The notes under the pieces are model-generated. The model ran no database searches. It had not been told where the DNA came from and worked only from the letters and a program-made list of their open reading frames with translations. A stretch of 64,000 nt of DNA from Pyrodictiaceae archaeon (GTDB lineage: Archaea; Thermoproteota; Thermoprotei_A; Sulfolobales; Pyrodictiaceae), in the NCBI GenBank assembly GCA_027036135.1, contig JALVSY010000030.1, forward strand, positions 124,001 to 188,000, written 5' to 3'. The position numbers and the translations under genes were made by a program. Every line of letters starts with the position of its first letter. Position 1 is the first letter of the stretch. Of this stretch, positions 1-64,000 are shown one piece after another.

Positions 1-160
1 CTAGGCAGGTATTCTCAAGAATAGGCTCACCCTTGTAGAGAACTACCACGGATTCACGTGAATATCCGAGCTTCTTCAGCACCTCATATACACACCCATT
101 ACGCGTCTCTATCTCCCTTACCACATTGCCGGGAATTATGCGCACCACTATTCTTACCAA
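1..160 (-). CDS. ThiS/MoaD-like sulfur-carrier (ubiquitin-fold) protein, partial
   Basis: The reading frame is open across the left edge of the window, so the C-terminus, including any terminal Gly-Gly, is not visible. About 53 residues can be read, beginning MVRIVVRII, with a later stretch VYEVLKKLGYSRES and then VVVLYKGEPI. This strand-turn-strand, helix, strand pattern matches the beta-grasp sulfur carriers of the ThiS/MoaD/SAMP type, which donate sulfur in thiamine, molybdopterin or tRNA thiolation. The start is uncertain: TTG at 160 is the most upstream candidate, with GTG codons four and five codons further in. It is divergent from the next gene. The family is a fold-level call; the specific pathway is unknown. 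Confidence 0.6.
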   Translation of the reverse strand, partial: MVRIVVRIIPGNVVREIETRNGCVYEVLKKLGYSRESVVVLYKGEPILENTCL

Positions 161-255
161 GGACGATGCCCAGGTCGCCTCCGACCCTGGTTGAGCTAGA
201 TTAATTTTAGGGATAACGACATTCTTCTTCCCAAAAGGGGAGGGTTATCAACACA

Positions 256-1482
256 ATGCATGCAAGTAGCAAGCATGATTTACTGAAACACGGGTTACCA
301 TCTCCTAGCGAGAGGACGTTTAGTTGTACCTTCTCTCCCGCTGAAGCCCGGGAGCCGAGCCACAGACTCGTGAATGCAGAGCTTCCCCCCTCGCCACTTG
401 ACCCATTAGAGGCCATGTTTAGCAATATAGCATTTAGAGATTATACTGGGAGATCCCGAATAGTCCTGGCTGAGAAACCTGTAGAGAAAAATCTTAGCTA
501 CATCGAGTTCCTTGCAAGGATCCTTTACGAGCTAATGCGTACTTATTGGCGCGCACCAATGCCTTTCCAGACCATGTTTGTCTCTCAGCGACTCACCGAG
601 TACCAGCTAGCTAACATGCGGCCAGGCATGGGTATCTACATAGTTGATCTTGATGCTCTCCGCGAGAAAACAAGCGATGAAGCAACGTTCGCTAGGTTTA
701 CTAGAACCATTAGCGACCGTTTGCACGAGGCATTTAGCCAGTGGATAGGCTACCTAGTGCTCTACGGCAGAGATGATAGTCTCTCGCTCATAAGGAAGCT
801 ATGGGAGCCCAGGGTAATTGCCAGGAGGGTCGTGTACGCGAGCCTTCCACCCTACGTAGAAATCCGGCTAGGGGTCCACAGAGAACAGCTACTTAGGCTA
901 ATATCTCTCTTTTACGGAGAAGTACCTGGGCTAGAAGAGGCGGACACCGTTAGCCAGGCCGTAGCAAGAGCAGAAGATGCATACTTTACTAGCCTAGAAC
1001 TCGTAGCCAATGATCCCTTTATTTCTCTCTATAATAGACCTGCCGTGGACGAGGAAGAAACAAGACAAGATACCGCATTTATTCATTTTGCTCTCAAATC
1101 TGCCGCTATCAAGTACCTAATGGATATTGGTATTGATCCCTCAGCGCTAAGCGTTGAAAGCATTGTCGCCAACATACCCATTGATATAAGGGTTGAGAGG
1201 GGATGGGGTAGCAGCATAACAGTTGAGATTGAGACCATGTATGGAGTAGGTAACCCCGTGTCGAGACTCAGCGCGGTGATAAGAGAGCGGGTTTCACTTG
1301 GCTACAATGTCTGGATAGTATTACCGCCTACTCAGGCACTGATATTTGCTCCCTACATTAGAGGACTTATGCGACACTTCGCGGAGAGAGTAGAGTTCTA
1401 CACGTTCGATACAGTTAAGGGGTCTTTGAGAAGCCTCACGGAATACTATGAAAGAATCGACAAAGCCCTAGGAGAGCTATAG
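256..1482 (+). CDS. Conserved hypothetical protein with a nuclease-like C-terminal motif
   Basis: I do not recognise the 408-residue product as a named family. The ATG follows a GGGGAGGG ribosome-binding site about 12 bases upstream. The N-terminal 55 residues look disordered (Ser/Pro/Glu-rich), followed by an alpha/beta body. Near residues 310-335 there is DIRVE, then VEIETMYGVGNP. This Asp-x-Glu plus Glu-x-Glu pattern on adjacent strands resembles the core of PD-(D/E)XK-type folds, but no Lys follows the second acidic residue, so nuclease activity is only a guess. It stands alone between the divergent ThiS-like gene and the convergent transporter operon. Confidence 0.55.
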   Translation: MHASSKHDLLKHGLPSPSERTFSCTFSPAEAREPSHRLVNAELPPSPLDPLEAMFSNIAFRDYTGRSRIVLAEKPVEKNLSYIEFLARILYELMRTYWRAPMPFQTMFVSQRLTEYQLANMRPGMGIYIVDLDALREKTSDEATFARFTRTISDRLHEAFSQWIGYLVLYGRDDSLSLIRKLWEPRVIARRVVYASLPPYVEIRLGVHREQLLRLISLFYGEVPGLEEADTVSQAVARAEDAYFTSLELVANDPFISLYNRPAVDEEETRQDTAFIHFALKSAAIKYLMDIGIDPSALSVESIVANIPIDIRVERGWGSSITVEIETMYGVGNPVSRLSAVIRERVSLGYNVWIVLPPTQALIFAPYIRGLMRHFAERVEFYTFDTVKGSLRSLTEYYERIDKALGEL

Positions 1483-1498
1483 GGAAATAATAGTTGCC

Positions 1499-2359
1499 TT
1501 ATCTCGACCATATAGCTGTAGGAGGCTTAACATTCATTTTCTCATAGAGCGCCGATATTACTGCTAAGGCAATGATTACCACGAGGTAGGGTGTTACATC
1601 TGCTATGGAACTAGGTATCCCAACGGTCTCTAAGAGAGGCCTCATCGCATAAAGAAGCCCTACTAGGTAAGATGCAGCAACAACACCTACCGGGTGCCAG
1701 TACCCGAGAATAACAATGCCTAAGCTCATCCACCCCCACCCTAACAACGACATGGATACCCACCGTGAGCCTAGAGGCCCGGTAAAGAATAGGTATGAAC
1801 CAGCAAGACCAACAAGTGCTCCATTGATAATTAATGCCGCTATCCTCGTGAGCGTGACAGGCACTCCAAGCGCTCGAGCTGTTGCCACGTTTTCGCCAAG
1901 GCTTCGGACCACATAACCCAGCCATGAACGAAAGAGCATAAAATATAGGACAATGGGCAAGACTAGAAGAGCAAGAACAACAATCAAGTCATTGGCTAAT
2001 ATTCCTATGCTTGGAGTTACTGCCCCACCAGTTGCTCTGCCCACTACATCTCCTAACCCAATACCAAGGAATACTATAGAGAGCCCGGTAACAGCTTGAT
2101 CAGCGCCAAGAGTTATTACGAAGAATCCGTATAGAAGAGCAAGGACAATTGAGGAAACAATGCCAGCTAATAGGCCGTAAACGGGAGAGCCTGTGTAAAG
2201 CGATATTATTGCTGTAACGCCGGCGCTAAGGTATATCATTCCCTCTAGGCCAAGGTTGAAGAGACCAGCTCTTTCTAGGAATAGTTCACCCTGCGCTGCG
2301 AGCGCGTATACCGTTGCATAAGGAAGTGCTTGGCTCAGTAAAGCTGCAACGTTAACCAT
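1499..2359 (-). CDS. Nucleoside/simple-sugar ABC transporter permease (second permease)
   Basis: This 286-residue, strongly hydrophobic protein has about eight membrane segments. It carries the family motif GLEGMIYLSAG near residue 38 and a GAVTP stretch near 113, as in the second permease of the BmpA/YufQ/RnsD-type nucleoside importers. It would form half of the membrane channel with the product of the adjacent upstream gene. Its ATG overlaps that gene's TAA by one base (TAATG), indicating tight translational coupling. It is the last gene of the three-gene operon. No substrate-binding lipoprotein is seen next to it, so substrate identity (nucleoside, ribose or similar) rests on family resemblance only. 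Confidence 0.8.
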   Translation of the reverse strand: MVNVAALLSQALPYATVYALAAQGELFLERAGLFNLGLEGMIYLSAGVTAIISLYTGSPVYGLLAGIVSSIVLALLYGFFVITLGADQAVTGLSIVFLGIGLGDVVGRATGGAVTPSIGILANDLIVVLALLVLPIVLYFMLFRSWLGYVVRSLGENVATARALGVPVTLTRIAALIINGALVGLAGSYLFFTGPLGSRWVSMSLLGWGWMSLGIVILGYWHPVGVVAASYLVGLLYAMRPLLETVGIPSSIADVTPYLVVIIALAVISALYEKMNVKPPTAIWSR

Positions 2360-3366
2360 TACCTCTCACCGCGCCTCATAGAGAGCGTTGTGAACGCGAG
2401 CACGGAGAGCACGATTATGGCTTCAAGCGCAAGGACAAAGCTATCACTGACTCCATATAGTTGAAGAGTAGAGCGCATGGAGTATAGTATAGCTATAAGA
2501 AGACTTGCTGCCAGCGCCCCTAGGGGCCTTAGGCCGCCAAGCCACGCTGCAAGTATACCCATGTATCCATACCCCCAGCCCCCCAGACCAACGCTTCTAA
2601 GCTGCCGCAGTAATTGGAGAAGAAGAGCACCGCCACCAATACCTGCCACAAAGCCTTGTATCAACGCTACTATTAGGATTGTCGACGCGATGCCTATGCC
2701 GTATGTCTGTGCTGCTTTACGTGCAAGCCTTACAGAGTCTATCGCGACACCATATTTAGTAAAAACTATGAAAAGTTCTAGAAGAAGACCCGCTATAACC
2801 ACGATAAGCACTGCAGCAGATAAGCCAATACTCATACTGGGTGGCAATGGCGCGGTACGCGTATAGCCTCCCTGCTGCCAAGGCCCTGCAACCAAGTAGT
2901 TAACAATACCTATAGCGATATAGTTTAGCATAAGGCTTGAGAGTATCTCGTTAACTCCTAGCCCTACGCGTAGACCACCGACAAGGCCGCCGTAGAGAGC
3001 CCCGACTAAGCCAGCAAAGAGGATAGCAGCCGTGACAGCGGCAACGCTACCATGCCCTATCACGTAGTAGAGCAACCAATAAGCAGCAACTGCTCCAAGC
3101 ATTACTTGGCCTTCAGCCCCTATTGTTATGAAACCTGCTCTATATGCAAGGGCAAGACCTGATGCAGATGCTGCGATAGGCACGAAGTACGGTAAGGCAG
3201 ATGTCCACGTATCCTTGCTCAACAGGCTTGAAAGGAATATTTTCGAGAATCCTAGGGCGCCTAAGCCCGTAAAAGACCCGAGTATCAGGGAGACTAGCAC
3301 TGAGAACAAGAGGCCCAATACCAGGCCTATTGCCCCATATATTACCCCACGTAGCCTAGTATTCAT
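2359..3366 (-). CDS. Nucleoside/simple-sugar ABC transporter permease (first permease)
   Basis: This 335-residue integral membrane protein has an N-terminal membrane segment and roughly nine more. It carries the motifs FITIGAEGQVMLGAVAAYW (about residues 94-112) and GLGVNEILSSLMLNYIAIG (about residues 135-153). These are hallmarks of the YufP/RnsC-type permeases of nucleoside ABC importers, where the EGQ loop contacts the ATPase. It sits three bases downstream of the ATPase gene and overlaps the second permease by one base, so the three are co-transcribed and probably assemble as one importer in the cytoplasmic membrane. Confidence 0.85.
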   Translation of the reverse strand: MNTRLRGVIYGAIGLVLGLLFSVLVSLILGSFTGLGALGFSKIFLSSLLSKDTWTSALPYFVPIAASASGLALAYRAGFITIGAEGQVMLGAVAAYWLLYYVIGHGSVAAVTAAILFAGLVGALYGGLVGGLRVGLGVNEILSSLMLNYIAIGIVNYLVAGPWQQGGYTRTAPLPPSMSIGLSAAVLIVVIAGLLLELFIVFTKYGVAIDSVRLARKAAQTYGIGIASTILIVALIQGFVAGIGGGALLLQLLRQLRSVGLGGWGYGYMGILAAWLGGLRPLGALAASLLIAILYSMRSTLQLYGVSDSFVLALEAIIVLSVLAFTTLSMRRGER

Positions 3367-3369
3367 GGC

Positions 3370-4911
3370 CTAAGACACCGTCATGGCCTCAGCTATCTTG
3401 TCTATATTAAACGGTCTATGAGCCTCATAGACTATGCGCCCCCTTGACATAACAACTATTCTATCCGATACCTCTACAAGCTCGTCCAAGTCCTCCGAGA
3501 TAAGTAAGATACCTGCACCACGAGCCGCCTCTTCTAGCAGTAGGTCTCTAATTCTCTCAGCAGCTTCCACGTCGAGACCACTTGTAGGATTCATTGCAAG
3601 AAGCAAGCACGGTAACTTATAGAGTTCTCGACCTACTATAAAACGCTGCATATTGCCACCACTCAGAGACTCGGCATTAGCATCGGGTCCCGGCGCCTTG
3701 ACCTCTAATGACCTAATAATATTCTCAGCCATTTTGCGCGCAGCACGCCAATCAACTATGGAGAAACGAATAGGCGCTTTAGGAGAAGAGTAAAGACCTA
3801 GAACCGTGTTGAATACAAGCGACTTACCGGGCACAAGCGCCCAGCCCAAACGATCCTCGGGAATAATACCTACTCCTAGGCGCCCCCTTGCACTACTATC
3901 CCTGAAAGTGACATCAGTACCACAGATACTTATCATGCCCCTGCTCGGCTTCCTAATACCGATGAGTGCCTCGAAGAACTCTCTCTGGCCATTTCCAGCT
4001 ATACCTGCAACACCTAGAACCTCTGCGCTGCGAAGCTCAAGGCTGGCACCGCGAACGGAGAACCCGCCATGAGGGCCACGAACCCATAGGTCATTAACTC
4101 TAAGCACTATGTCCTTACGTACTCCACGCGGCAATGAACGCCGACGCTTAACTATCTCTGTTAGCCTTTTTATACGCTCCTCGCCAAACATATAGCTAAG
4201 CAACTGATCAACATGCGCATCCTTTCTAGAAACTATGGCAACTAGCCTACCTCTCCTCATGACAGCTATACGCTCAGCGACTCTCAATGCCTCGCTTAGC
4301 CTATGTGTTATAAAAACAACTCCCCTACCTTCGTCAGCAAGCTGCCTTGTCAGCGATAATAACTTATCAACCTCTATTGGAGAAAGATGCGTGGTGGGCT
4401 CATCAAGCAACACTATGCTTGCATCAATTAATAAAGCTTTAAGAATTTCAACCTTTTGTCTTTCACCGAATGACAAGCTCCAAACGTAAGCACTAGGGTT
4501 AATAGATAATCCATACTTCTTCTCCAGGTCCTCCAACTGCTTTCTCACTAAGCGAATACCATGCCTCTTACCTGCTAGGCGAGAAACCAGCACAAGGTTC
4601 TCTAGAACAGTGAAATTGTCTATGAGCATAGGGTTTTGAGGTACTAGCGCTATTCCTTTCCTCATAGCGTCTCTTGGACTATTAAATATGACAGGCTCTC
4701 CTCTAACAAGGATCTGGCCTTCTGTGGGCTTTATTAAACCAGCAGCGATGCTTACAAGGGTGGTCTTTCCAGCACCGTTTTCGCCAAGAAGTGCTAGAAC
4801 CTCTCCTGGGTAAATATCGAGACTAACATCTTTATTAGCTACAACACCGCCCGGATATATTTTAGTAATATTCCTTAGCGATAAGAGGGGTCTCTTATCG
4901 CCGTTATTCAC
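3370..4911 (-). CDS. Nucleoside/simple-sugar ABC transporter, fused double ATPase
   Basis: This 513-residue protein contains two tandem ABC ATPase domains, like RbsA/YufO-type importer ATPases. The first domain has Walker A GENGAGKTT near residue 43, signature LSFGERQKVEI and Walker B IVLLDEPTTHL. The second domain has a degenerate Walker A (GIAGNGQRE), signature LSGGNMQRF, and an AMNPTSGLD sequence where the Walker B aspartate-glutamate pair is expected. Loss of catalysis in the second half is usual for this family. It is the first gene of the operon and would energise uptake through the two downstream permeases. The ATG start is assigned from the family's usual N-terminus (LRNITKIYPG). Confidence 0.9.
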   Translation of the reverse strand: MNNGDKRPLLSLRNITKIYPGGVVANKDVSLDIYPGEVLALLGENGAGKTTLVSIAAGLIKPTEGQILVRGEPVIFNSPRDAMRKGIALVPQNPMLIDNFTVLENLVLVSRLAGKRHGIRLVRKQLEDLEKKYGLSINPSAYVWSLSFGERQKVEILKALLIDASIVLLDEPTTHLSPIEVDKLLSLTRQLADEGRGVVFITHRLSEALRVAERIAVMRRGRLVAIVSRKDAHVDQLLSYMFGEERIKRLTEIVKRRRSLPRGVRKDIVLRVNDLWVRGPHGGFSVRGASLELRSAEVLGVAGIAGNGQREFFEALIGIRKPSRGMISICGTDVTFRDSSARGRLGVGIIPEDRLGWALVPGKSLVFNTVLGLYSSPKAPIRFSIVDWRAARKMAENIIRSLEVKAPGPDANAESLSGGNMQRFIVGRELYKLPCLLLAMNPTSGLDVEAAERIRDLLLEEAARGAGILLISEDLDELVEVSDRIVVMSRGRIVYEAHRPFNIDKIAEAMTVS

Positions 4912-5025
4912 TAGTTGTTCCCTCTTATCTAGCCCCGATTAACCGTCACCAATGCACTATTGATTCCCTTGATGCAATTAGGAATCTAGTATCTTAGAGA
5001 AGAAAGACCAAGGAACCGATACGCA

Positions 5026-5267
5026 TTATTGCTTCTTATACCCTATCTCGCCGAGGAACTTCCTCAATGCCTCAACATTCCATTCCCACTTAGTTTTTCT
5101 TCTCTTATCTATGCGTATCCCTAGTCGACGAGCCTCCTCGATGCTGAGTCCTGCCTCCTTTATTTCCGGGATACTGAGCCCTCTCCCTATGCGTAGCCTG
5201 GGTCGGTGCCGCCATAGCGGAGGAGGCGTGGTTTCTTTACTATTGGCTTTGGTGCTTCTCCGCTCAT
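5026..5267 (-). CDS. rpl13e: Ribosomal protein L13e, reading frame broken by one base
   Basis: The downstream frame encodes LRIGRGLSIPEIKEAGLS and then GIRIDKRRKT, the conserved body of L13e, a large-subunit protein of crenarchaea and eukaryotes. That frame has only a poor GTG start (5292), which lies upstream of the predicted transcription start. The proper N-terminus lies in another frame: ATG at 5267, preceded by GGGTG and about 40 bases after a TATA box. It reads MSGEAPKPIVKKP and then RLLRYGGTDP, and runs into TAG at 5187-5189. Moving one base back in the CCC run (5200-5202 on the + strand) joins the parts into a normal protein of about 80 residues (...GGTDP-RLRIGRG...). Explanations are a missing C in the assembly, a real deletion or -1 recoding. 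Family certain; integrity doubtful. Confidence 0.85.
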
Positions 5268-5305
5268 AATAGGGCACCCGTGCAGAGCACACTCTGGTTC
5301 GAGTG

Positions 5306-5313
5306 GTTTAAGA
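5306..5313 (-). promoter_or_regulatory. TATA box of the L13e gene
   Basis: On the minus strand this reads CTTAAACC, a typical crenarchaeal box A. Transcription would begin about 26 bases downstream, near 5283. That places the GTG at 5292 upstream of the transcript and supports ATG 5267 as the true start of the L13e gene. Confidence 0.45.
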
Positions 5314-5394
5314 CCTTTCGTTACATTTCACGAAGCTACTCAGTTCTTATCGCTAGATAGAAAATAGGCATAATACTTGGTAAAACAAAATGAC

Positions 5395-5883
5395 CTAGGT
5401 CTTTTCCCTAGTCCTGTTCTGTGAAAGTAGAGGAGATGCTGAGTCCTCTTTGCGGACACGTAGGACTAGGCTAGTGACTGTCCTCTTTATATATGGTACT
5501 TTGTTCACTCTTTTCACGAACTCATCAAGCTCTTTTACGTCGCGGAATCTGGCAACAACCGCTACATCATAGTCGCCAGTTATATCGTATACGGCTATGA
5601 CATTAGGCTCCGAGGCGAGTAGCTCCTCTGCATCAGTTATTCTCTCTCCATCGACTTGCAGCAACATGAGTGCTGTAATGCTATAACCTAGTGCATCGTA
5701 ATCAAGTATTATGGTGAAGCGCTTAATAGCTCCCATTCCTATGAGTTTTTGCAGCCTCATATGCACGGTTGAGACTGCGAGACCTAGCTCTCGGGATATT
5801 TCACGAATGCTCATTCTCGCATTAGATGCAAGTAGCTGCATAATCTTTACATCAATATCGTCAAGTCCCTTGGCACGGCCCAT
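5395..5883 (-). CDS. Lrp/AsnC-family transcriptional regulator
   Basis: This 162-residue protein begins MGRAKGLDDIDVKIMQLLAS. The ATG at 5883 was chosen because GGAG lies eight bases upstream and a TATA element (5921-5930) predicts a transcript start near 5900; a longer open frame upstream is not coding. Residues 8-60 form the AsnC-type winged helix-turn-helix, with recognition-helix region LAVSTVHMRLQKL. Residues 64-145 form the RAM ligand-binding domain, with a GDYDVAVVARF strand. Such proteins are oligomeric, amino-acid-responsive regulators. A Ser/Arg-rich tail follows. The target and ligand are unknown. It is divergent from the DUF211 gene across 211 bases. Confidence 0.88.
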   Translation of the reverse strand: MGRAKGLDDIDVKIMQLLASNARMSIREISRELGLAVSTVHMRLQKLIGMGAIKRFTIILDYDALGYSITALMLLQVDGERITDAEELLASEPNVIAVYDITGDYDVAVVARFRDVKELDEFVKRVNKVPYIKRTVTSLVLRVRKEDSASPLLSQNRTREKT

Positions 5884-6094
5884 GTCGCTGACTCCGAATA
5901 GTTGAGACTCAGCAACGACGTGCTTAAAATGTCTCTGCAAATTAGCCTCAACGACTAATACGTGTAGCAACTGCATCATCGTACGCAGAGGGATTAGAAA
6001 TAAAAAGGCACGACACAACCTTCCTAGTAGCTGATGTAGCTGATTGGATAAACACGGGTCTACGTGTGCTTGCCTAGAGGTGAACAAATAGACC

Positions 6095-6385
6095 TTGAGT
6101 AGACTACGTCGACTTGTCCTTGATGTATTAAAGCCCTTAAAGGAGCCCTCAATAGTTGATGTCGCTCTTGAGCTTAGCAAGCTCCCTGGCATAGACTCTG
6201 TCAATATAACCGTTAACGAGGTTGATGTTGAAACTCTAAGCCTCACCGTGGTAATAGAGGGCGAAAGCATAGACTTCGATTCTGTAAAAAGAGTACTGGA
6301 AGAAGTAGGAGCAGCTATTCACAGCATAGACCAGGTCGTTGCAGGGAAGAAAATAGTTGAAGTACCTCCACGCCCATCAGAGTAG
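6095..6385 (+). CDS. DUF211 family protein
   Basis: This 96-residue protein begins LRRLVLDVLKPLKEPSIVD and continues with a ferredoxin-like beta-alpha-beta pattern (SVNITVNEVDVETLSLTVVI), ending in a basic/proline tail. The length and N-terminal signature are those of DUF211, a small archaeal protein of unknown role. The start is TTG at 6095, 11 bases after GAGGTGA. It is 14 bases from the following tRNA-binding protein gene and probably shares its transcript. Confidence 0.8.
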   Translation: MSRLRRLVLDVLKPLKEPSIVDVALELSKLPGIDSVNITVNEVDVETLSLTVVIEGESIDFDSVKRVLEEVGAAIHSIDQVVAGKKIVEVPPRPSE

Positions 6386-6399
6386 AGCGGCGAGAAGCG

Positions 6400-6735
6400 A
6401 TGACTAATCAATATATCTCGATAGATGACTTTGCCAAAATCGATCTAAGAGTAGGGAAGATAATTGAGGCTGAGCACATCCCTGGAACAAAACTACTAAA
6501 ACTGATAGTTGATCTCGGCAACGAGAGAAGACAGATTATATCCGGTATAGCTGACTACTATAGACCAGAGGACATCATTGGTAAAAAAGTTGTTGTAGTT
6601 GCTAATTTGAAGCCGAAAAAGATTAGAGGATATCTAAGCGAGGGAATGATCCTAGCAGCTGGCTGCGAAAAAGGCCAACGCCCCGTCATCGTAACTGTCG
6701 GTGACGAAGCAGAGCCTGGGTGGAGAGTCTGCTAG
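6400..6735 (+). CDS. metG: Methionyl-tRNA synthetase beta subunit (tRNA-binding OB-fold)
   Basis: This 111-residue protein consists of a single Trbp111/EMAP-II-type OB fold. DFAKIDLRVGKIIEAEHIPG opens the fold, followed by KLLKLIVDLGN, RQIISGIADYY and LKPKKIRGYLSEGMILAA. In archaea, stand-alone proteins of this kind act as the C-terminal (beta) part of methionyl-tRNA synthetase and grip the tRNA elbow. The synthetase body is not in this window. It lies just downstream of DUF211. Confidence 0.88.
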   Translation: MTNQYISIDDFAKIDLRVGKIIEAEHIPGTKLLKLIVDLGNERRQIISGIADYYRPEDIIGKKVVVVANLKPKKIRGYLSEGMILAAGCEKGQRPVIVTVGDEAEPGWRVC

Positions 6736-6880
6736 TGTCTATTCATCCTATAGAAGGGTGCAAGGGCCCGCACTAATAGCTCCTTAATACTGACTAAGGA
6801 CTACATAAGGATTCTCGGGTTTTATTGACTAGTGCCTTGATACTAAGTTTTCGTAATAACTTTATGGTCTCCTTTTAGAC

Positions 6881-6890
6881 TTTATAGATA
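6881..6890 (+). promoter_or_regulatory. TATA box upstream of the 6939 gene
   Basis: TTTATAGATA is a good box A. It predicts a transcript start near 6911 and leaves a short leader that carries GGTGA just before GTG 6939. Confidence 0.4.
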
Positions 6891-6938
6891 TAGAACTTAT
6901 TACCTGGTTTTCATTGTTATGATAACCTGGTGAGAGAA

Positions 6939-7439
6939 GTGCAGTATCCATTTCTTCTCAGTACATGGGTAAAAGCAGAGCCAATGAAGGGAAAGAAGCT
7001 GGCAATAGTGGCTGCATGTCTACCCTTTGTTAATAAGGAACTATTCGAGAAAATAGCGAGAGATGATGAACGCGTAATATTGTTAGCCTGCCCCGAGAAA
7101 GAACCAGCACTGCACTATGGTAAGATAGCTAGCATGATTAGAAGCGTTAAGCCTTCATTGGTTGAGGTCTATAGTATTGATGGAAGCCCGCATTGCTTTA
7201 CTCTACATGCCTCTGTGAACGAGGCAGAGTACATCCTGGGCGAGAAGGTTCCTCGAAGACACTACGTAGTAGTAGATGGTAAGGAGCTAAGAGAGATAAG
7301 CCCTGATGCAGTGAGAGTTGCAAGGTACTTGCATATAGTAGACGAGGTTATTAGGGAGAAGCCAGAGCTGCTTAAGCATCTCGAGAAACATAGCCTGGAG
7401 TATAAGCAGGCTAAGAGACTCTCGTCAGAGAAGCGCTAA
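6939..7439 (+). CDS. Conserved archaeal hypothetical protein
   Basis: I do not recognise this family. The product is about 166 residues. GTG 6939 is preferred because GGTGA (6929-6933) lies five bases upstream; GTG 6930 in the same frame would overlap that site. An alpha/beta sequence contains three cysteines in short motifs (VAACLPF, LLACPEKEP, SPHCF) and a His-rich HYGK/SPHCFTLH region, which could bind a metal or Fe-S cluster. A helical C-terminus is rich in Glu/Lys. It is followed 47 bases later by the saccharopine-dehydrogenase-like gene on the same strand. Confidence 0.6.
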   Translation: MQYPFLLSTWVKAEPMKGKKLAIVAACLPFVNKELFEKIARDDERVILLACPEKEPALHYGKIASMIRSVKPSLVEVYSIDGSPHCFTLHASVNEAEYILGEKVPRRHYVVVDGKELREISPDAVRVARYLHIVDEVIREKPELLKHLEKHSLEYKQAKRLSSEKR

Positions 7440-7486
7440 CCTCATTAACATTTCTCCATATCTATTCTCTCCTCCTGGGACTGTTT

Positions 7487-8608
7487 TTGGGGACAATCTG
7501 TCTCCTAGGATTTGGCCGCATAGGCGAGATGACTGCGCAATTTCTGCGAGAAAGCGGGCTAGCACCAATAGTATTTGATGCATCGGGTGAACGGGTTAGG
7601 AGAGCTGAGCGCCTAGGCTTTGAAGCCCACCTCGCAGATGTAAGCGAATCCTCTGCGGCCGAGAGGGTTGCCGCCGAGTGTGATATAGTAGCAACAGCGC
7701 TACCAAGTAATGTCGCCGAGAAGGTGCTCTTGAACCTAATTAGTGCAAGCATACCAGTAATAGTTGACGTATCCTATCTGCGCGATCCACTGCTCTTCAA
7801 AGAAAAAGTCGTAGAGGCGAGGGTCAAGCTTTTTGTCGATACAGGGCTTGCACCCGGCTTATCAAATATGTTAGCTGCGAGAGCATGCGAGCAAATGGAT
7901 AAGTGCAATAGCGCTGAAATCTATGTTGGCGGTATAGAGGAGAAACAGACAACTCCTCTAGGCCTTGTAGCTTCTTGGTCTATAAGCGATCTCTTCGAAG
8001 AATATACGAGAAAAGCTAGGGCAAGGCTCCTTGGCCAAAACGTTCTCCTAGACCCAATAAATGATATGAAGAGACTAACTCTTCCAGGGCTTGGAGAGTT
8101 TGAGGCACTGCCAACGGATGGACTCAGAACACTTCTATTAACGCTACGAGACGTTGACAACCTTGTTGAGTATACGCTGCGCTACATAGGGCATGTAGCA
8201 GTTATAAAAATGCTTAGAGAAATGGGGCTCCTCGATACTCGTAGCTATGTTGTTGGGGGCTGCGCTGTATCTCCCCGAGACTTCTTCGTAAAGATGTTGG
8301 AGGAGCGACTACCGAAGAGAAATGACCGCGTTATACTCTATGTTAGGACCCAAGGCACTAAATCCGACAAGTACGTAACCATCGAGTATATTCTCGACGA
8401 GAATCAGAAGCAACTAGGCATAGAGAAACCAGTCCTAGCCTACTTGACTGGGCTCGTACATGCATGGTTCGTCATACAAGCCTCAAGAGGAGCAGGTCAT
8501 ATAGGCCTAAATGCTCCCGAGGAGCTTGCCGAAAATCTCAATGATCTCCTTAGATTCCTTGAGGCGCGGAACGTGCTTCTACAGAGAAGACAATGTGTTA
8601 TACAATAG
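7487..8608 (+). CDS. Saccharopine dehydrogenase-like NAD(P)-dependent oxidoreductase
   Basis: This 373-residue protein opens with a Rossmann fold: ICLLGFGRIGEMTAQFL, whose GxGxxG-like turn is GFGRIG. It then has the family pattern ADVSES, CDIVATALPSN and VDVSYLRDP, followed by a GLAPGLSNMLAARA motif. This matches the saccharopine reductase/lysine 6-dehydrogenase superfamily, which oxidises or reduces amino-acid C-N bonds. The natural substrate cannot be told from sequence. The start is TTG 7487, directly before GTICLLG; no strong ribosome-binding site is visible. Confidence 0.75.
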   Translation: MGTICLLGFGRIGEMTAQFLRESGLAPIVFDASGERVRRAERLGFEAHLADVSESSAAERVAAECDIVATALPSNVAEKVLLNLISASIPVIVDVSYLRDPLLFKEKVVEARVKLFVDTGLAPGLSNMLAARACEQMDKCNSAEIYVGGIEEKQTTPLGLVASWSISDLFEEYTRKARARLLGQNVLLDPINDMKRLTLPGLGEFEALPTDGLRTLLLTLRDVDNLVEYTLRYIGHVAVIKMLREMGLLDTRSYVVGGCAVSPRDFFVKMLEERLPKRNDRVILYVRTQGTKSDKYVTIEYILDENQKQLGIEKPVLAYLTGLVHAWFVIQASRGAGHIGLNAPEELAENLNDLLRFLEARNVLLQRRQCVIQ

Positions 8609-8797
8609 GTTATTGAGTGAGGAAACATAAAGAGGGGGCAGCATAGAGCCTTTTGATACCGGGCTATGAGGACTGGTATTACCATTGAGTGGTGATAGAG
8701 CCCTTCCGCTACCGAGCCCTGGCTGTGAAGACGGATTATCGGGCAGATACAAGATGAAGAATATACCCTCTGGCTGAGCCAAGGGTGTAGCTGATAC

Positions 8798-9523
8798 ATG
8801 AAGAAGCCTCTAGTGATTCTCGAGAATGTTTTTAAGATATATGATACCGGTAAGGTTAGGACCTATGGTTTGAGGGGTTTAAGTCTAACCATATACGAGG
8901 GGGACTTTGTCGCGATAATGGGGCCTAGTGGCTCCGGTAAAACAACTCTCCTCAACATGATAGGGCTTCTTGATAAACCGAGTAGCGGGAGAATAGTACT
9001 TGCGGGAAAGGATGTCTCTAGGCTAGCTGATAAAGAGGCTGCACGGCTCAGAAATCGCTTAATCGGATTTGTTTTCCAGCAATTTAATCTAATAAATAGA
9101 TTAACTGTTTTCGAGAATATAGAACTACCTCTTATCCCGCGTGGTATTCCCCGAAAGAGGAGAAGAAAACTCGTAGTGAACGCTTTACTAAGTGTCGGTG
9201 GAGACTTATCGTGGCTTCCTAAGAAGCCTCTCGAGCTTAGTGGCGGACAACAACAACGCGTAGCAATTGCAAGAGCGATAGTGGGCTCACCGCGCCTCAT
9301 ACTAGCTGATGAGCCTACCGGAGCTCTTGACCGCAGAAGTGCTAGAGTCGTTGTAGAGACCTTTGTGAAGCTGAACAAGGTGGGTAATACAATAATAGTT
9401 GTAACACATGACCCAGAAATAGCTAACTGTACTAATACTATATACCAGATAAGAGATGGCATCATAATAGCGAGAGACGAGCCCGATCCAGAAAGGTGTA
9501 TACTTCAAACAGTTACGCCATAA
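8798..9523 (+). CDS. ABC transporter ATP-binding protein, MacB/LolD type
   Basis: This 241-residue ATPase has Walker A GPSGSGKTT near residue 46, a Q-loop in FVFQQFNLINRLTVFENI, signature LSGGQQQRVAIARAI and Walker B LILADEPTGALD. The spacing and the ENIELPL stretch are typical of ATPases that pair with FtsX-like (MacB/LolCDE) permeases. It begins an apparent operon with a giant extracellular protein and such a permease. A TATA-like GAATATACC near 8758-8766 predicts a transcript start near 8787, giving a very short leader. The 190 bases upstream hold no gene I can support. Confidence 0.92.
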   Translation: MKKPLVILENVFKIYDTGKVRTYGLRGLSLTIYEGDFVAIMGPSGSGKTTLLNMIGLLDKPSSGRIVLAGKDVSRLADKEAARLRNRLIGFVFQQFNLINRLTVFENIELPLIPRGIPRKRRRKLVVNALLSVGGDLSWLPKKPLELSGGQQQRVAIARAIVGSPRLILADEPTGALDRRSARVVVETFVKLNKVGNTIIVVTHDPEIANCTNTIYQIRDGIIIARDEPDPERCILQTVTP

Positions 9524-9586
9524 TTGGCTCCTCAACAATAAAATAAGTAAGGAAGCTGTAACTATACCCTCCTCTTGGGCAATACA

Positions 9587-12500
9587 ATGCAGCTAAGGAG
9601 TAGAGGTATTATAATACTTTTGGGCATGACGAGTATAGTCTTTACCCTCTTGTACTCAGTACACATAGCAACTGCGTATACTGCACCTCGATGGAAATGG
9701 GTATACATACCAACATGCGGGGAGAACGAGACTAAGATAGGTATACGCTCGTATATAACTCCATTGCCCTATCCCGGGACGATGAATAATCAATTAATCA
9801 TAGAATTTCTAAATCCCGATAACGCCCAGTACAACATAACGCTTCACGTGTATCTTCCTTTAGGCTGGTTGCCAAGAACAACTAATAGGACAATAACCCT
9901 GATGCATGGGGTCACGGAGCTAGTTATACCAGGGCTATATGTACCTGAGGATACCCGGCCAGGCGAATATCAGCTAGGAATAGTCGTAGAGCGAGTCTGT
10001 AGTCAAGGCTCAGCTTGGAGGACTCTGTATGTTCCGGTCACGGTGTATCCGAAGCCGTTTCAAAGAATTAGGCTAGTCAATGCATCATGGAGTGATGGCT
10101 ACGCTTACCCAGGGCTACACGGAGAAACACTCGTGGTCAAGCTACGAAACGAGGGACCTTTCACAATAGTAAGTTATACGGCTACGATTCATCTCCCTGA
10201 GGGCATGTATGTATCAGGAACTAATCTAACAAGCTATACAATAAGAAGAACTGGTATTGAAATAAGGCCAGGAGACCTACTAGAGCTCAGAATACCGGTT
10301 GACATAGCAACTAGCATGGTACCCGGCACCGAGACCGTACAGCTCACACTAAACTCAACAATAGAGTACAATGGGGCATTACTACAAGAAAGCTTCTTAA
10401 TAAACATCAATGCAAAAATTAGCCGGATCCCATTATTATCATACAAGGTAATCGAAAAAGGCTGGGTTACTGGGGCTGCATTTCCTGGCGAGAAAGGGGC
10501 GGAAATGGTTCTTCGGGTCATAAACATGGACAAGTTCACCGCGACGAACGCGTATGTAACAATTAGGTTGCCGAAAGGAATGACAATAAATAATAAATCA
10601 GTACAAACAATAGTTCTCAGTAACATTGCAATAGGATACGGAAACGTACTCAACATACAAGCAAGAGTGAACATAAATAACGACCTAGAACCAGGAACAT
10701 ATTACGCGACAATTAATGCACTACTATACGGCAATGAGCCCAGCGGGGCGCGTGGTCTCCGAAGAATAGAGATCAAAGTACCACTACTAGTTTTACCAAA
10801 AACGAGTATTGATCTTAGGCTTATTAGTATCGAATGGAGTGATCACTATGCTTACCCTGGCGAGATAAATGCTGAGCTAAGCATCCTTTTGAGAAGCATG
10901 ACGAAGGCTACCATTAGTAATCTTGTCTTTAATTTGTCTATTCCAGCGCTAAATGTAACAAGAATAATCACGCCTAACCAGAGACTTGGTTTCGGCGACC
11001 TCTTAAGAATAAATACTCGCTTGACAATACCGACTAGCATTAAGCCCGAGAACTACCAAGTAATAATATCTGTAAGTGGCATAGTTAATCTAGATAACCA
11101 AGAATACATAGGTTTCACAAATATACTGAGCAAGTTAGCGATACGTAAACCGCCCAATGACTCGATCAAGATCCTGGGGACACGGTGGGAGAGCATAGTA
11201 ATTGGTAACGAGTCTTTTGCAGCTAGGCCCCAGGTGCTCATAGAGTACTGGGGTAAAGACAGAATTCGTTCACTCATTATAATGGTGACCAATGTTACTA
11301 ACGCAAAACTACGTGGCGATGTGACAAGCGAAGTAGTGACCTACAACACTATTCTAGAACCGGGAACTACTGAGTGGATTAACCTACCAATGCTTAACAT
11401 AACTGATGCAGAGAAGCCAGTCTCGCTTAGGCTAAGCATAATTGCAATAGCAACCACGCCCTCCGGAGGCACTTATAATTTAAGCATAACTCGTAAGATA
11501 GAGCTGCCAGTAGCTCTGGAGAAAGACGTGCTTAGAATAGCTAGTATAGAGTACGTTACTAAGCACTTGCTTCCGGGAGCCAGGAATGCTGAAATAGCAC
11601 TAAGGATCGCGAACACGGCTCCAGAGCCCATCTATATACTAGGCATTAAGCCGCTTGTGCACGGAATAAATGCCAGTATTGCTCAGAATAGCTGTACTAC
11701 GCCGCTACCTCCGGGACAAGCATGCACACTTACGTTGAGCCTCTCCATACCAAATAGCACCAAGCCAGGCAAGTATAAACTAAGTCTAATTATATGGTAT
11801 AGCTACCAGCGAGACAACACCGTTAGGACATCGTACCAGCTCCTAACCACAAATATAAGCATAGAGGATATTGAAAAATATGAGCCAAGCATACTCGTAC
11901 AAGCCTATTGGTCACCAGCACCAGGCGCTGAGCCTATTCCCGTCTTACCAGGAGACACTGCACCGCTTCAACTAGTCATCTATAACATGGGGCCGACTGA
12001 CGTAAAGGGTCTATATGTTGTGCTAAACGCTAAGAATATTGGTAGGGTGCGCTCAATCAGCCAGCCATGTAGCCTCATACCAGCTGGCTCTAGCTGTACA
12101 ATAACCGCTTACCTGGAAATTAATAAGAATCTTAGCCCTGGCACGTATCCCCTAGGAGTTAATGTATCCTACATATTCAATGACTACACAGTATACAAGG
12201 TCATAAGAAAGCAATACAGTATTAGTGTACGCGTGAATAGCGACAGTGATGCGATAAGGATTGTATATCCCTACTGGCTTACCCCACCCAGGCCTGGTAC
12301 ACGAAGCGCCGAACTAGCACTGTACATAGTAGCTGATCCACGCCTTGTAGAAAAAATATCGTCATTAAGCATAACACTGCCAAGAGCCCTATTCAATCCA
12401 GAAAACAACACCACCACCGTCATCGCAATGCCAGCAAGCTCTATGCTTACAAATACTCAGATGAGCCAACTACGCCGAATCGGGACACAAGTACTTCAAT

Positions 12501-13465
12501 CAATAATGCCTAAGGCGTTGACGCTCACTAGCCCCCAGATCTATATCGCAAAAGTCGGTATAAGGAAACACGTTGAGGGCGTATATAGAGCCGAAGTTGC
12601 TATTTACTGGGTAGATCATCTTGGTGTATTAAGAGAATCAACGTATACCGTCAATCTACCAATAATTGGTGGGACCCCCTATATAGAGGTACATCTCCCT
12701 GCTACCGCGTGGCTGAAGGGAGGCATAGCTAATCTAAGCATAAGTCTCACTAATACCGGGAATGCACCAATCTATAATGTCTATGTATCCCTCATTCCCG
12801 CTTCATACACGGCTTATCCAAGTAGATCAACAATATATATACCAGAAATGATGCCGAACCATATATACAATATAACTTATCGATTGAACTATAATCCTGC
12901 ATCTTTCGGTCAACAATCATCATATACATTTAGCGGAATCCTAGCAATACTCTATGAGACGCCAACCGGTCTACACCAATTCTTTAACACAACTATATCA
13001 GTAGTACTTAGGCCAGCAATAGAGCTAGAGCTTGGCTCGTTAAAGGCGAGTTGGCGAAACGGTAGCCTAGTTATTGAAGGAGTTATAGCCAATATCGGCG
13101 TAGAGCAGGCCAAGACGGTAAGCATAAGAGTAATTGCCGCGAATGCGAGCACGACGACACTTATAGGCGATATAGATGCTGGCAGCGAGGCTCCCTTCAG
13201 AGTAGTTATGCAGGCGCCATTTACGAAGAGCGTTAAACTAGAGCTTATCTATCACGATGCTTACGGCGCTAACTATAGTATTGTAAAAACTTTGAGTGTC
13301 GCGAAAGAGGAGGCTAAGATGAGCATAAAGACAAGCGCTAAGAGAGGAGGGCTACTAGGAACCCTTAAGGCTATTACAATCGTGCTTGTACTTGCTGCAG
13401 TTCTCTCTGTTCTTTACCTCTATAAAAGGACTAGGCAAAGCAGTATAGAGAGTGAGGCTGCTTGA
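9587..13465 (+). CDS. Giant repeat-containing extracellular protein of an ABC/MacB-type system
   Basis: This protein of about 1292 residues begins MQLRSRGIIILLGMTSIVFT, a signal or anchor helix. ATG 9587 is preferred over an in-frame TTG 9575. The body is a beta-rich ectodomain with about ten repeats of about 120 residues, each starting with a Trp/Tyr followed by a Tyr/Phe-Pro-Gly turn. Examples are WSDGYAYPG (about 168), WVTGAAFPG (293), WSDHYAYPG (417), YVTKHLLPG (656) and YWLTPPRPG (896). Many N-glycosylation sites (N-x-S/T) are present. Near the end there is one membrane helix (ITIVLVLAAVLSVLYLY) and a short basic tail, so the protein projects outward as a stalk. Similar COG1361-type proteins often flank MacB-like ABC genes. 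It overlaps the permease gene by four bases. The role is unknown. Confidence 0.85.
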   Translation: MQLRSRGIIILLGMTSIVFTLLYSVHIATAYTAPRWKWVYIPTCGENETKIGIRSYITPLPYPGTMNNQLIIEFLNPDNAQYNITLHVYLPLGWLPRTTNRTITLMHGVTELVIPGLYVPEDTRPGEYQLGIVVERVCSQGSAWRTLYVPVTVYPKPFQRIRLVNASWSDGYAYPGLHGETLVVKLRNEGPFTIVSYTATIHLPEGMYVSGTNLTSYTIRRTGIEIRPGDLLELRIPVDIATSMVPGTETVQLTLNSTIEYNGALLQESFLININAKISRIPLLSYKVIEKGWVTGAAFPGEKGAEMVLRVINMDKFTATNAYVTIRLPKGMTINNKSVQTIVLSNIAIGYGNVLNIQARVNINNDLEPGTYYATINALLYGNEPSGARGLRRIEIKVPLLVLPKTSIDLRLISIEWSDHYAYPGEINAELSILLRSMTKATISNLVFNLSIPALNVTRIITPNQRLGFGDLLRINTRLTIPTSIKPENYQVIISVSGIVNLDNQEYIGFTNILSKLAIRKPPNDSIKILGTRWESIVIGNESFAARPQVLIEYWGKDRIRSLIIMVTNVTNAKLRGDVTSEVVTYNTILEPGTTEWINLPMLNITDAEKPVSLRLSIIAIATTPSGGTYNLSITRKIELPVALEKDVLRIASIEYVTKHLLPGARNAEIALRIANTAPEPIYILGIKPLVHGINASIAQNSCTTPLPPGQACTLTLSLSIPNSTKPGKYKLSLIIWYSYQRDNTVRTSYQLLTTNISIEDIEKYEPSILVQAYWSPAPGAEPIPVLPGDTAPLQLVIYNMGPTDVKGLYVVLNAKNIGRVRSISQPCSLIPAGSSCTITAYLEINKNLSPGTYPLGVNVSYIFNDYTVYKVIRKQYSISVRVNSDSDAIRIVYPYWLTPPRPGTRSAELALYIVADPRLVEKISSLSITLPRALFNPENNTTTVIAMPASSMLTNTQMSQLRRIGTQVLQSIMPKALTLTSPQIYIAKVGIRKHVEGVYRAEVAIYWVDHLGVLRESTYTVNLPIIGGTPYIEVHLPATAWLKGGIANLSISLTNTGNAPIYNVYVSLIPASYTAYPSRSTIYIPEMMPNHIYNITYRLNYNPASFGQQSSYTFSGILAILYETPTGLHQFFNTTISVVLRPAIELELGSLKASWRNGSLVIEGVIANIGVEQAKTVSIRVIAANASTTTLIGDIDAGSEAPFRVVMQAPFTKSVKLELIYHDAYGANYSIVKTLSVAKEEAKMSIKTSAKRGGLLGTLKAITIVLVLAAVLSVLYLYKRTRQSSIESEAA

Positions 13466-14679
13466 GGGCTTCTGAGATAATTGACTTGGTAAGACTAGCT
13501 ATACGTGTACTTAGTGAGAAAAAGACGAGAAGCATATTAACAATAATAGGGATAGCGATAGGACCTACTGCTTTAGTCGCTATACTTGGCGTCGTTGAGG
13601 GATATTCTAGCTACGTTATTAACCAGATCCAGGGGCTTGGCCAGGATTTCATAATTATTATTCCGCATGCCGGGTATACACTAACACAAAGCGACGTGGA
13701 AATGATAAAGGCTATGCCTGAAGTTAAGTACGTCACACCATTCTATAGTGCACGGGTAAAAATACTACGTGGTGGAAAATACATAGATGCCACGGCTTAC
13801 GCAGTCAACCTAAATGTGTTCTTCCATGCACTCAGGAAGCTCAGAATTGAGGAGGGAGAAATACCAGCGCCAAGCGACTTTATAGGCGCTGTTGTCGGCA
13901 AATTCATAGCCTTTGACGAAAAAGGTACACAGTACTACTCCATAGGTGATGTAATAACTCTCAAGTACTATGTGATAAGAGGGGGAAGGATCACTACAAA
14001 GACGGTTAATGTCATTATACGTGGTATTTTAGCTGAGTTCGGCAACGCGTTCTTCGTTAACCCGGATACAACTGTTTTCTTGCCTCTGGCTGCTGGCAGG
14101 AGACTCTTCGGTTTTACTAAGTGGAGTGGCTTAATCATAATAGTGAAAAAACCCATCTACGTTGAAGAAGTAACTAACAAGCTTAGAAACATCTATGGAG
14201 AAAGAGCGGCCGTGATCTCATTAATAGAAATCGCCCATGTGGTTTCGTCCATAACTGCTGCCATGAAGTTCGTTACGACTGCTGCTGGTAGCGCTGCTTT
14301 CATAGTAGCTGTTACCGGTATCGCGGCCTCTATGATAACATCGGTTATGGAGCGCACACGTGAAATAGGCGTGATGAAGGCAATAGGGTTCACTAATACA
14401 GAGATAATGGTATCAATGATGATGGAATCGCTTGTAATGAGCATCATAGGCGCTTCGATAGGCCTGATCCTCGGTACTGCTGGGGCATATCTGCTTGCAA
14501 GGCAGGGAATGACTATCCACGGAGCAGAGGCATTCGTTATAAGGGCTCCGCCGAAGATAACTCCAATGCTCCTAGGAGGCTCTTTCCTCGTCACAATAGT
14601 CGTTGGCGCCATTGGTGGTCTGATACCAGCATATCAAGCTGCTAGGATTCCTCCTGCCGTCGCACTCAGATATGAGTAA
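13462..14679 (+). CDS. FtsX/MacB-type ABC transporter permease
   Basis: This 405-residue protein has the MacB layout. A first membrane helix after KKTRSILTIIGIAIGP is followed by a periplasmic-type extracellular domain of about 220 residues. Three further helices follow, containing the conserved MERTREIGVMKAIGFTNTEI loop that couples to the ATPase. The start TTG 13462 overlaps the stop of the repeat protein (TTGA), so translation is coupled. With the ATPase and the repeat protein it should form a mechanotransmission-type complex that exports something or remodels the envelope. The substrate is not evident. Confidence 0.88.
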   Translation: MRASEIIDLVRLAIRVLSEKKTRSILTIIGIAIGPTALVAILGVVEGYSSYVINQIQGLGQDFIIIIPHAGYTLTQSDVEMIKAMPEVKYVTPFYSARVKILRGGKYIDATAYAVNLNVFFHALRKLRIEEGEIPAPSDFIGAVVGKFIAFDEKGTQYYSIGDVITLKYYVIRGGRITTKTVNVIIRGILAEFGNAFFVNPDTTVFLPLAAGRRLFGFTKWSGLIIIVKKPIYVEEVTNKLRNIYGERAAVISLIEIAHVVSSITAAMKFVTTAAGSAAFIVAVTGIAASMITSVMERTREIGVMKAIGFTNTEIMVSMMMESLVMSIIGASIGLILGTAGAYLLARQGMTIHGAEAFVIRAPPKITPMLLGGSFLVTIVVGAIGGLIPAYQAARIPPAVALRYE

Positions 14680-14746
14680 ATCTCTATGACACTATTTTAG
14701 TTCTTGACATATTCCCTCCTAAGCATAGAAGGGGGCCAGAGACCAA

Positions 14747-15061
14747 ATGAGTAGGGAGTATCGAGGGAAAAGAATAGTACTATGGCCCATTAATATCGAC
14801 TCAACCGCGTCTAGATCGGAGGGGCGCAAGATCCCGTTACGCGATGCTGTGCGTAAACCACGAGCCGAGGAAATAGTTGAAGCCGCTCAGAGACTCGGCC
14901 TAAACCCTGTCACGGAGAAGACGAGGTATCCGCGTAGATGGTGGGAGCAGACTACTCGCATAACAGTTGACAAGGCTGGCTCAAAGCTCGAAACCCTTAA
15001 GATAATAGCCAGGGAGGTCAAGAAGATCCGCAAGGAAAAGAAGCTACATAGAACCAGCTAG
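14747..15061 (+). CDS. srp19: Signal recognition particle protein SRP19
   Basis: This 104-residue protein contains RIVLWPINIDSTASRSEGRK near the N-terminus, then RKPRAEEIVEAAQRLGL and RYPRRWWEQTTRI, the conserved surfaces of SRP19 that bind the tips of 7S RNA helices 6 and 8. A Lys/Arg-rich C-terminal helix follows, as usual for the archaeal protein. ATG 14747 follows a GGGGGCC site. In the cytoplasm it assembles with 7S RNA before SRP54 joins. The 7S RNA gene is not in this window. Confidence 0.93.
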   Translation: MSREYRGKRIVLWPINIDSTASRSEGRKIPLRDAVRKPRAEEIVEAAQRLGLNPVTEKTRYPRRWWEQTTRITVDKAGSKLETLKIIAREVKKIRKEKKLHRTS

Positions 15062-15163
15062 TTTAGATATTTGTTCGCCGCGGGGAAACCACTATTACTC
15101 CAAACAGCGTCCTATGCCCTATCATGGAACCTTCTCCTCACTACTCCTTCGAGGTGACCCTAT

Positions 15164-17796
<2,633 letters not shown>

Positions 17797-17841
17797 TAAC
17801 AATACCACAAGAGGGTTTACGCCGCCAAGGGGGCGGAGGCC

Positions 17842-18150
17842 ATGCCTGGGACTAATCATAGCAGAAGATACTGGCTTCTTGCACGCCCGGGAATACTAAG
17901 AATACTCGCAATACTCTACGAGAATGGCTCAATGCCTCTTCACCATATACCACGCTATGGGATGGGAGTTGGGACGACCTATAGGAGTGCTAGAGAAGCC
18001 GCTATGCTTGGACTAATAAACTTATATCATTGCGGTAATAGTAAGTGTGCTAAGCTCACACCAGATGGCGAGAAGGTGGCTAAGAAGCTAAAGGAACTAC
18101 TCGACGTGCTTGAGGAGCTTAAGCTCATAGAGCCTAAGCCGACACAGTGA
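17842..18150 (+). CDS. Small winged-helix protein, putative transcriptional regulator
   Basis: The 102-residue product has a wHTH pattern. Residues 12-80 read as helices GILRILAILYENGSMPLHHI and TTYRSAREAAMLGLIN, followed by a wing containing Cys-x4-Cys (CGNSKC) and KLTPDGEKVAKKL. The C-terminal KELLDVLEELKLI helix may dimerise. This matches small archaeal MarR/ArsR-like regulators, but no closer family is recognised. ATG 17842 follows GGAGGCC. The target is unknown. Confidence 0.7.
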   Translation: MPGTNHSRRYWLLARPGILRILAILYENGSMPLHHIPRYGMGVGTTYRSAREAAMLGLINLYHCGNSKCAKLTPDGEKVAKKLKELLDVLEELKLIEPKPTQ

Positions 18151-18252
18151 GAGCCCTAGTGCATATCATGCGTAAGGGATATCAATTACGTTCCTTCTAT
18201 CCTGTTCTCTGGGCCGTTGAGGAGCTGTCGCCCACACCGATCGATGCGGATG

Positions 18253-18708
18253 TCAGCCTGGCCCTGAGGCCCCGCACTCTACATAGAGTATCATATTTCG
18301 TATCCTTGCCTTGCCTAGCTTTGATGAAAGCTTTTCTTTTATAATATTTACAACCTCCTCGTCGTCCAGGTCGAAGGCCTTACCAGTATCTATACAGACT
18401 ACATTAATATGGTCATGTATATCGTCGTAACGAGTCTCGCCAGCCACATCAAAGCTCTTTATTAAGCCTAGTTGCTCAAGGAGCTGTAAATTGTTATACA
18501 CAGTACTTGGACTTATACCTGGCATCGAGGAACGTACCTTTTCCAATATCTGCATAAAACTTGGATGATCCTTTATGTTCTCAAAGACAATCTTAGCTAT
18601 AGCCAGTCTCTGAGCAGTTATTCTGAGCCCTCTACGCCTAAGCTCCATAACGAGTTTCGTGAGCTTCTCGTCAACATTGCCTTGTTCCAACAAGGACACC
18701 CGCAACAA
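18253..18708 (-). CDS. Fur-family metalloregulator
   Basis: This 151-residue protein has the Fur winged helix (RRRGLRITAQRLAIAKIVF and then MPGISPSTVYNNLQLLEQLG) and a C-terminal dimer/metal domain containing ETRYDDIHDHINVVC. The HDH metal-site motif is kept, but the structural CxxC zinc pairs typical of many Fur/PerR proteins are missing; only two cysteines occur in the C-terminal domain. Fur-family proteins control iron, zinc or peroxide responses. The TTG start at 18708 agrees with a TATA box at 18741-18750. NfeD lies 134 bases upstream on the same strand. Confidence 0.9.
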   Translation of the reverse strand: MLRVSLLEQGNVDEKLTKLVMELRRRGLRITAQRLAIAKIVFENIKDHPSFMQILEKVRSSMPGISPSTVYNNLQLLEQLGLIKSFDVAGETRYDDIHDHINVVCIDTGKAFDLDDEEVVNIIKEKLSSKLGKARIRNMILYVECGASGPG

Positions 18709-18740
18709 GTTCTACCAAGTACCAGTTATGGTTTTGAACC

Positions 18741-18750
18741 TTGTATAAAT
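18741..18750 (-). promoter_or_regulatory. TATA box of the Fur-family gene
   Basis: On the minus strand this reads ATTTATACAA, about 35 bases upstream of the TTG start. It predicts a transcript start near 18719. Confidence 0.5.
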
Positions 18751-18842
18751 TTTTCGGGAAACAACACAACCGGCAAAGAGTCATCGGCTAAAGGAATTAT
18801 CCTCATAGCCCATGGTGGGCTCTGGCTGGGGAGTACTCCTCA

Positions 18843-20192
18843 TCAATTACTGGGCTCGGCTTTCCTAACTATAAGTATGCTTCCATCCTTGTCTAGAACT
18901 ATTATATGGTCGCCCTTCTTTATTGGCTCGTCTCCCTTGTTAATTGCCTGCCAGTACTCGCCCTCAACCATTACAAAGCCAGTGCCTCCGACCGGGATAT
19001 CATCTATGGCCCTTCCACGTTTACCGATGACGCTAGGCGTGTAAACGGGTTTCATTCTCCATGCACGCACAGCCTTATAAATAACTATTGATGCTAAGCC
19101 GCTAAGAGGAAGTATTATTGCTAGAAGCGTATAGAATGCTGCACGCATAGCGCTACCTGCTATATAGACGGGCTTACTAGTAAACATCATAAAGGCTCCA
19201 ATGATTAAAAGTATTATACCAGTTATGCCGACAACGCCGAAGCCAGGTATAATAAAGAGCTCGATAAACAACATTACGAGCCCAGTGAGCAGAACCACTA
19301 CCGCTAATATACTCGTGCTAAAGCCATAGCTGAAGAAGCCCAAGATTATTAGCGCTAATGCGAGACTCACAAACGCCAAGTGATGAGTAGCCAAAGCCAA
19401 TAAGAGAATTATGAATCCAAGGCTTGTAAGCAGCGAGCCTATGAAGGGGTCTGATAACCAGTGCGCTAGCTTAAGCCCTGCTGGCATCTCGTAATAAATC
19501 AGCCTAACACTGTGAAGTACTATTACTTGCTCTCTGCCAAACATGTACACCGTCGAGCCATTAACCTTTGCAAGCAAATCACCTAGGTTAGTTGCAATAG
19601 CCTCTATTACATGGTACTTCTTTGCCTCCTCGGCATCAAGCACGAGGTTGTGATACACAAACGCCCTTGCTACAGTAGCATTCCGGTGATGCATCTTCAT
19701 ACAAACCTCTATCTCCTTATATACAGGGTTAAGGATCTTAGACTCGTTAACAGGCACGTATTCTCCCAAAGGACTCATCATAACTGGCTGGACTGCACCA
19801 ATAATGGTGCCTGGCTGCATTGCCGCATAATGTGTACACATAAGTATCATCGTACCAGCACTAACAGCCCACCTATCAACTACGTATCCTACTACAGGTA
19901 TAGGACTTTCGCGAAGAGTGGTTATTATCTTCAGAGCTGCCTCAAGACTACCTCCCGGAGTATTAAGCTCAAGTACGACTATCTTTGCCCCAATACTCTC
20001 AGCATAACTAATTAGTTGCGACACGTAATCAGCCACTGAGTCATCTATTACACCATTGATTCTACCCACAACCACGTAATCTACCTGGTTCTGTGCATAA
20101 GCCAAGACAACAATAAGTTTCAGTATAGCTCCAAGTACCAATACTGTTAATACAACATAGCCTTCTAGACGCCTTGCACGCACCAGCAACAT
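18843..20192 (-). CDS. nfeD: NfeD-type membrane serine protease
   Basis: The product is about 449 residues. It has an N-terminal anchor and a ClpP-like protease domain (about residues 35-230) with LNTPGGSLEAA and the nucleophile in VSAGTMI. The likely general-base Lys is in EEAKKYHVIEAIA. Four to five membrane helices follow (about 250-390), then a C-terminal NfeD beta-barrel (IGKRGRAIDDIPVGGTGFV). Archaeal homologues cleave stomatin-like proteins. ATG 20192 is preferred to TTG 20213 because GAGG lies six bases before it. No stomatin gene is adjacent; a small membrane-protein gene lies just upstream. Confidence 0.88.
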   Translation of the reverse strand: MLLVRARRLEGYVVLTVLVLGAILKLIVVLAYAQNQVDYVVVGRINGVIDDSVADYVSQLISYAESIGAKIVVLELNTPGGSLEAALKIITTLRESPIPVVGYVVDRWAVSAGTMILMCTHYAAMQPGTIIGAVQPVMMSPLGEYVPVNESKILNPVYKEIEVCMKMHHRNATVARAFVYHNLVLDAEEAKKYHVIEAIATNLGDLLAKVNGSTVYMFGREQVIVLHSVRLIYYEMPAGLKLAHWLSDPFIGSLLTSLGFIILLLALATHHLAFVSLALALIILGFFSYGFSTSILAVVVLLTGLVMLFIELFIIPGFGVVGITGIILLIIGAFMMFTSKPVYIAGSAMRAAFYTLLAIILPLSGLASIVIYKAVRAWRMKPVYTPSVIGKRGRAIDDIPVGGTGFVMVEGEYWQAINKGDEPIKKGDHIIVLDKDGSILIVRKAEPSN

Positions 20193-20304
20193 AAATGGCC
20201 TCGCTACTCCCAATAACTCGTTACTTGTGTATCCAAGTATTAATATACTATATCAGAAATCCGATCAAATCTCCAATAGTTATGTGCACTATAAAGCTAT
20301 TCTC

Positions 20305-20541
20305 TTAACAAGTCTCAACACAAATAAAAATAATGAAAACAACGAGTGCAACGATGAGTAGGAATATAATTACCTTGACTAGCACGATTACAGCAAGATA
20401 CAGGATAGGGAAAACGATGCCAAATAGGATACTATACTTAATTATAGATGCTAGGTCCTCCTCCCGAGATAAGGCGTAAAGAACACCTATTACTATCCCA
20501 ATTATTGCTAGAAACGTTATCGGCCCTATGAACTACACCAT
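20305..20541 (-). CDS. Small three-helix membrane protein with TAG as codon 3
   Basis: This frame fills most of the 400-base gap upstream of nfeD. After ATG GTG TAG it runs uninterrupted for 75 residues to TAA. It reads FIGPITFLAIIGIVIGVLYA, a polar SREEDLASIIK loop, then YSILFGIVFPILYLAVIVLV and IIFLLIVALVVFIIFI: three clear membrane spans. No ATG, GTG or TTG follows the TAG before the middle of the second span. A TATA element (TTTTATTC, 20568-20575) predicts a transcript start near 20545, so ATG 20541 would be leaderless. Options are a point mutation or miscall (for example GAG to TAG), a non-standard downstream start (ATA, codon 5), or readthrough. It is probably co-transcribed with nfeD. 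Confidence 0.5.
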
Positions 20542-20567
20542 ATCTAGAACCAAACCTACACGGGCTA

Positions 20568-20575
20568 GAATAAAA
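20568..20575 (-). promoter_or_regulatory. TATA element upstream of the small membrane protein
   Basis: On the minus strand this reads TTTTATTC. The spacing to ATG 20541 fits a leaderless transcript. Confidence 0.35.
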
Positions 20576-20612
20576 CTATTTGTTAGAAAATTGTCACCCC
20601 TGCTATAGACGG

Positions 20613-20816
20613 CTACACGGTTACCCTCCTAGGCTCCCTTCTCGGCGCAAACTCAAAGCCAGTTGGATGCTCCGGTATCCCCCAGAGCTCTCTTTTTAGT
20701 AGTTCCCTTACAGCTATTCTTATTGCCTCACTCCTACTGCTATACCTACCCATTTTAACTAGCTCATCAAGGCCCTCTAAGTACGTCTCCGGCATCTTAA
20801 CAGTTACGAGTCTCAT
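20613..20816 (-). CDS. Ribbon-helix-helix (CopG-like) DNA-binding protein
   Basis: The 67-residue product begins MRLVTVKMPETYLEGLDELV and continues YSSRSEAIRIAVRELLKREL. The N-terminal strand plus two helices with the SRSEAIR turn define the RHH/MetJ-Arc fold, which binds DNA as a dimer through the paired strands. A Pro/Arg-rich tail of about 20 residues follows. Such proteins act as repressors or antitoxins. No toxin gene is adjacent, so a regulator is more likely. A palindrome-like GGGTTTAAACCC just upstream (about 20867-20878) may be its promoter or operator. Confidence 0.85.
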   Translation of the reverse strand: MRLVTVKMPETYLEGLDELVKMGRYSSRSEAIRIAVRELLKRELWGIPEHPTGFEFAPRREPRRVTV

Positions 20817-20954
20817 CTAGCCCCACCGCTAGGTACCATTTTGCTGATTAGTAGAGGGTTTAAACCCGAGGATGCTGTGTTACTTCTTCCACTGCTTCTC
20901 GTAGAACATCTAGAGATAGTGAATAAGAAAGGCAGGCAAGTAGAAGCTAGGGCC

Positions 20955-21314
20955 CTAGTCTGGGAAGAAGGCAGGCTTTTCAGCAAGGTCTATTATCGGG
21001 ACTGCTATCCAGCCGGGCTTAGTCCCCTTCGAGACCTCAACATGTTCTCCCTGGTCATCTACTTTGACTAGTAAGTAGTTACCATCACCGAGCTGATCTG
21101 AATCAATGTAGTAGTAGAGCATTGGTAGGCCATAGAGCTTATAGTAGTCGCGTAGGACAGCTATTATCCCATATATTTTCTTTCCGTCGCTATTGTTATA
21201 GCGAACAAGGTATGCTGGCTGCCCCAGACTTATTATTGTTGCAGCTATTCTTGCAAGGTCGTGTATGCTTGAGACTCTTACAGGTACCAGTTTCTCGCTC
21301 TGTGGCTCAGACAC
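20955..21314 (-). CDS. Conserved hypothetical protein
   Basis: The product is 119 residues from GTG 21314, chosen because a GGGGGCTAGGC stretch lies directly before it; the open frame extends to 21359 without further signals. It is an alpha/beta protein with VRVSSIHDLARIAATIISLG, AYLVRYNN and a Tyr-rich segment YYKLYGLPMLYYYID. I recognise no family. The 138 bases between its stop and the RHH gene hold a probable promoter. A weak opposite-strand frame overlaps its end (see rejected items). Confidence 0.55.
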   Translation of the reverse strand: MSEPQSEKLVPVRVSSIHDLARIAATIISLGQPAYLVRYNNSDGKKIYGIIAVLRDYYKLYGLPMLYYYIDSDQLGDGNYLLVKVDDQGEHVEVSKGTKPGWIAVPIIDLAEKPAFFPD

Positions 21315-21398
21315 GCCTAGCCCCCAGAAGGTAACGGGGAAGCAGTGATAATTAAGCACTAAATATCATTAGCTTTAAGAGGGCTTCGTGTCATAGCT

Positions 21399-22214
21399 GT
21401 GCCTATGGGGCTTGGTTACATGTATTACGTGGTCATAGTTGGTCCAGCTGGTAGCGGTAAGTCTCATCTCGTTGATGCCTTGGGGGACTGGATGGAGTTT
21501 AACCAGCTAAGTGTCGCTAGGGTAAACCTTGATCCCGCAGCGGAGTGGATACCTTACGAGCCCGAGGTTGACGTAAGAGATTACGTCAGTACTCGAACAG
21601 TCATGGAGAAGTATAGGCTTGGTCCTAATGGCGCCTTGGTAGCCTCTATAGATATGTTAACCGAGCACTTGGATAAGATAAGGGAGGAAATCGAGGCAAC
21701 AAAAACGAACTATGTACTCATTGACACCCCTGGCCAGATGGAGCTATTCGCGTTCCGTGACACAGGGCCATACGTCCTCAAAGAAATAATCGGTGATAAC
21801 AGAGCCGTTGCTGTGTTTATTGTTGATGCAGTTTTCGCGTCAAATCCCAAGAGTCTTGCATCAAGCATATTCCTTGCAATGTCTACTAGACTTAGACTCG
21901 GACTCCCCCAGATTAATGCGGTAAGCAAGGCTGATCTACTACAACCGGAGAGAATGGAGGAAATAAACGAGGTTCTTAACAATCCTGACTCGCTTTACTC
22001 GGCACTCGTGTCAGCTGGGCTGGATCCGGGTCTCGCCGATGCTGCTGCACGGAGCCTTGAAGCCCTAATGCCAGAGGGGGATACAGCGCCAGCTGTTATT
22101 CGCTTCGTATCTGCTGTCTCGGGGTACGGTCTTGACGACCTCTATGCGGCTCTTCAACAAGTTCTAGCTGGAGGAGAGGACTTTTACACGGAGGAGCCTA
22201 ACCCAAGGCTATAA
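21399..22214 (+). CDS. GPN-loop GTPase
   Basis: The product is up to 271 residues. It has P-loop GPAGSGKS, Asp-rich VNLDPAAEWIPYEP, the diagnostic Gly-Pro-Asn loop in RLGPNGAL, switch II DTPGQMELFAF and a base-recognition motif SKADLL. GPN GTPases are homodimers; the eukaryotic relatives help assemble RNA polymerase II, while the archaeal role is unsettled. The start is ambiguous between GTG 21399, ATG 21405 and ATG 21420. A TTTAAGAGG element near 21374 puts transcription at about 21400, which favours 21405 or 21420. It converges with the ThiR-like gene with a six-base overlap. Confidence 0.9.
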   Translation: MPMGLGYMYYVVIVGPAGSGKSHLVDALGDWMEFNQLSVARVNLDPAAEWIPYEPEVDVRDYVSTRTVMEKYRLGPNGALVASIDMLTEHLDKIREEIEATKTNYVLIDTPGQMELFAFRDTGPYVLKEIIGDNRAVAVFIVDAVFASNPKSLASSIFLAMSTRLRLGLPQINAVSKADLLQPERMEEINEVLNNPDSLYSALVSAGLDPGLADAAARSLEALMPEGDTAPAVIRFVSAVSGYGLDDLYAALQQVLAGGEDFYTEEPNPRL

Positions 22215-23120
22215 CTCCTCGAGGCACCCGATTACCCTCCCTACTACTTGGTGCGCTGACTCGCCAAAGACGTATATCACTGGCTCGAGTCCGTAACCAC
22301 CTTTATCGGCTATGATATCTACTGGTGCATTATGTGAATTAATTATTTCTTCTATATTTCTTAGCAATTCGTCAGGGCTGCTATGAGGCCCGGAGAAGAG
22401 GACCACTAATCCCCTCTTTTTAAAGAAGTCTATGCATTTATCATTATACGCTATCACCATAGCTGCGCGCTTCCTAGGCCACTTCCTATGAACCGTTAGA
22501 AGTACTTGTGCAGTATGCCTGCTTCCCCCATAGACAGGTGAGCCTATTGTAACTACTTGTTTTCCTGCCTTAATTATCCCGCCAGTAAGCCCCACAACAT
22601 CCGAGACAGAGCTAGCACCATGCCTTACCGCTACTATATTAGAGCCAACATTGGGTACAACCATGTATGCTTTTGGATGCTGTGTAAACGCCTTTATAGC
22701 CTCCTCAACCTCTGCTACTACTATATCTTTTGATGGCGCAAAGGCTTGACGACATATATCACAGCCGAGCGGCAACCTAGGCTCTATCGCTCTATGAAAC
22801 TTACAGAGGTCCCCACGAGCCAGTACCGAGTTTACATAGCTGGTAAATGCACTGTAGTACTCCAGTATACTACCTCTTTCGAGTAAGGCAGATAAGAGAT
22901 CAATAATGCTCTTCGCCTCAACTATACTAAGGCCATACTTCTCCAGCTCGCCAAATAAGCTTTCTTTGCTGCGTCTAAGATACTTGCTCACCATTGGCTG
23001 TGACACGCCTAATAAACGCGCTATTCTCTCTTGGCTAAACCCTCTAGATGCAAGCTTATGTGCAATAAGCGCTTTGATTACTGGTGCAATGTATTTTGCT
23101 ACTAGCTCGTGCGGCAGCAA
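22209..23120 (-). CDS. ThiR-like regulator: helix-turn-helix plus ThiN domain
   Basis: The 303-residue product has an N-terminal HTH (ASRGFSQERIARLLGVSQPM, then VSKYLRRS, about residues 24-52) and a middle region with CDICRQAF. The C-terminal ThiN domain (about 135-300) carries VAVRHGASSVSDVVGLTGGI and GSPVYGGSRHTAQVLL. ThiN alone is a thiamine-phosphate synthase. When fused to an HTH in archaea, it is known as the thiamine-responsive repressor ThiR. I infer control of thiamine genes, which are outside the window apart from the possible ThiS at its left edge. TTG 23120 follows GGAGAGGG. Confidence 0.82.
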   Translation of the reverse strand: MLPHELVAKYIAPVIKALIAHKLASRGFSQERIARLLGVSQPMVSKYLRRSKESLFGELEKYGLSIVEAKSIIDLLSALLERGSILEYYSAFTSYVNSVLARGDLCKFHRAIEPRLPLGCDICRQAFAPSKDIVVAEVEEAIKAFTQHPKAYMVVPNVGSNIVAVRHGASSVSDVVGLTGGIIKAGKQVVTIGSPVYGGSRHTAQVLLTVHRKWPRKRAAMVIAYNDKCIDFFKKRGLVVLFSGPHSSPDELLRNIEEIINSHNAPVDIIADKGGYGLEPVIYVFGESAHQVVGRVIGCLEEL

Positions 23121-23268
23121 TGTAGCCCTCTCCTACCCCTACCAATACTTATGGAACTGTATGTTATGTGGTTCATAAAAACATTACTCCTATTAAGCAT
23201 CTACTCCATGCTATAAATTATGATAACCGTAATAGCGAAAATGCCCCGAGAACGGTGTTGAACCAATA

Positions 23269-24549
23269 GTGACTAAAAGCGGCACAACCCTCGTAAAGAA
23301 CAAGGGGTTTTCCTTGAGCCGGGTTCTCGGTAGGAAGGACTTAGATGAACTAAAGGACTACATTATTAGTCTTTATTCAAAATTTATCCCAGTAAAAGCA
23401 TTACCACCCGAGCTAGGAGGCGAGGGAGAGGCTAGAAGAGCAGAGATTCTAGAGGGGGAGCTAAGAGGACTTGGGCTCGAGGTAGAGCGCGTAGATGCTC
23501 CCGATGACAGAGTCCCAGATGGCTATAGACCGAATATAGCGGCCTTGCTAAGAGGGAAGCAAGGCAATAAGACTCTTTGGATAGTTGCTCACATGGATAC
23601 TGTTCCCGAAGGCGACATATCTCTTTGGAAGTACCCGCCGTATAAGGTGACTATCGAGGGTGACTACATTTACGGCAGAGGAGTAGAGGATGATGGCCAG
23701 GCAATAGTACTTGCACTCGGTGCTGCAAAGTACCTTGTTGAAAAAGGAGAGAAGCCGCGCATTAACCTAGGCATAGCATTTGTTAGCGATGAGGAGGTTG
23801 GAAGCCGTTATGGACTCCTATATTTGTTAAAGAAGGATATTTTTACGAGGTATAGCGAAGAAAACTATTTCCTCGTCCCCGATGCCGGCAGCCCCGATGG
23901 CTCAAAGGTAATAGTTGCAGAGAAACACATACTTCACTTCAAGGTAACAGTGAGGGGTAAACAAGCACATGCAAGCATGCCTCATGCGGGATTGAATGCG
24001 CATCGTCTTGGAATGATATTTAACCTAGGTCTCGACGAGGTTATTCACTCAACGCTCAGAGAGCACGATGATCTTTATGATCCTCCTGTGTCAACTTGTG
24101 AGCCCACCCGTAAAGAGGAAAATGTAGGCAATATCAACACTATCCCTGGGACTGACATCGTCTACTGGGACTGTAGAATACTCCCAAAAAGAGACATTAA
24201 AGACGTGGTAGAGACGCTGAAGTCTTATGCCTATTACTTTAGCTCGAGGACTGGTGCAAAAGTAGAGATAGACATACTAGGCTACGATGATGCAGGTGAG
24301 CCAACAAGCCTAGATAATGTCTTTGTAAAGAACTTTTTAGCATCAATAGAGGAGACTAGGGGCGTAAAACCAAAAGCCATCGGAATCGGGGGAGGCACTG
24401 TTGCTCGATACTTACGTAAACAAGGCTATCCTGCAATAGTATGGATGACTTGCGATGAAACTGCCCATCAACCTAATGAGTATACGAGGCTAAGCTATAT
24501 ACTGGCCGATATCGAGACCGTGCTCTACTACTTGTTAAGGAAGGCATAA
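23269..24549 (+). CDS. M20-family metallopeptidase/deacylase
   Basis: The 426-residue product has M20 motifs: HMDTVPEGD (first zinc ligand His-x-Asp), GRGVEDDGQAIV (bridging Asp region), VSDEEVGS (catalytic Glu-Glu) and DETAHQPNEY (C-terminal His). A dimerisation/lid domain starting at LHFKVTVRGKQAHASMPHAG is also present. The family covers ArgE, DapE and dipeptidases. The long form with a VAEKHILHF segment resembles archaeal DapE/ArgE-like peptidases, but the substrate is not clear. GTG start at 23269. Confidence 0.88.
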   Translation: MTKSGTTLVKNKGFSLSRVLGRKDLDELKDYIISLYSKFIPVKALPPELGGEGEARRAEILEGELRGLGLEVERVDAPDDRVPDGYRPNIAALLRGKQGNKTLWIVAHMDTVPEGDISLWKYPPYKVTIEGDYIYGRGVEDDGQAIVLALGAAKYLVEKGEKPRINLGIAFVSDEEVGSRYGLLYLLKKDIFTRYSEENYFLVPDAGSPDGSKVIVAEKHILHFKVTVRGKQAHASMPHAGLNAHRLGMIFNLGLDEVIHSTLREHDDLYDPPVSTCEPTRKEENVGNINTIPGTDIVYWDCRILPKRDIKDVVETLKSYAYYFSSRTGAKVEIDILGYDDAGEPTSLDNVFVKNFLASIEETRGVKPKAIGIGGGTVARYLRKQGYPAIVWMTCDETAHQPNEYTRLSYILADIETVLYYLLRKA

Positions 24550-24585
24550 ACTTCTCGGCACAAGTTGCAAGGAGGGACATTCCTA

Positions 24586-25104
24586 ATGCCAAGACCGAGG
24601 CTTAGTCTAGGAAAATACTTCACTATTCCTTACTCTGTGTTTGAGATGTTGATGCAGATGCGGGGAGCAATTGACCCTGATAGTGGCCAGATAGTTTGTC
24701 ACTTCCTAGACTTAGGGGTAACAGTACTTGATACAGAAGGTGGCTCTGTCCCATTCATAGTAATTGATGGCTGCTTATTCGCGACATTTGGCAAGGAGAA
24801 CATCGAGAACATACTTGGTGCCGAAGCCGCTGTGGAAGTGGATAATATACGTGTTGATAGAGGAAGGATTGTGTTCGGTGATGTTGAGATAGATAATTAT
24901 TGGGGTCCTATAGCTCTAGCCTTTGCTGCCGAGACAGGTGCTCCTATAAAAACCTATAAGCTATACATAGACGTTGATGGCAAGGAGGCACCGATTGCAG
25001 CGATACTGGTTGAGAACACCGACGCAGGCCCAATGCTTATACTAATACCCAGGAGCTGTGAGTACGTAGAGGAAGGCGAGGAGAAGCCATTAACTCATCT
25101 CTAG
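24586..25104 (+). CDS. Conserved hypothetical protein
   Basis: The 172-residue product starts MPRPRLSLGKYFTIPYSVFE. ATG 24586 is chosen because AAGGAGGG lies just upstream; a TTG at 24565 would place that site inside the coding region. The sequence is beta-rich with alternating acidic and hydrophobic strands (VEVDNIRVDRGRIVFGDVEI, YKLYIDVDGKEAPIAAILVE) and no catalytic motif I can name. It follows the M20 gene closely and may be its operon partner. Confidence 0.6.
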   Translation: MPRPRLSLGKYFTIPYSVFEMLMQMRGAIDPDSGQIVCHFLDLGVTVLDTEGGSVPFIVIDGCLFATFGKENIENILGAEAAVEVDNIRVDRGRIVFGDVEIDNYWGPIALAFAAETGAPIKTYKLYIDVDGKEAPIAAILVENTDAGPMLILIPRSCEYVEEGEEKPLTHL

Positions 25105-25106
25105 CA

Positions 25107-25907
25107 CTATTTCCCGGGGCACTCGTTGCACTCACATAGTGTTCGTAGAGCTTCTGCCTCTACTGGGTGTAATCGAGGAGCAGTTACTATAAGACTATGA
25201 GGTGGCGAGGGAAACTCCTCTTCTAGTAACGTGCTTGGCTTACCAGCCTTGCACTTGGCGTCGGGAAGACCTGCACGTGCAACACCGACCAGTATAGCGG
25301 ATACTATACGAGGCTCCACTCTTCTTTCGGCTGCTAGTTCGTCCTCGAGTCTTAGCAATATCTCTACGGCTTCGTTTATCGTCATAGCCCTGTTCTCGTC
25401 GAGGCGTAGGTCAAGCAACACAAGGCTGTGAAGATTCCTAGCCATGTTATCCCATATGGTTTCTACGACGCTAAACGGCTTGAAAGCCTCCGGGTATACG
25501 AGTGTTATAGGGTGACAAAACTTGTAGAACTGGAGCCCAGTAGCATCTATTACAGCTTGTATACCGGAGACACCGGGGACTACCTCCACGTCAACACCTT
25601 TACTCACAGCCTCGAGAACGAGAGAGACATGAGTTGTAGCGAATAAGGGATCCCCCGGAACCAGTAAAACAACGTTAAGCATCTTAGCTTCCTCTATGAT
25701 CCTATGAGACTCGTTTTCGAGAAGCTTCCTACTAGCATGAATTACCTCGGCACCAGGGGCATAGACCTCAACATTGCTTCTTTCAAGGCCGGGAGCTATG
25801 CTTGTATAAGTATCTATGTAGACCTTGTCGGCACGTTTCAGTAACTCTATGGCTTTAAGGCTCAAATACTCTATTGAAGGGCCTGCACCTACAACATATA
25901 GCGCCAA
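25107..25907 (-). CDS. dphB: Diphthine synthase (tetrapyrrole methylase fold)
   Basis: The 266-residue product begins LYVVGAGPSIEYLSLKAIEL and has KADKVYIDTYTSIAPG, the SAM-site motif LLVPGDPLFATTH and VVPGVSGIQA, as in DphB/Dph5. This enzyme trimethylates the modified histidine of elongation factor 2 on the way to diphthamide. The tail ends in a Cys-containing stretch (LCECNECPGK). It is divergent from the hexulose-phosphate-synthase homologue across a short promoter region. Confidence 0.9.
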   Translation of the reverse strand: MALYVVGAGPSIEYLSLKAIELLKRADKVYIDTYTSIAPGLERSNVEVYAPGAEVIHASRKLLENESHRIIEEAKMLNVVLLVPGDPLFATTHVSLVLEAVSKGVDVEVVPGVSGIQAVIDATGLQFYKFCHPITLVYPEAFKPFSVVETIWDNMARNLHSLVLLDLRLDENRAMTINEAVEILLRLEDELAAERRVEPRIVSAILVGVARAGLPDAKCKAGKPSTLLEEEFPSPPHSLIVTAPRLHPVEAEALRTLCECNECPGK

Positions 25908-25988
25908 GCTGTGCCTACCCTGTTACGCCCTATGTGCCAGCTGAGTAAAAATATGGAGAGCTACCGGGAGAACCTTGGTAGGAAGAGG

Positions 25989-26687
25989 ATGCGTCCCCGT
26001 CTCCTAGACCTTGTAGAAAAAGAGAGGCCCGTTCTACAAGTAGCTCTAGACTATACGAATCTCGAGGAAGCTCTGCGCCTTGCAACTGCTCTGCATAGGG
26101 AGCTGGGCGAGCATGCATGGATAGCAGAAGCTGGCACCCCCTTGATAAAAGCCGAGGGTATGAAGTCTGTGAGATTGCTCCATGCAAGCATTGACCCAGT
26201 GCACGTGATTGCTGATACAAAGACAGCTGATACAGGAGAGCTTGAAATAGGGCTTGCAGCCAATGCCGGAGCAAGCGCAGCAACAGTGCTAGCATGCACC
26301 CTTAATGAAACCATAGAAGCAGCTATAAGAGAGGCCCATAGCAGGGGTATAGCATTAGCCGCTGACATGATAGCAGTAAAGAATATCGAAGAAAGAGCAG
26401 AGCAGCTAGAATCACTAGGTGTTGATATAATCGAGCTCCACATAGGCATAGATGCACAAAGAGCCCTCGGAATGACAGCAGGAGACCTTGTCGAGCTAGT
26501 TAGAAAGCTATCAAAAAGACTCAAGCCCTACCTCGCAGTCGCTGGCGGAATAAACAAGAATACTGCACCGCAACTAGCTGAAGCAGGAGCAGACATAGTC
26601 ATTGTGGGAGGCGCAATAACCAAGAGCATAGACCCCGTAAGAGCAGCGAGAGATATCATCCACGCAATTAAGCGGAAACGGCAATAA
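25989..26687 (+). CDS. 3-hexulose-6-phosphate synthase-like (OMP decarboxylase superfamily)
   Basis: The 232-residue TIM-barrel product has LQVALDYTNLEEALRLA at its start, the superfamily catalytic motif ADTKTADTG (Asp-x-Lys-x-x-Asp), and phosphate-binding AVAGGINKNTAPQLAEAGAD and VGGAITKSIDP. HPS enzymes condense formaldehyde with ribulose-5-phosphate, or run in reverse to supply pentoses in archaea lacking the oxidative branch. ATG 25989 was chosen: a TATA-like AAAAATATG near 25947 predicts a transcript start near 25975, after the earlier candidate ATG 25953. GTG 25911 is unlikely. Confidence 0.85.
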   Translation: MRPRLLDLVEKERPVLQVALDYTNLEEALRLATALHRELGEHAWIAEAGTPLIKAEGMKSVRLLHASIDPVHVIADTKTADTGELEIGLAANAGASAATVLACTLNETIEAAIREAHSRGIALAADMIAVKNIEERAEQLESLGVDIIELHIGIDAQRALGMTAGDLVELVRKLSKRLKPYLAVAGGINKNTAPQLAEAGADIVIVGGAITKSIDPVRAARDIIHAIKRKRQ

Positions 26688-26720
26688 AGACTTAACCCGG
26701 TAACCCCACGAGATTATTAC

Positions 26721-26730
26721 CTATAAAATT
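26721..26730 (+). promoter_or_regulatory. TATA box of tRNA-Val
   Basis: CTATAAAATT lies about 25 bases before the mature tRNA 5' end, so the primary transcript would begin at or within two bases of the tRNA itself. A small GCCCC/GGGGC inverted repeat lies between the box and the tRNA (26734-26749). Confidence 0.6.
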
Positions 26731-26749
26731 GGAGCCCCTTTGGAGGGGC

Positions 26750-26827
26750 GGGCCCGTCGTCTAGCCTGGTTAGGACGCCGCCCTGACACGGCGGAGGTCC
26801 GGGGTTCAAATCCCCGCGGGCCCACCA
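26750..26827 (+). tRNA. tRNA-Val (GAC anticodon), CCA encoded
   Basis: The cloverleaf is complete. Acceptor GGGCCCG (26750-26756) pairs with CGGGCCC (26817-26823), with A as discriminator and CCA encoded at 26825-26827. The anticodon stem CCGCC/GGCGG encloses loop CTGACAC with anticodon GAC (26785-26787), which reads valine codons. The T-arm is CGGGG-TTCAAAT-CCCCG. There is no intron. The D-arm (26755-26766) is perfectly complementary to a guide element of the sRNA at 55803-55862. Confidence 0.96.
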
Positions 26828-26983
26828 CTTATTACCTAGTTCTAGGGAGCCCTGCCATCATTTGTCATTATGTAGATTTGGTAGATACTACTAAGAGATA
26901 ATCCTTTGCCAAAACTCGTTAATACCTTCATGACTTTCCCCCTTCTTGGATAGGGCTTCCCCGTGCAGTAAGGTGTCTATACT

Positions 26984-28886
26984 TTGGTTAGGGAAAGACT
27001 AATTGAAGAGGAATACGATTACCTCAGTGTTTTAGAGAAAGTTATGGATAAAGGAATGCTTGGAAAGCTCCTAAGGATTAATGACTCGGAGCTACATAGA
27101 TGGATAGCTGATATAGTGAAGGTTGCGCAGCCAAGATCCGTTTACTTGATTACGGGCAGCGAGGAGGACTTCGAATATGTGCGTCGAGCTGCTATAAGGA
27201 ATCGTGAGGAAATACCGAGTAAGTACCCGAGGCACACTGTCCACTTCGATGGACCACACGATATTGCTAGGGATAGGAAGAATACGAGAATACTCTATCC
27301 AGGTGGAAAGGAGATTCCATTCATAAATACCCTTGATAGAGAGACTGGGCTTAGGGAGATAAAGAGCATAATCCCAGGCATGATGAAAGGGAGAGAGATG
27401 TTTGTTGGATTCTATTGCTTCGGGCCAAAGCACTCACCCTTCACCATGCACGCTGTACAGGTAACAGACTCCGCCTATGTCGAGCATAATGAGAACCTAC
27501 TATACCGCGTATGCTACGACGAGTTCGTGGAGAAAGCACCCAACTTGCACTATGCGCGTTTCCTCCACGCTACTGGCGAGAGAGACGAGCACGGCTGGGT
27601 AAAGAACATTGACAAGAGACGGATATACATAGACCTCATTGACTACACGGTGTACAGTGTTAATACCCAGTACGGCGGAAATACTATAGGCTTAAAGAAA
27701 CCCATGTTCAGGCTATGTATATACAAGGGTAGCCTCGAGGGCTGGCTATGCGAACACATGTTTATAGCAGGCATAAAGGGGCCAGGTGACAGAATAACGT
27801 ATTTCACCGGAGCATTCCCAGCCGGATGCGGTAAGACATCAACAACGTTCGCATCAGACACTGTTGTCGGAGACGACTTAGCCATAATAAAGCCATATAA
27901 CGGCGAGCCACGAGCCACGAACCCAGAGAAAGGCATGTTCGGCATAATTGATGGAGTTAACCCACGAGATGACCCAGCAACTCTATCGAATACTGACTAA
28001 CCCCGAATACGAGATAGTGTTCTCTAATGTTCTACTGACGAAGGATGGAGAAGTCTGGTGGAATGGCAAGGAGGGGGAACCGAGGCCCGGAATAAACTTT
28101 GCTGGCGAATGGTGGCCCGGAAAGAGAGATGAGAACGGCAACGAGATATCACCATCACACCCCAATGCAAGGTTTACGATACAGCTCGAGTACCTCGAAA
28201 GACTCGATCCCAGGTATAATGATCCTCATGGCGTCCCGGTAGGTGCAATGATATTTGGCGGACGCGATCCCGATACATGGGTCCCCGTGGAGGAGTCTTT
28301 CGACTGGATGCACGGCGTTATAACCAAGGCAGCTGCCCTAGAGTCGCAGAAAACTGCTGCAGTCCTAGGCAAGGCTGGCAAACTGGAGTTCAATCCCTTC
28401 GCGATACTCGATTTCCTACCAATATCCGTAGGAGCCTTCATAAAACTTCACCTAGATTTCGCGAAAAAGGTTGAGAAGCTACCAAGAATATTTGGGGTAA
28501 ACTACTTCCTTAAAGACGAGAAAGGAAACTATATCGCAGACAAGGTCGATAAAAGAGTATGGCTAAAATGGATGGAGCTAAGGGTGCACAACGAGGTAGA
28601 AGCACTAAGAACGTCAACAGGTCTTATACCAGTATACGATGACCTAGTAGAACTCTTCCGCAAACACCTAGACAAAGAATACTCTGAGGAACGCTACGAG
28701 AAGGAATTCGCCACTAGGATACCCCAGCACCTAGCAAAGATAGAGCGCATATGGAAGATCTACGAGGAGATACCAGACACGCCAAAGATACTCTTTGATG
28801 TCCTTCTAGAGCAGAAAAGGAGACTGAAAGAAGCCCAGAACAAGTGGGGCAACATAGTTTCGCCATTCAAGTACGATAAGGCATAA
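26984..28886 (+). CDS. pckG: Phosphoenolpyruvate carboxykinase (GTP), frame broken by one base
   Basis: Two overlapping frames together make one GTP-type PEPCK of about 633 residues, the normal size. The first (26984-27978) contains KHSPFTMHAVQVTDSAYVEH, the P-loop GAFPAGCGKTSTTFASDT and VVGDDLAII, ending GIIDGVNPRDDPA. It then runs to TAA at 27998-28000. The second continues from 27981 as LYRILTNPEYEIVFSNVLLT through the conserved C-terminal half (PVEESFDWMHG, LDFLPI). Removing one A at 27979-27980 restores DPALYRILTNPEYE. The enzyme interconverts oxaloacetate and PEP for gluconeogenesis or anaplerosis. TTG 26984 follows AGGTG. The insertion may be a miscall, a real mutation or a +1 recoding site. 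Confidence 0.9.
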
Positions 28887-28969
28887 AATCTATTTATTAA
28901 CGTTTTTATACTATAATATACTAGAATCACTTTTAACAAAAACACAATAACCAATACCTTTACCCTGAG

Positions 28970-28979
28970 TATATAAAAG
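28970..28979 (+). promoter_or_regulatory. TATA box of a possible non-coding RNA
   Basis: TATATAAAAG lies in a region with no following coding frame, directly before a GC-rich folded segment. It predicts a transcript start around 28995-29000. Confidence 0.45.
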
Positions 28980-28992
28980 ATAATAAAGTACA

Positions 28993-29080
28993 GGCTCCGT
29001 GATGCGGGGCTCTACCCATCCCCTCCCGAAAGGGGAGGGTCGTTAGCCGGGTCTCCGGGGTACTTCTTCACAGCCCGTGT
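28993..29080 (+). ncRNA. Possible structured non-coding RNA
   Basis: This GC-rich segment sits in an AT-rich convergent gap between PEPCK and acdB, about 20 bases after a strong TATA box. It can fold into a small hairpin CTCCG/CGGGG around TGATG. A larger stem CCCTCCC/GGGAGGG (29021-29027 with 29033-29039) is enclosed by GGCT/AGCC, and a CCGG/CCGG hairpin follows. No C/D or H/ACA box set is complete, although ACA occurs near 29070. It matches no RNA family I know. A transcription-termination structure for PEPCK is an alternative. Confidence 0.35.
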
Positions 29081-29132
29081 AGTAAAATGTTCCTCGAAAA
29101 CTATGTTATTATTTGCCTTTAATTAGGCTTCG

Positions 29133-29840
29133 TTACTTCTTTAGTATTATCCTCACGTCTACTGCGAGTGCGCCCTTGCCTTTCTCGTAGCTTAGTATCG
29201 GGTTTAGATCCATTTCGTTTATTTCTGGGTTTTCTTTCATTAGGTTTTGCACTGCCATGATTATCTTTATTAGCGAGTCTATGTCTCGTGGAGCTATATT
29301 CCTATACCCTCTAATTATCTTATATGCCTTGACTTCCTTTATCATTTCTTCGGCATCTTGTTCGCTGAAGGGGACTACTCTGAAGCTTACATCCTTGAAA
29401 ACTTCTATGAAGATACCACCCAGGCCGAACATTATTGCTGGGCCGAAGACGGGGTCCCTTATTGCACCGACTACTACTTCTATTGCACCTTTCGGTGCCA
29501 TTTTTTGTACAAGGATTCCTGTTATTCGTGCATCCGGGACGTGTTTTTTCACATTATTTATTATCTCGCTGAAGGCCTTTCGTACTTCGTCGGGGGTCGT
29601 GAGTCCTACTATTACGCCGCCTACATCGCTCTTGTGCACTATGTCTGGGCTAACGATTTTGAGTACTACTGGGTATCCTATTTTCTCCGCTATTTCTACT
29701 GCCTCGTCAGCTGTCTGGGCTAGACCGTATCCGGGGACTGGTACACCGTAGGCCTCTACGAGGGATAGGGCTTCGTGCTCGAGAAGCTTTGTTCTATTCT
29801 CTTGTAGTGCTTTTTCTATAATTTCACGAGGACTAGGCAA
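29133..29840 (-). CDS. acdB: Acetyl-CoA synthetase (ADP-forming) beta subunit
   Basis: The 235-residue ATP-grasp protein reads LLEHEALSLVEAYGVPVPG, GYPVVLKIVSPDIVHKSDVG and VVVGAIRDPVFGPAIMFGLG, and ends near MDLNPILSYEKG. This is the beta subunit of the archaeal ADP-forming acyl-CoA synthetases, which convert acetyl-CoA, ADP and Pi to acetate, CoA and ATP. The alpha subunit is not adjacent. TTG 29840 follows GGAGG by nine bases. Confidence 0.92.
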   Translation of the reverse strand: MPSPREIIEKALQENRTKLLEHEALSLVEAYGVPVPGYGLAQTADEAVEIAEKIGYPVVLKIVSPDIVHKSDVGGVIVGLTTPDEVRKAFSEIINNVKKHVPDARITGILVQKMAPKGAIEVVVGAIRDPVFGPAIMFGLGGIFIEVFKDVSFRVVPFSEQDAEEMIKEVKAYKIIRGYRNIAPRDIDSLIKIIMAVQNLMKENPEINEMDLNPILSYEKGKGALAVDVRIILKK

Positions 29841-29990
29841 AGCTAGGTGCCTCCACTGCTTAGGTCTCGCCAGGTATCACTGGTACTAGGCGTGCTGAAT
29901 TAATTAGGTTTAGCCGGGGAATACATCCGGACAAAAATACTCCCGGAAATTATATAGTGAAAATATATACAGTTATTGAGGAGACCCTCG

Positions 29991-30656
29991 TTACAATCTT
30001 TGTGTCGAATTATCTATATAGAGAAGGAGTTCAATTGTCTTTACCAATACGTAGATATAGCCCAGTGCAGCAATAGAGGCTAGCGCCCATAGCGGCTTAT
30101 TTAGCAATCCGAAGAGGAATACTAGGAATAGTCGCACGTCTCTACTCGCTATCCCAGGTACTCTACCTACTAGGACCGGATGTTTACCGGATATTTTCTC
30201 GCCCACACAATGCACATATGTTACCAATAGATCCCCGCTCATCGCAAGCAACGACAAAGTTGCCACAAGCACTGTAGGTGCGCCTTCGAGTAGAGCTGCT
30301 ATAGAAAGACCAACTATTACTGCTATATCTGCTAGGCGGTCAAGCATTGTGTCGAAAAGTGCTCCGCCTCGGCTCTGTTTATTGAGCGCCCTCGCGATCT
30401 CGCCGTCAACGCCATCGAGGATCGAGCCTAGCTGGACAAGCACGGCACCTAACCATGCTGGCCCTATCGCTAGAAATAAGCCGCCCAAGGCGGTTACTAG
30501 CGCTGAGATTATACTAACTGTGTCTGGGCTAGGCGGGTTATCTAGCCTTACTAATAACTTTGTAATTCTTGTTGACACCTTCCTATTAATATACCTGGAC
30601 ACTATGCCGTCGGTTGACTTTCTTAGCTGCTTATCTACGTAACCACTCAAGGACAT
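29991..30656 (-). CDS. Di-myo-inositol phosphate phosphate synthase-like CDP-alcohol phosphotransferase
   Basis: The 221-residue membrane protein has the CDP-alcohol phosphotransferase motif LDGVDGEIARA...GALFDTMLDRLAD (DG-x2-AR...G-x3-D-x3-D), about residues 79-107, and six predicted membrane helices. Alone it would be a phospholipid head-group enzyme. Its gene overlaps by 26 bases a cytidylyltransferase with inositol-phosphate cytidylyltransferase features, and this pairing is known for di-myo-inositol-phosphate (DIP) synthesis. It would therefore join CDP-inositol with inositol-1-phosphate. The DIP role is inferred from context. Confidence 0.82.
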   Translation of the reverse strand: MSLSGYVDKQLRKSTDGIVSRYINRKVSTRITKLLVRLDNPPSPDTVSIISALVTALGGLFLAIGPAWLGAVLVQLGSILDGVDGEIARALNKQSRGGALFDTMLDRLADIAVIVGLSIAALLEGAPTVLVATLSLLAMSGDLLVTYVHCVGEKISGKHPVLVGRVPGIASRDVRLFLVFLFGLLNKPLWALASIAALGYIYVLVKTIELLLYIDNSTQRL

Positions 30657-31374
30657 GGATTACCACCTCACGTCGCTTGCCTTTTTCTATTTCTTCTATA
30701 TCGGATACCGTGTCTACCTCTGTCCAGGGGAGCGAAGTGAACTCCGCTACGCCTAGTTTGTCCGTCTTCGCTAGGTTATTAGTTATCTCGTTTAGCTTTA
30801 TGACGGGCCTCGATATTAGTGATGTATTAGCTATGGTCCGGAGTATCTTAATTGGGTGAACTAAGTGTACACCGCTATCGATGTGGCTCCAGTACTGAAT
30901 ATTCTTGCCCACGGAGAAGCCTTGGAACCCGTTACTGGTTAGCTTCGTGGCCTCGTCTACCGCTATGAAGCGTGGAAACTTATCACCTGCTATAACATAG
31001 GGAAATGTATTTATTCTATCCATTAGCTTAGATGGTATATAAGCTGAGTAAATATGATCGCTCATGGACACATATGAATACTCTTCAAGAAAGCAGCTAG
31101 TTAAGCCTAGTAATAAGCTGAATCCATTCTCCTTCTCTGGCTTATCGTTTAGAACAATAATCGTTGAGCCCGGCCCAAGGATACTCTGAGATATTAGCTT
31201 TAATTCGTCTGCTATTCCCCGCCTAGTAACAATACATACCTCATCCACACCAAGGCTATGAAGAACAGATAAAGGATACCAGATCAGTGGATACCCGCTT
31301 ATTCTTAGAAGCTGCTTAGGCTTACCGATGCGACGACTAAGCCCAGCTGCGAGCACCAAGGCTCTCCTTATCAA
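30631..31374 (-). CDS. Inositol-1-phosphate cytidylyltransferase-like nucleotidyltransferase
   Basis: The 247-residue sugar-nucleotidyltransferase fold has LVLAAGLSRRIGKPKQLLRI at the N-terminus (GxGxR-like signature plus Lys). It also has EKENGFSLLLG, VSMSDHIYS (metal-binding Asp in the MSDHxYS form typical of inositol-phosphate cytidylyltransferases), PRFIAVDEATK and a C-terminal TEVDTVSDIEEIE. The product CDP-inositol feeds the downstream transferase to make DIP, a heat-stress solute. TTG 31374 is chosen because GGAGGTG lies six bases before it; GTG 31383 is part of that site. Confidence 0.85.
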   Translation of the reverse strand: MIRRALVLAAGLSRRIGKPKQLLRISGYPLIWYPLSVLHSLGVDEVCIVTRRGIADELKLISQSILGPGSTIIVLNDKPEKENGFSLLLGLTSCFLEEYSYVSMSDHIYSAYIPSKLMDRINTFPYVIAGDKFPRFIAVDEATKLTSNGFQGFSVGKNIQYWSHIDSGVHLVHPIKILRTIANTSLISRPVIKLNEITNNLAKTDKLGVAEFTSLPWTEVDTVSDIEEIEKGKRREVVIHVLEWLRR

Positions 31375-31660
31375 CCCTGTCACCTCCGTTAACGAGATAT
31401 AGGGCTACAATCAATGACGCGGAATAATCCCTACCAATACATAATGCATCGCGGTAAGACAATTGCCGGGGATAGGAGGGGTCGCCTTCGCTGGGCTTCA
31501 GCACGAATCGTTATGCCTAGTTCTAAGTGTCGGTGGTTTCGCTCATCCCCTAAAAGCTTACCCTTACTTGATTCAAGCTTATATTGAGGCTTAGCTATAC
31601 CTGTATAGGTTAAGGAACAACTAGTAATTAATCAAGGCTGACTAAAATAGTGTAGGGTTT

Positions 31661-33547
31661 TTATCCAGCTTCGGGCGGTTTAGCCTTTCTTTCTTCGACT
31701 TTTACCGTCTCTCCTCTCTCTAGGCGGAGTCTTGCTGTCCTGGCTAGCTCTCTTATTATGTCTGTCTTTGTTACTACACCAGCTACTCTCCCTTCTTCAT
31801 CTACAACTGGCACTCCATCCACATTGTGCTGCTTCATAAGCTCTATGGCTTTGACAACGTCGTCGCTTGTCTTCACATAGACGTCTCGGAGCGGCACCAT
31901 AGCGTCAAGGACGAGTAGCGGTGTTACCTTCACGTAGCGACCTTTGCGCGCTGCGCCTTTGACTAGCTTTCTTACCCATATTAGGCGGCGGCTCTTGATA
32001 CCGGTTACTGCGTCCTCGTATGCTACAAAGGGCAACCTATTCGCTGATACCACGCCTAGTATCTTTGAGCCATCATAGACCGTTAGTGCATCTAAGTAGA
32101 ATGTTTGCATCTTCTTGACCGCGTGGTATAGGCTATGATGCGGGTGTACTATACCAATGCGGCCCGGCGTCATTATGTTCTCTACTTTTGCCCTACCAGC
32201 CATATGCTGCGCATATGCCTCTACTATATCATCCTTTGTTATGAAGCCTATGGGCTGACCTTTCTCATCCTCAACTATTGCTACCTCAGCTTTTGACTGC
32301 GTCATTAGGAGTGCTACTTTCTCTATGCTGTCATCGGCCTTTACCCGAGGTATATCAGTATCCATCACATAGTCTATGAGGTATCTATCATATACACGCC
32401 TCTTCCAGATGGGGCCTTTTAGGCCAATGGCCCTAAGCATTCCCCACTTGGTTACTACTCCCACTATTTGTCCCTTTTCATCAACTACTAGGAGGTAGTT
32501 GGTTCGGCAGCGGAGCATCATTCTCCGCGCATGCTCTATTGTATCATTTATTGTCACCGCTGGTAACTCGGGACGAGCTATGTTTGCTGCACTTATACCT
32601 GCAAGTGTCTCAACTGGTGGCTTTGCTACTAATACCTGCTGGAGCACTGTCTGGGTTGTGGTATAGGTTACTCTCTCCTCGGGCTTTACCTCTATTGGTA
32701 GTGCAGCTCTCTTAGCTGGTCTTACCCTACCGGGCTTTGCTCCCTCAATATAGGCTCTTGCTACATCGTATATTGTTAGGACGCCTATGAGCTTACCGCT
32801 TTCCTCGTCAATAACGGGTAGTATTGGGAAGTCATTTTCTACCATTATTTTGGCTGCATACTCTATCGGGGTCTCTGGTGTTGCCGCTGGCGCACCGCGC
32901 AGCATTATTGTGCGTACTTTTGCTACTGACTTGAGCCCCCTCTCGCTCTCCCTGTGGAAGAACCACCTACCGGTTGAAACGAATTCTCTGAGCGTTATGA
33001 GGCCTACCGGTATGGGCTCTTCCTTGCTCCTAACAACTACCTTTCCTAGCTTCCCATGATATACTAGGTCGCTCCACACACGGTTAACCCGCTCATCCTG
33101 GTATGTTATGTACTCCTCTATGTCCTCGGTAGTCATTACCTCTGTTACTGTCTCAGCTATTGGCTCGAATCCTGCAGCCATTAACCCCTTAACTATATCG
33201 GCAATACTCACAACGCCTATTACTACAGGGTTGTCTGGCGAATCAAGCACGGGTACAGCATAGACTTTTTCCTCGCGCATCCGCTGTACTACATCCTCTA
33301 TCTCGTCCTCCTTGTAAACAACAGGATAGTCTAAAGCAATATCCTTTGCGCGTAGATGCGAGTAATGGCTAGTTATTTGTATTACTTCCCTCCACGTCAC
33401 ATAGCCCTCATGCTTCATTTCTTTCTCGTTATTCACTATAACCGCTATCGGCTCCTCATTGTCCCTTAGCAACGCCCTAACCACTGTCGCGGGAGTATCA
33501 CCCGTTACCACCACACGGGGCTTCCTAGCAACCTCCCATATCTTCAC
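31661..33547 (-). CDS. Protein with eight CBS domains
   Basis: The 628-residue cytosolic protein is made almost entirely of CBS motifs, about four Bateman pairs. Strand-turn signatures recur: PVLDSPDNPVVIGVVSIADI (about 100), PVIDEESGKLIGVLTIYDV (about 245), VVDEKGQIVGVVTKWGML (about 365), IVEDEKGQPIGFITKDDIVE (about 425) and PVVDEEGRVAGVVTKTDIIR (about 590). A linker rich in Pro/Thr/Val (about 280-325) divides the chain. No enzyme or channel domain is attached. CBS pairs bind adenosyl ligands, so an energy- or SAM-sensing hub is likely. ATG 33547 is supported by homology to a CBS start. Confidence 0.88.
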   Translation of the reverse strand: MKIWEVARKPRVVVTGDTPATVVRALLRDNEEPIAVIVNNEKEMKHEGYVTWREVIQITSHYSHLRAKDIALDYPVVYKEDEIEDVVQRMREEKVYAVPVLDSPDNPVVIGVVSIADIVKGLMAAGFEPIAETVTEVMTTEDIEEYITYQDERVNRVWSDLVYHGKLGKVVVRSKEEPIPVGLITLREFVSTGRWFFHRESERGLKSVAKVRTIMLRGAPAATPETPIEYAAKIMVENDFPILPVIDEESGKLIGVLTIYDVARAYIEGAKPGRVRPAKRAALPIEVKPEERVTYTTTQTVLQQVLVAKPPVETLAGISAANIARPELPAVTINDTIEHARRMMLRCRTNYLLVVDEKGQIVGVVTKWGMLRAIGLKGPIWKRRVYDRYLIDYVMDTDIPRVKADDSIEKVALLMTQSKAEVAIVEDEKGQPIGFITKDDIVEAYAQHMAGRAKVENIMTPGRIGIVHPHHSLYHAVKKMQTFYLDALTVYDGSKILGVVSANRLPFVAYEDAVTGIKSRRLIWVRKLVKGAARKGRYVKVTPLLVLDAMVPLRDVYVKTSDDVVKAIELMKQHNVDGVPVVDEEGRVAGVVTKTDIIRELARTARLRLERGETVKVEERKAKPPEAG

Positions 33548-33637
33548 CTAGCCTTCACCCCCCTTGAAGACATAGCTATGACCAGTATAAAAGAATCCAA
33601 CGCTCAAAAACAACTAAGCACGAATTCCAAGCCTCAT

Positions 33638-35062
33638 CTAGCAATGCACACTCCACTTACTACGAGAGCCTTTCTCACACAGTACCCTTACTAGGCCTGG
33701 AAGCCTAGGCTCGATTCCAAAATCAAGAAGTATCCTAATAGCAGCGTTTAGCCCCGCTACGCCATTTATCTCGCCACCAGGATAACTACTAGCACTACCA
33801 TGATATAGACAAGGTATTGAGGTTCTATAGTCGTTCCATCCAGGGACGGGGCGCTTATCAAACAAATACTTATCAATCATAGGCAAGTGATCTGGATGCC
33901 CCGTGTAATTACGGCAACAAACTACTTGGTTACGCGCATCACGTACATCATAAGTTTTTAAAGCTTTCTCGTTACTGCCCGGAGGAAGAACCTCAAATAC
34001 GTCCTCGGCAAAACCGCTAAACTGTACAAGGTACGTATCCCTCACGGGCTCTATATAGGTATACTCTCCACCATAGCTACTACTCCACTTGACATAAACT
34101 GGGGTCCCACGCCAACCAGGCTCTCGGGGAGGACTAGGCTTCTCCGAGAAGGCATAATCTATTCTCTTCACCCTGCTTCGCAAAGTAGTACTGTTCTTAG
34201 CATCCCCTATGCTACGAATCTCCCATTCCTCCAAGCGCTCATAGCCTCCGATATCTAGGAGCGACGTAATAGGGGCAGCAAAGAGTACTGCACGGCCATG
34301 TATCGTAGTGCCATCAGCTGTCTTTATACCTCGTACAACGCCTTCTTCGAACAAGAATTCCTCAACCCTGGTTCCTAGCAACATACTGGTACCGTTCTCT
34401 CCGAGTCTTTGTCTTAGGATTCTTGAGAAGGATAACATAGAGTATTTAGGCTGGCCCCATACATTATTATTCTGCATATAATATGCAAGCACGAACCCAC
34501 TTGCATCAAGCATTGACGGATATATAAAATAGTCCCAGTAACTTCTAGGCATATAGTCAGATAGGATTTCGCGAGCCGTTTTCGCGACCAGGTATGAGAC
34601 TCTGCATTTATCAAGTATTTGTACTGCTTCTTCCCGACTCGGGGCTATCGGGGTATAGTAGAGGCCATACTCCTTATAACATTTCCAAAATCTTCTAAGG
34701 TCTCTAAACAGATCCGCTATGTCTATGCCGTGTTCCTTGAACTCTGATACAAGCCTAGTTTCATCGCTCCACCAACGAAATACTATCTCGTCGTTCTCGT
34801 TGAGCTCAACCCAATTTGGCTCAGGATAATACATCTCGGGAAGAATTCTGAGCCACTCATTTAATTCTCTAGGGACAAGGCCGATAACATACGCAAACCT
34901 CGACGAGAAGACACCTGCAATGGTACGTGCACCAGCTAATCCACCAAGGGAATAATTTTGATCAACCAATAACACGCGTAGTCCATGCAGAGACAATACA
35001 GTGGAAGCTACGACCCCGTTATGCCCACCTCCTATTACTATCACGTCATAGTTAAAGCCCAT
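33638..35062 (-). CDS. FAD-dependent oxidoreductase, phytoene desaturase-like (COG1233)
   Basis: The 474-residue product has an N-terminal dinucleotide-binding fold DVIVIGGGHNGVVASTVLS, then LLVDQNYSLGGLAG and a mid-protein GVVRGIKTADGTTIHGRAVLF. The C-terminal FAD motif region includes YHGSASSYPGGEINGVAGLN. This matches the COG1233/PYROXD2-type amine-oxidase-like flavoproteins, whose archaeal substrates are mostly unknown; a role in isoprenoid saturation is possible. ATG 35062 is preferred over TTG 35074 because GGGG lies between them. Confidence 0.8.
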   Translation of the reverse strand: MGFNYDVIVIGGGHNGVVASTVLSLHGLRVLLVDQNYSLGGLAGARTIAGVFSSRFAYVIGLVPRELNEWLRILPEMYYPEPNWVELNENDEIVFRWWSDETRLVSEFKEHGIDIADLFRDLRRFWKCYKEYGLYYTPIAPSREEAVQILDKCRVSYLVAKTAREILSDYMPRSYWDYFIYPSMLDASGFVLAYYMQNNNVWGQPKYSMLSFSRILRQRLGENGTSMLLGTRVEEFLFEEGVVRGIKTADGTTIHGRAVLFAAPITSLLDIGGYERLEEWEIRSIGDAKNSTTLRSRVKRIDYAFSEKPSPPREPGWRGTPVYVKWSSSYGGEYTYIEPVRDTYLVQFSGFAEDVFEVLPPGSNEKALKTYDVRDARNQVVCCRNYTGHPDHLPMIDKYLFDKRPVPGWNDYRTSIPCLYHGSASSYPGGEINGVAGLNAAIRILLDFGIEPRLPGLVRVLCEKGSRSKWSVHC

Positions 35063-35132
35063 GTCTAGCCCCAAGGCACCAAGATGTAATAGACAAAAAT
35101 AACACTATACCCAACAGGGAGATGAACGGCCA

Positions 35133-35140
35133 GTATAGTT
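35133..35140 (+). promoter_or_regulatory. TATA-like element of the C/D box sRNA
   Basis: GTATAGTT is centred about 26 bases upstream of the C box, so transcription would begin right at the sRNA 5' end. Confidence 0.35.
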
Positions 35141-35157
35141 GCTGGAGAAACTGGAAT

Positions 35158-35219
35158 AAGATGATGAGGGCCTTTAGGCTCGAGGCTGTGCCGATGAACT
35201 AAGTACCCTCGGCTGAGAC
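35158..35219 (+). ncRNA. C/D box small RNA (2'-O-methylation guide)
   Basis: The segment has the full archaeal C/D layout. C box ATGATGA (35161-35167) is perfect. An 18-base guide follows to D' CTGT (35186-35189), then C' CCGATGA (35191-35197), a 15-base guide (35198-35212) and D box CTGA (35213-35216). The C-to-D length of 56 bases is typical. It lies in a 218-base gap between divergent genes with its own TATA-like element. It would bind L7Ae, Nop5 and fibrillarin; genes for the latter two are at 58807-60818. Targets are not identified. Confidence 0.75.
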
Positions 35220-35235
35220 CCAGGACTTATCCTTA

Positions 35236-35246
35236 ACTTTTTATGA
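35236..35246 (+). promoter_or_regulatory. TATA box of the aminopropyltransferase gene
   Basis: ACTTTTTATGA predicts a transcript start near 35266. The short leader then carries AGGGGTAAGGAT directly before ATG 35281. Confidence 0.45.
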
Positions 35247-35280
35247 GACCGTTATCGGGTTCAGCACTAGGGGTAAGGAT

Positions 35281-36150
35281 ATGAACAATCACGATATTCT
35301 GCTTCTCTATCAGTATTCTGGGCCGCTTGCAACACTTTACTATTTAGACGAGATAATATACCAGACAAGGTCAAAGTATCAACGCATCATAGTTGCTAAG
35401 CTGCGGTACTTCGGCAAGACACTCATACTTGACGATCTCATTCAGAGCACAGAGTTCGACGAGTATATATATCATGAGGCACTTGTACATCCAGCAATGA
35501 CGCTGCATCCAAGTCCTAAGCGCGTCCTAATTCTTGGAGGCGGGGAAGGTGCGACTCTTAGAGAGGTTTTGAAACATAGCACTGTTGAGAAGGCTGTAAT
35601 GGTTGATATCGATGAAGTTGTTGTCGAGGTCTCTAAGAAGTATTTACCGGAGTGGCATCAAGGAGCCTTTGACGATAAACGTGCAGAAGTTGTAATAATG
35701 GATGGATTCGAATATGTTAAGCAAGCGGCTAGCTCTGGAACCAAATTCGATGTAATAATAATGGATTTGACTGATCCCTATGGATCAGAGATAGCCGCTC
35801 ATCTCTATAATACTAATGCATTCAAGCTGCTTAAGTCCGTGCTAGACGAAAACGGTGTCTTAGTGACACAGGCTGGCTGTTCTTCACTGTTCCCCCAGGA
35901 GTTCATTAAAGTGTATCGCGCTGCTAGCCAAGTATTCCATCACGTCTATGAATACGTTGCCTGGGTTCCCTCGTTTGCCTATATGAATAGCTTCATAATT
36001 GCTAGCGATAAACTAGACGCCATTAGCGTAAACGAAAAGACCATTGACAAACGTTTATCAGAAAGAGGCGTTGAAACCAAGTACTTTAACGGGAAACGCT
36101 ATCTGGCCATGTACTGGCTATCTCTACATAACGAGCCAATAAGAGGATAG
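35281..36150 (+). CDS. speE: Spermidine synthase-like polyamine aminopropyltransferase
   Basis: The 289-residue product has the spermidine-synthase pattern: LDDLIQSTEFDEYIYHEALV, ILGGGEGATLREVLKH (SAM-derivative site), MVDIDEVVVEVSKKYLPEWH and catalytic IIMDLTDPYG. The enzyme transfers an aminopropyl group from decarboxylated SAM to a diamine or agmatine. An agmatinase gene at 40369-41295 suggests an agmatine/aminopropylagmatine route to spermidine, as known in hyperthermophilic archaea. Acceptor specificity is inferred only. Confidence 0.9.
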   Translation: MNNHDILLLYQYSGPLATLYYLDEIIYQTRSKYQRIIVAKLRYFGKTLILDDLIQSTEFDEYIYHEALVHPAMTLHPSPKRVLILGGGEGATLREVLKHSTVEKAVMVDIDEVVVEVSKKYLPEWHQGAFDDKRAEVVIMDGFEYVKQAASSGTKFDVIIMDLTDPYGSEIAAHLYNTNAFKLLKSVLDENGVLVTQAGCSSLFPQEFIKVYRAASQVFHHVYEYVAWVPSFAYMNSFIIASDKLDAISVNEKTIDKRLSERGVETKYFNGKRYLAMYWLSLHNEPIRG

Positions 36151-36166
36151 AAAGAAAAGAGACTGG

Positions 36167-36568
36167 CTATGATTTCCTCATAAGTGTTTGTTCAAGGGAT
36201 GCTATTCTCTCACATATATTGATGACATTCTTTACTAGGTCTGGCGGTGTCTGGTAGAGATAGGCTCGTCCGCCTCGCCTTAGTGGATAGGGCCTTCTAA
36301 TCACTAGTGAACGGGCATATAGACTTCTTAGTGCTCTTCTTACTACTTCTGGATTACGGCCTAGGGCAGAGGCAATATCTTTTGCTATGCCTCCGCGCTC
36401 ATGAGATATGAGATAAGCCAGTACTTGTGCTTCTTCCTCGCTTAGCGAGAACACGCACTTCAGTACGCATCTTAGTCTCTGCGGATTAAATTCATATGGA
36501 ATTTGTCGCTGAAATGTTACTCTTCTATAAAATGTATCCGAGAATAAACCAGAATCCACTAAAGGCAC
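36167..36568 (-). CDS. Winged-helix transcriptional regulator (TrmB/MarR-like)
   Basis: The 133-residue product has an N-terminal segment of about 40 residues with a Cys pair (LRCVLKCVF). An HTH follows: LSEEEAQVLAYLISHERGG, IAKDIASALGRNPEVVRRAL and RSLYARSLVIRRPYP, plus a wing with RRGGRAYLYQ. A C-terminal helix may dimerise. The fold resembles small crenarchaeal TrmB/Lrs14-type regulators. The target is unknown. It converges on the aminopropyltransferase gene with a 16-base gap. Confidence 0.78.
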   Translation of the reverse strand: MPLVDSGLFSDTFYRRVTFQRQIPYEFNPQRLRCVLKCVFSLSEEEAQVLAYLISHERGGIAKDIASALGRNPEVVRRALRSLYARSLVIRRPYPLRRGGRAYLYQTPPDLVKNVINICERIASLEQTLMRKS

Positions 36569-36715
36569 CTCCAGTAAAGGGCTCCATATTTTATACTCCT
36601 CATTGTTTCCTAAAAACGGTAACGTGGGCTAAATATTAGAGAGTAGTACCTTATAGTGATTTGTCTAAGCAGTTAGGAAAAGTTCAGCAAAAGAGGATTA
36701 ATTAACACATTTTTG

Positions 36716-38404
36716 TTATATGCTTGTTAATCTTTTCACAACGAACTCTTTGTCTAGTAGTGCAAGCAAGGGAGCTGCCCTTGGCCCACTGTCTCTCCCT
36801 ATGAAGACCTTGTAGAAGTACTTATAGAACTCTTTGCGCTCCTTGTTGCTCCAATCCCTAGTATACTCTATAAGTGCTAATTTTATGCTATCCTCGCTCC
36901 ATTCGCTGAGTGATTCTAGGATTTTCCCCAATTCTCTCAACTTATCCCTATACTCTGTCGGTATCGAGGACAGCATCTCATCACTTATCTCCTCGAGGAT
37001 TTTTATGCGCATATAGCTTGGAGCATATAGCTGCGCCCATCTCTTGGCCCTAGGTAGGAGTGTCATAAGGCGCTGAATATCGAAGCTTGTCGGGTTTTCT
37101 GGCATGTGCCCGCTTCTCTTGAGCCTTTTTAGCGCTTCCTCGCGCCACATACTCTCTGGAAGTATCTGAGCTAAGATAGCTACGTGGCTATAAGGTGGCT
37201 GCGCAGGCATCTTCTCCGGTGGATTGCCACGAATGTAGCTTAGTTCATAACTCCTTTTCATCAATAAGTCTTCTTCGTCTTTCCCGCTTGACTCTACTCC
37301 GTAGTATATTCGCTCCGCTTTGTAATAGAGATTATAGTAGTTCGATACCTCGTGAAGACCTAGGCTTATTTTTCTCATGGGTGGTACTCGGAGGAAGAGG
37401 AAGCGCAAGATCTCGGGATGAGCTACCTCAAGCCATTCTCGCGGAGTAAATCCTACGAAGTCACTACTACTCATATCGGCCTCGCTGCCATCCGGTCTTC
37501 GCAGTGCAACCCATTCATAGGGTATCCCTTCGGGCGGAGCGACTCCAAAAAGCCCCGCTATTTCGTTAGCGCTATCTCTGCTACCACCAGGTGTTGCATG
37601 GTCTTTTCCATAAGGCTCAAAATCGACTCCTAAGGCCCACCAAACGCCAACCCATTCTATTCTCCAGTTAAGCTTGCCCTCCTCTATCGATGCCCAGTCC
37701 TCGTTACCGCAGTTCCTGCACTTATAGCGCACATTTTCATAATCATCGTCTACCTCGAGTGCCTCGGTTGAATCTATTCTACCACAACGCGAGCATACGG
37801 GCTCAAAGGGAATCCATCCCTCAGGGTAGGGTTTACGCCCTCTATACTTATTCACTACTTTACGGACCTCATCGCGTCGCCTAAGAACGTCTTTGACGAA
37901 TTTTCTTAGTTTTCCCCGATACATATCCGTCGTGGAGACAACCTCTACTTGTCCATCAGTGAACTCGTGCAAGTACGGGCCAAAGTCTAGCCAAAATCTC
38001 TCAACCCAGCTGCTTAATTCACCAAGTGGATCCGGTACACGTATTAGAGGCCACCCTATGTACTTCTTAGCCTTCTCCGGATCCTTGAACGCCTTTAGCT
38101 GACTTTCCTTACCCTTCCAGGCGTCTTGTGTATAGAGTGTCAAGTATTGTTTTATCCTTAGACCTCTCTCAGCAAGTATTCTACGCAGAACCTCGGGTAT
38201 AATCACCTCTCCTCTAAGTCTACCAACATGTTGAAGACCCGATACCGATAATCCTCCATTGAATACAAGGACTTCTTTGCTACGCTTTCTCAGCCTTTGT
38301 TCAAGCCAGTCAGCAAGAGCATCTATCCAGTGTTTTATGCCATCGCTTGTTCTTATAACTGGTTCTCTGAGAAATCTCTCTCTGCGGATCTCAGCCACGC
38401 TCAA
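36716..38404 (-). CDS. lysS: Lysyl-tRNA synthetase, class I
   Basis: The 562-residue class I enzyme has a HIGH-equivalent in NGGLSVSGLQHVGRLRGEV, a zinc-binding insert with CSRCG and CRNCGNEDW, and the KMSKS-equivalent MSSSDFVGFTPREW. A helical anticodon-binding C-terminal half follows. Class I LysRS occurs in most archaea in place of the class II form. The length is normal. ATG 38404 gives MSVAEIRRERF before the conserved HWIDALADWLE. Confidence 0.95.
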   Translation of the reverse strand: MSVAEIRRERFLREPVIRTSDGIKHWIDALADWLEQRLRKRSKEVLVFNGGLSVSGLQHVGRLRGEVIIPEVLRRILAERGLRIKQYLTLYTQDAWKGKESQLKAFKDPEKAKKYIGWPLIRVPDPLGELSSWVERFWLDFGPYLHEFTDGQVEVVSTTDMYRGKLRKFVKDVLRRRDEVRKVVNKYRGRKPYPEGWIPFEPVCSRCGRIDSTEALEVDDDYENVRYKCRNCGNEDWASIEEGKLNWRIEWVGVWWALGVDFEPYGKDHATPGGSRDSANEIAGLFGVAPPEGIPYEWVALRRPDGSEADMSSSDFVGFTPREWLEVAHPEILRFLFLRVPPMRKISLGLHEVSNYYNLYYKAERIYYGVESSGKDEEDLLMKRSYELSYIRGNPPEKMPAQPPYSHVAILAQILPESMWREEALKRLKRSGHMPENPTSFDIQRLMTLLPRAKRWAQLYAPSYMRIKILEEISDEMLSSIPTEYRDKLRELGKILESLSEWSEDSIKLALIEYTRDWSNKERKEFYKYFYKVFIGRDSGPRAAPLLALLDKEFVVKRLTSI

Positions 38405-38569
38405 CGCTAAGTCGCACCTACTTATAAGCCTCTATGTCTAGCCGAAAAAGCTGGTTCTAGAGCACCATTATTTAAGGATTTAATACGCATCTCTAACATT
38501 GCTAGTGGAAACAATGACCAGAAAGAATGGCAAAATATGGGTACTGATAAGAGTAAAACACGTTAATTG

Positions 38570-39499
38570 TTATTGCGCTGGTAGAGGAATGTTTAACTTC
38601 TGTACTAGCTCCTTATATCGATTCCTAACTGTTACCTCGGTTACGCCTGCCGCTGCTGCGATCTCCTTCTGCGTTCGGCGCTCTCCAAGCTCTAGTGCAG
38701 CAATGTATATAGCTGCCGCCGCGAGCCCGGCTGGGTCCTTTCCAGCTGTAAGGCCTAAGCGGCGAGCCTGGATTAGTATCTCTGCAGCTCTTCGCTCAAC
38801 CGCGGGGCTGAGCCGGAGAGCCGAAACTATTCTAGATACATACCTAACAGGATCAACTATAGGCATACGGAGTTTTAGCTCACGCACTATTAGCCTATAG
38901 CAACGAGCAACCTCTTTTCTTCCACCCTTAACAAGCTCTGCTATATCATCTATGCTCCTCGGTATACCACGTATTCTGCAAGCAGCATACACGGCTGCCG
39001 CAGCCATTGACTCCAAGCTGCGGCCGCGAACAAGACCCTTTTCTGCAGCTTGCCTATAGATCATCATTGCTGTATCAATAATGCTGCGTGGAAGATTAAG
39101 TGCATCAACAAACCTTGTTATCTCGCGCACTGCTTGCTCTATGTTCTTCTCAATACTTGTAGCTGCCCTGAGCTTGGCTTGGAGCCTGCGAAGACGACTT
39201 GCCTCAAGCCTTACACGAGCTTCAAGCTTACGACCGGATGCGTCACGATAGCTCGAGATGGTTGTTAATAGACCGTAGTCAGGTAATGTGTGAGTAAGTG
39301 GACTACCTACTCTGCTTCTCCGTGTCTTCTCTTCGGGAGTGTATGCACGCCACTCGGGGCCACTATCTATTACCTTCTCCTCTACTACTTCGCCTGTAAG
39401 TGTACATATATATTCTCCTCTTTCCTCATCAAATACTATGTACTCTGGTGGACACTCGCTTTGTCCGTGCTTTTCCTCGTTGAGAACCTCCTCTTCCAT
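38570..39499 (-). CDS. tfb: Transcription initiation factor TFB with degenerate zinc ribbon
   Basis: The 309-residue product has the TFIIB layout: an N-terminal ribbon, a B-finger (GPEWRAYTPEEKTRRSRVGS, THTLPDYGLLTTI) and two cyclin folds (about 110-300, with LESMAAAAVYAACRIRG and DPAGLAAAAIYIAALE). It recruits RNA polymerase to TBP-bound promoters. The ribbon reads CPPEYIVFDEERGEYICTLTG, so the first cysteine of each expected Cys-x2-Cys pair is kept and the second is absent (CPPE for CPxC, CTLT for CxxC). A zinc site made only of cysteines is therefore impossible. Confidence 0.94.
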   Translation of the reverse strand: MEEEVLNEEKHGQSECPPEYIVFDEERGEYICTLTGEVVEEKVIDSGPEWRAYTPEEKTRRSRVGSPLTHTLPDYGLLTTISSYRDASGRKLEARVRLEASRLRRLQAKLRAATSIEKNIEQAVREITRFVDALNLPRSIIDTAMMIYRQAAEKGLVRGRSLESMAAAAVYAACRIRGIPRSIDDIAELVKGGRKEVARCYRLIVRELKLRMPIVDPVRYVSRIVSALRLSPAVERRAAEILIQARRLGLTAGKDPAGLAAAAIYIAALELGERRTQKEIAAAAGVTEVTVRNRYKELVQKLNIPLPAQ

Positions 39500-39672
39500 G
39501 CATATTACCCCTCACAGAGAAGCGAAACCCTTAAAGCCCGTAACATCCTATTCTCAAAGAATGGTATTATATACTTTTCCCTCAATAGAAAACGATAGAG
39601 CTGCACCGATTACACGAGTAACAATTATTACAAAAACAAGAATAATATTCAGAAAATAAGCAGAACTATTCC

Positions 39673-39984
39673 TTATTCAACTATTATTATATTTTCTTCA
39701 GGAAAGCCCATCTCTATTAGTATCTGCTTTACTCGATGACGGTGATCACCTTGCAGCTCTATATGCCCATTCTTATATGTCCCGCCCGTTGCTAGCCGGG
39801 ATTTCAGCTCCGATGCAAGTTTTTTCAAATCTATCTCTTTCTCGTCCAAGCCCTCTATTATTGTTACCTCTCGGCGATGCTTTCTTCGTTCAAGTCTTAT
39901 CTTTATAACTTGTTGCTCGCGTGCAAGTTGCTCACAAAGCTCTGGTGGAAGACCGCCACAGAGTGATGAGAGTTCTCCGCTCAT
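39673..39984 (-). CDS. Translation initiation factor aIF1 (SUI1 family)
   Basis: The 103-residue product begins [20 protein letters not shown] and has the SUI1 fold: [38 protein letters not shown] and [17 protein letters not shown]. aIF1 binds the small subunit near the P site and enforces start-codon fidelity. ATG 39984 is chosen from the family's usual length; the frame continues upstream but overlaps the divergent Rpo12 gene. That the start-selection factor is of normal type is relevant to the unusual starts elsewhere in the window. Confidence 0.92.
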
Positions 39985-40048
39985 AGGGTATGCATCCCTT
40001 ATCAAAGCTCTTATTCTCTTCGCTCCGCGCTCTGATTCGCCGAGAGTA

Positions 40049-40058
40049 TTCTTATAAG
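40049..40058 (+). promoter_or_regulatory. TATA box of rpo12
   Basis: TTCTTATAAG predicts transcription from about 40079, downstream of an in-frame ATG at 40073. This favours ATG 40097 as the start of the next gene. Confidence 0.45.
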
Positions 40059-40096
40059 GGTTTCGCGCAAGTATGCTGTCTGCGGGAGAGACTAGC

Positions 40097-40300
40097 ATGG
40101 AGTTATACGAGCCACGCGAAGGCGAGGAATTTGAGACTATTAAGGATAAAGGCTTGATCAGATATCGTTGTGGAAGATGCGGAATGGAGTTCACGGCCTT
40201 AGACCTGGAATATATGCCTAGTATTAAGTGTCCGTATTGCGGCTATCGTGTTGTCTACAAGGTCCGCCCTCCGGGCAGGAAACTAATAAAAGCCATATGA
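40097..40300 (+). CDS. rpoP: RNA polymerase subunit Rpo12 (RpoP)
   Basis: The 67-residue product carries a zinc ribbon [10 protein letters not shown] and [17 protein letters not shown], with a basic C-terminus, as in Rpb12/RpoP. This small subunit bridges the Rpo3/Rpo10 platform of the polymerase. ATG 40097 is preferred: GGGAGA lies eight bases upstream, and a TATA box places transcription at about 40079, after the alternative ATG 40073. It is divergent from aIF1. Confidence 0.92.
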
Positions 40301-40368
40301 CAATACACAGTATTGATTACATAAGACCAATTCCTACGTTAAACACATCAATCACAGCAATGCTATTA

Positions 40369-41295
40369 TTATCTCCCTACCATCGCTGTTTTTAGCGCTA
40401 TTAGCTCTACCGCTGTTTTCGCAGCTAGTATAGATGTTATCCCACTACAGTCATGAGGTGGTGATACCTCTACTATATCCGCCGCCGATATATCTGTCCC
40501 AGACTCTAATATCACTTTATACAAGATGTCATAGAGCTGCCATGGTGCCAGGCCTTCAGGCTCGGGGTTACCAACCCCCGGCGCATAAGCCGGGTCAAAT
40601 ACGTCCATGTCAATGGATACATATAGGCTGTTACAGTTATTTCTATCAAGCCAGCGATGTGCCTTATTAATCACTCCTCTTACTCCAAGAAGCCTTATAT
40701 CTATCGGTGTAACGTATTCTACTCCCTTGCGCCTAGCATACTCAAGTTCTTCCCTACTAAACGCTCTAACACCAATCACCATTACGTTGCTAGGCCCGTA
40801 CTTCTCCACTATTCTCCTTAGCACACATGCATGACTATATGGGTCCTCCATATACTGGTCTCTGAGGTCAAAGTGGGCATCGAAAACTAGGAGACAAGTA
40901 CTATTATTAATTCTTTTACTAGCTGCATATGTAGCTATAGTTATTGTATGTTCTCCCCCTAAGGATAAGAGGAGCTTATCCTTATGCGAATCCATGGTCT
41001 CGTATACTACTTCCTCTATCCTCCGGAGTGCGTCCTGGGGATTAATGGGTAGCACTATATCTCCTAGATCACTTACACCATATTCATCAACGTCGCGTGA
41101 TGCGCGTAGCGAGTAGAACTCTATATTAGCTGCTGCCACGCGGATAGCCTGAGGCCCAAACCTTGATCCTGGGCGATAGCTTGAAGTAAAATCGTAGGGT
41201 ATACCAACTATAAGGGCCACCGCTTTCGAAGGTGGTACCTCTACTCCGCCAAAGACCATAGTGGCACGGCTAAGGTATAGGTCTGCGATGCCCAT
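40369..41295 (-). CDS. speB: Agmatinase (ureohydrolase family)
   Basis: The 308-residue product carries the three manganese-binding motifs of arginase/agmatinase: LSLGGEHTITIATY, VFDAHFDLRDQY and SIDMDVFDPAYAPG, followed by the EVSPPHD motif near the C-terminus. The family hydrolyses agmatine to putrescine and urea; archaeal members can also act on aminopropylagmatine. ATG 41295 (MGIADLYLSR) follows GGTG and leaves an 82-base divergent promoter to glyS; the longer open frame would run into that gene. Confidence 0.92.
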   Translation of the reverse strand: MGIADLYLSRATMVFGGVEVPPSKAVALIVGIPYDFTSSYRPGSRFGPQAIRVAAANIEFYSLRASRDVDEYGVSDLGDIVLPINPQDALRRIEEVVYETMDSHKDKLLLSLGGEHTITIATYAASKRINNSTCLLVFDAHFDLRDQYMEDPYSHACVLRRIVEKYGPSNVMVIGVRAFSREELEYARRKGVEYVTPIDIRLLGVRGVINKAHRWLDRNNCNSLYVSIDMDVFDPAYAPGVGNPEPEGLAPWQLYDILYKVILESGTDISAADIVEVSPPHDCSGITSILAAKTAVELIALKTAMVGR

Positions 41296-41377
41296 TTCTC
41301 CGCACCTTGTAGAGTAGAATAGCCTAAAAGGTAGTATTATAGGCCCCTCGTACCTAGGGCTTGGCGGGGTAGATTCT

Positions 41378-43132
41378 ATGCAAGAAGATAAGCACGAGGC
41401 AATCATGGAGCTTGCAAAGAGGAGAGGCTTCTTCTGGCAAAGTTACGAAATCTACGGAGGGGTTGCAGGCTTCTATGATCTAGGCCCTCTCGGTGTTAGG
41501 CTTAAAGAAAAGATAATTTCCCTATGGCGCGAATTCTTTGTGAAGAAACATGCACACATAGTTGTGGAGATAGAGACACCTATTATAGCTCCAGCAAGAG
41601 TATTCGAGGCAAGCGGCCACCTAGAACACTTCACTGACCCTATCGTTGAGTGCCTCAAGTGCGGGAGGAAGTTCAGAGCTGATCACTTAATCGAGGAGAA
41701 ACTAGGGATCAAGGCCGAGGGCCTCAGTATAGAAGAGATGACAAAAATTATTCGTGAACATGATCTTCGCTGTCCTGTTTGTGGTGGTCCTCTTAGTGAC
41801 GTAAAACTCTTTAACCTACTATTTAAGACGACAATAGGTCCCTATAGCTCCAATACGGGGTATCTTAGGCCGGAAACCGCGCAAGGCATGTTTGTGTCAT
41901 TTAAGAGAGTCTACGAGGTTTCGAGAAAGAGGCTGCCCCTCGGAATAGCACAAATAGGGCGCGTTGCGAGAAACGAAATCTCGCCGAGACAGGGAATGCT
42001 CCGCTTAAGAGAGTTCACTATAGCGGAGATAGAGTTCTTCTTTGACCCCGAAGAGCCAGTAAGCGATGACATGTTCCGTGAGCTTCTCGACCAGTTACCG
42101 AGGAGAAAGATACGTATATTGACAGTTGAGGCTAAGAAGAAGGGCGAGGAGAAGCCCTTCGAGATTAACATAGAGGAGGCTATCCGGGAGAAGCTTATTC
42201 TTACACCATGGCTAGGATATTGGATGACTGTAGCACAGGAATATATGCATGCTCTAGGCATAGGTTATGACGAGATGTATTTTGATGAGAAAGCCCCGGA
42301 GGAGCGAGCCCACTATTCTGCTCAGACATTTGACCAACTTGTACGCGTCAGCAGATATGGCTGGATAGAGGTATCGGGACACTCATATAGGACGGACTAC
42401 GACCTCAGTCGGCATATGAGGTATAGCGGCGAAGATCTCAGAGTGTTCAAGCAGTACAAAGAGCCCCTCGTGGTCAAGAAGAAGCACTTACTATGGGATA
42501 AGGCCTGGATAGGGAGAACATATAGGTCAAGGGCTAGAGAAATCTTCGAGGCCTTATCGAGAATGAATCCTGAGGAGGTGCTTAAACAATTAGAGGAAAA
42601 AGGCTACTTGGAAATTGCTGGCGCGAAAATACCAAAGGATAAGATAAAGATCGTAGAGAAAGAGGAAAAGATTACTGGCAAGAGATTTATACCTCATGTA
42701 GCCGAGCCCTCCTTCGGCGTTGAAAGAATCCTATATGCTGTACTTGATCACGCATACACAGTAAAGGATGAGAGAGTTGTATTAAAGCTGCCTAGGCTAG
42801 TTGCACCCATCGATGTCGCCGTATTCCCCTTGGTCAAGGATGAGAACATTATACAAGTTGCTAGAAAGATATGGCTCAGCCTAATGAATAACGGGTTCTA
42901 CACAATCTATGACGAAGAAGACAGTATTGGGCGTAGATATGCACGCGTAGACGAAATCGGTGTACCTGCGGCAATAACTGTTGATTATCAATCGCTCGAA
43001 GACAACACGGTGACTTTACGAGATAGAGATACTTGGGAGCAAGTACGTATACGCATTAACAACGTGGTTGACGCTGTAAGGGACTTCCTAAGAGGAGCAA
43101 GCCTGGACGATATCAAGCATAAGTACGGTTAA
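41378..43132 (+). CDS. glyS: Glycyl-tRNA synthetase (eukaryote/archaeal class II)
   Basis: The 584-residue alpha2-type GlyRS has N-terminal AKRRGFFWQSYEIYGGVAGF and a Cys-containing insert (CLKCGRKF, CPVCGGPL). It has class II motif 2 (AQIGRVARNEISPRQGMLRL), motif 3 (VAEPSFGVERILYAVLDHAY) and the anticodon-binding C-terminal domain (APIDVAVFPLVKDENI). It charges tRNA-Gly. ATG 41378 follows GGCGGGG. Confidence 0.96.
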   Translation: MQEDKHEAIMELAKRRGFFWQSYEIYGGVAGFYDLGPLGVRLKEKIISLWREFFVKKHAHIVVEIETPIIAPARVFEASGHLEHFTDPIVECLKCGRKFRADHLIEEKLGIKAEGLSIEEMTKIIREHDLRCPVCGGPLSDVKLFNLLFKTTIGPYSSNTGYLRPETAQGMFVSFKRVYEVSRKRLPLGIAQIGRVARNEISPRQGMLRLREFTIAEIEFFFDPEEPVSDDMFRELLDQLPRRKIRILTVEAKKKGEEKPFEINIEEAIREKLILTPWLGYWMTVAQEYMHALGIGYDEMYFDEKAPEERAHYSAQTFDQLVRVSRYGWIEVSGHSYRTDYDLSRHMRYSGEDLRVFKQYKEPLVVKKKHLLWDKAWIGRTYRSRAREIFEALSRMNPEEVLKQLEEKGYLEIAGAKIPKDKIKIVEKEEKITGKRFIPHVAEPSFGVERILYAVLDHAYTVKDERVVLKLPRLVAPIDVAVFPLVKDENIIQVARKIWLSLMNNGFYTIYDEEDSIGRRYARVDEIGVPAAITVDYQSLEDNTVTLRDRDTWEQVRIRINNVVDAVRDFLRGASLDDIKHKYG

Positions 43133-43222
43133 GCGTCAAGGCCGTTAAGATAAATACCACCCTTACCTCCTTATCTCTTCTTGGACTCATCCTCGTGTAG
43201 GCCATGTGAGGGGCAAGACGCA

Positions 43223-43609
43223 ATGGTTCCCCCAGAGAAGAAGCAACAAAATGAAGAGGAGCTCCCTAAGAGGAAAATTGATGTCAGAACAGCGTTATCG
43301 CTAATACCACCAGCTACTCAGCTCTTTGGCCAACAGAAGAAGCCCAGAGAGCGCAGGATTAGGCTTCGATTCCATAATGAGCTTAAAGAGGGCATTGCTA
43401 AAGTTAACCCAGATTTGCTGAAAGAGATAGGGGAAGGAGAATACATTGAAATAGTTGTAGCTGGTAGGCACCGATTCCAGTACAAAGTAGAAGTGGATGA
43501 AAACGTACCAGTTAACGAGGTATGGGTTAATGGAGCGAATCTACCAGAGTACGGTATAGCTGATAACTCCATAGCAACCGTTCGCGTCATAAAGAAGCAA
43601 GAAGCCTAG
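43223..43609 (+). CDS. Conserved hypothetical beta-rich protein
   Basis: The 128-residue product begins MVPPEKKQQNEEELPKRKID. ATG 43223 is chosen because GAGGGGC lies about nine bases before it. A charged N-terminal third is followed by a compact beta domain: RIRLRFHNELKEGIAKVNPD, EYIEIVVAGRHRFQYKVEV and ADNSIATVRVIKK. The alternation suggests an AbrB-like or double-psi barrel fold. I recognise no named family. It lies 90 bases after glyS on the same strand. Confidence 0.6.
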   Translation: MVPPEKKQQNEEELPKRKIDVRTALSLIPPATQLFGQQKKPRERRIRLRFHNELKEGIAKVNPDLLKEIGEGEYIEIVVAGRHRFQYKVEVDENVPVNEVWVNGANLPEYGIADNSIATVRVIKKQEA

Positions 43610-43746
43610 GACCAAGCAGAGTGAATTAAGAAATACGCTGATATTCTGAACCTATGTCCTTTATTTAATACTTGTCCTCCTAGCGCAGAAATAATGCTAA
43701 ATGTAATAAGAGGCTCGCGCACTTTCCTCCGCGGTAGGGAGTCAAC

Positions 43747-44181
43747 ATGGCACAAGCTGATCCATATAAATTGTTAAGAACACTAGAGGATGTCACCGAT
43801 CTACATGCCAGGACAGTGAGAAAACTTAACAAGGTACTCAATAAACTAAGAAAAGATATAGAGGATCAAGAGCTGCAAATGCTTGCACTTAATTATATAC
43901 GTAGACTTAGAGTGCTGAGAAACAGGCTCGAGAAATCCCTTGGAGGCGAAGTAGATCTTGATAATGTTGAAGAAGAGGTTAGGTACAATATAGCTACACT
44001 GAGCGAGTACATGGTAATAGTCGGCACTGTGTACGAAAAGGAGCTTCTCAAAAAGGCGCTGTATCTTGCTAGGAAGGGGGCGCAACTATTAACCGAGAAT
44101 GTGGCATTAATGAAGGAAGACCTGGACAACATCGAGAGGCTTGTTGAGAAGCTTCAGAGAATAGTTGATAGGTATTACTAG
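43747..44181 (+). CDS. Helical (coiled-coil) hypothetical protein
   Basis: The 144-residue, almost wholly helical, highly charged protein has heptad-like stretches (TVRKLNKVLNKLRKDIEDQE, RRLRVLRNRLEKSLGG, DLDNIERLVEKLQRIVDRYY). It has no Cys, signal or membrane segment. It superficially resembles PhoU/DUF47-like helical bundles such as the product of 45864-46562, but similarity cannot be proved by eye. ATG 43747 follows GGGAG. Function unknown. Confidence 0.6.
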   Translation: MAQADPYKLLRTLEDVTDLHARTVRKLNKVLNKLRKDIEDQELQMLALNYIRRLRVLRNRLEKSLGGEVDLDNVEEEVRYNIATLSEYMVIVGTVYEKELLKKALYLARKGAQLLTENVALMKEDLDNIERLVEKLQRIVDRYY

Positions 44182-44192
44182 TATCCTAGTTG

Positions 44193-45764
44193 TTATTTAC
44201 ACTTAACTGTTCGTATCGGTATGGCCTCTATTACTCTATCGTTGAGTACACTTGTTATTCTTGCATCAACAATGCAGCGTTCTCTGAGGAACCCGCTTGG
44301 CTCCACTATTGTTACTGGCCCATGTGCAAGCGGATAAGCTATATATCCCTTATATCGTTTTGAATAATTAACTATAATGAGTCTTATTATCTGGCCTATG
44401 AGTTTCTTCTTCGATCTTCTGTTTAACTCTATTGCCTTAGCCTTTATCGGATGAACTTTATAGCTGCATGGCAAGATATCCGGGCTTATTTTCTCTAGGT
44501 AGGAGCCCGGTAAGGGGGTGAAGCGATATGCTGTTATTTTCTCTGCTCCGAGATTGTATAGTCGCTCCATGTATCTTAGGGTAAGCTTTATGGTCCTATC
44601 TGTTTCTCCTGGTAAACAATACATTATGTACACGTAAGGTCTTAGACCATGTTGTTTTAGAAGCTTAACTGCCCGGATTACCTCGCTGGTCGTTGCTGGT
44701 CGTGCTAAGGCTCGTAGAAGATTGTCATCGCCTACTTCAGCTCCTAGGTGAACCGGTGTACCCTTTAGATACCTTCCCAGGATGCTTGCGATCTCCTCGT
44801 TGACTAGATTGGGCTTTACATTCTCTATCATTATCTTCGCTTCTCCCGAGGAAACTTCGGGTATCGAGGTAAGCCGGGCTAATAGCGCCTTAATTGCCTC
44901 CTTGTTAGCAGGAGGCTCTCGCGGATTAGTGAGGGGCCTTGGCTCAACTAGCCAGTCTCTCCCATAGTCTAGGAAATCAGGGCCACTAAGCACGATACGT
45001 CTCACGCCTTTGTCTATTAACTGCTTCACCTCCTCGTAGACAAGCTCTATTGATCTACTTCTAGCATAGCCCCATAGATGAATTACACTACAGTATGCGC
45101 ATCCTGGGCGCGGCTTGCTGGGCAGAGAGCCTCTTGGCAAGATGTTTTCTAAGTGTGGGAAGTTGTAGTTACTGCAACCCCTAACAACCTCTACATAGAC
45201 CCTTGCCGCCCAGTATAGGGGATAACCTGTAATCACCCTTGTACTTGGCTTATAACGTTCCCATTCACGTCTAGGCATTATTGGGCATCGGGGATTTATC
45301 TCTACCTTGTCTCCGTGCCTATAAATTACTCCACATATTTCCCTTAGGTCATCTATATTGATCACTCCTTTGTCGATGTCTATTAGGCTAAATAGTTTCT
45401 CTAAAACGGGTTCGGATTCTCCATGTATGGCTAAGTCTGCGTCTACACGTGCTAAGGCCTCTGGGTCCGAGGTTATGGGTCCTCCCAGTATAACGAGAGA
45501 TGAATCGTTTATCGCTCTCCATCTTTTAATGAGCCTCGCCACCGAGCCTTCGTCAACACTCATGGCACTAATCATTAGGATCTTATAATTTTTAAAGATT
45601 TGTACATTATTTATTACTCTATCTATTGTATAGAGTTCCACATCAAGGCCGAGATTTTCTAAAACACCCGCAACAGTTCGTGGACCTGCTCCAATAACGT
45701 CCACAGTGACTACTCTCTTACCAAGATTGCTAGATGCCAGCGCGTCAACAAGCAGTATACTCAT
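44193..45764 (-). CDS. B12-binding-type radical SAM protein with C-terminal TRAM-like domain
   Basis: The 523-residue product has an N-terminal Rossmann-like half (about 1-125, with VILGGPITSDPEAL). A radical SAM barrel follows, in which the first cluster cysteine (VRGCSNYNF) is separated by 24 residues from the CAYC pair. Barrel strands IVLSGPDFLDYG, IMIENVKPNL and VHLGAEVGDDNLLRA follow, then a C-terminal beta domain (IIVNYSKRYKGYIAYPLAHG...) like the TRAM domains of methylthiotransferases. The COG1032-type family modifies RNA, proteins or small molecules; the substrate is unknown. ATG 45764. Confidence 0.8.
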   Translation of the reverse strand: MSILLVDALASSNLGKRVVTVDVIGAGPRTVAGVLENLGLDVELYTIDRVINNVQIFKNYKILMISAMSVDEGSVARLIKRWRAINDSSLVILGGPITSDPEALARVDADLAIHGESEPVLEKLFSLIDIDKGVINIDDLREICGVIYRHGDKVEINPRCPIMPRREWERYKPSTRVITGYPLYWAARVYVEVVRGCSNYNFPHLENILPRGSLPSKPRPGCAYCSVIHLWGYARSRSIELVYEEVKQLIDKGVRRIVLSGPDFLDYGRDWLVEPRPLTNPREPPANKEAIKALLARLTSIPEVSSGEAKIMIENVKPNLVNEEIASILGRYLKGTPVHLGAEVGDDNLLRALARPATTSEVIRAVKLLKQHGLRPYVYIMYCLPGETDRTIKLTLRYMERLYNLGAEKITAYRFTPLPGSYLEKISPDILPCSYKVHPIKAKAIELNRRSKKKLIGQIIRLIIVNYSKRYKGYIAYPLAHGPVTIVEPSGFLRERCIVDARITSVLNDRVIEAIPIRTVKCK

Positions 45765-45863
45765 TAGCTCTGCCCCTTAACCCCTTTTTCCTCGTTGACT
45801 GCTTTACTACTAATACCTCTATATACCTCTATCATAGGAGGAATGTAGCACGGGAGAAGGCTG

Positions 45864-46562
45864 TTGGGCGAGTACTACGACTACGACCTTGAGCGAAGGA
45901 AGCAGAGATCGCTAGCAGAGGAGAATCTTAACGAGCAGTTATTGGGAATGATTAGGACTGTTAGGAAGCCAGTAACTATGGTTCATGACCTCGCTGCAAA
46001 AATGATAGAGGGAAATGACTCTGAGCTAAAACAATTGTATGACGAGATTAAAAATGCTAAGGAGAACATTGAGAATATGAAAGAAGATGTTCTTACCTAC
46101 TTAGCTAGACTGGGAAACATACTGTTTACAAGTAATCTCTATAGGGATCTCTTCCTAGGCATAACGAGGGCAGCTCAAATAGCCGAGGGAATTGCCTATA
46201 GAGTATACCTCTTAACTAGCAATACAGGTAGAATAAATAATGAATTAATTATGAGAAATCTCGCTGAAATGACTAACAAGATACGTAACGAGTACGCTAT
46301 ACTAGAGAATGCGGCTGAAGTACTAACTACAAATCCTGAGAAGAGTTATGAAATTACACAAAACGTTTCCAGCATAGAAGACGAGATAGACACCCTTTAT
46401 AGAAAGCTAGCATACATGTTATACCGTGAATTAAAACATGACCTAGTCACACTGATGCTTATGCGAGACATAGTAGATATGATAGAGGAGCTTGCTGATA
46501 CATTGCGAGATGTAGCCGAAGATATAAAGTTCCTTGCCCTCTTCCAGGCAGCAAAGGCTTAG
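45864..46562 (+). CDS. PhoU/DUF47-like helical protein
   Basis: The 232-residue product is all helical, with Glu/Asp-rich repeats (EIKNAKENIENMKEDVLTYL, SSIEDEIDTLYRKLAYMLYR, IVDMIEELADTLRDVAEDIK). The pattern of paired three-helix bundles with acidic EDxxD-type metal sites is that of PhoU/DUF47 proteins, often phosphate-transport accessories. No phosphate transporter lies nearby, so the role is unclear. TTG 45864 follows GGGAGA. Confidence 0.65.
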   Translation: MGEYYDYDLERRKQRSLAEENLNEQLLGMIRTVRKPVTMVHDLAAKMIEGNDSELKQLYDEIKNAKENIENMKEDVLTYLARLGNILFTSNLYRDLFLGITRAAQIAEGIAYRVYLLTSNTGRINNELIMRNLAEMTNKIRNEYAILENAAEVLTTNPEKSYEITQNVSSIEDEIDTLYRKLAYMLYRELKHDLVTLMLMRDIVDMIEELADTLRDVAEDIKFLALFQAAKA

Positions 46563-46690
46563 AGTACTTAAGTAACCCATTCTTTATGCACACTTCCTAT
46601 TATGCCTTGCCTAGTTGAATTTAGCTCCATAACATTCTCTGCATAAACCTCAACACATATGCACTTTGTTAGAGGCAAGGGTGCAGATGA

Positions 46691-47251
46691 GTGTCTAGTA
46701 AAAAACGTATACGTGGGAGATTACTGGGCCTTCGCGTAATAGTATTTAACCACGATGACGCGAGGAGGCTATACGGCATGGGTTATTACGGGAAACCTCT
46801 AGGAATCGCAAAGCCACGTGATACAAATTTTGAGGCTCCTCTTGAGCTAAGCCTTGTTGAGGCACTGTATCTGTTAGAGAAAGGTGTTCTCGAAATAGTT
46901 GACGAGCGTGATAATATCGTATCAGTAGAGTCTCTCTTTATGCGCGGCGAGAAATCTATTCCTAAATTTGGTCTAATATATAAGGTGTACAAGGAGCTAC
47001 GAGATAGAGGATATGTTGTACGCTCTGGTCTAAAATTCGGTGCTGATTTTGCAGTATACGAGAAGGGGCCGGGTTTGGAGCATGCGCCTTACCTGGTTCA
47101 TGTTCTGGAGACGTCTGATATAATTGATCCTTTAGAGATAGTTAGGGCTGGAAGGCTTAGTCATAGTGTTCGTAAGGCTTTTATCTTAGCACTAGTGGGT
47201 CCAGGCAAGTCTCCAACAAGGTACATTATCTTTAGGTGGAGTAAGCTCTAA
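46691..47251 (+). CDS. endA: tRNA-splicing endonuclease catalytic subunit
   Basis: The 186-residue product has an N-terminal domain with LSLVEALYLLEKGVLEI and a C-terminal nuclease domain with ELRDRGYVVRSGLKFGADFA (catalytic Tyr region), PGLEHAPYLVHVLE (His) and SHSVRKAFILALV (Lys). It cleaves bulge-helix-bulge motifs in precursor tRNAs and rRNAs. In crenarchaea a second subunit is expected; it is not in this window. GTG 46691 follows GGGTG. The one tRNA here has no intron. Confidence 0.93.
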   Translation: MSSKKRIRGRLLGLRVIVFNHDDARRLYGMGYYGKPLGIAKPRDTNFEAPLELSLVEALYLLEKGVLEIVDERDNIVSVESLFMRGEKSIPKFGLIYKVYKELRDRGYVVRSGLKFGADFAVYEKGPGLEHAPYLVHVLETSDIIDPLEIVRAGRLSHSVRKAFILALVGPGKSPTRYIIFRWSKL

Positions 47252-47377
47252 TAAATACTCCTATACACATACTTAGACGTGGCAAAGTCGGGAATACAGT
47301 AGCGGTAATGAGCTGCGTAGCTACATGACAAGCCTTGGTCACGGCCATAGAGAGGCCTGGTATGGGGTGACATAGTC

Positions 47378-47788
47378 TTGTCGTTTAGACGTGGAGGTCC
47401 TTCACGTAGGCCAAGAGAGAGAGAGGAAAGAGGAGGAAAACCTAGGCCAATGCCTCTCCCTGATGGCAGATGCAATCCTCTCTGCCCCTATTTCCGCTGC
47501 TTAAAGAATGCACTAACTGTGGTGCGTAAGCCCTCCCACGGGAAAATGCACCGTGTAGCTTATTGTAGATGGATAGGCGATGAATGTATAGGGGGCTCGT
47601 GCCAATATGCTGCATGTGCCTTGAAAGCCCTATTACCTGACGGTACGTGTCTCTATGCTAAGGAAAAGGGTCAAAAAGAGACACGAATAGAAGAGCTAGA
47701 GAGCGAGATAGCCAAAGAGGAGACCGAGATGTCTAAAGTAGAGCGACTAATGAAGAGAAGAGGCTACTACTTAGGCGACGAGTTCTAG
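47378..47788 (+). CDS. Cysteine-rich conserved hypothetical protein
   Basis: The 136-residue product has an Arg/Pro-rich N-terminus, then a Cys cluster: CNPLCPYFRC, AYCRWIGDEC and GGSCQYAACALK, with GTCLY further on, nine cysteines in all. Spacing suggests zinc or Fe-S binding. An acidic coiled-coil tail (RIEELESEIAKEETEMSKVE) follows, ending RRGYYLGDEF. TTG 47378 follows GGGGTGA by seven bases. I recognise no named family. Confidence 0.6.
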   Translation: MSFRRGGPSRRPREREERGGKPRPMPLPDGRCNPLCPYFRCLKNALTVVRKPSHGKMHRVAYCRWIGDECIGGSCQYAACALKALLPDGTCLYAKEKGQKETRIEELESEIAKEETEMSKVERLMKRRGYYLGDEF

Positions 47789-48375
47789 TTGATACCCCAC
47801 CGCTTGTACAAGTTATGCTCTATGCCGAGCACGTCAAGAACTTTCCCCACAACAAAGTCAACTATATCGTTCAGCGTTTTTGGCTTAGAATAGAACCCTG
47901 GTGCGGCAGGAAGAATTACAGCACCTGCTAGGCTTACTACGAGCATGTTACGTATCTCTATAGGACCTAAAGGAGTCTCCCGGATCACAAGAACAAGTTT
48001 TCTACGAAGCCGGAGCATTGATAATGCTGCGCGTGTTACTAGGTTATCTTGTATACCATGTGCGATCTTTGCTAAAGTATTCATACTACATGGTATAATA
48101 ACCATGGATTCTGGCGCACTGCTGCTGCTTGCATAAGGTGCTCTAAAGTCGTCATCCCTATATACATTACCAACATTGTTTCTCAAATACTCCTCGAGGT
48201 CAAGCCCTTCCTCGTGAGCCGCGACTTGGGCAGCAGCCTTACTATATATAACTGCAGCAAGTAGGTTCTTCTCGCGTAGTACCTCGATGAGCCTTATCGC
48301 GTATCTTATACCACTAGCCCCTGTAATTCCTACTAGCACGCCTCTGGAGATCCTACTCTTGCTCTGCCACGACAT
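47785..48375 (-). CDS. ubiX: UbiX-family flavin prenyltransferase
   Basis: The 196-residue flavodoxin-like protein has VLVGITGASGIRYAIRLIEV at the FMN phosphate site, then MVIIPCSMNTLAKIAHGIQD, RKLVLVIRETPLGPIEIRNM and ILPAAPGFYSKPKTLNDIVD. UbiX prenylates FMN to make the cofactor of UbiD decarboxylases. Its start overlaps the upstream methyltransferase gene by 23 bases, so both are co-expressed, most likely for quinone synthesis. No UbiD is in the window. Confidence 0.93.
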   Translation of the reverse strand: MSWQSKSRISRGVLVGITGASGIRYAIRLIEVLREKNLLAAVIYSKAAAQVAAHEEGLDLEEYLRNNVGNVYRDDDFRAPYASSSSAPESMVIIPCSMNTLAKIAHGIQDNLVTRAALSMLRLRRKLVLVIRETPLGPIEIRNMLVVSLAGAVILPAAPGFYSKPKTLNDIVDFVVGKVLDVLGIEHNLYKRWGIN

Positions 48376-49105
48376 AGCCTAACCCTCCTAGCACGTATTT
48401 ACGACACACTATTCCCCTTACTCCATAGTGGTTATGTGATGCAATGTTCTCTATGAGTTTGCATAATTGTTCAACGCTTAGCCACCCCCTAAGACTCTTG
48501 CATAACCCTCTATAGTGTCGCCACTGTTTTGGCGCAAATAGGAGTGCTAAGATAGGAACAAAGAGACATACCCACGTCTTTACCGCTATAGACCTCATAG
48601 TTTCTCGTGGCAAGAAGATATCGCCAATCGCTATCCGTCCCTTATTGAGTATTCTTAGCATCTCAGCAACAGCATCGCCAAGATCCTTGAAGTCCCGTGC
48701 AGCGTAAAAAGCCGTGACCCCCGATACGGAGGAGGAGCGTAATGGAATATTCTCTGCAACTGCTACGATGCGGTCACAAAGAGCACTCGACGTAATGCTC
48801 TTTAACAATCTTGGAGATGGGTCAATCGCAACAATATATGATACCTGCTTACAAACATCAGCGATAACAGATACTGAGTCGCCGGGTCCAGCCCCTAAAT
48901 CAACTATAATTACCCTTCGCTGCTCATCGTTACCGTGCTGTATGTCCTTGCACATTTGCTTAATAGCGTCAAAGCGCACACGATTATCAAGCCCTAATGA
49001 CATTATTTTATTCATTCTACGATACGTATTAACAATGGCTTCTATGTCACGAACAATACACTCCCACGTATACTCGTCAAGCATTCGTGTAGCTCGCGAA
49101 GCCAT
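48353..49105 (-). CDS. UbiE/COQ5-like SAM-dependent methyltransferase
   Basis: The 250-residue product begins with a helical segment (YRRMNKIMSLGLDNRVRFDA) typical of UbiE/MenG. The SAM motif IIVDLGAGPGDSVSVIADV, IVAIDPSPRLLKSI and ENIPLRSSSVSGVTAFYAAR follow, and a hydrophobic segment (VKTWVCLFVPILALLFAP) may contact membrane quinone. Overlap with ubiX supports a quinone-methylation role, though other methyl acceptors are possible. Confidence 0.8.
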   Translation of the reverse strand: MASRATRMLDEYTWECIVRDIEAIVNTYRRMNKIMSLGLDNRVRFDAIKQMCKDIQHGNDEQRRVIIVDLGAGPGDSVSVIADVCKQVSYIVAIDPSPRLLKSITSSALCDRIVAVAENIPLRSSSVSGVTAFYAARDFKDLGDAVAEMLRILNKGRIAIGDIFLPRETMRSIAVKTWVCLFVPILALLFAPKQWRHYRGLCKSLRGWLSVEQLCKLIENIASHNHYGVRGIVCRKYVLGGLGYVVAEQE

Positions 49106-49194
49106 GCTCTTCCCTAGCCCTTGTAAACACCGAGCACGCTTGGGCCCAAAAGTAATTAGCGAGGATCACAGAACTACTATAATAAGTAACATGG

Positions 49195-49785
49195 ATGGCC
49201 CCCAGGGCTCTCAGCAAACCAATGCATGAATCTCAAGTGCGTAGGGTGCTGATGGCCTTGAGGTTTGCTGGTATATTCGCTGTTTTGCCTCTGGCTGAGC
49301 TGGAGGCATATGATGTACCATGGGTTCCTACAAGGAGGCAGTTAATATCGCACATAATGAGGCTTGCTGCCTTATCGGAGAATGATGTATTTTATGACCT
49401 GGGGTGCGGCGATGGCAGAGTAGCTGTTGAAGCGGCTAAGCGTGGTGCCAAGGCTGTTTGTGTTGAGATTAGAAAGGATCTAATCGAGAAGGCCAAGGAG
49501 AATGCCAGGAAGAATAATGTCTACGAACGCATAGCGTTCATCAATGATAGCTTCTTTCACGTAGACTTAAGCGATGCCACTGTTGTATACATGTATCTAC
49601 TTACACGGGTAAATGCAGCGCTCAGACCTAAGCTAGAAAAAGAGCTAAAGCCTGGGACACGGGTGATTACTCTCGACTTCGAGATACCTAGATGGAAACC
49701 AGTACATGTAGAAAAACACTACATAGCAGGTCTTCTTAGGACCCTCTATCTATACATCGTTGGCATTAGTAACTTATCCCAGTAG
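49195..49785 (+). CDS. SAM-dependent methyltransferase, aKMT-like
   Basis: The 196-residue product has DVPWVPTRRQLISHIMRLAA followed by the SAM motif DVFYDLGCGDGRVAVEAAKR, VCVEIRKDLIEKAKENARKN and ATVVYMYLLTRVN. The pattern resembles the small crenarchaeal protein-lysine methyltransferases (aKMT/Dot1-like), which methylate many cytosolic proteins including chromatin proteins. An N-terminal hydrophobic helix (ALRFAGIFAVLPLAEL) precedes it. ATG 49195 or ATG 49222 may be the start. It converges with the deoxyhypusine synthase gene (12-base overlap). Confidence 0.75.
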   Translation: MAPRALSKPMHESQVRRVLMALRFAGIFAVLPLAELEAYDVPWVPTRRQLISHIMRLAALSENDVFYDLGCGDGRVAVEAAKRGAKAVCVEIRKDLIEKAKENARKNNVYERIAFINDSFFHVDLSDATVVYMYLLTRVNAALRPKLEKELKPGTRVITLDFEIPRWKPVHVEKHYIAGLLRTLYLYIVGISNLSQ

Positions 49786-50721
49786 CATCGCAGCTATTAT
49801 TGGCAGGAGCATCGTTGCATCCCCGTAGATTACTACGTGCCTAGCTTTGGGTCTTATTTTACCCCAACTTATAGCCTCACGGGGATGAGCACCACTAAGA
49901 CTACCATCATACTCGACAGCTGTTGTTAGGTAAACGGCGCAGTCCAGGCCCTCCCTGAACTGTGCCCACCAGATGGTGTGATGCTTACTTATACCACCGC
50001 CTACGATCAACGCTACAGCCTTCTTTGCATGAAAGAATTTTTCAGCCATAACTTTCTCGTCTAGGAATGGATTGATCCTCAGCTCTTTATGCGTCTCGGT
50101 GTAAGTAAAGAGGGCTGTCCCAAAGGCTCCGTCGAGGTACCCAGGGACTATAATTGGTGTAGATGTCTTGTACGCCGCGTTGAGTATACTGTTAGAGTCA
50201 TTAATTCTTTTCCCAATCTCCCATATTATTTCGTATACCCCCCATTCTCTTCCTTTGTTGAGATCGTCTAGGGTCTCGTATACCTTTTTCTCTATTAGTG
50301 GTCCATAGTTCTCAACGGGTATGAATATGTTACCTAGCCTATGTATCTTGAGATCACGAAGAACCTTATCATCGGCTTCAAAGAAGCCCTTATAGTATGT
50401 TCCTCCAAAACTCCTAGCTATATCGTGGTCTAAGGTCCCACATGTAGTCACCACTAAATTAAATATCTTTTCTTGTATCAATTGTGCAAATATTCCTCTA
50501 AGCCCTGTTGCAACAAGATTAGCGGTGAACGATATAACTCTTAGATCGGCGTCTTTTAGACAATCTTTTAGTATCTTTATTCCTCTGACAAGGTGTCCCA
50601 CCATGAATCCATGAATGTCCTCGTACATTTTTACAAGCTCCTCAATAGTCATGCCAGGTGATATTCTGGCGTCCCTTACAGGTTCGTTTAGTACATCCTC
50701 TCTTCTCATGATATTCGCCAC
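49774..50721 (-). CDS. dys: Deoxyhypusine synthase
   Basis: The 315-residue product carries the NAD/spermidine-binding features of DHS: SFTANLVATGLRGIFAQL, TTCGTLDHDIARSFGGTYYK, VPGYLDGAFGTALFTYT and the catalytic lysine in VGGGISKHHTIWW. It attaches the aminobutyl group of spermidine to a lysine of aIF5A. The start is GTG 50721 or ATG 50709. Together with speB and speE it forms the polyamine-to-hypusine route. Confidence 0.95.
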   Translation of the reverse strand: MANIMRREDVLNEPVRDARISPGMTIEELVKMYEDIHGFMVGHLVRGIKILKDCLKDADLRVISFTANLVATGLRGIFAQLIQEKIFNLVVTTCGTLDHDIARSFGGTYYKGFFEADDKVLRDLKIHRLGNIFIPVENYGPLIEKKVYETLDDLNKGREWGVYEIIWEIGKRINDSNSILNAAYKTSTPIIVPGYLDGAFGTALFTYTETHKELRINPFLDEKVMAEKFFHAKKAVALIVGGGISKHHTIWWAQFREGLDCAVYLTTAVEYDGSLSGAHPREAISWGKIRPKARHVVIYGDATMLLPIIAAMLLG

Positions 50722-50797
50722 TTCTTTTGTACCTCTCTGAGGCGATTTATTACTTGGCCGGGGCTAAGGCACCACGAGGCATCGGTGTGAGACCATT

Positions 50798-51523
50798 ATG
50801 AATAGCAGCAGTAAAGGTCTTAGTGGAAAACGTCGCTGGTATGCTAGTGAGAGAATAGCATTTAAATTACTAGATGAGACGGGTTATCATATTGTTGAGA
50901 CGCATAAGAAGATAGTCATTGATGGTGTTGAAGTCGGCGAAGTTGATGCCATAGCTCTGGGCCCGGATAATGAGTACTATGCTGTTGAGGTTAAGGCTGG
51001 AAGACTTGACGTGCATGGGGTTCGCCAGGTAGTTAGTAATGCTATGCTGCTGGGCATGAAGCCTCTAGCAATATGTAAGGGCTTTGCCGATGACGCAGCT
51101 AAGAAGGTTGCTGAGAAGCTAGGAGTTAAGGTTATTGAGCTTAGCGATGTATTCCTAGTCGATGCCGAGGAGCTAGAGGAGATAGTTTATGGCGCTGCTC
51201 TGGAAGCGTTCTCGGAGACTCTAAGAATACTAATTGATCCGGGCATAAAGGTACCAATAATATATCTAGATTATTTAAGATCCATAGCACGTAGTGATAA
51301 TCTCCACGATGCTGCTACAAGGCTTAATAAGGATGTCAAGGATCTTTTGCCCGTGTTTTCGTGGCTACGCTCGTTGTCGCCCATTGCAAGGAGAGGTGGA
51401 TATAAATCAATACGTTTGGTTGCATCACTGGTTTTGCTTAGGCTTCAGTTACAAGGGTTACTTGACTCACTTAGCCGTGATCTAGAAGCGTTTAGTAGAC
51501 TCGCGGAAAGGCTAGGGGTGTAA
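50798..51523 (+). CDS. RecB-like PD-(D/E)XK nuclease-family protein
   Basis: The 241-residue product has an N-terminal nuclease core: RWYASERIAFKLLDETGYHI, then GEVDAIALG (metal-binding Asp) and YAVEVKAGRLDVHGVRQVV, giving the D...ExK pair of PD-(D/E)XK enzymes. A helical C-terminal half of about 120 residues follows. Such archaeal COG-type nucleases probably act in DNA repair. It overlaps nothing and is five bases upstream of the cyclo-ligase-like gene. Confidence 0.75.
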   Translation: MNSSSKGLSGKRRWYASERIAFKLLDETGYHIVETHKKIVIDGVEVGEVDAIALGPDNEYYAVEVKAGRLDVHGVRQVVSNAMLLGMKPLAICKGFADDAAKKVAEKLGVKVIELSDVFLVDAEELEEIVYGAALEAFSETLRILIDPGIKVPIIYLDYLRSIARSDNLHDAATRLNKDVKDLLPVFSWLRSLSPIARRGGYKSIRLVASLVLLRLQLQGLLDSLSRDLEAFSRLAERLGV

Positions 51524-51527
51524 TTTC

Positions 51528-52274
51528 TTGAACCCAAAGGAGGTCAAGGCTTCTATTAGGCAGAGGATTTGGAAACTCTTAGAGGAGCAGAACATAGCTC
51601 GTTTCCCTAGACCAGTCTATGGACGGATACCTAACTTTGCCGGGGCCCGTGAAGCAGCAATGAATCTCGCTAAGACTCATATCTGGAAAGAGGCGCGTAT
51701 AGTGAAGGTTAACCCTGATTCTCCGCAGAAATGGGTTAGGTTGATGGCGCTTCGGCAAGGCAAGCTACTAGTAATGGCGACGCCACGGATTAGAGAAGGG
51801 TTCATAATTCTTGATCCAAGCAAAATACCTTCGTTTCTTTATGAGAAGGCTGCAACAATACGCGGAGCCTTTCAGCTAGGGCAAAAGATAGGGCTAGACG
51901 AGCTGAGGGAACTGGGAGGTATTGACCTAATAGTTACTGGCTCTGTTGCTGTCGACCGACAAGGGCATCGCATAGGTAAGGGAGAGGGGTATGCTGAATT
52001 GGAGTATGCTATTCTTCGCGAGCTTGGACTAGTCGGCGATGATACACCCATAGCGACAACTGTTCATGACGTACAAATAGTTGAACGGATTCCACGTGAA
52101 CCTTATGACTTAGTTGTTGACTACATAGCTACTCCGACGCGGATTATTGAGACCCTTTCTGGCGAGAAGAAGCCTCCTGGAATACTATGGGATATGCTGC
52201 CATGTGAGAAAATGAGGAAAATTCCTATACTCATGGAGCTCGCTAGACGTAAAGGAGTTAAAAAGCAATGCTAG
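51528..52274 (+). CDS. 5-formyltetrahydrofolate cyclo-ligase-like protein
   Basis: The 248-residue product has IRQRIWKLLEEQNIARFPRP, then ARIVKVNPDSPQKWVRLMAL, DLIVTGSVAVDRQGHRIGKG and an EGYAELEYAILRELG motif that forms the family's nucleotide/folate site. This matches the MTHFS-domain proteins of archaea, longer than bacterial enzymes. Whether it acts on 5-formyl-THF or another substrate is unknown. TTG 51528 uses the AGGGGTG at the end of the preceding gene. Confidence 0.8.
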   Translation: MNPKEVKASIRQRIWKLLEEQNIARFPRPVYGRIPNFAGAREAAMNLAKTHIWKEARIVKVNPDSPQKWVRLMALRQGKLLVMATPRIREGFIILDPSKIPSFLYEKAATIRGAFQLGQKIGLDELRELGGIDLIVTGSVAVDRQGHRIGKGEGYAELEYAILRELGLVGDDTPIATTVHDVQIVERIPREPYDLVVDYIATPTRIIETLSGEKKPPGILWDMLPCEKMRKIPILMELARRKGVKKQC

Positions 52275-52278
52275 ATAC

Positions 52279-53475
52279 TTAGAGAACAGTACCCGGCTCT
52301 ACCCCGTATCGCTTGACTAGTTCATTGTAATCGATGAAGCATAGCGGATCATCTCCCCATTCATCCCCGGTAAGTGCTAGGGCTCTTCCACGGCTTCCTC
52401 CTCCACATATTCTCCTAAATGGACACTTACCGCATCTCTCGCCGCGCAGGTATTTCTCTATATTTATAAACGGCTTTAGTTTCTCATTATCAGGTCTAAG
52501 TATCTCTGAAAGACTTTGCTCCCTTAGGTTGCCTAGACTCACCCAGTCTATGAACTGACAGGGCTTAACCTCCCCATCAGGGTATATGCTTATGCTCTTG
52601 CGTCCACAGTTGCCCTGTGCGTCTAGCATCTTGATGTATTGGAGAAACTCTTCTCTGTTCTTGGCTAGTAGCGAGGCTATATAGAAGCCCATGAATTGCG
52701 CACGCACAACTAGTATCTCCATGTCGTCTGCATATTTTCGGGCCTCATCTATGAGTACATGTGCTAATTTCTTTAGCTGATCATGGCTCGGTAACAAGTC
52801 CTTGATGAAAGCGCCACGACCAACGGTGTCAAGGATATAGAGACTTACTCTCCTTATTCCATTGTCGTGTGCCCACTTGAGTATGGCTGGCACCTCGTCC
52901 ACGTTAAACTTGGTGATAGTAGTACGTATTCCGACATCGATGCCTGCTTCCAGGGAGTTCTTTATACCTCTAACAGCTGCCTCAAAGGCTCCCTTGACGC
53001 CACGGAAGTAGTCATGCCTAGCTGGTACAATGCTATCTATTGATATACCTACGTATACGAATCCATAAGATGCTAGTTTATGGGCTATATCGCGTGTTAT
53101 TAGAGTCCCATTGGTGCTAAGTGAGAGCTTTGGTCTTTGCTTATTAGCCATGGGTTCAACTATTTCCCAGAAGTCCTCGCGTACGAGTGGTTCGCCCCCA
53201 GAGAGTATAACTAATGGTATTCCTATCTTGACAGTCTCCTCAGCTACTCTTCTTGCCTCCTCCGTTGTTAACTCGTATCTATCATCGTACTGGCCCGCGC
53301 TTATATAACAATGTATGCACTTCAAGTTGCACTTGTAGGTTATGTTCCAGAAGACTATGGGTCTTAGGATATCACTGAATCTAGATGGCTTACGTGGCCC
53401 GTAATGACCCTTTATCCTAGTTGATACTGTTCCTTTCCCTGTAACCATAACGGTAACCGGGATCAACGGTCTCAC
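52279..53475 (-). CDS. ahbC: Radical SAM/SPASM protein, probable AhbC (heme pathway)
   Basis: The product is up to 398 residues. It has IVFWNITYKCNLKCIHCYIS with the CxxxCxxC cluster motif and LVILSGGEPLVREDFWEIVE. A C-terminal SPASM region follows: CGRKSISIYPDGEVKPCQF, CGKCPFRRICGGGSRGRA and DPLC. In the siroheme-dependent route, AhbC removes two acetate side chains from 12,18-didecarboxysiroheme to give iron-coproporphyrin III. The C/D assignment rests on the NirJ-like WNIT-CNL-C-HCY sequence and on the partner genes upstream. The start is uncertain (GTG 53475, or TTG 53466, which follows GGTGA). Confidence 0.75.
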   Translation of the reverse strand: MRPLIPVTVMVTGKGTVSTRIKGHYGPRKPSRFSDILRPIVFWNITYKCNLKCIHCYISAGQYDDRYELTTEEARRVAEETVKIGIPLVILSGGEPLVREDFWEIVEPMANKQRPKLSLSTNGTLITRDIAHKLASYGFVYVGISIDSIVPARHDYFRGVKGAFEAAVRGIKNSLEAGIDVGIRTTITKFNVDEVPAILKWAHDNGIRRVSLYILDTVGRGAFIKDLLPSHDQLKKLAHVLIDEARKYADDMEILVVRAQFMGFYIASLLAKNREEFLQYIKMLDAQGNCGRKSISIYPDGEVKPCQFIDWVSLGNLREQSLSEILRPDNEKLKPFINIEKYLRGERCGKCPFRRICGGGSRGRALALTGDEWGDDPLCFIDYNELVKRYGVEPGTVL

Positions 53476-53490
53476 CTAGAATAGCCTATA

Positions 53491-54483
53491 TCACCTAATT
53501 ATGCCGGGCAGTAGGTCTCTTAGACTTATTATTTGTAAATAGTCCTTTACGTAGGGGCTTTCATCGAGTTTTTCGTAGACCGGTCTCAGCCTAGTCTCAT
53601 CAACCGCGTGTACCATCATATAGCAGTTGTGTCTCCACTTTTCGGGCGGCCATGGCTCCCTAAGAACAACGTGTGTTGCCTCCGGCACGTTATCCGTGAC
53701 CCACTCGCACAGCTCGGTCTCTTTTGTCGCAGGTTGCATTACGACCATGGCGTTATAGGTAAACCCTGCTCTATGACCATCAAGTGCCGCGCCAGGGTCG
53801 CCTAGTACTCCCTTCTCTAGGAGCATCTTCGCTATTTCGACTAGTCTTTCTTCGTCTAGTCCATATTTTGTTGCTAGCTCTTTATAGGGCTCTCGTTTAA
53901 GTGGTAGTACTCTAAGTGCTCTAACAAGGTTGGTGTCAAGGCCCAGCTCGCTAGGTGATGGTGGGTTCTCAACTATCTTGCTAAAGGGTCCTGCTCTGCT
54001 AACTCCTTTTTCGAGGTCGTATTTTACGCTAAGTCTGTAGACGCGTTTACTCCATAGTATGACGAAGTCTGCTTTGTTCTGGGTGGCGAGTTTCTCTATT
54101 TTGTTTTTGAGTGCTTCTTTGTTCTTATCGCGGACAACCACCCAGAGGTTATAGTAGGGATGATTCCTTATATAGCTATGCGTTGTTGTGAAGTTCTTAA
54201 GAATCTCGTTTGCTAGTTTCTCCGGCTCATCGGTTCTAAATGCTACGAGTGCAGCTACCTCTCTATAAGACTTGTAATTGACGTAGAAGCCTATTCGCTT
54301 AAGTATTCCTAGCTCTCTCATCTTCTTAGCAACACCGATTATCTCGTCAACACTAGTTCCTAGACGCTTAGCTACTACATCGAATGGCTTAGATACTAGT
54401 GGGAAATTGTACTGTAGCTCCATTAGCACACGTTTTTCGGTATCACTCATACATGTTATCAAAGGCTGAACCCCCTTGTCCAA
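53491..54483 (-). CDS. ahbAB: Siroheme decarboxylase, AhbA-AhbB fusion
   Basis: The product is up to 330 residues and consists of two Lrp-like halves in one chain. The first (about 12-160) has RVLMELQYNFPLVSKPFDVV, an HTH-like segment and HPYYNLWVVVRDK. The second (about 185-325) has LVRALRVLPLKREPYKELA, then HVVLREPWPP and HNCYMMVHAVDE, the substrate-contacting motifs of AhbB. Usually AhbA and AhbB are separate subunits that decarboxylate siroheme twice. The gene sits 13 and 15 bases from its two radical SAM neighbours. The start is TTG 54483 or TTG 54462, the latter seven bases after GGGGG. Confidence 0.85.
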   Translation of the reverse strand: MDKGVQPLITCMSDTEKRVLMELQYNFPLVSKPFDVVAKRLGTSVDEIIGVAKKMRELGILKRIGFYVNYKSYREVAALVAFRTDEPEKLANEILKNFTTTHSYIRNHPYYNLWVVVRDKNKEALKNKIEKLATQNKADFVILWSKRVYRLSVKYDLEKGVSRAGPFSKIVENPPSPSELGLDTNLVRALRVLPLKREPYKELATKYGLDEERLVEIAKMLLEKGVLGDPGAALDGHRAGFTYNAMVVMQPATKETELCEWVTDNVPEATHVVLREPWPPEKWRHNCYMMVHAVDETRLRPVYEKLDESPYVKDYLQIISLRDLLPGIIR

Positions 54484-54496
54484 GTAGCTTAGTCGG

Positions 54497-55723
54497 CTAG
54501 CTCCTCGATGGCTTAACAGGTAGAATTAGGCGTAGACCTTCAATTTTGGATGAGTATTCCGAGATATTGATTCCAAGTTTTTGGACAAGTTCTGTAAACT
54601 CTCCAGGCTGATAGGGGCATGCAGGATCCTCGCCCAGAGGGTCAGCTTTCAGGGTATAGGCGCGTGCTCTGCTTCCACCGCATATGTCTCTGAACTCGCA
54701 TATTCCGCATCTGCCCTTGAACTCGGCTGAGCGGATCTTTCGTAGGACGGGATGCGTTCTATATATCTCAACGAGGCTCTTCGTCCTGACATTCCCCAAG
54801 GGGTATGGCATGAAGCCACTAGGGTACACGGTACCGTCGTACGCGATAAAGATTATCCCCTTACCGTCACGTGTCCCCGTAGTAGCTACCATAGGACGTG
54901 TCTTTGGTTCTCCTAGCAATTCCTTGAGCCTATTATGCAGGTAGTCATAGAGCTTGCCTAGTCTAAAGAACTTCATGTAATCTATGCCCCTAGACTCCAA
55001 AATAAGACGCGTCAGAGCTATGCGCCTAAACATTGGGCCCTCTGTTGTTCTTACAACTATGCCGTATTTTGATACATCGTATAAGAAGTTGCTGACATCC
55101 TCCCACTCCTGCGGTGTTAGATCTAGTTCTTTTTGTGCACGTCCGACGGGTATAAGGTAGAAGACCTCCCACGTCTTAATACCTATATCATTTAGTAACT
55201 TAGCGATATCTGCCAAGTCTCTGGCATTATCACGCATTACGGCTGTATTTACTTGTACACGTATACCTCTCTCTACCATTTGCTTAAGTATGTTAACTGT
55301 TCTTTGGAAGTGACCCGGTATACCCCTAATATTGTCGTGGATCTCTGGTCTACTTCCATCAAGGCTTATGCTAACACTTATTTCCCTAGACTCTATCTCG
55401 TTAAGAGAGTTCTCTAAGATATTCGTCACGGCTGGAGCTAATGCGACCCTTACCTTTCTTTCAATCGCGTAGTCTACTAGTTCCCAAATATCTTTGCGCA
55501 TTAGCGGGTCTCCACCAGTGAATACTAGTATTGGGCTTGGTTGCCCGAACCTTGCTACGTCGTCTATCAGTTTCTTGCCTTCTTCTGTGTTTAGCTCACC
55601 TGGTAGCGGGTTGAGTATCGCGGATGCTCTGCAATGTTTACAAGCTAGCTTACAAGCCTTGGTTGTTTCCCAGAATACTAGTAAGGGCTTTTCGTCGAAA
55701 GGCCATCTCGTGGCGGTATGCAT
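54497..55723 (-). CDS. ahbD: Radical SAM/SPASM protein, probable AhbD (heme synthase)
   Basis: The 408-residue product has LLVFWETTKACKLACKHCRA with the CxxxCxxC cluster and SPILVFTGGDPLMRKDIWEL. The auxiliary-cluster C-terminus reads CGICEFRDICGGSRARAYTL and EDPACPYQPGEF. AhbD oxidatively decarboxylates iron-coproporphyrin III propionates to make heme. It is the first gene of the three-gene heme operon. ATG 55723 is chosen because GAGGGTA lies just upstream and the TATA box (55773-55783) sits inside the longer open frame that starts at GTG 55789. Confidence 0.78.
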   Translation of the reverse strand: MHTATRWPFDEKPLLVFWETTKACKLACKHCRASAILNPLPGELNTEEGKKLIDDVARFGQPSPILVFTGGDPLMRKDIWELVDYAIERKVRVALAPAVTNILENSLNEIESREISVSISLDGSRPEIHDNIRGIPGHFQRTVNILKQMVERGIRVQVNTAVMRDNARDLADIAKLLNDIGIKTWEVFYLIPVGRAQKELDLTPQEWEDVSNFLYDVSKYGIVVRTTEGPMFRRIALTRLILESRGIDYMKFFRLGKLYDYLHNRLKELLGEPKTRPMVATTGTRDGKGIIFIAYDGTVYPSGFMPYPLGNVRTKSLVEIYRTHPVLRKIRSAEFKGRCGICEFRDICGGSRARAYTLKADPLGEDPACPYQPGEFTELVQKLGINISEYSSKIEGLRLILPVKPSRS

Positions 55724-55772
55724 ACTGGTACCCTCTATCCATGATGTAAACACTTGTTTAAGCTGAGACAAT

Positions 55773-55783
55773 CTTATATAATT
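55773..55783. promoter_or_regulatory. Symmetric TATA box shared by ahbD and a C/D box sRNA
   Basis: CTTATATAATT reads as AATTATATAAG on the other strand, a good box A both ways. Rightward it predicts a transcript start at about 55804, the 5' end of the sRNA. Leftward it predicts about 55752, giving ahbD a leader of about 30 bases with a ribosome-binding site. Confidence 0.5.
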
Positions 55784-55802
55784 TTTCACTGAATGATTTG
55801 CG

Positions 55803-55862
55803 CGGATGATGAGGCTAGACGACGCAGAGTTTCCTCAATGAAGAGGCGCTGGGGGCTGAACA
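55803..55862 (+). ncRNA. C/D box small RNA with a guide matching tRNA-Val
   Basis: C box ATGATGA (55806-55812) is perfect and D box CTGA (55856-55859) lies at the usual 54-base distance. Between them a probable D' (CAGA, 55825-55828) and a degenerate C' (CAATGAA, about 55836-55842) separate two guides. The D' guide (55813-55824) is perfectly complementary over 12 bases to the tRNA-Val D-arm at 26755-26766; by the D+5 rule this would point to G10 of the tRNA. A TATA box 26 bases upstream gives it its own promoter. The internal boxes are weak. Confidence 0.7.
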
Positions 55863-55869
55863 CCTAGCT

Positions 55870-57198
55870 CTATGGGACTAGTCTCTCAGGGTCCCTTGGC
55901 AACAGCCTTGCCTCTCTGATATTGCCGAGACCAAGGAACTGCATTACTACGCGCTCTAGCCCTATTCCTGCACCTCCGTGAGGTGGTGCACCGTAGCGGA
56001 ACATAGCTAGATACCATTCAAAGTTCTTTGGGTTAAGACCCTTCTCTTGAAGCTGGCTAACAAGTACCTCATAGCGATGCTCACGCTGTCCTCCCGTAGC
56101 TATCTCTAGCCCACGGAATAACAGATCAAAACTATATGTCCAATCGGGTTCATCGCTCTTCCTCATCGTATAGAATGGACGAACCTTCCAGGGATACTCC
56201 GTGACGAAAACCAGGGGTGAACCATACTCTTTGAGCACTATTTCTCCGAGCTTTCGCTCAGCCTCACTGCTTAGATCCTCGCCTTCTTCTATGCTTACCC
56301 CTGCACTTCTTAGGAGTTTATAGGCCTCACGTATCGTGATTCTCGGTACAGTGCGCGGCACCTCCATTAAGGCATCGGAGAAATACTCTTGAACCCTATC
56401 CTTATATTTTCCTAAAGCCGACCTTATCATTGACAGCACGGCGTTCTCCGCCACTTTCATCACATCCTCGTAGCTATCTATGAACCCCATCTCGAAGTCC
56501 ACGCTTGTGTACTCAGTTAGATGTCTAGTAGTGTGATGTGGTTCTGCCCTAAAGGCAGGCCCTACCTCAAATACCTTCTCGAACCCGGCTATTACGCCCA
56601 TTTGTTTATAGAGCTGGGGCGACTGGGCCAAAAATGCTGGGCGATCAAAATATACTATGCTAAAAACCTCTGCTCCACCCTCGGTGGCTGCGCCAACTAT
56701 TTTAGAGGTATAGATCTCAATGAATCCGTTGCTGTGGAAGAATTCTCGAGCAGCTCGAGCCATTTCTGCTTCAACAAGGAATATGAGTTGGTTCCGAGGA
56801 TGACGTAAGTCAAGGAAGCGCCAGTCAAGTCTCTTTGCAAGAGTTGTTTTACTTGGGTCTTTTATATCAATAGGTAGCGGTTCTGCCCTCGAATATACTA
56901 CGAGTTCCTCAACTACTATCTCTCTACCACCAAGTGCAGCCTTGCTCTCAACAAGGGTTCCTCTAGCCCCGATAACGCTCTCTGGCGATAACTTCTTTGC
57001 CTCCCTCCAGGCGGTTTCGGACACGTTTTTCTTTACAACCAGCTGCATTTTACCAGTTCTATCCCTAAGCACTATGAATACTAGCTTACCATGTACTCTT
57101 ATTGTGTCGACCCAACCTGCTACGACGTATTTTTCCCCTATCTTTGCGTTCTGAAGTAGCTCTGCAATGTACCTTCGTTCAGCAAGTCGTATAGCCAT
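55870..57198 (-). CDS. aspS: Aspartyl-tRNA synthetase
   Basis: The 442-residue class IIb synthetase has an N-terminal OB-fold anticodon-binding domain (KYVVAGWVDTIRVHGKLVFI, about 20-110). The catalytic core has motif 2 (FRAEPHHTTRHLTEYTSVDF) and motif 3 (GIGLERVVMQFLGLGNIREA). The length and the absence of a bacterial insertion domain make it archaeal type. Whether it also charges tRNA-Asn cannot be told here. ATG 57198 (MAIRLAERRYIAEL). A TCTTAAAGG TATA element lies at about 57229-57237. Confidence 0.95.
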   Translation of the reverse strand: MAIRLAERRYIAELLQNAKIGEKYVVAGWVDTIRVHGKLVFIVLRDRTGKMQLVVKKNVSETAWREAKKLSPESVIGARGTLVESKAALGGREIVVEELVVYSRAEPLPIDIKDPSKTTLAKRLDWRFLDLRHPRNQLIFLVEAEMARAAREFFHSNGFIEIYTSKIVGAATEGGAEVFSIVYFDRPAFLAQSPQLYKQMGVIAGFEKVFEVGPAFRAEPHHTTRHLTEYTSVDFEMGFIDSYEDVMKVAENAVLSMIRSALGKYKDRVQEYFSDALMEVPRTVPRITIREAYKLLRSAGVSIEEGEDLSSEAERKLGEIVLKEYGSPLVFVTEYPWKVRPFYTMRKSDEPDWTYSFDLLFRGLEIATGGQREHRYEVLVSQLQEKGLNPKNFEWYLAMFRYGAPPHGGAGIGLERVVMQFLGLGNIREARLLPRDPERLVP

Positions 57199-57350
57199 TC
57201 CCGCACCCGGACTAGAGCCGCAGCACTGTACCTTTAAGACTTAATTCTCAAAGAAGGTGCTAGGCGTATCACACACCAGCGCCGGAAAACAAGCCACGCG
57301 AACAATATATACAAGCATTAATTCGATGCCAGAACTGTAAGTGCACGTGG

Positions 57351-58301
57351 TTATCTTTTCTCATACCTTATTTCGTTCACGAACTCGTCTATACTACGAT
57401 AGATATCTAGAATATCCGTATCAGTTACTCCCCCTTCTATTGTTTGCCTAGAGGCTTGCCGTATTATAGCTACTATCTTCGCGTTTACGCTTGACGCTAC
57501 TTTTGCTGACTCAGAGACCTTCTTTAACAATATCTTCTCCTTTGATGCACTTAGGACTATAACCATTCTTTCCTTATCCACGCGGGCAACAGCATCTGGC
57601 GGCGCGCGCTTTGTCTCAACGAGTTCTCCTCCTAAATCCTTGATAGCACTTGATAACCTCTCTAGGCGAGAGCTAATGTAGCGACGCTGCTTAGGAATAT
57701 ATCGGTTCTTTTCCTCCTCTTCAAGGATATTTATTGGGCGAAAAACCTTGTCTCCAAACACTTCCATTAGCCGCAGAGCTGTCTGTAGCGATACATCTGT
57801 TTCCTCTCTCTCATACATGTATACGGCTCTGCGACTCACGCTGAGTAGGACCGCTAAGTCACCCAGTCCATATCCTTTACGCTCTCTCTCGACACGTAGC
57901 TTCTCTCCGTCAACACGCATGTAGTAATTGCCTTGTCTTTTCACCACGTATATTGAGTTTTCAAGTGTTGATCTTAAGCCACCAACTCCAACTATGAATA
58001 TACCCGACTTCTCGTGAGCAACAATATCGTCTATCTCTTCACCATTATCATTATTAGCTACAACTAGGCCAACTGCACCTAAGATGTTACTACAATCTCT
58101 TAGCTCGCTAAGCTCGCCTGGCCTTAGGTCACTAGTATCATTAACTACCTTTATCATCAACGGTTTTCGTTCCTCGTGGGATGCAACGATGTCTATGCTT
58201 CTCTTATTATGGTCCTCCGGGTATACTATGCGCTGAACCCGGTACCCATGTATAGTAAGCAACCGTATTGTGTCATCAAGCACACTGTTTATCTTATCCA
58301 C
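57351..58301 (-). CDS. HTH transcriptional regulator of the COG1395 type
   Basis: The 316-residue product has an N-terminal alpha/beta domain (about 1-125) resembling a degenerate restriction-endonuclease-like fold. A Cro/XRE-type HTH (about 130-190: GEKLRVERERKGYGLGDLAV, SVSRRAVYMYEREETDVSL) and a C-terminal domain of about 110 residues follow. This three-part layout is that of an archaeal predicted regulator, COG1395. It overlaps the preceding DUF61 gene by eight bases, implying joint expression. The target is unknown. Confidence 0.82.
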   Translation of the reverse strand: MDKINSVLDDTIRLLTIHGYRVQRIVYPEDHNKRSIDIVASHEERKPLMIKVVNDTSDLRPGELSELRDCSNILGAVGLVVANNDNGEEIDDIVAHEKSGIFIVGVGGLRSTLENSIYVVKRQGNYYMRVDGEKLRVERERKGYGLGDLAVLLSVSRRAVYMYEREETDVSLQTALRLMEVFGDKVFRPINILEEEEKNRYIPKQRRYISSRLERLSSAIKDLGGELVETKRAPPDAVARVDKERMVIVLSASKEKILLKKVSESAKVASSVNAKIVAIIRQASRQTIEGGVTDTDILDIYRSIDEFVNEIRYEKR

Positions 58302-58752
58302 GGTTCGCTTGCCCCGCTTCCCCGTTAAGGTTATATACTATAGATACCATTATAAGGGTTTTAAAAAGTGAGAGGAGCTTATGCATTTCTATATCACGTA
58401 TCTCCCATAGCTCTCCTGCTAGACTTCCGCGAAGAATATAATGAAGAGCACGGGCAGCCCATGTATCAGGTTTTATTAGTTCAAAGTGCCTGGTAGTACC
58501 GCTTCTTTTATACAAAAATACCCACGGAAACTTTACTAGTCTATGAATATACCAAGGCAATATTCTTGCCATTCTCTCTAGCTCATCCTTATCAAAGCTA
58601 TGAAAAATCCCAGAGACTAAGTACACGCCTGGATTAGGAGATTCTAATAGCTCACGGAGACTCCTATACTCGCGGGGAGTATTGCTTTTGAAAAATTGTT
58701 CCTCTCTGTAAACCTTGGTGTATATTATTCGCCATATTTTGTCCGCGCTCAT
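58294..58752 (-). CDS. DUF61/UPF0216 family protein
   Basis: The 152-residue product has PREYRSLRELLESPNPGVYL, then HSFDKDELERMARILPWYIH and LVKFPWVFLYKRSG, the pattern of the archaeal UPF0216 family of unknown function. The C-terminal part is helical. Its stop overlaps the start of the COG1395-type regulator gene. ATG 58752. Confidence 0.75.
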   Translation of the reverse strand: MSADKIWRIIYTKVYREEQFFKSNTPREYRSLRELLESPNPGVYLVSGIFHSFDKDELERMARILPWYIHRLVKFPWVFLYKRSGTTRHFELIKPDTWAARALHYILRGSLAGELWEIRDIEMHKLLSLFKTLIMVSIVYNLNGEAGQANRG

Positions 58753-58806
58753 GCCTATTTTGTTCCTCAGCTATTAGAGATTCGTATGAAAAACATGTGT
58801 TCTAGG

Positions 58807-59511
58807 TTACTTTGATGGCTTGTACCTGGCATAGACCATTGCGTGGTCTTTGTCGAATGGCTCTAAGTGCACCATGTCTACTATCTCGAATCCTCGTTCA
58901 CGTAGAACGTTTATCTCGTGTTTGAATACTTCACTAGGCTCCTTGGTTACATCAATACTTCTTGCCTTGATGGCTAGAAGTAGGTATCCGTTTTCCTTTA
59001 GGAAGTAGTCAGCATTATCAGCTACTATTGCTGCTTGTTCAGGCTGGGCCACATCAGCATAGATTCCGTCAACAAGTTCCACTATATGACGATACTCATA
59101 CGGTTTCCTGGCATCATTTAGCAATGGGTACATATTGGGCCTGGTTTCACATACCGCTACTAGTTCTCTCATAACTCTAGGCGCAACATCAAGTGCATAT
59201 ACCTTGCCCTCTGGGCCCACAATATCAGATACATGGCTTGGAGTTGTACCAGTTGCAGCACCGAGGTATAGTATGCGATGACCCCTCTGTATTGGTAGCT
59301 CCTCTATCCCCTTTAGTAGAGCTGCTGCGAGCTTGCTTCGATACGGATTCCATTCCCTGAGCTCTAGTTCTCCCCACTTGAAGAGTCGTTCACCGTAAAC
59401 TCTCTTACCAGGAGCAAGGTTTACCGTAGCTAGCCTAGTGGAGCCGTCCTCTAGCTCAACTATGTATACTCCCTTATACTTTTCATGCTCTTTTACACTT
59501 ACAACCTCCAT
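58807..59511 (-). CDS. flpA: Fibrillarin-like rRNA/tRNA 2'-O-methyltransferase
   Basis: The 234-residue product has an N-terminal beta domain ([40 protein letters not shown]) and a Rossmann methyltransferase domain with [35 protein letters not shown] and [15 protein letters not shown]. It is the methylating enzyme of C/D box sRNPs. It lies 56 bases downstream of nop5, the usual archaeal arrangement. Two candidate guide RNAs are in the same window. Confidence 0.96.
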
Positions 59512-59567
59512 CTACATCCCCTCTAACCCGAGAATTGTAACAGTAAATAAGAGTCTTGGATAAGGGA

Positions 59568-60818
59568 TTATCTCCTGCCCTTTCCTCTGCCACCTTTTCT
59601 TCTTCCACGTCTTCCTCTGCGAGGCCTTGCGGGCTTTGCTGGCTTGACTTCCTCCTTCTTCCTCTTCGGGGGCTTGGCGTAGATTCTCTTTATCTCTTCT
59701 ATTCTCTTGCGTAGAGCTTCTTTCAGCTTATCTCCTATGAACCTGCCGGTGAAGTAATCTACCTTTGCGGCTATGGCGAGCTTAGCTGCTAGAGCCCTAG
59801 CTATCTTACCTCTCTGCCACCTAGGGCTTCTATGTATGTCTGGGTACTGGAATATGACTCCATGCTTTGGCGGTTTACCTCCTGTTCTTAGTGCTCGGAA
59901 TAGTGCCTTCTCTGCACCTAGTACTTGTATAGTGCTTGCGGGCAGGAAGGCTAGCTCCTCTAGGCTACCAGCTAGGCTTATGAGCCTCGCACCGAGTAGT
60001 GGACCAACAAGCGCTGTTATGTTTGGCGCGACTTCTTTCATTACTTGGGCTATGTAGTCTGACAAGTCTCTCCTAAGCTTGTATAGGTCTAGAGTTATTC
60101 TTGCGAGTCTCTGCATAGGCTCTATATCGAACTCGGGGTAGTCTGCACCCATACTCTTCTTTGCTGCCTCTGCTATTTTGCGTGCCTTCTCCTCGCTAAA
60201 GCCCAGCTTTACTAGGTTCTCAACTGTTATATTATCTCTATGACCAAGCTCCGCCACTATGCGCACATAGTCCTCGTGCTCTCTTACTAGGTCATCGAGT
60301 TCGGGAAAGTGTAGGCTGTACCATTCGCGAAGCCTTGCTGCGAACAAATTGGTTGTTTTGTCTATATCGTCTATGGCTCTTATAGCCTGTGCTGCTAATA
60401 GGTCGCGCTTTTGTGCAGCTCTTCTAAGCTTTCTACGTGTTAGCTCTAGCGTAAATTCGTGTAGGAGGCTGTAGAAATCCTCTATGCTCTTAACGAATCC
60501 GGTGTCAACGGCTATTTCTGCTGCCTTCTCTCTAACATACCTAGCTATAGCATTAGCTGGCTCAACTGATACCTCGAATCCTTTTCCTGATGCTATCCTT
60601 GCCTCCTCATTTGTCTCAACTACTAGCTCCTTTATTCCCATCTCCTTAAGCTTCTCGAGCAAGTTGAGAAATGCCGCTGCAGCCTCGCCACGTTCTATCT
60701 TAAGGGCTTCCTCAACCATGTCGTCAAGGTTTTTGGGCCCATGTACATATGCAACTATATCCTTATTCTCGTTCACCGCATAGCTACCAGTTAAATGGTC
60801 AACAACATAGATTTTCAT
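59568..60818 (-). CDS. nop5: Nop5/Nop56-family C/D box sRNP scaffold protein
   Basis: The 416-residue product has an N-terminal fibrillarin-binding domain, a coiled coil (about 120-250), and the Nop domain with GPLLGARLISLAGSLEELAF, KPPKHGVIFQYPDIHRSPRW and QRGKIARALAAKLAIAAKVD. It ends in a very basic Lys/Arg/Gly tail. It bridges L7Ae-bound guide RNA to fibrillarin. ATG 60818 is chosen because GGAGGTA lies about nine bases upstream; the longer open frame is not supported. Confidence 0.95.
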   Translation of the reverse strand: MKIYVVDHLTGSYAVNENKDIVAYVHGPKNLDDMVEEALKIERGEAAAAFLNLLEKLKEMGIKELVVETNEEARIASGKGFEVSVEPANAIARYVREKAAEIAVDTGFVKSIEDFYSLLHEFTLELTRRKLRRAAQKRDLLAAQAIRAIDDIDKTTNLFAARLREWYSLHFPELDDLVREHEDYVRIVAELGHRDNITVENLVKLGFSEEKARKIAEAAKKSMGADYPEFDIEPMQRLARITLDLYKLRRDLSDYIAQVMKEVAPNITALVGPLLGARLISLAGSLEELAFLPASTIQVLGAEKALFRALRTGGKPPKHGVIFQYPDIHRSPRWQRGKIARALAAKLAIAAKVDYFTGRFIGDKLKEALRKRIEEIKRIYAKPPKRKKEEVKPAKPARPRRGRRGRRKGGRGKGRR

Positions 60819-60918
60819 GACTGCTTTTACCTCCTTTCTAAACCCATTAGTTGCTAGCATTGCAGAGGAGACTATTTTAAGCATTCGTTTTTACTTATGA
60901 AAAGAGGGGCTTATCAAC

Positions 60919-61275
60919 ATGAACGAGAAATCAGATGAGCCGCACCAGCTTCCGGAGAACAAGAAGCTTGCTATATTCGAGGGAGAGGCCCGTGTAGGTG
61001 AAGTGATGCAGGGTATACAAGCGATTCAGTTAAGACCCGAGGACCTATCAAGCCCCATAGCATTGCAAATGGCTTTGTCTAGAATGTATGAAGCAGTAAT
61101 GAAGATGCTTGAATCTGGGCCAAAGAAGCGCTACATAGCAGAGGTCAGATTTACTGATAGCCTAGGGAACCCAGTTTCCTTTGCTGTTGATCTGGGCGAA
61201 TCACCTCCACCTTTCTCAAGGGATAAAGTAAGGGCTAGAATAATAATCGAAATATTTGAGGAAGAAGAGAGCTAG
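60919..61275 (+). CDS. Conserved hypothetical acidic protein
   Basis: The 118-residue product begins MNEKSDEPHQLPENKKLAIF. A core follows with LRPEDLSSPIALQMALSRMY, AVMKMLESGPKKRYIAEVRF and a beta-hairpin ending in IIIEIFEEEES. I recognise no family. ATG 60919 follows GAGGGGC. It is divergent from nop5 across about 100 bases, and its stop overlaps the end of the convergent gene by four bases. Confidence 0.6.
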   Translation: MNEKSDEPHQLPENKKLAIFEGEARVGEVMQGIQAIQLRPEDLSSPIALQMALSRMYEAVMKMLESGPKKRYIAEVRFTDSLGNPVSFAVDLGESPPPFSRDKVRARIIIEIFEEEES

Positions 61276-61682
61276 CTATTAGGAATACATTTTATTCTAA
61301 ATCCGAGTCTTTCAATAACACTACTTAATTCTGCGCACGCATTGCTATCGGAGAGCATTATTGCTGCATTAGTTTCATCATAGTATGCGTCAATACCTCT
61401 GCGCTTCAAGCGATTAGCCAAGTAATGACCTAGAGCTCTTCCTAGTACACTGTCTACGTCTTTAACTTTATAGACTAATGGCCTAACTCTTTCTAGATAA
61501 CCTTGTCTAACAAGTGTTCTCAATAATCTTGAGGCTAGTCTCTTTGAACCCGTTAGCACATATAGCACGTCAATCGCTTCGCCAGCATTTATTTCTTCTA
61601 GGCCATTGTTTTTAGCATAAAGTAGAAGCATATAATATGCTAAGAATTCCCTTCTCTTAGGCCATCTCTTCGTAATGCCCAT
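61272..61682 (-). CDS. Hypothetical protein with a winged-helix-like core
   Basis: The 136-residue basic product has KRWPKRREFLAYYMLLLYAK, then a probable HTH: GEAIDVLYVLTGSKRLASRL, LRTLVRQGYLERVRPLVYKV. A C-terminal alpha/beta part (LANRLKRRGIDAYYDETNAA) ends in CIPNS. It could be a nucleic-acid-binding protein. No named family is recognised. ATG 61682. Confidence 0.55.
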   Translation of the reverse strand: MGITKRWPKRREFLAYYMLLLYAKNNGLEEINAGEAIDVLYVLTGSKRLASRLLRTLVRQGYLERVRPLVYKVKDVDSVLGRALGHYLANRLKRRGIDAYYDETNAAIMLSDSNACAELSSVIERLGFRIKCIPNS

Positions 61683-61800
61683 ACTCTTCCACGCTCTCCA
61701 TTAATCAAGAAGTGCCTTGAACCTATTAACCCCCATTCACGTTATTTCGCAACGGATACCGATGAGGAACCATGTAAGGGTTGAGCCCCTATTAAGCTAT

Positions 61801-61809
61801 GATATATAA
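61801..61809 (+). promoter_or_regulatory. TATA box upstream of the 61832 gene
   Basis: GATATATAA predicts transcription from about 61831, exactly at ATG 61832. This implies a leaderless mRNA and rules out the upstream ATG 61799. Confidence 0.5.
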
Positions 61810-61831
61810 CCAGGCTGCTGAGGGCAGCGAT

Positions 61832-62590
61832 ATGCCGACCTATGATAAAGGTGACTACGCTATACCCATTGAGCATATAATTAATATGAGCGATGATTAT
61901 TTTCTCCAACTTATAAGCAGCATGTTAGGCTTAAATGATTGCGACTGCACTATGGTTGACTACCCATCAATCGTATCTGCTAGGGTGGGTAGGCATGTTA
62001 TAGATATTGTATTAGGTCAAGGAAGTATTGTTTGCAAACAAGGATGCAAGGAAATAGCCCAAATAGGCATACCAGTGGTTACACTCGCGTCCTCTAGCTG
62101 GGTCTACGGCCGCATAATCAAGCATAGAAAATGCTTTGTGACAGAAAAGTCTTTGGAACATATCTCAAAGCTTTCTCCAATACTCAGAGATAGCATAAAC
62201 TGGGTAATTACGAGCTTTAATGACCTCATGGAGCGTGTTGCTAAGGAGAAAGTTAAGGCGTTCTCGTTTATTCTTCCTGAATATGGTCCTCTTAGCTTTG
62301 TGCAAACTAAGTGCTGCGGACAACTTTACTCTCCAAATCCTTTACTGCATCCAGGCGCCGTTTTTGGAAAATCACGAGAAGAAGTATGCGTAAAAACATG
62401 TACTAAGATACTGGGTCCTTTCAGAAAGAAAATTATGCCCGTACTATCTATCGGAGAAGATCCAATCATTGCTCTTTATCAGGGCATGGGAGAACTTCTC
62501 CTAGCGAGTATTGCTCTTAACGATATACCTAATAACATAACCAAATCGCTTATACTTTCGCTAATTTATACATGCAGTGAAGGAGATTAG
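61832..62590 (+). CDS. Cysteine-containing hypothetical protein upstream of taw3
   Basis: The 252-residue product begins MPTYDKGDYAIPIEHIINMS and is not recognised. Cysteines occur in short pairs (DCDCT, CKQGCKE, TKCCGQ, VCVKTC), which could bind zinc or an Fe-S cluster. The middle is alpha/beta (IGIPVVTLASSSWVYGRIIK), and the C-terminus is hydrophobic and helical. ATG 61832 is chosen from the TATA position (leaderless). Its stop (62588-62590) lies one base before the taw3 ATG, and the taw3 ribosome-binding site overlaps its end, so the two are co-transcribed. Confidence 0.6.
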   Translation: MPTYDKGDYAIPIEHIINMSDDYFLQLISSMLGLNDCDCTMVDYPSIVSARVGRHVIDIVLGQGSIVCKQGCKEIAQIGIPVVTLASSSWVYGRIIKHRKCFVTEKSLEHISKLSPILRDSINWVITSFNDLMERVAKEKVKAFSFILPEYGPLSFVQTKCCGQLYSPNPLLHPGAVFGKSREEVCVKTCTKILGPFRKKIMPVLSIGEDPIIALYQGMGELLLASIALNDIPNNITKSLILSLIYTCSEGD

Positions 62591-62591
62591 A

Positions 62592-63254
62592 ATGAATACG
62601 CTTATTCCTACAAACTGCAACTCTACTAATTGGATTAATATACGCAATAAATTTCTAGAATCTCTTAGAGAGGCTATGACAAGACACCTCATAGACGAAG
62701 ACATAATAGACATACTGATGCTGCTGAACTCGATACCTTGTATTGTCACATCAAGTTCTTGTAGCGGACGCATAGCGTTATTTGCAGCCAATGCTCCAGG
62801 AGATAAAAAGAGAGGAGGAATAGTTGCTAAATGGCATAAACCCATAAGAGTGGATGAGTTACTTCAAGTCCTTAGAGGAGCTAGACTTGACAATTATAAA
62901 TTTGTATGGGTATCTGCGCAGCCATTAATATTAGCTCTCTATACTTGTAGCTTGCCTATTGCTAACGAGCTACTTAGAGTAGCTGAGCGTCTAGGATTAA
63001 AGTACTCCGGGATGAAGATTAGAGAAGACGCGATCTACATAATGATCTTGGGAACAGAGAGAGTAGATATCCCATTACGCGTAGATAATAATATTTTTAT
63101 AGACTTAGATAATATTAAAGAAATTAGTTCTATCGTTAATATTCTTAATACTTATTTAGTGCTAGCTAAGAGAAAATTAGCTAGGTTAAAGAGGGGGCTA
63201 GCTGCATCACTAACTTTGGTTAGGAGGGAATGTGAAGAAGCTACCCTATACTGA
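62592..63254 (+). CDS. taw3: tRNA wybutosine-synthesis methyltransferase Taw3 (TYW3)
   Basis: The 220-residue product has the TYW3 signature region: IIDILMLLNSIPCIVTSSSC, SGRIALFAANAPGDKKRGG, then FVWVSAQPLILALYTCSL and LRVAERLGLKYSGMKI. It methylates a 4-demethylwyosine-type intermediate at G37 of tRNA-Phe in the wyosine pathway. ATG 62592 is chosen because GGAGATTAGA lies directly upstream. An Arg/Lys-rich C-terminal tail is present. Confidence 0.9.
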   Translation: MNTLIPTNCNSTNWINIRNKFLESLREAMTRHLIDEDIIDILMLLNSIPCIVTSSSCSGRIALFAANAPGDKKRGGIVAKWHKPIRVDELLQVLRGARLDNYKFVWVSAQPLILALYTCSLPIANELLRVAERLGLKYSGMKIREDAIYIMILGTERVDIPLRVDNNIFIDLDNIKEISSIVNILNTYLVLAKRKLARLKRGLAASLTLVRRECEEATLY

Positions 63255-63281
63255 TTGGATGATGATTATCGACCTCACGGA

Positions 63282-64000
63282 TTAGAGAAGTCCTAGGAGA
63301 AATGCTAGGCCTCCTAATAGGAATCCCGCTTTTAGAGCACTTCGAGCTTTCTTGGATGCTTCTATAAGGGATTCCTCATCACTATGTTTCAGTAATGCTG
63401 CTACAGAATACAGTATCGTTGCGTCAACACCAATAGCGAATACGAGATATAGGATATTGTATATCCTAGTGAACCATGGTAATGGACTTATTATAACGAC
63501 TAGCAGCAGTAAGATTGAAGCTATTATAGCTGCCTTTCTTGGTCCAAGAGTTACAGCTAGCGTATATATATTAGCATGCGCATCACCCTTTACATCTTCT
63601 ATTCCCTTTACTATTTCTCTTCCCAGTACAAGAAGGAACGCATAGAATACCGGTATGAGTACTAGTGCGGGTACTTGCTTATTAAGTACAACGGCTGCAA
63701 AGAAGCCGCCAAACAATATAGTCGCAGCAGACTCTACAGCAACTGATATATTCCCAATAAACCCGGTTCGCTTTATCCAACGTGAATATTCATGGACTAG
63801 TAAGGTGCTAATAAGGCTAAATACAAGTATATAGACGGAGTAGGCAGCACTAATCAGGAGGCCTCCAAGGAAAAGAGAGTATGCGAGTACACGTGCATCT
63901 CTACGTCTAACCGCCCCCCGAACTATTGGTCTCCAAGGCTTAGATATTGCGTCGGTCTCCACGTCATAATAGTCGTTTATTACATACCCTCCTGCCGCAA
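63282..64000 (-). CDS. UbiA-family geranylgeranyl transferase, probable DGGGP synthase, N-terminus cut off
   Basis: The frame is open to the right window edge, so about 239 residues of a larger protein are seen. The first Asp-rich motif, NDYYDVETDAISKPWRPIVR, lies near the edge, and the second appears as GREIVKGIEDVKGDAHAN. About seven membrane helices follow the first motif. This matches archaeal digeranylgeranylglyceryl phosphate synthase, which adds the second isoprenoid chain to membrane lipids. A quinone prenyltransferase is the alternative. The GTG at 63962 is internal, not the start. Confidence 0.85.
   Translation of the reverse strand, partial: AAGGYVINDYYDVETDAISKPWRPIVRGAVRRRDARVLAYSLFLGGLLISAAYSVYILVFSLISTLLVHEYSRWIKRTGFIGNISVAVESAATILFGGFFAAVVLNKQVPALVLIPVFYAFLLVLGREIVKGIEDVKGDAHANIYTLAVTLGPRKAAIIASILLLLVVIISPLPWFTRIYNILYLVFAIGVDATILYSVAALLKHSDEESLIEASKKARSALKAGFLLGGLAFLLGLL

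Follow-up and report, generated by a model that had tools for sequence, protein, structure and literature searches.

Archaeal C/D box sRNAs form ribonucleoproteins with L7Ae, Nop5 and fibrillarin, and these particles add a methyl group to the ribose facing the fifth nucleotide of the guide (PMC7994747, PMC4644070). Guidance of tRNA methylation in this manner is established for Cm34/Um39 and Cm56 and has been suggested for G18 (PMC6313347, PMC7912444). In the papers covered here, positions 18, 34, 39, 50 and 56 are guided or suggested tRNA sites, and computed sites include 16, 26, 32, 35 and 47 (PMC7668247, PMC6313347, PMC7912444); mass spectrometry did not reveal several of the C/D targets computed for P. 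furiosus tRNAs (PMC7668247).

The locus described here lies in a 64 kb stretch of DNA from a Pyrodictiaceae archaeon (hereafter the window; the genome itself is designated G000). It resembles the known C/D guides for tRNA, such as the tRNA-Trp intron responsible for Cm34/Um39 and the suggested G18 and position-50 guides, in box layout, guide length, the N+5 rule and the use of a tRNA as substrate. As in the guides described in Pyrobaculum (PMC7994747), a single guide matches several tRNAs that share a sequence, and its partner guide is an orphan. The difference is in the target, which is here G10 in the D-stem, a residue absent from the C/D-guided positions listed in the papers covered here. 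The same nucleotide is the substrate of archaeal Trm11, the m2G10/m22G10 methyltransferase, which supports the D-arm as the proposed guide would. However, Trm11 is a protein-only enzyme that acts on N2 of the base, whereas the route proposed here is RNA-guided and directed to the ribose, and both could act on one residue.

Anatomy of the sRNA gene

The coordinates of the relevant features are given in Table 1. The sRNA reads ATGATGA, GGCTAGACGACG, CAGA, GTTTCCTCA, ATGAAGA, GGCGCTGGGGG, CTGA, and thus contains the terminal C (RUGAUGA) and D (CUGA) boxes of archaeal C/D box sRNAs as well as internal D′ and C′ boxes and two guides of 12 and 11 nt, within the usual size of around 10–12 nt. Boxes and guide are conserved above their flanks, and the D′ and C′ boxes, each with one mismatch to the consensus, are retained or improved in homologs. 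The first-pass annotation had proposed a C/D box sRNA gene with perfect C and D boxes at 54-base spacing, and both statements hold, the distance from the start of the C box to the end of the D box being 54 nt. The composite motif C-guide-D′-C′-guide-D occurs once in 64 kb. A TATA box had also been noted. The element is present, but its centre lies 29 nt before the C box and not at the 26 bases claimed. TATA-like sites are likewise found 27–32 nt ahead of the C box in several homologs (G003–G006, G008, G010, G127 and G207–G209).

Table 1. Features of the sRNA locus, its neighbors and its predicted tRNA target (positions in the window).
Feature	Position	Strand	Remarks
C/D box sRNA core, C box to D box, 54 nt	55806..55859	+	boxes read in sequence; homologs in 12 other family genomes
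TATA box CTTATATA	55773..55780	+	centre 29 nt upstream of C box
C box ATGATGA	55806..55812	+	perfect to RUGAUGA
D′ guide GGCTAGACGACG, 12 nt	55813..55824	+	complementary to tRNA nt 6–17
D′ box CAGA	55825..55828	+	one mismatch to CTGA
Variable loop GTTTCCTCA between D′ and C′ boxes	55829..55837	+	6–34 nt in homologs
C′ box ATGAAGA	55838..55844	+	one mismatch to RTGATGA
D guide GGCGCTGGGGG, 11 nt	55845..55855	+	conserved in 12/13 family homologs
D box CTGA	55856..55859	+	perfect
Aspartate--tRNA(Asn) ligase gene	55870..57198	-	NF003483, E 5.5e-171; 3′ end adjoins sRNA gene, opposite strand
TIGR04053-type radical SAM/SPASM gene, divergent neighbor	54497..55789	-	
tRNA-Val(GAC) gene with encoded CCA, predicted target	26750..26827	+	
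Complement of D′ guide CGTCGTCTAGCC, tRNA nt 6–17	26755..26766	+	12/12 pairing
G10, predicted 2′-O-methylation site	26759	+	N+5 rule

The gene is flanked by the divergent TIGR04053 gene on one side and by the 3′ end of the aspartate--tRNA(Asn) ligase gene on the other, both on the minus strand. The true start of the TIGR04053 gene is probably downstream of the listed GTG.

A chance resemblance in a sequence that is not a gene might be invoked, as no Rfam family scores above threshold at the locus (within the window, Rfam reports tRNA only). We give this explanation almost no weight: none of 60 first-order Markov sequences holds the motif, boxes and guides are conserved in 13 genomes while the loop has diverged, and the TATA box is kept in several of the homologs. 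Judged by its sequence features, the segment 55806–55859 is an archaeal C/D box sRNA gene of the usual type, preceded by a promoter of its own, and its transcription is predicted.

The D′ guide and its tRNA matches

The D′ guide had been reported as exactly complementary to tRNA-Val at 26755–26766, with other tRNAs as possible further targets. Both observations were confirmed. The 12-mer at 55813–55824 (a 13-mer if counted from 55812) is the sole 12-mer in the window that is antisense to tRNA-Val. When GGCTAGACGACG was compared with the tRNAs of the genome, pairing was complete (12/12) with Val(UAC, GAC, CAC), 11/12 with Gly(GCC, UCC, CCC), and 11 Watson–Crick pairs plus one G-U with Pro(UGG, GGG). 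Two further tRNAs, which contain introns and which we read as tRNA-Gln, their anticodons having been mis-called by ARAGORN, paired at 10/12. The D-arm of the predicted substrates is GTCGTCTAGC. When 400 shuffled guides were compared with the full tRNA set of the genome, none reached 12 pairs. As a side observation, partial tRNA pieces (Arg-like and Asn-like) are found elsewhere in this genome, at C7:609714–609774 and C7:921661–921716, and are perhaps attachment-site remnants of integrated elements.

Archaeal C/D guides are recognized by at least 9 continuous Watson–Crick pairs to a stable RNA that span the N+5 nucleotide, and 12 such pairs are found at tRNA-Val. The prediction of G10 as the target by the five-bases-from-box rule also stands, as the N+5 nucleotide is G10 in all ten predicted targets (three Val, three Gly, two Pro and two Gln). 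The accompanying statement that G10 is normally base-methylated needs qualification. In Val and Gly, G10 has C25 as its partner; the Pro and Gln tRNAs have U25 instead, the type of substrate used by Trm11. The reported m22G10 occurs where nucleotide 25 is U (PMC7668247).

The guide might instead act as a tRNA folding chaperone, or in trafficking or processing, with no methylation of G10 in vivo. Roles other than methylation exist for C/D RNAs (PMC7994747), and Trm11, by methylating the base of G10, already promotes folding of the D-arm (PMC5485724). However, the boxes and the length of the guide are typical of active guides, and N+5 points to a single nucleotide, identical for all of the matched tRNAs and for all of the independent sRNAs. 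We therefore regard a purely non-methylating role as very unlikely and favor a guide for G10.

rRNA and the D guide

A better match in rRNA had been named beforehand as grounds for considering the tRNA match accidental. In this genome the 16S gene is masked, as is the 23S gene in its 5′ part, and rRNA was therefore searched in four relatives from the family whose 16S-23S operons are complete. The best matches of the D′ guide in these operons were 7 continuous Watson–Crick pairs, or 8 within a 9-pair run, and 105–160 of 200 shuffled guides did equally well. Since such matches are at chance level, the relatives' operons hold no better match than tRNA-Val nor any significant 16S or 23S match of the kind expected from a guide for rRNA, and rRNA was rejected as target of the D′ guide.

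A further possibility is that the sRNA is real but has been selected for its D guide, which would act on rRNA or another target, so that the tRNA match of the D′ guide is incidental. The conservation of GGCGCTGGGGG in the family, nearly equal to that of the D′ guide (12 of 13), speaks for it. Nevertheless, the D guide yielded no convincing target among the tRNAs of the genome or in the four rRNA operons. Pairing with the 3′ end of tRNA-Ser plus the CC of CCA (10 Watson–Crick pairs and one G-U) was discarded, as 47 of 400 shuffles (12%) equalled it, and so was the 23S segment GCCCCAGCGGG, with 8 pairs only, a chance-level match. The best rRNA match of the D guide, of 8 bp, was equalled by 165–170 of 200 shuffles in the three sRNA-bearing genomes. 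Exact targets of the D guide sought genome-wide included none that is shared, and in G007 the sole match is the sRNA itself. Furthermore, the only homolog with an altered D guide, that of G017, keeps its D′ guide unchanged, and the D′ guide recurs beside wholly different D guides in families f10, f3 and f7 and occupies the D position in family f22. Selection for the D guide alone is hence highly unlikely to explain the locus. A guide that is conserved but has no convincing target fits the pattern of tRNA-directed sRNAs, which usually have one orphan guide (summarized in PMC7994747).

Conservation within Pyrodictiaceae

The sRNA is present in 13 of 20 Pyrodictiaceae genomes, and several of the remaining seven are incomplete. 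In those 13 the D′ guide core GGCTAGACGAC is intact, while the length of the loop that separates D′ from C′ ranges between 6 and 34 nt. Alignment of 12 homologs revealed variation of the D′ guide at a single base, adjacent to the box, in G008. The sRNA core of G009 is identical to that of G000, and the D′ box is CTGA in G014, in G015 and in each of the four f10 homologs. In the homologs of genus g6 (L170, L172 and L173), the D′ and C′ boxes are separated by an insert that is rich in GC and resembles a hairpin, with a loop of 26–34 nt compared with 6–22 nt in the others.

In G011, a nearly complete genome of the family, the same tRNA sequences are found but the sRNA was not detected. Hence, the modification would not be universal even in Pyrodictiaceae. 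From its persistence in 13 genomes despite the variable loop, and from its recurrence in unrelated sRNAs (see below), the alignments indicate that the D′ guide is under selection.

Recurrence in other families

A pattern made of C box, guide and D′ box, with one mismatch at most, was searched in 214 genomes of the order together with a reversed control. Matches were obtained in 24 genomes, and the control gave none. A search of the phylum covered 398 genomes and gave one control match. The outcome can be summarized as follows:

(i). By inspection, credible sRNAs outside the family are found in f10 (4/4 genomes), f3 (G033 and G035) and f7 (G127). They share the D′ guide and differ in the D guide, which is TAGTGGAAGGY or GAGCGGAAGGG in f10, GAAGGCGCCK in f3 and AAGAACCGGCT in f7. 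The target sequence is present in the tRNAs of the six genomes checked from these lineages (6/6).

(ii). Matches in G041 and G057 probably represent coding sequence and were discarded, and those in G064 and G144 are doubtful. Two matches in G498 from the phylum search were also rejected.

(iii). Genus g89, of family f22, shows a match in all 11 genomes sampled. A stretch from one of these genomes matches Rfam Pyrobac-1, and the genome is therefore Pyrobaculum-like. Two sRNAs are involved: in one, GGCTAGACGAC followed by A or G serves as D guide and matches C9 tRNAs; in the other, the D′ guide is GGCTAGACTAAG, which matches A9 tRNAs. The latter pairs over 10 continuous bases with the tRNA-Glu-like D-arm GGTAGTCTAGCC of one A9 tRNA of G229. 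In G229 and G264 (L180, L181, L192 and L193), sister sRNAs divide the D-arms by nucleotide 9, one through D and the other through D′. A tRNA-Glu-like gene of a Pyrobaculum-like genome (L228, minus strand near 8247) appears to contain several introns.

(iv). An A9-type guide, GGCTAGACTACG, is found in G446 and G379.

A guide directed to tRNA is expected to change with the tRNA sequence, and the C9 and A9 versions of f22 do so, the A9 case resting on one tRNA of G229. Such a parallel change of guide and tRNA at nucleotide 9 would be difficult to account for if the guide were directed to anything but the tRNA.

Discussion

The explanation that we consider very probable, on the basis of sequence, is that the locus encodes an ordinary C/D sRNP guide that would be transcribed and would direct formation of Gm10 in Val, Gly, Pro and Gln tRNAs. 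The sRNA would assemble with L7Ae, Nop5 and fibrillarin, whose genes are assumed to be present in G000. Its D′ guide would pair with nucleotides 6–17, opening the D-arm of unfolded precursor tRNAs, and fibrillarin would methylate the ribose of G10, which pairs with the fifth base of the guide counted back from the D′ box. The need for an opened D-stem counts against this explanation. The benefit of Gm10 may lie in stiffening of the D-arm and in protection from hydrolysis near 100 °C.

As m22G10 is reported where nucleotide 25 is U (PMC7668247) and m22G is described as unable to pair normally with C (PMC9957541), Val and Gly tRNAs would carry Gm10 or m2Gm10, and m22Gm10 may be formed in Pro and Gln. 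In P. furiosus tRNA-Glu, a ribose-methylated, multiply methylated G10 has been tentatively reported (PMC7668247).

C/D-guided methylation of tRNA is known, and what appears to be new is an sRNA aimed at G10, a site unlisted in the literature found, although it may already have been predicted. A literature search did not yield position 10 as a C/D-guided tRNA site, the Pyrobaculum guide survey lying outside its scope, and none of the papers listed by a text search used the term "Gm10" with tRNA and archaea. That survey, by Lui et al. in 2018 (doi 10.1093/nar/gky284), reportedly covers six species and 110 families of C/D sRNAs, tRNA targets included. As the f22 homologs are Pyrobaculum-like, their guides are probably among those families, and G10 may already be predicted there as a guided site.

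A broader proposal is that G10 is ribose-methylated by an RNA guide across several Thermoproteota families, with Trm11 adding to it to yield m2Gm10 or m22Gm10 in Pro and Gln tRNAs, and with sister guides partitioning the tRNAs by nucleotide 9. We put this forward tentatively, as a possibility that leans towards the doubtful. Whatever its extent, one guide recurring in unrelated sRNA bodies is a clear example of a guide that was either reused or reached by convergence.

The tRNA of P. occultum is rich in 2′-O-methyl nucleosides, m22Gm among them, and the enzyme that methylates the ribose of m22Gm26 is listed as unknown (PMC6313347). Pyrodictium-type tRNA stays folded near 105 °C largely through its 2′-O-methyl groups, and some of the enzymes responsible, that for the ribose methyl of m22Gm among them, are unknown (PMC6313347). 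The guide names a site (G10), a set of substrates (Val, Gly, Pro and Gln) and a negative set (the other D-arms), and the origin of some ribose-methylated guanosine thus becomes directly testable. If the broader proposal is true, m2Gm10 or m22Gm10 in Pro and Gln tRNAs would account for some of the doubly methylated guanosines of bulk Pyrodictium tRNA.
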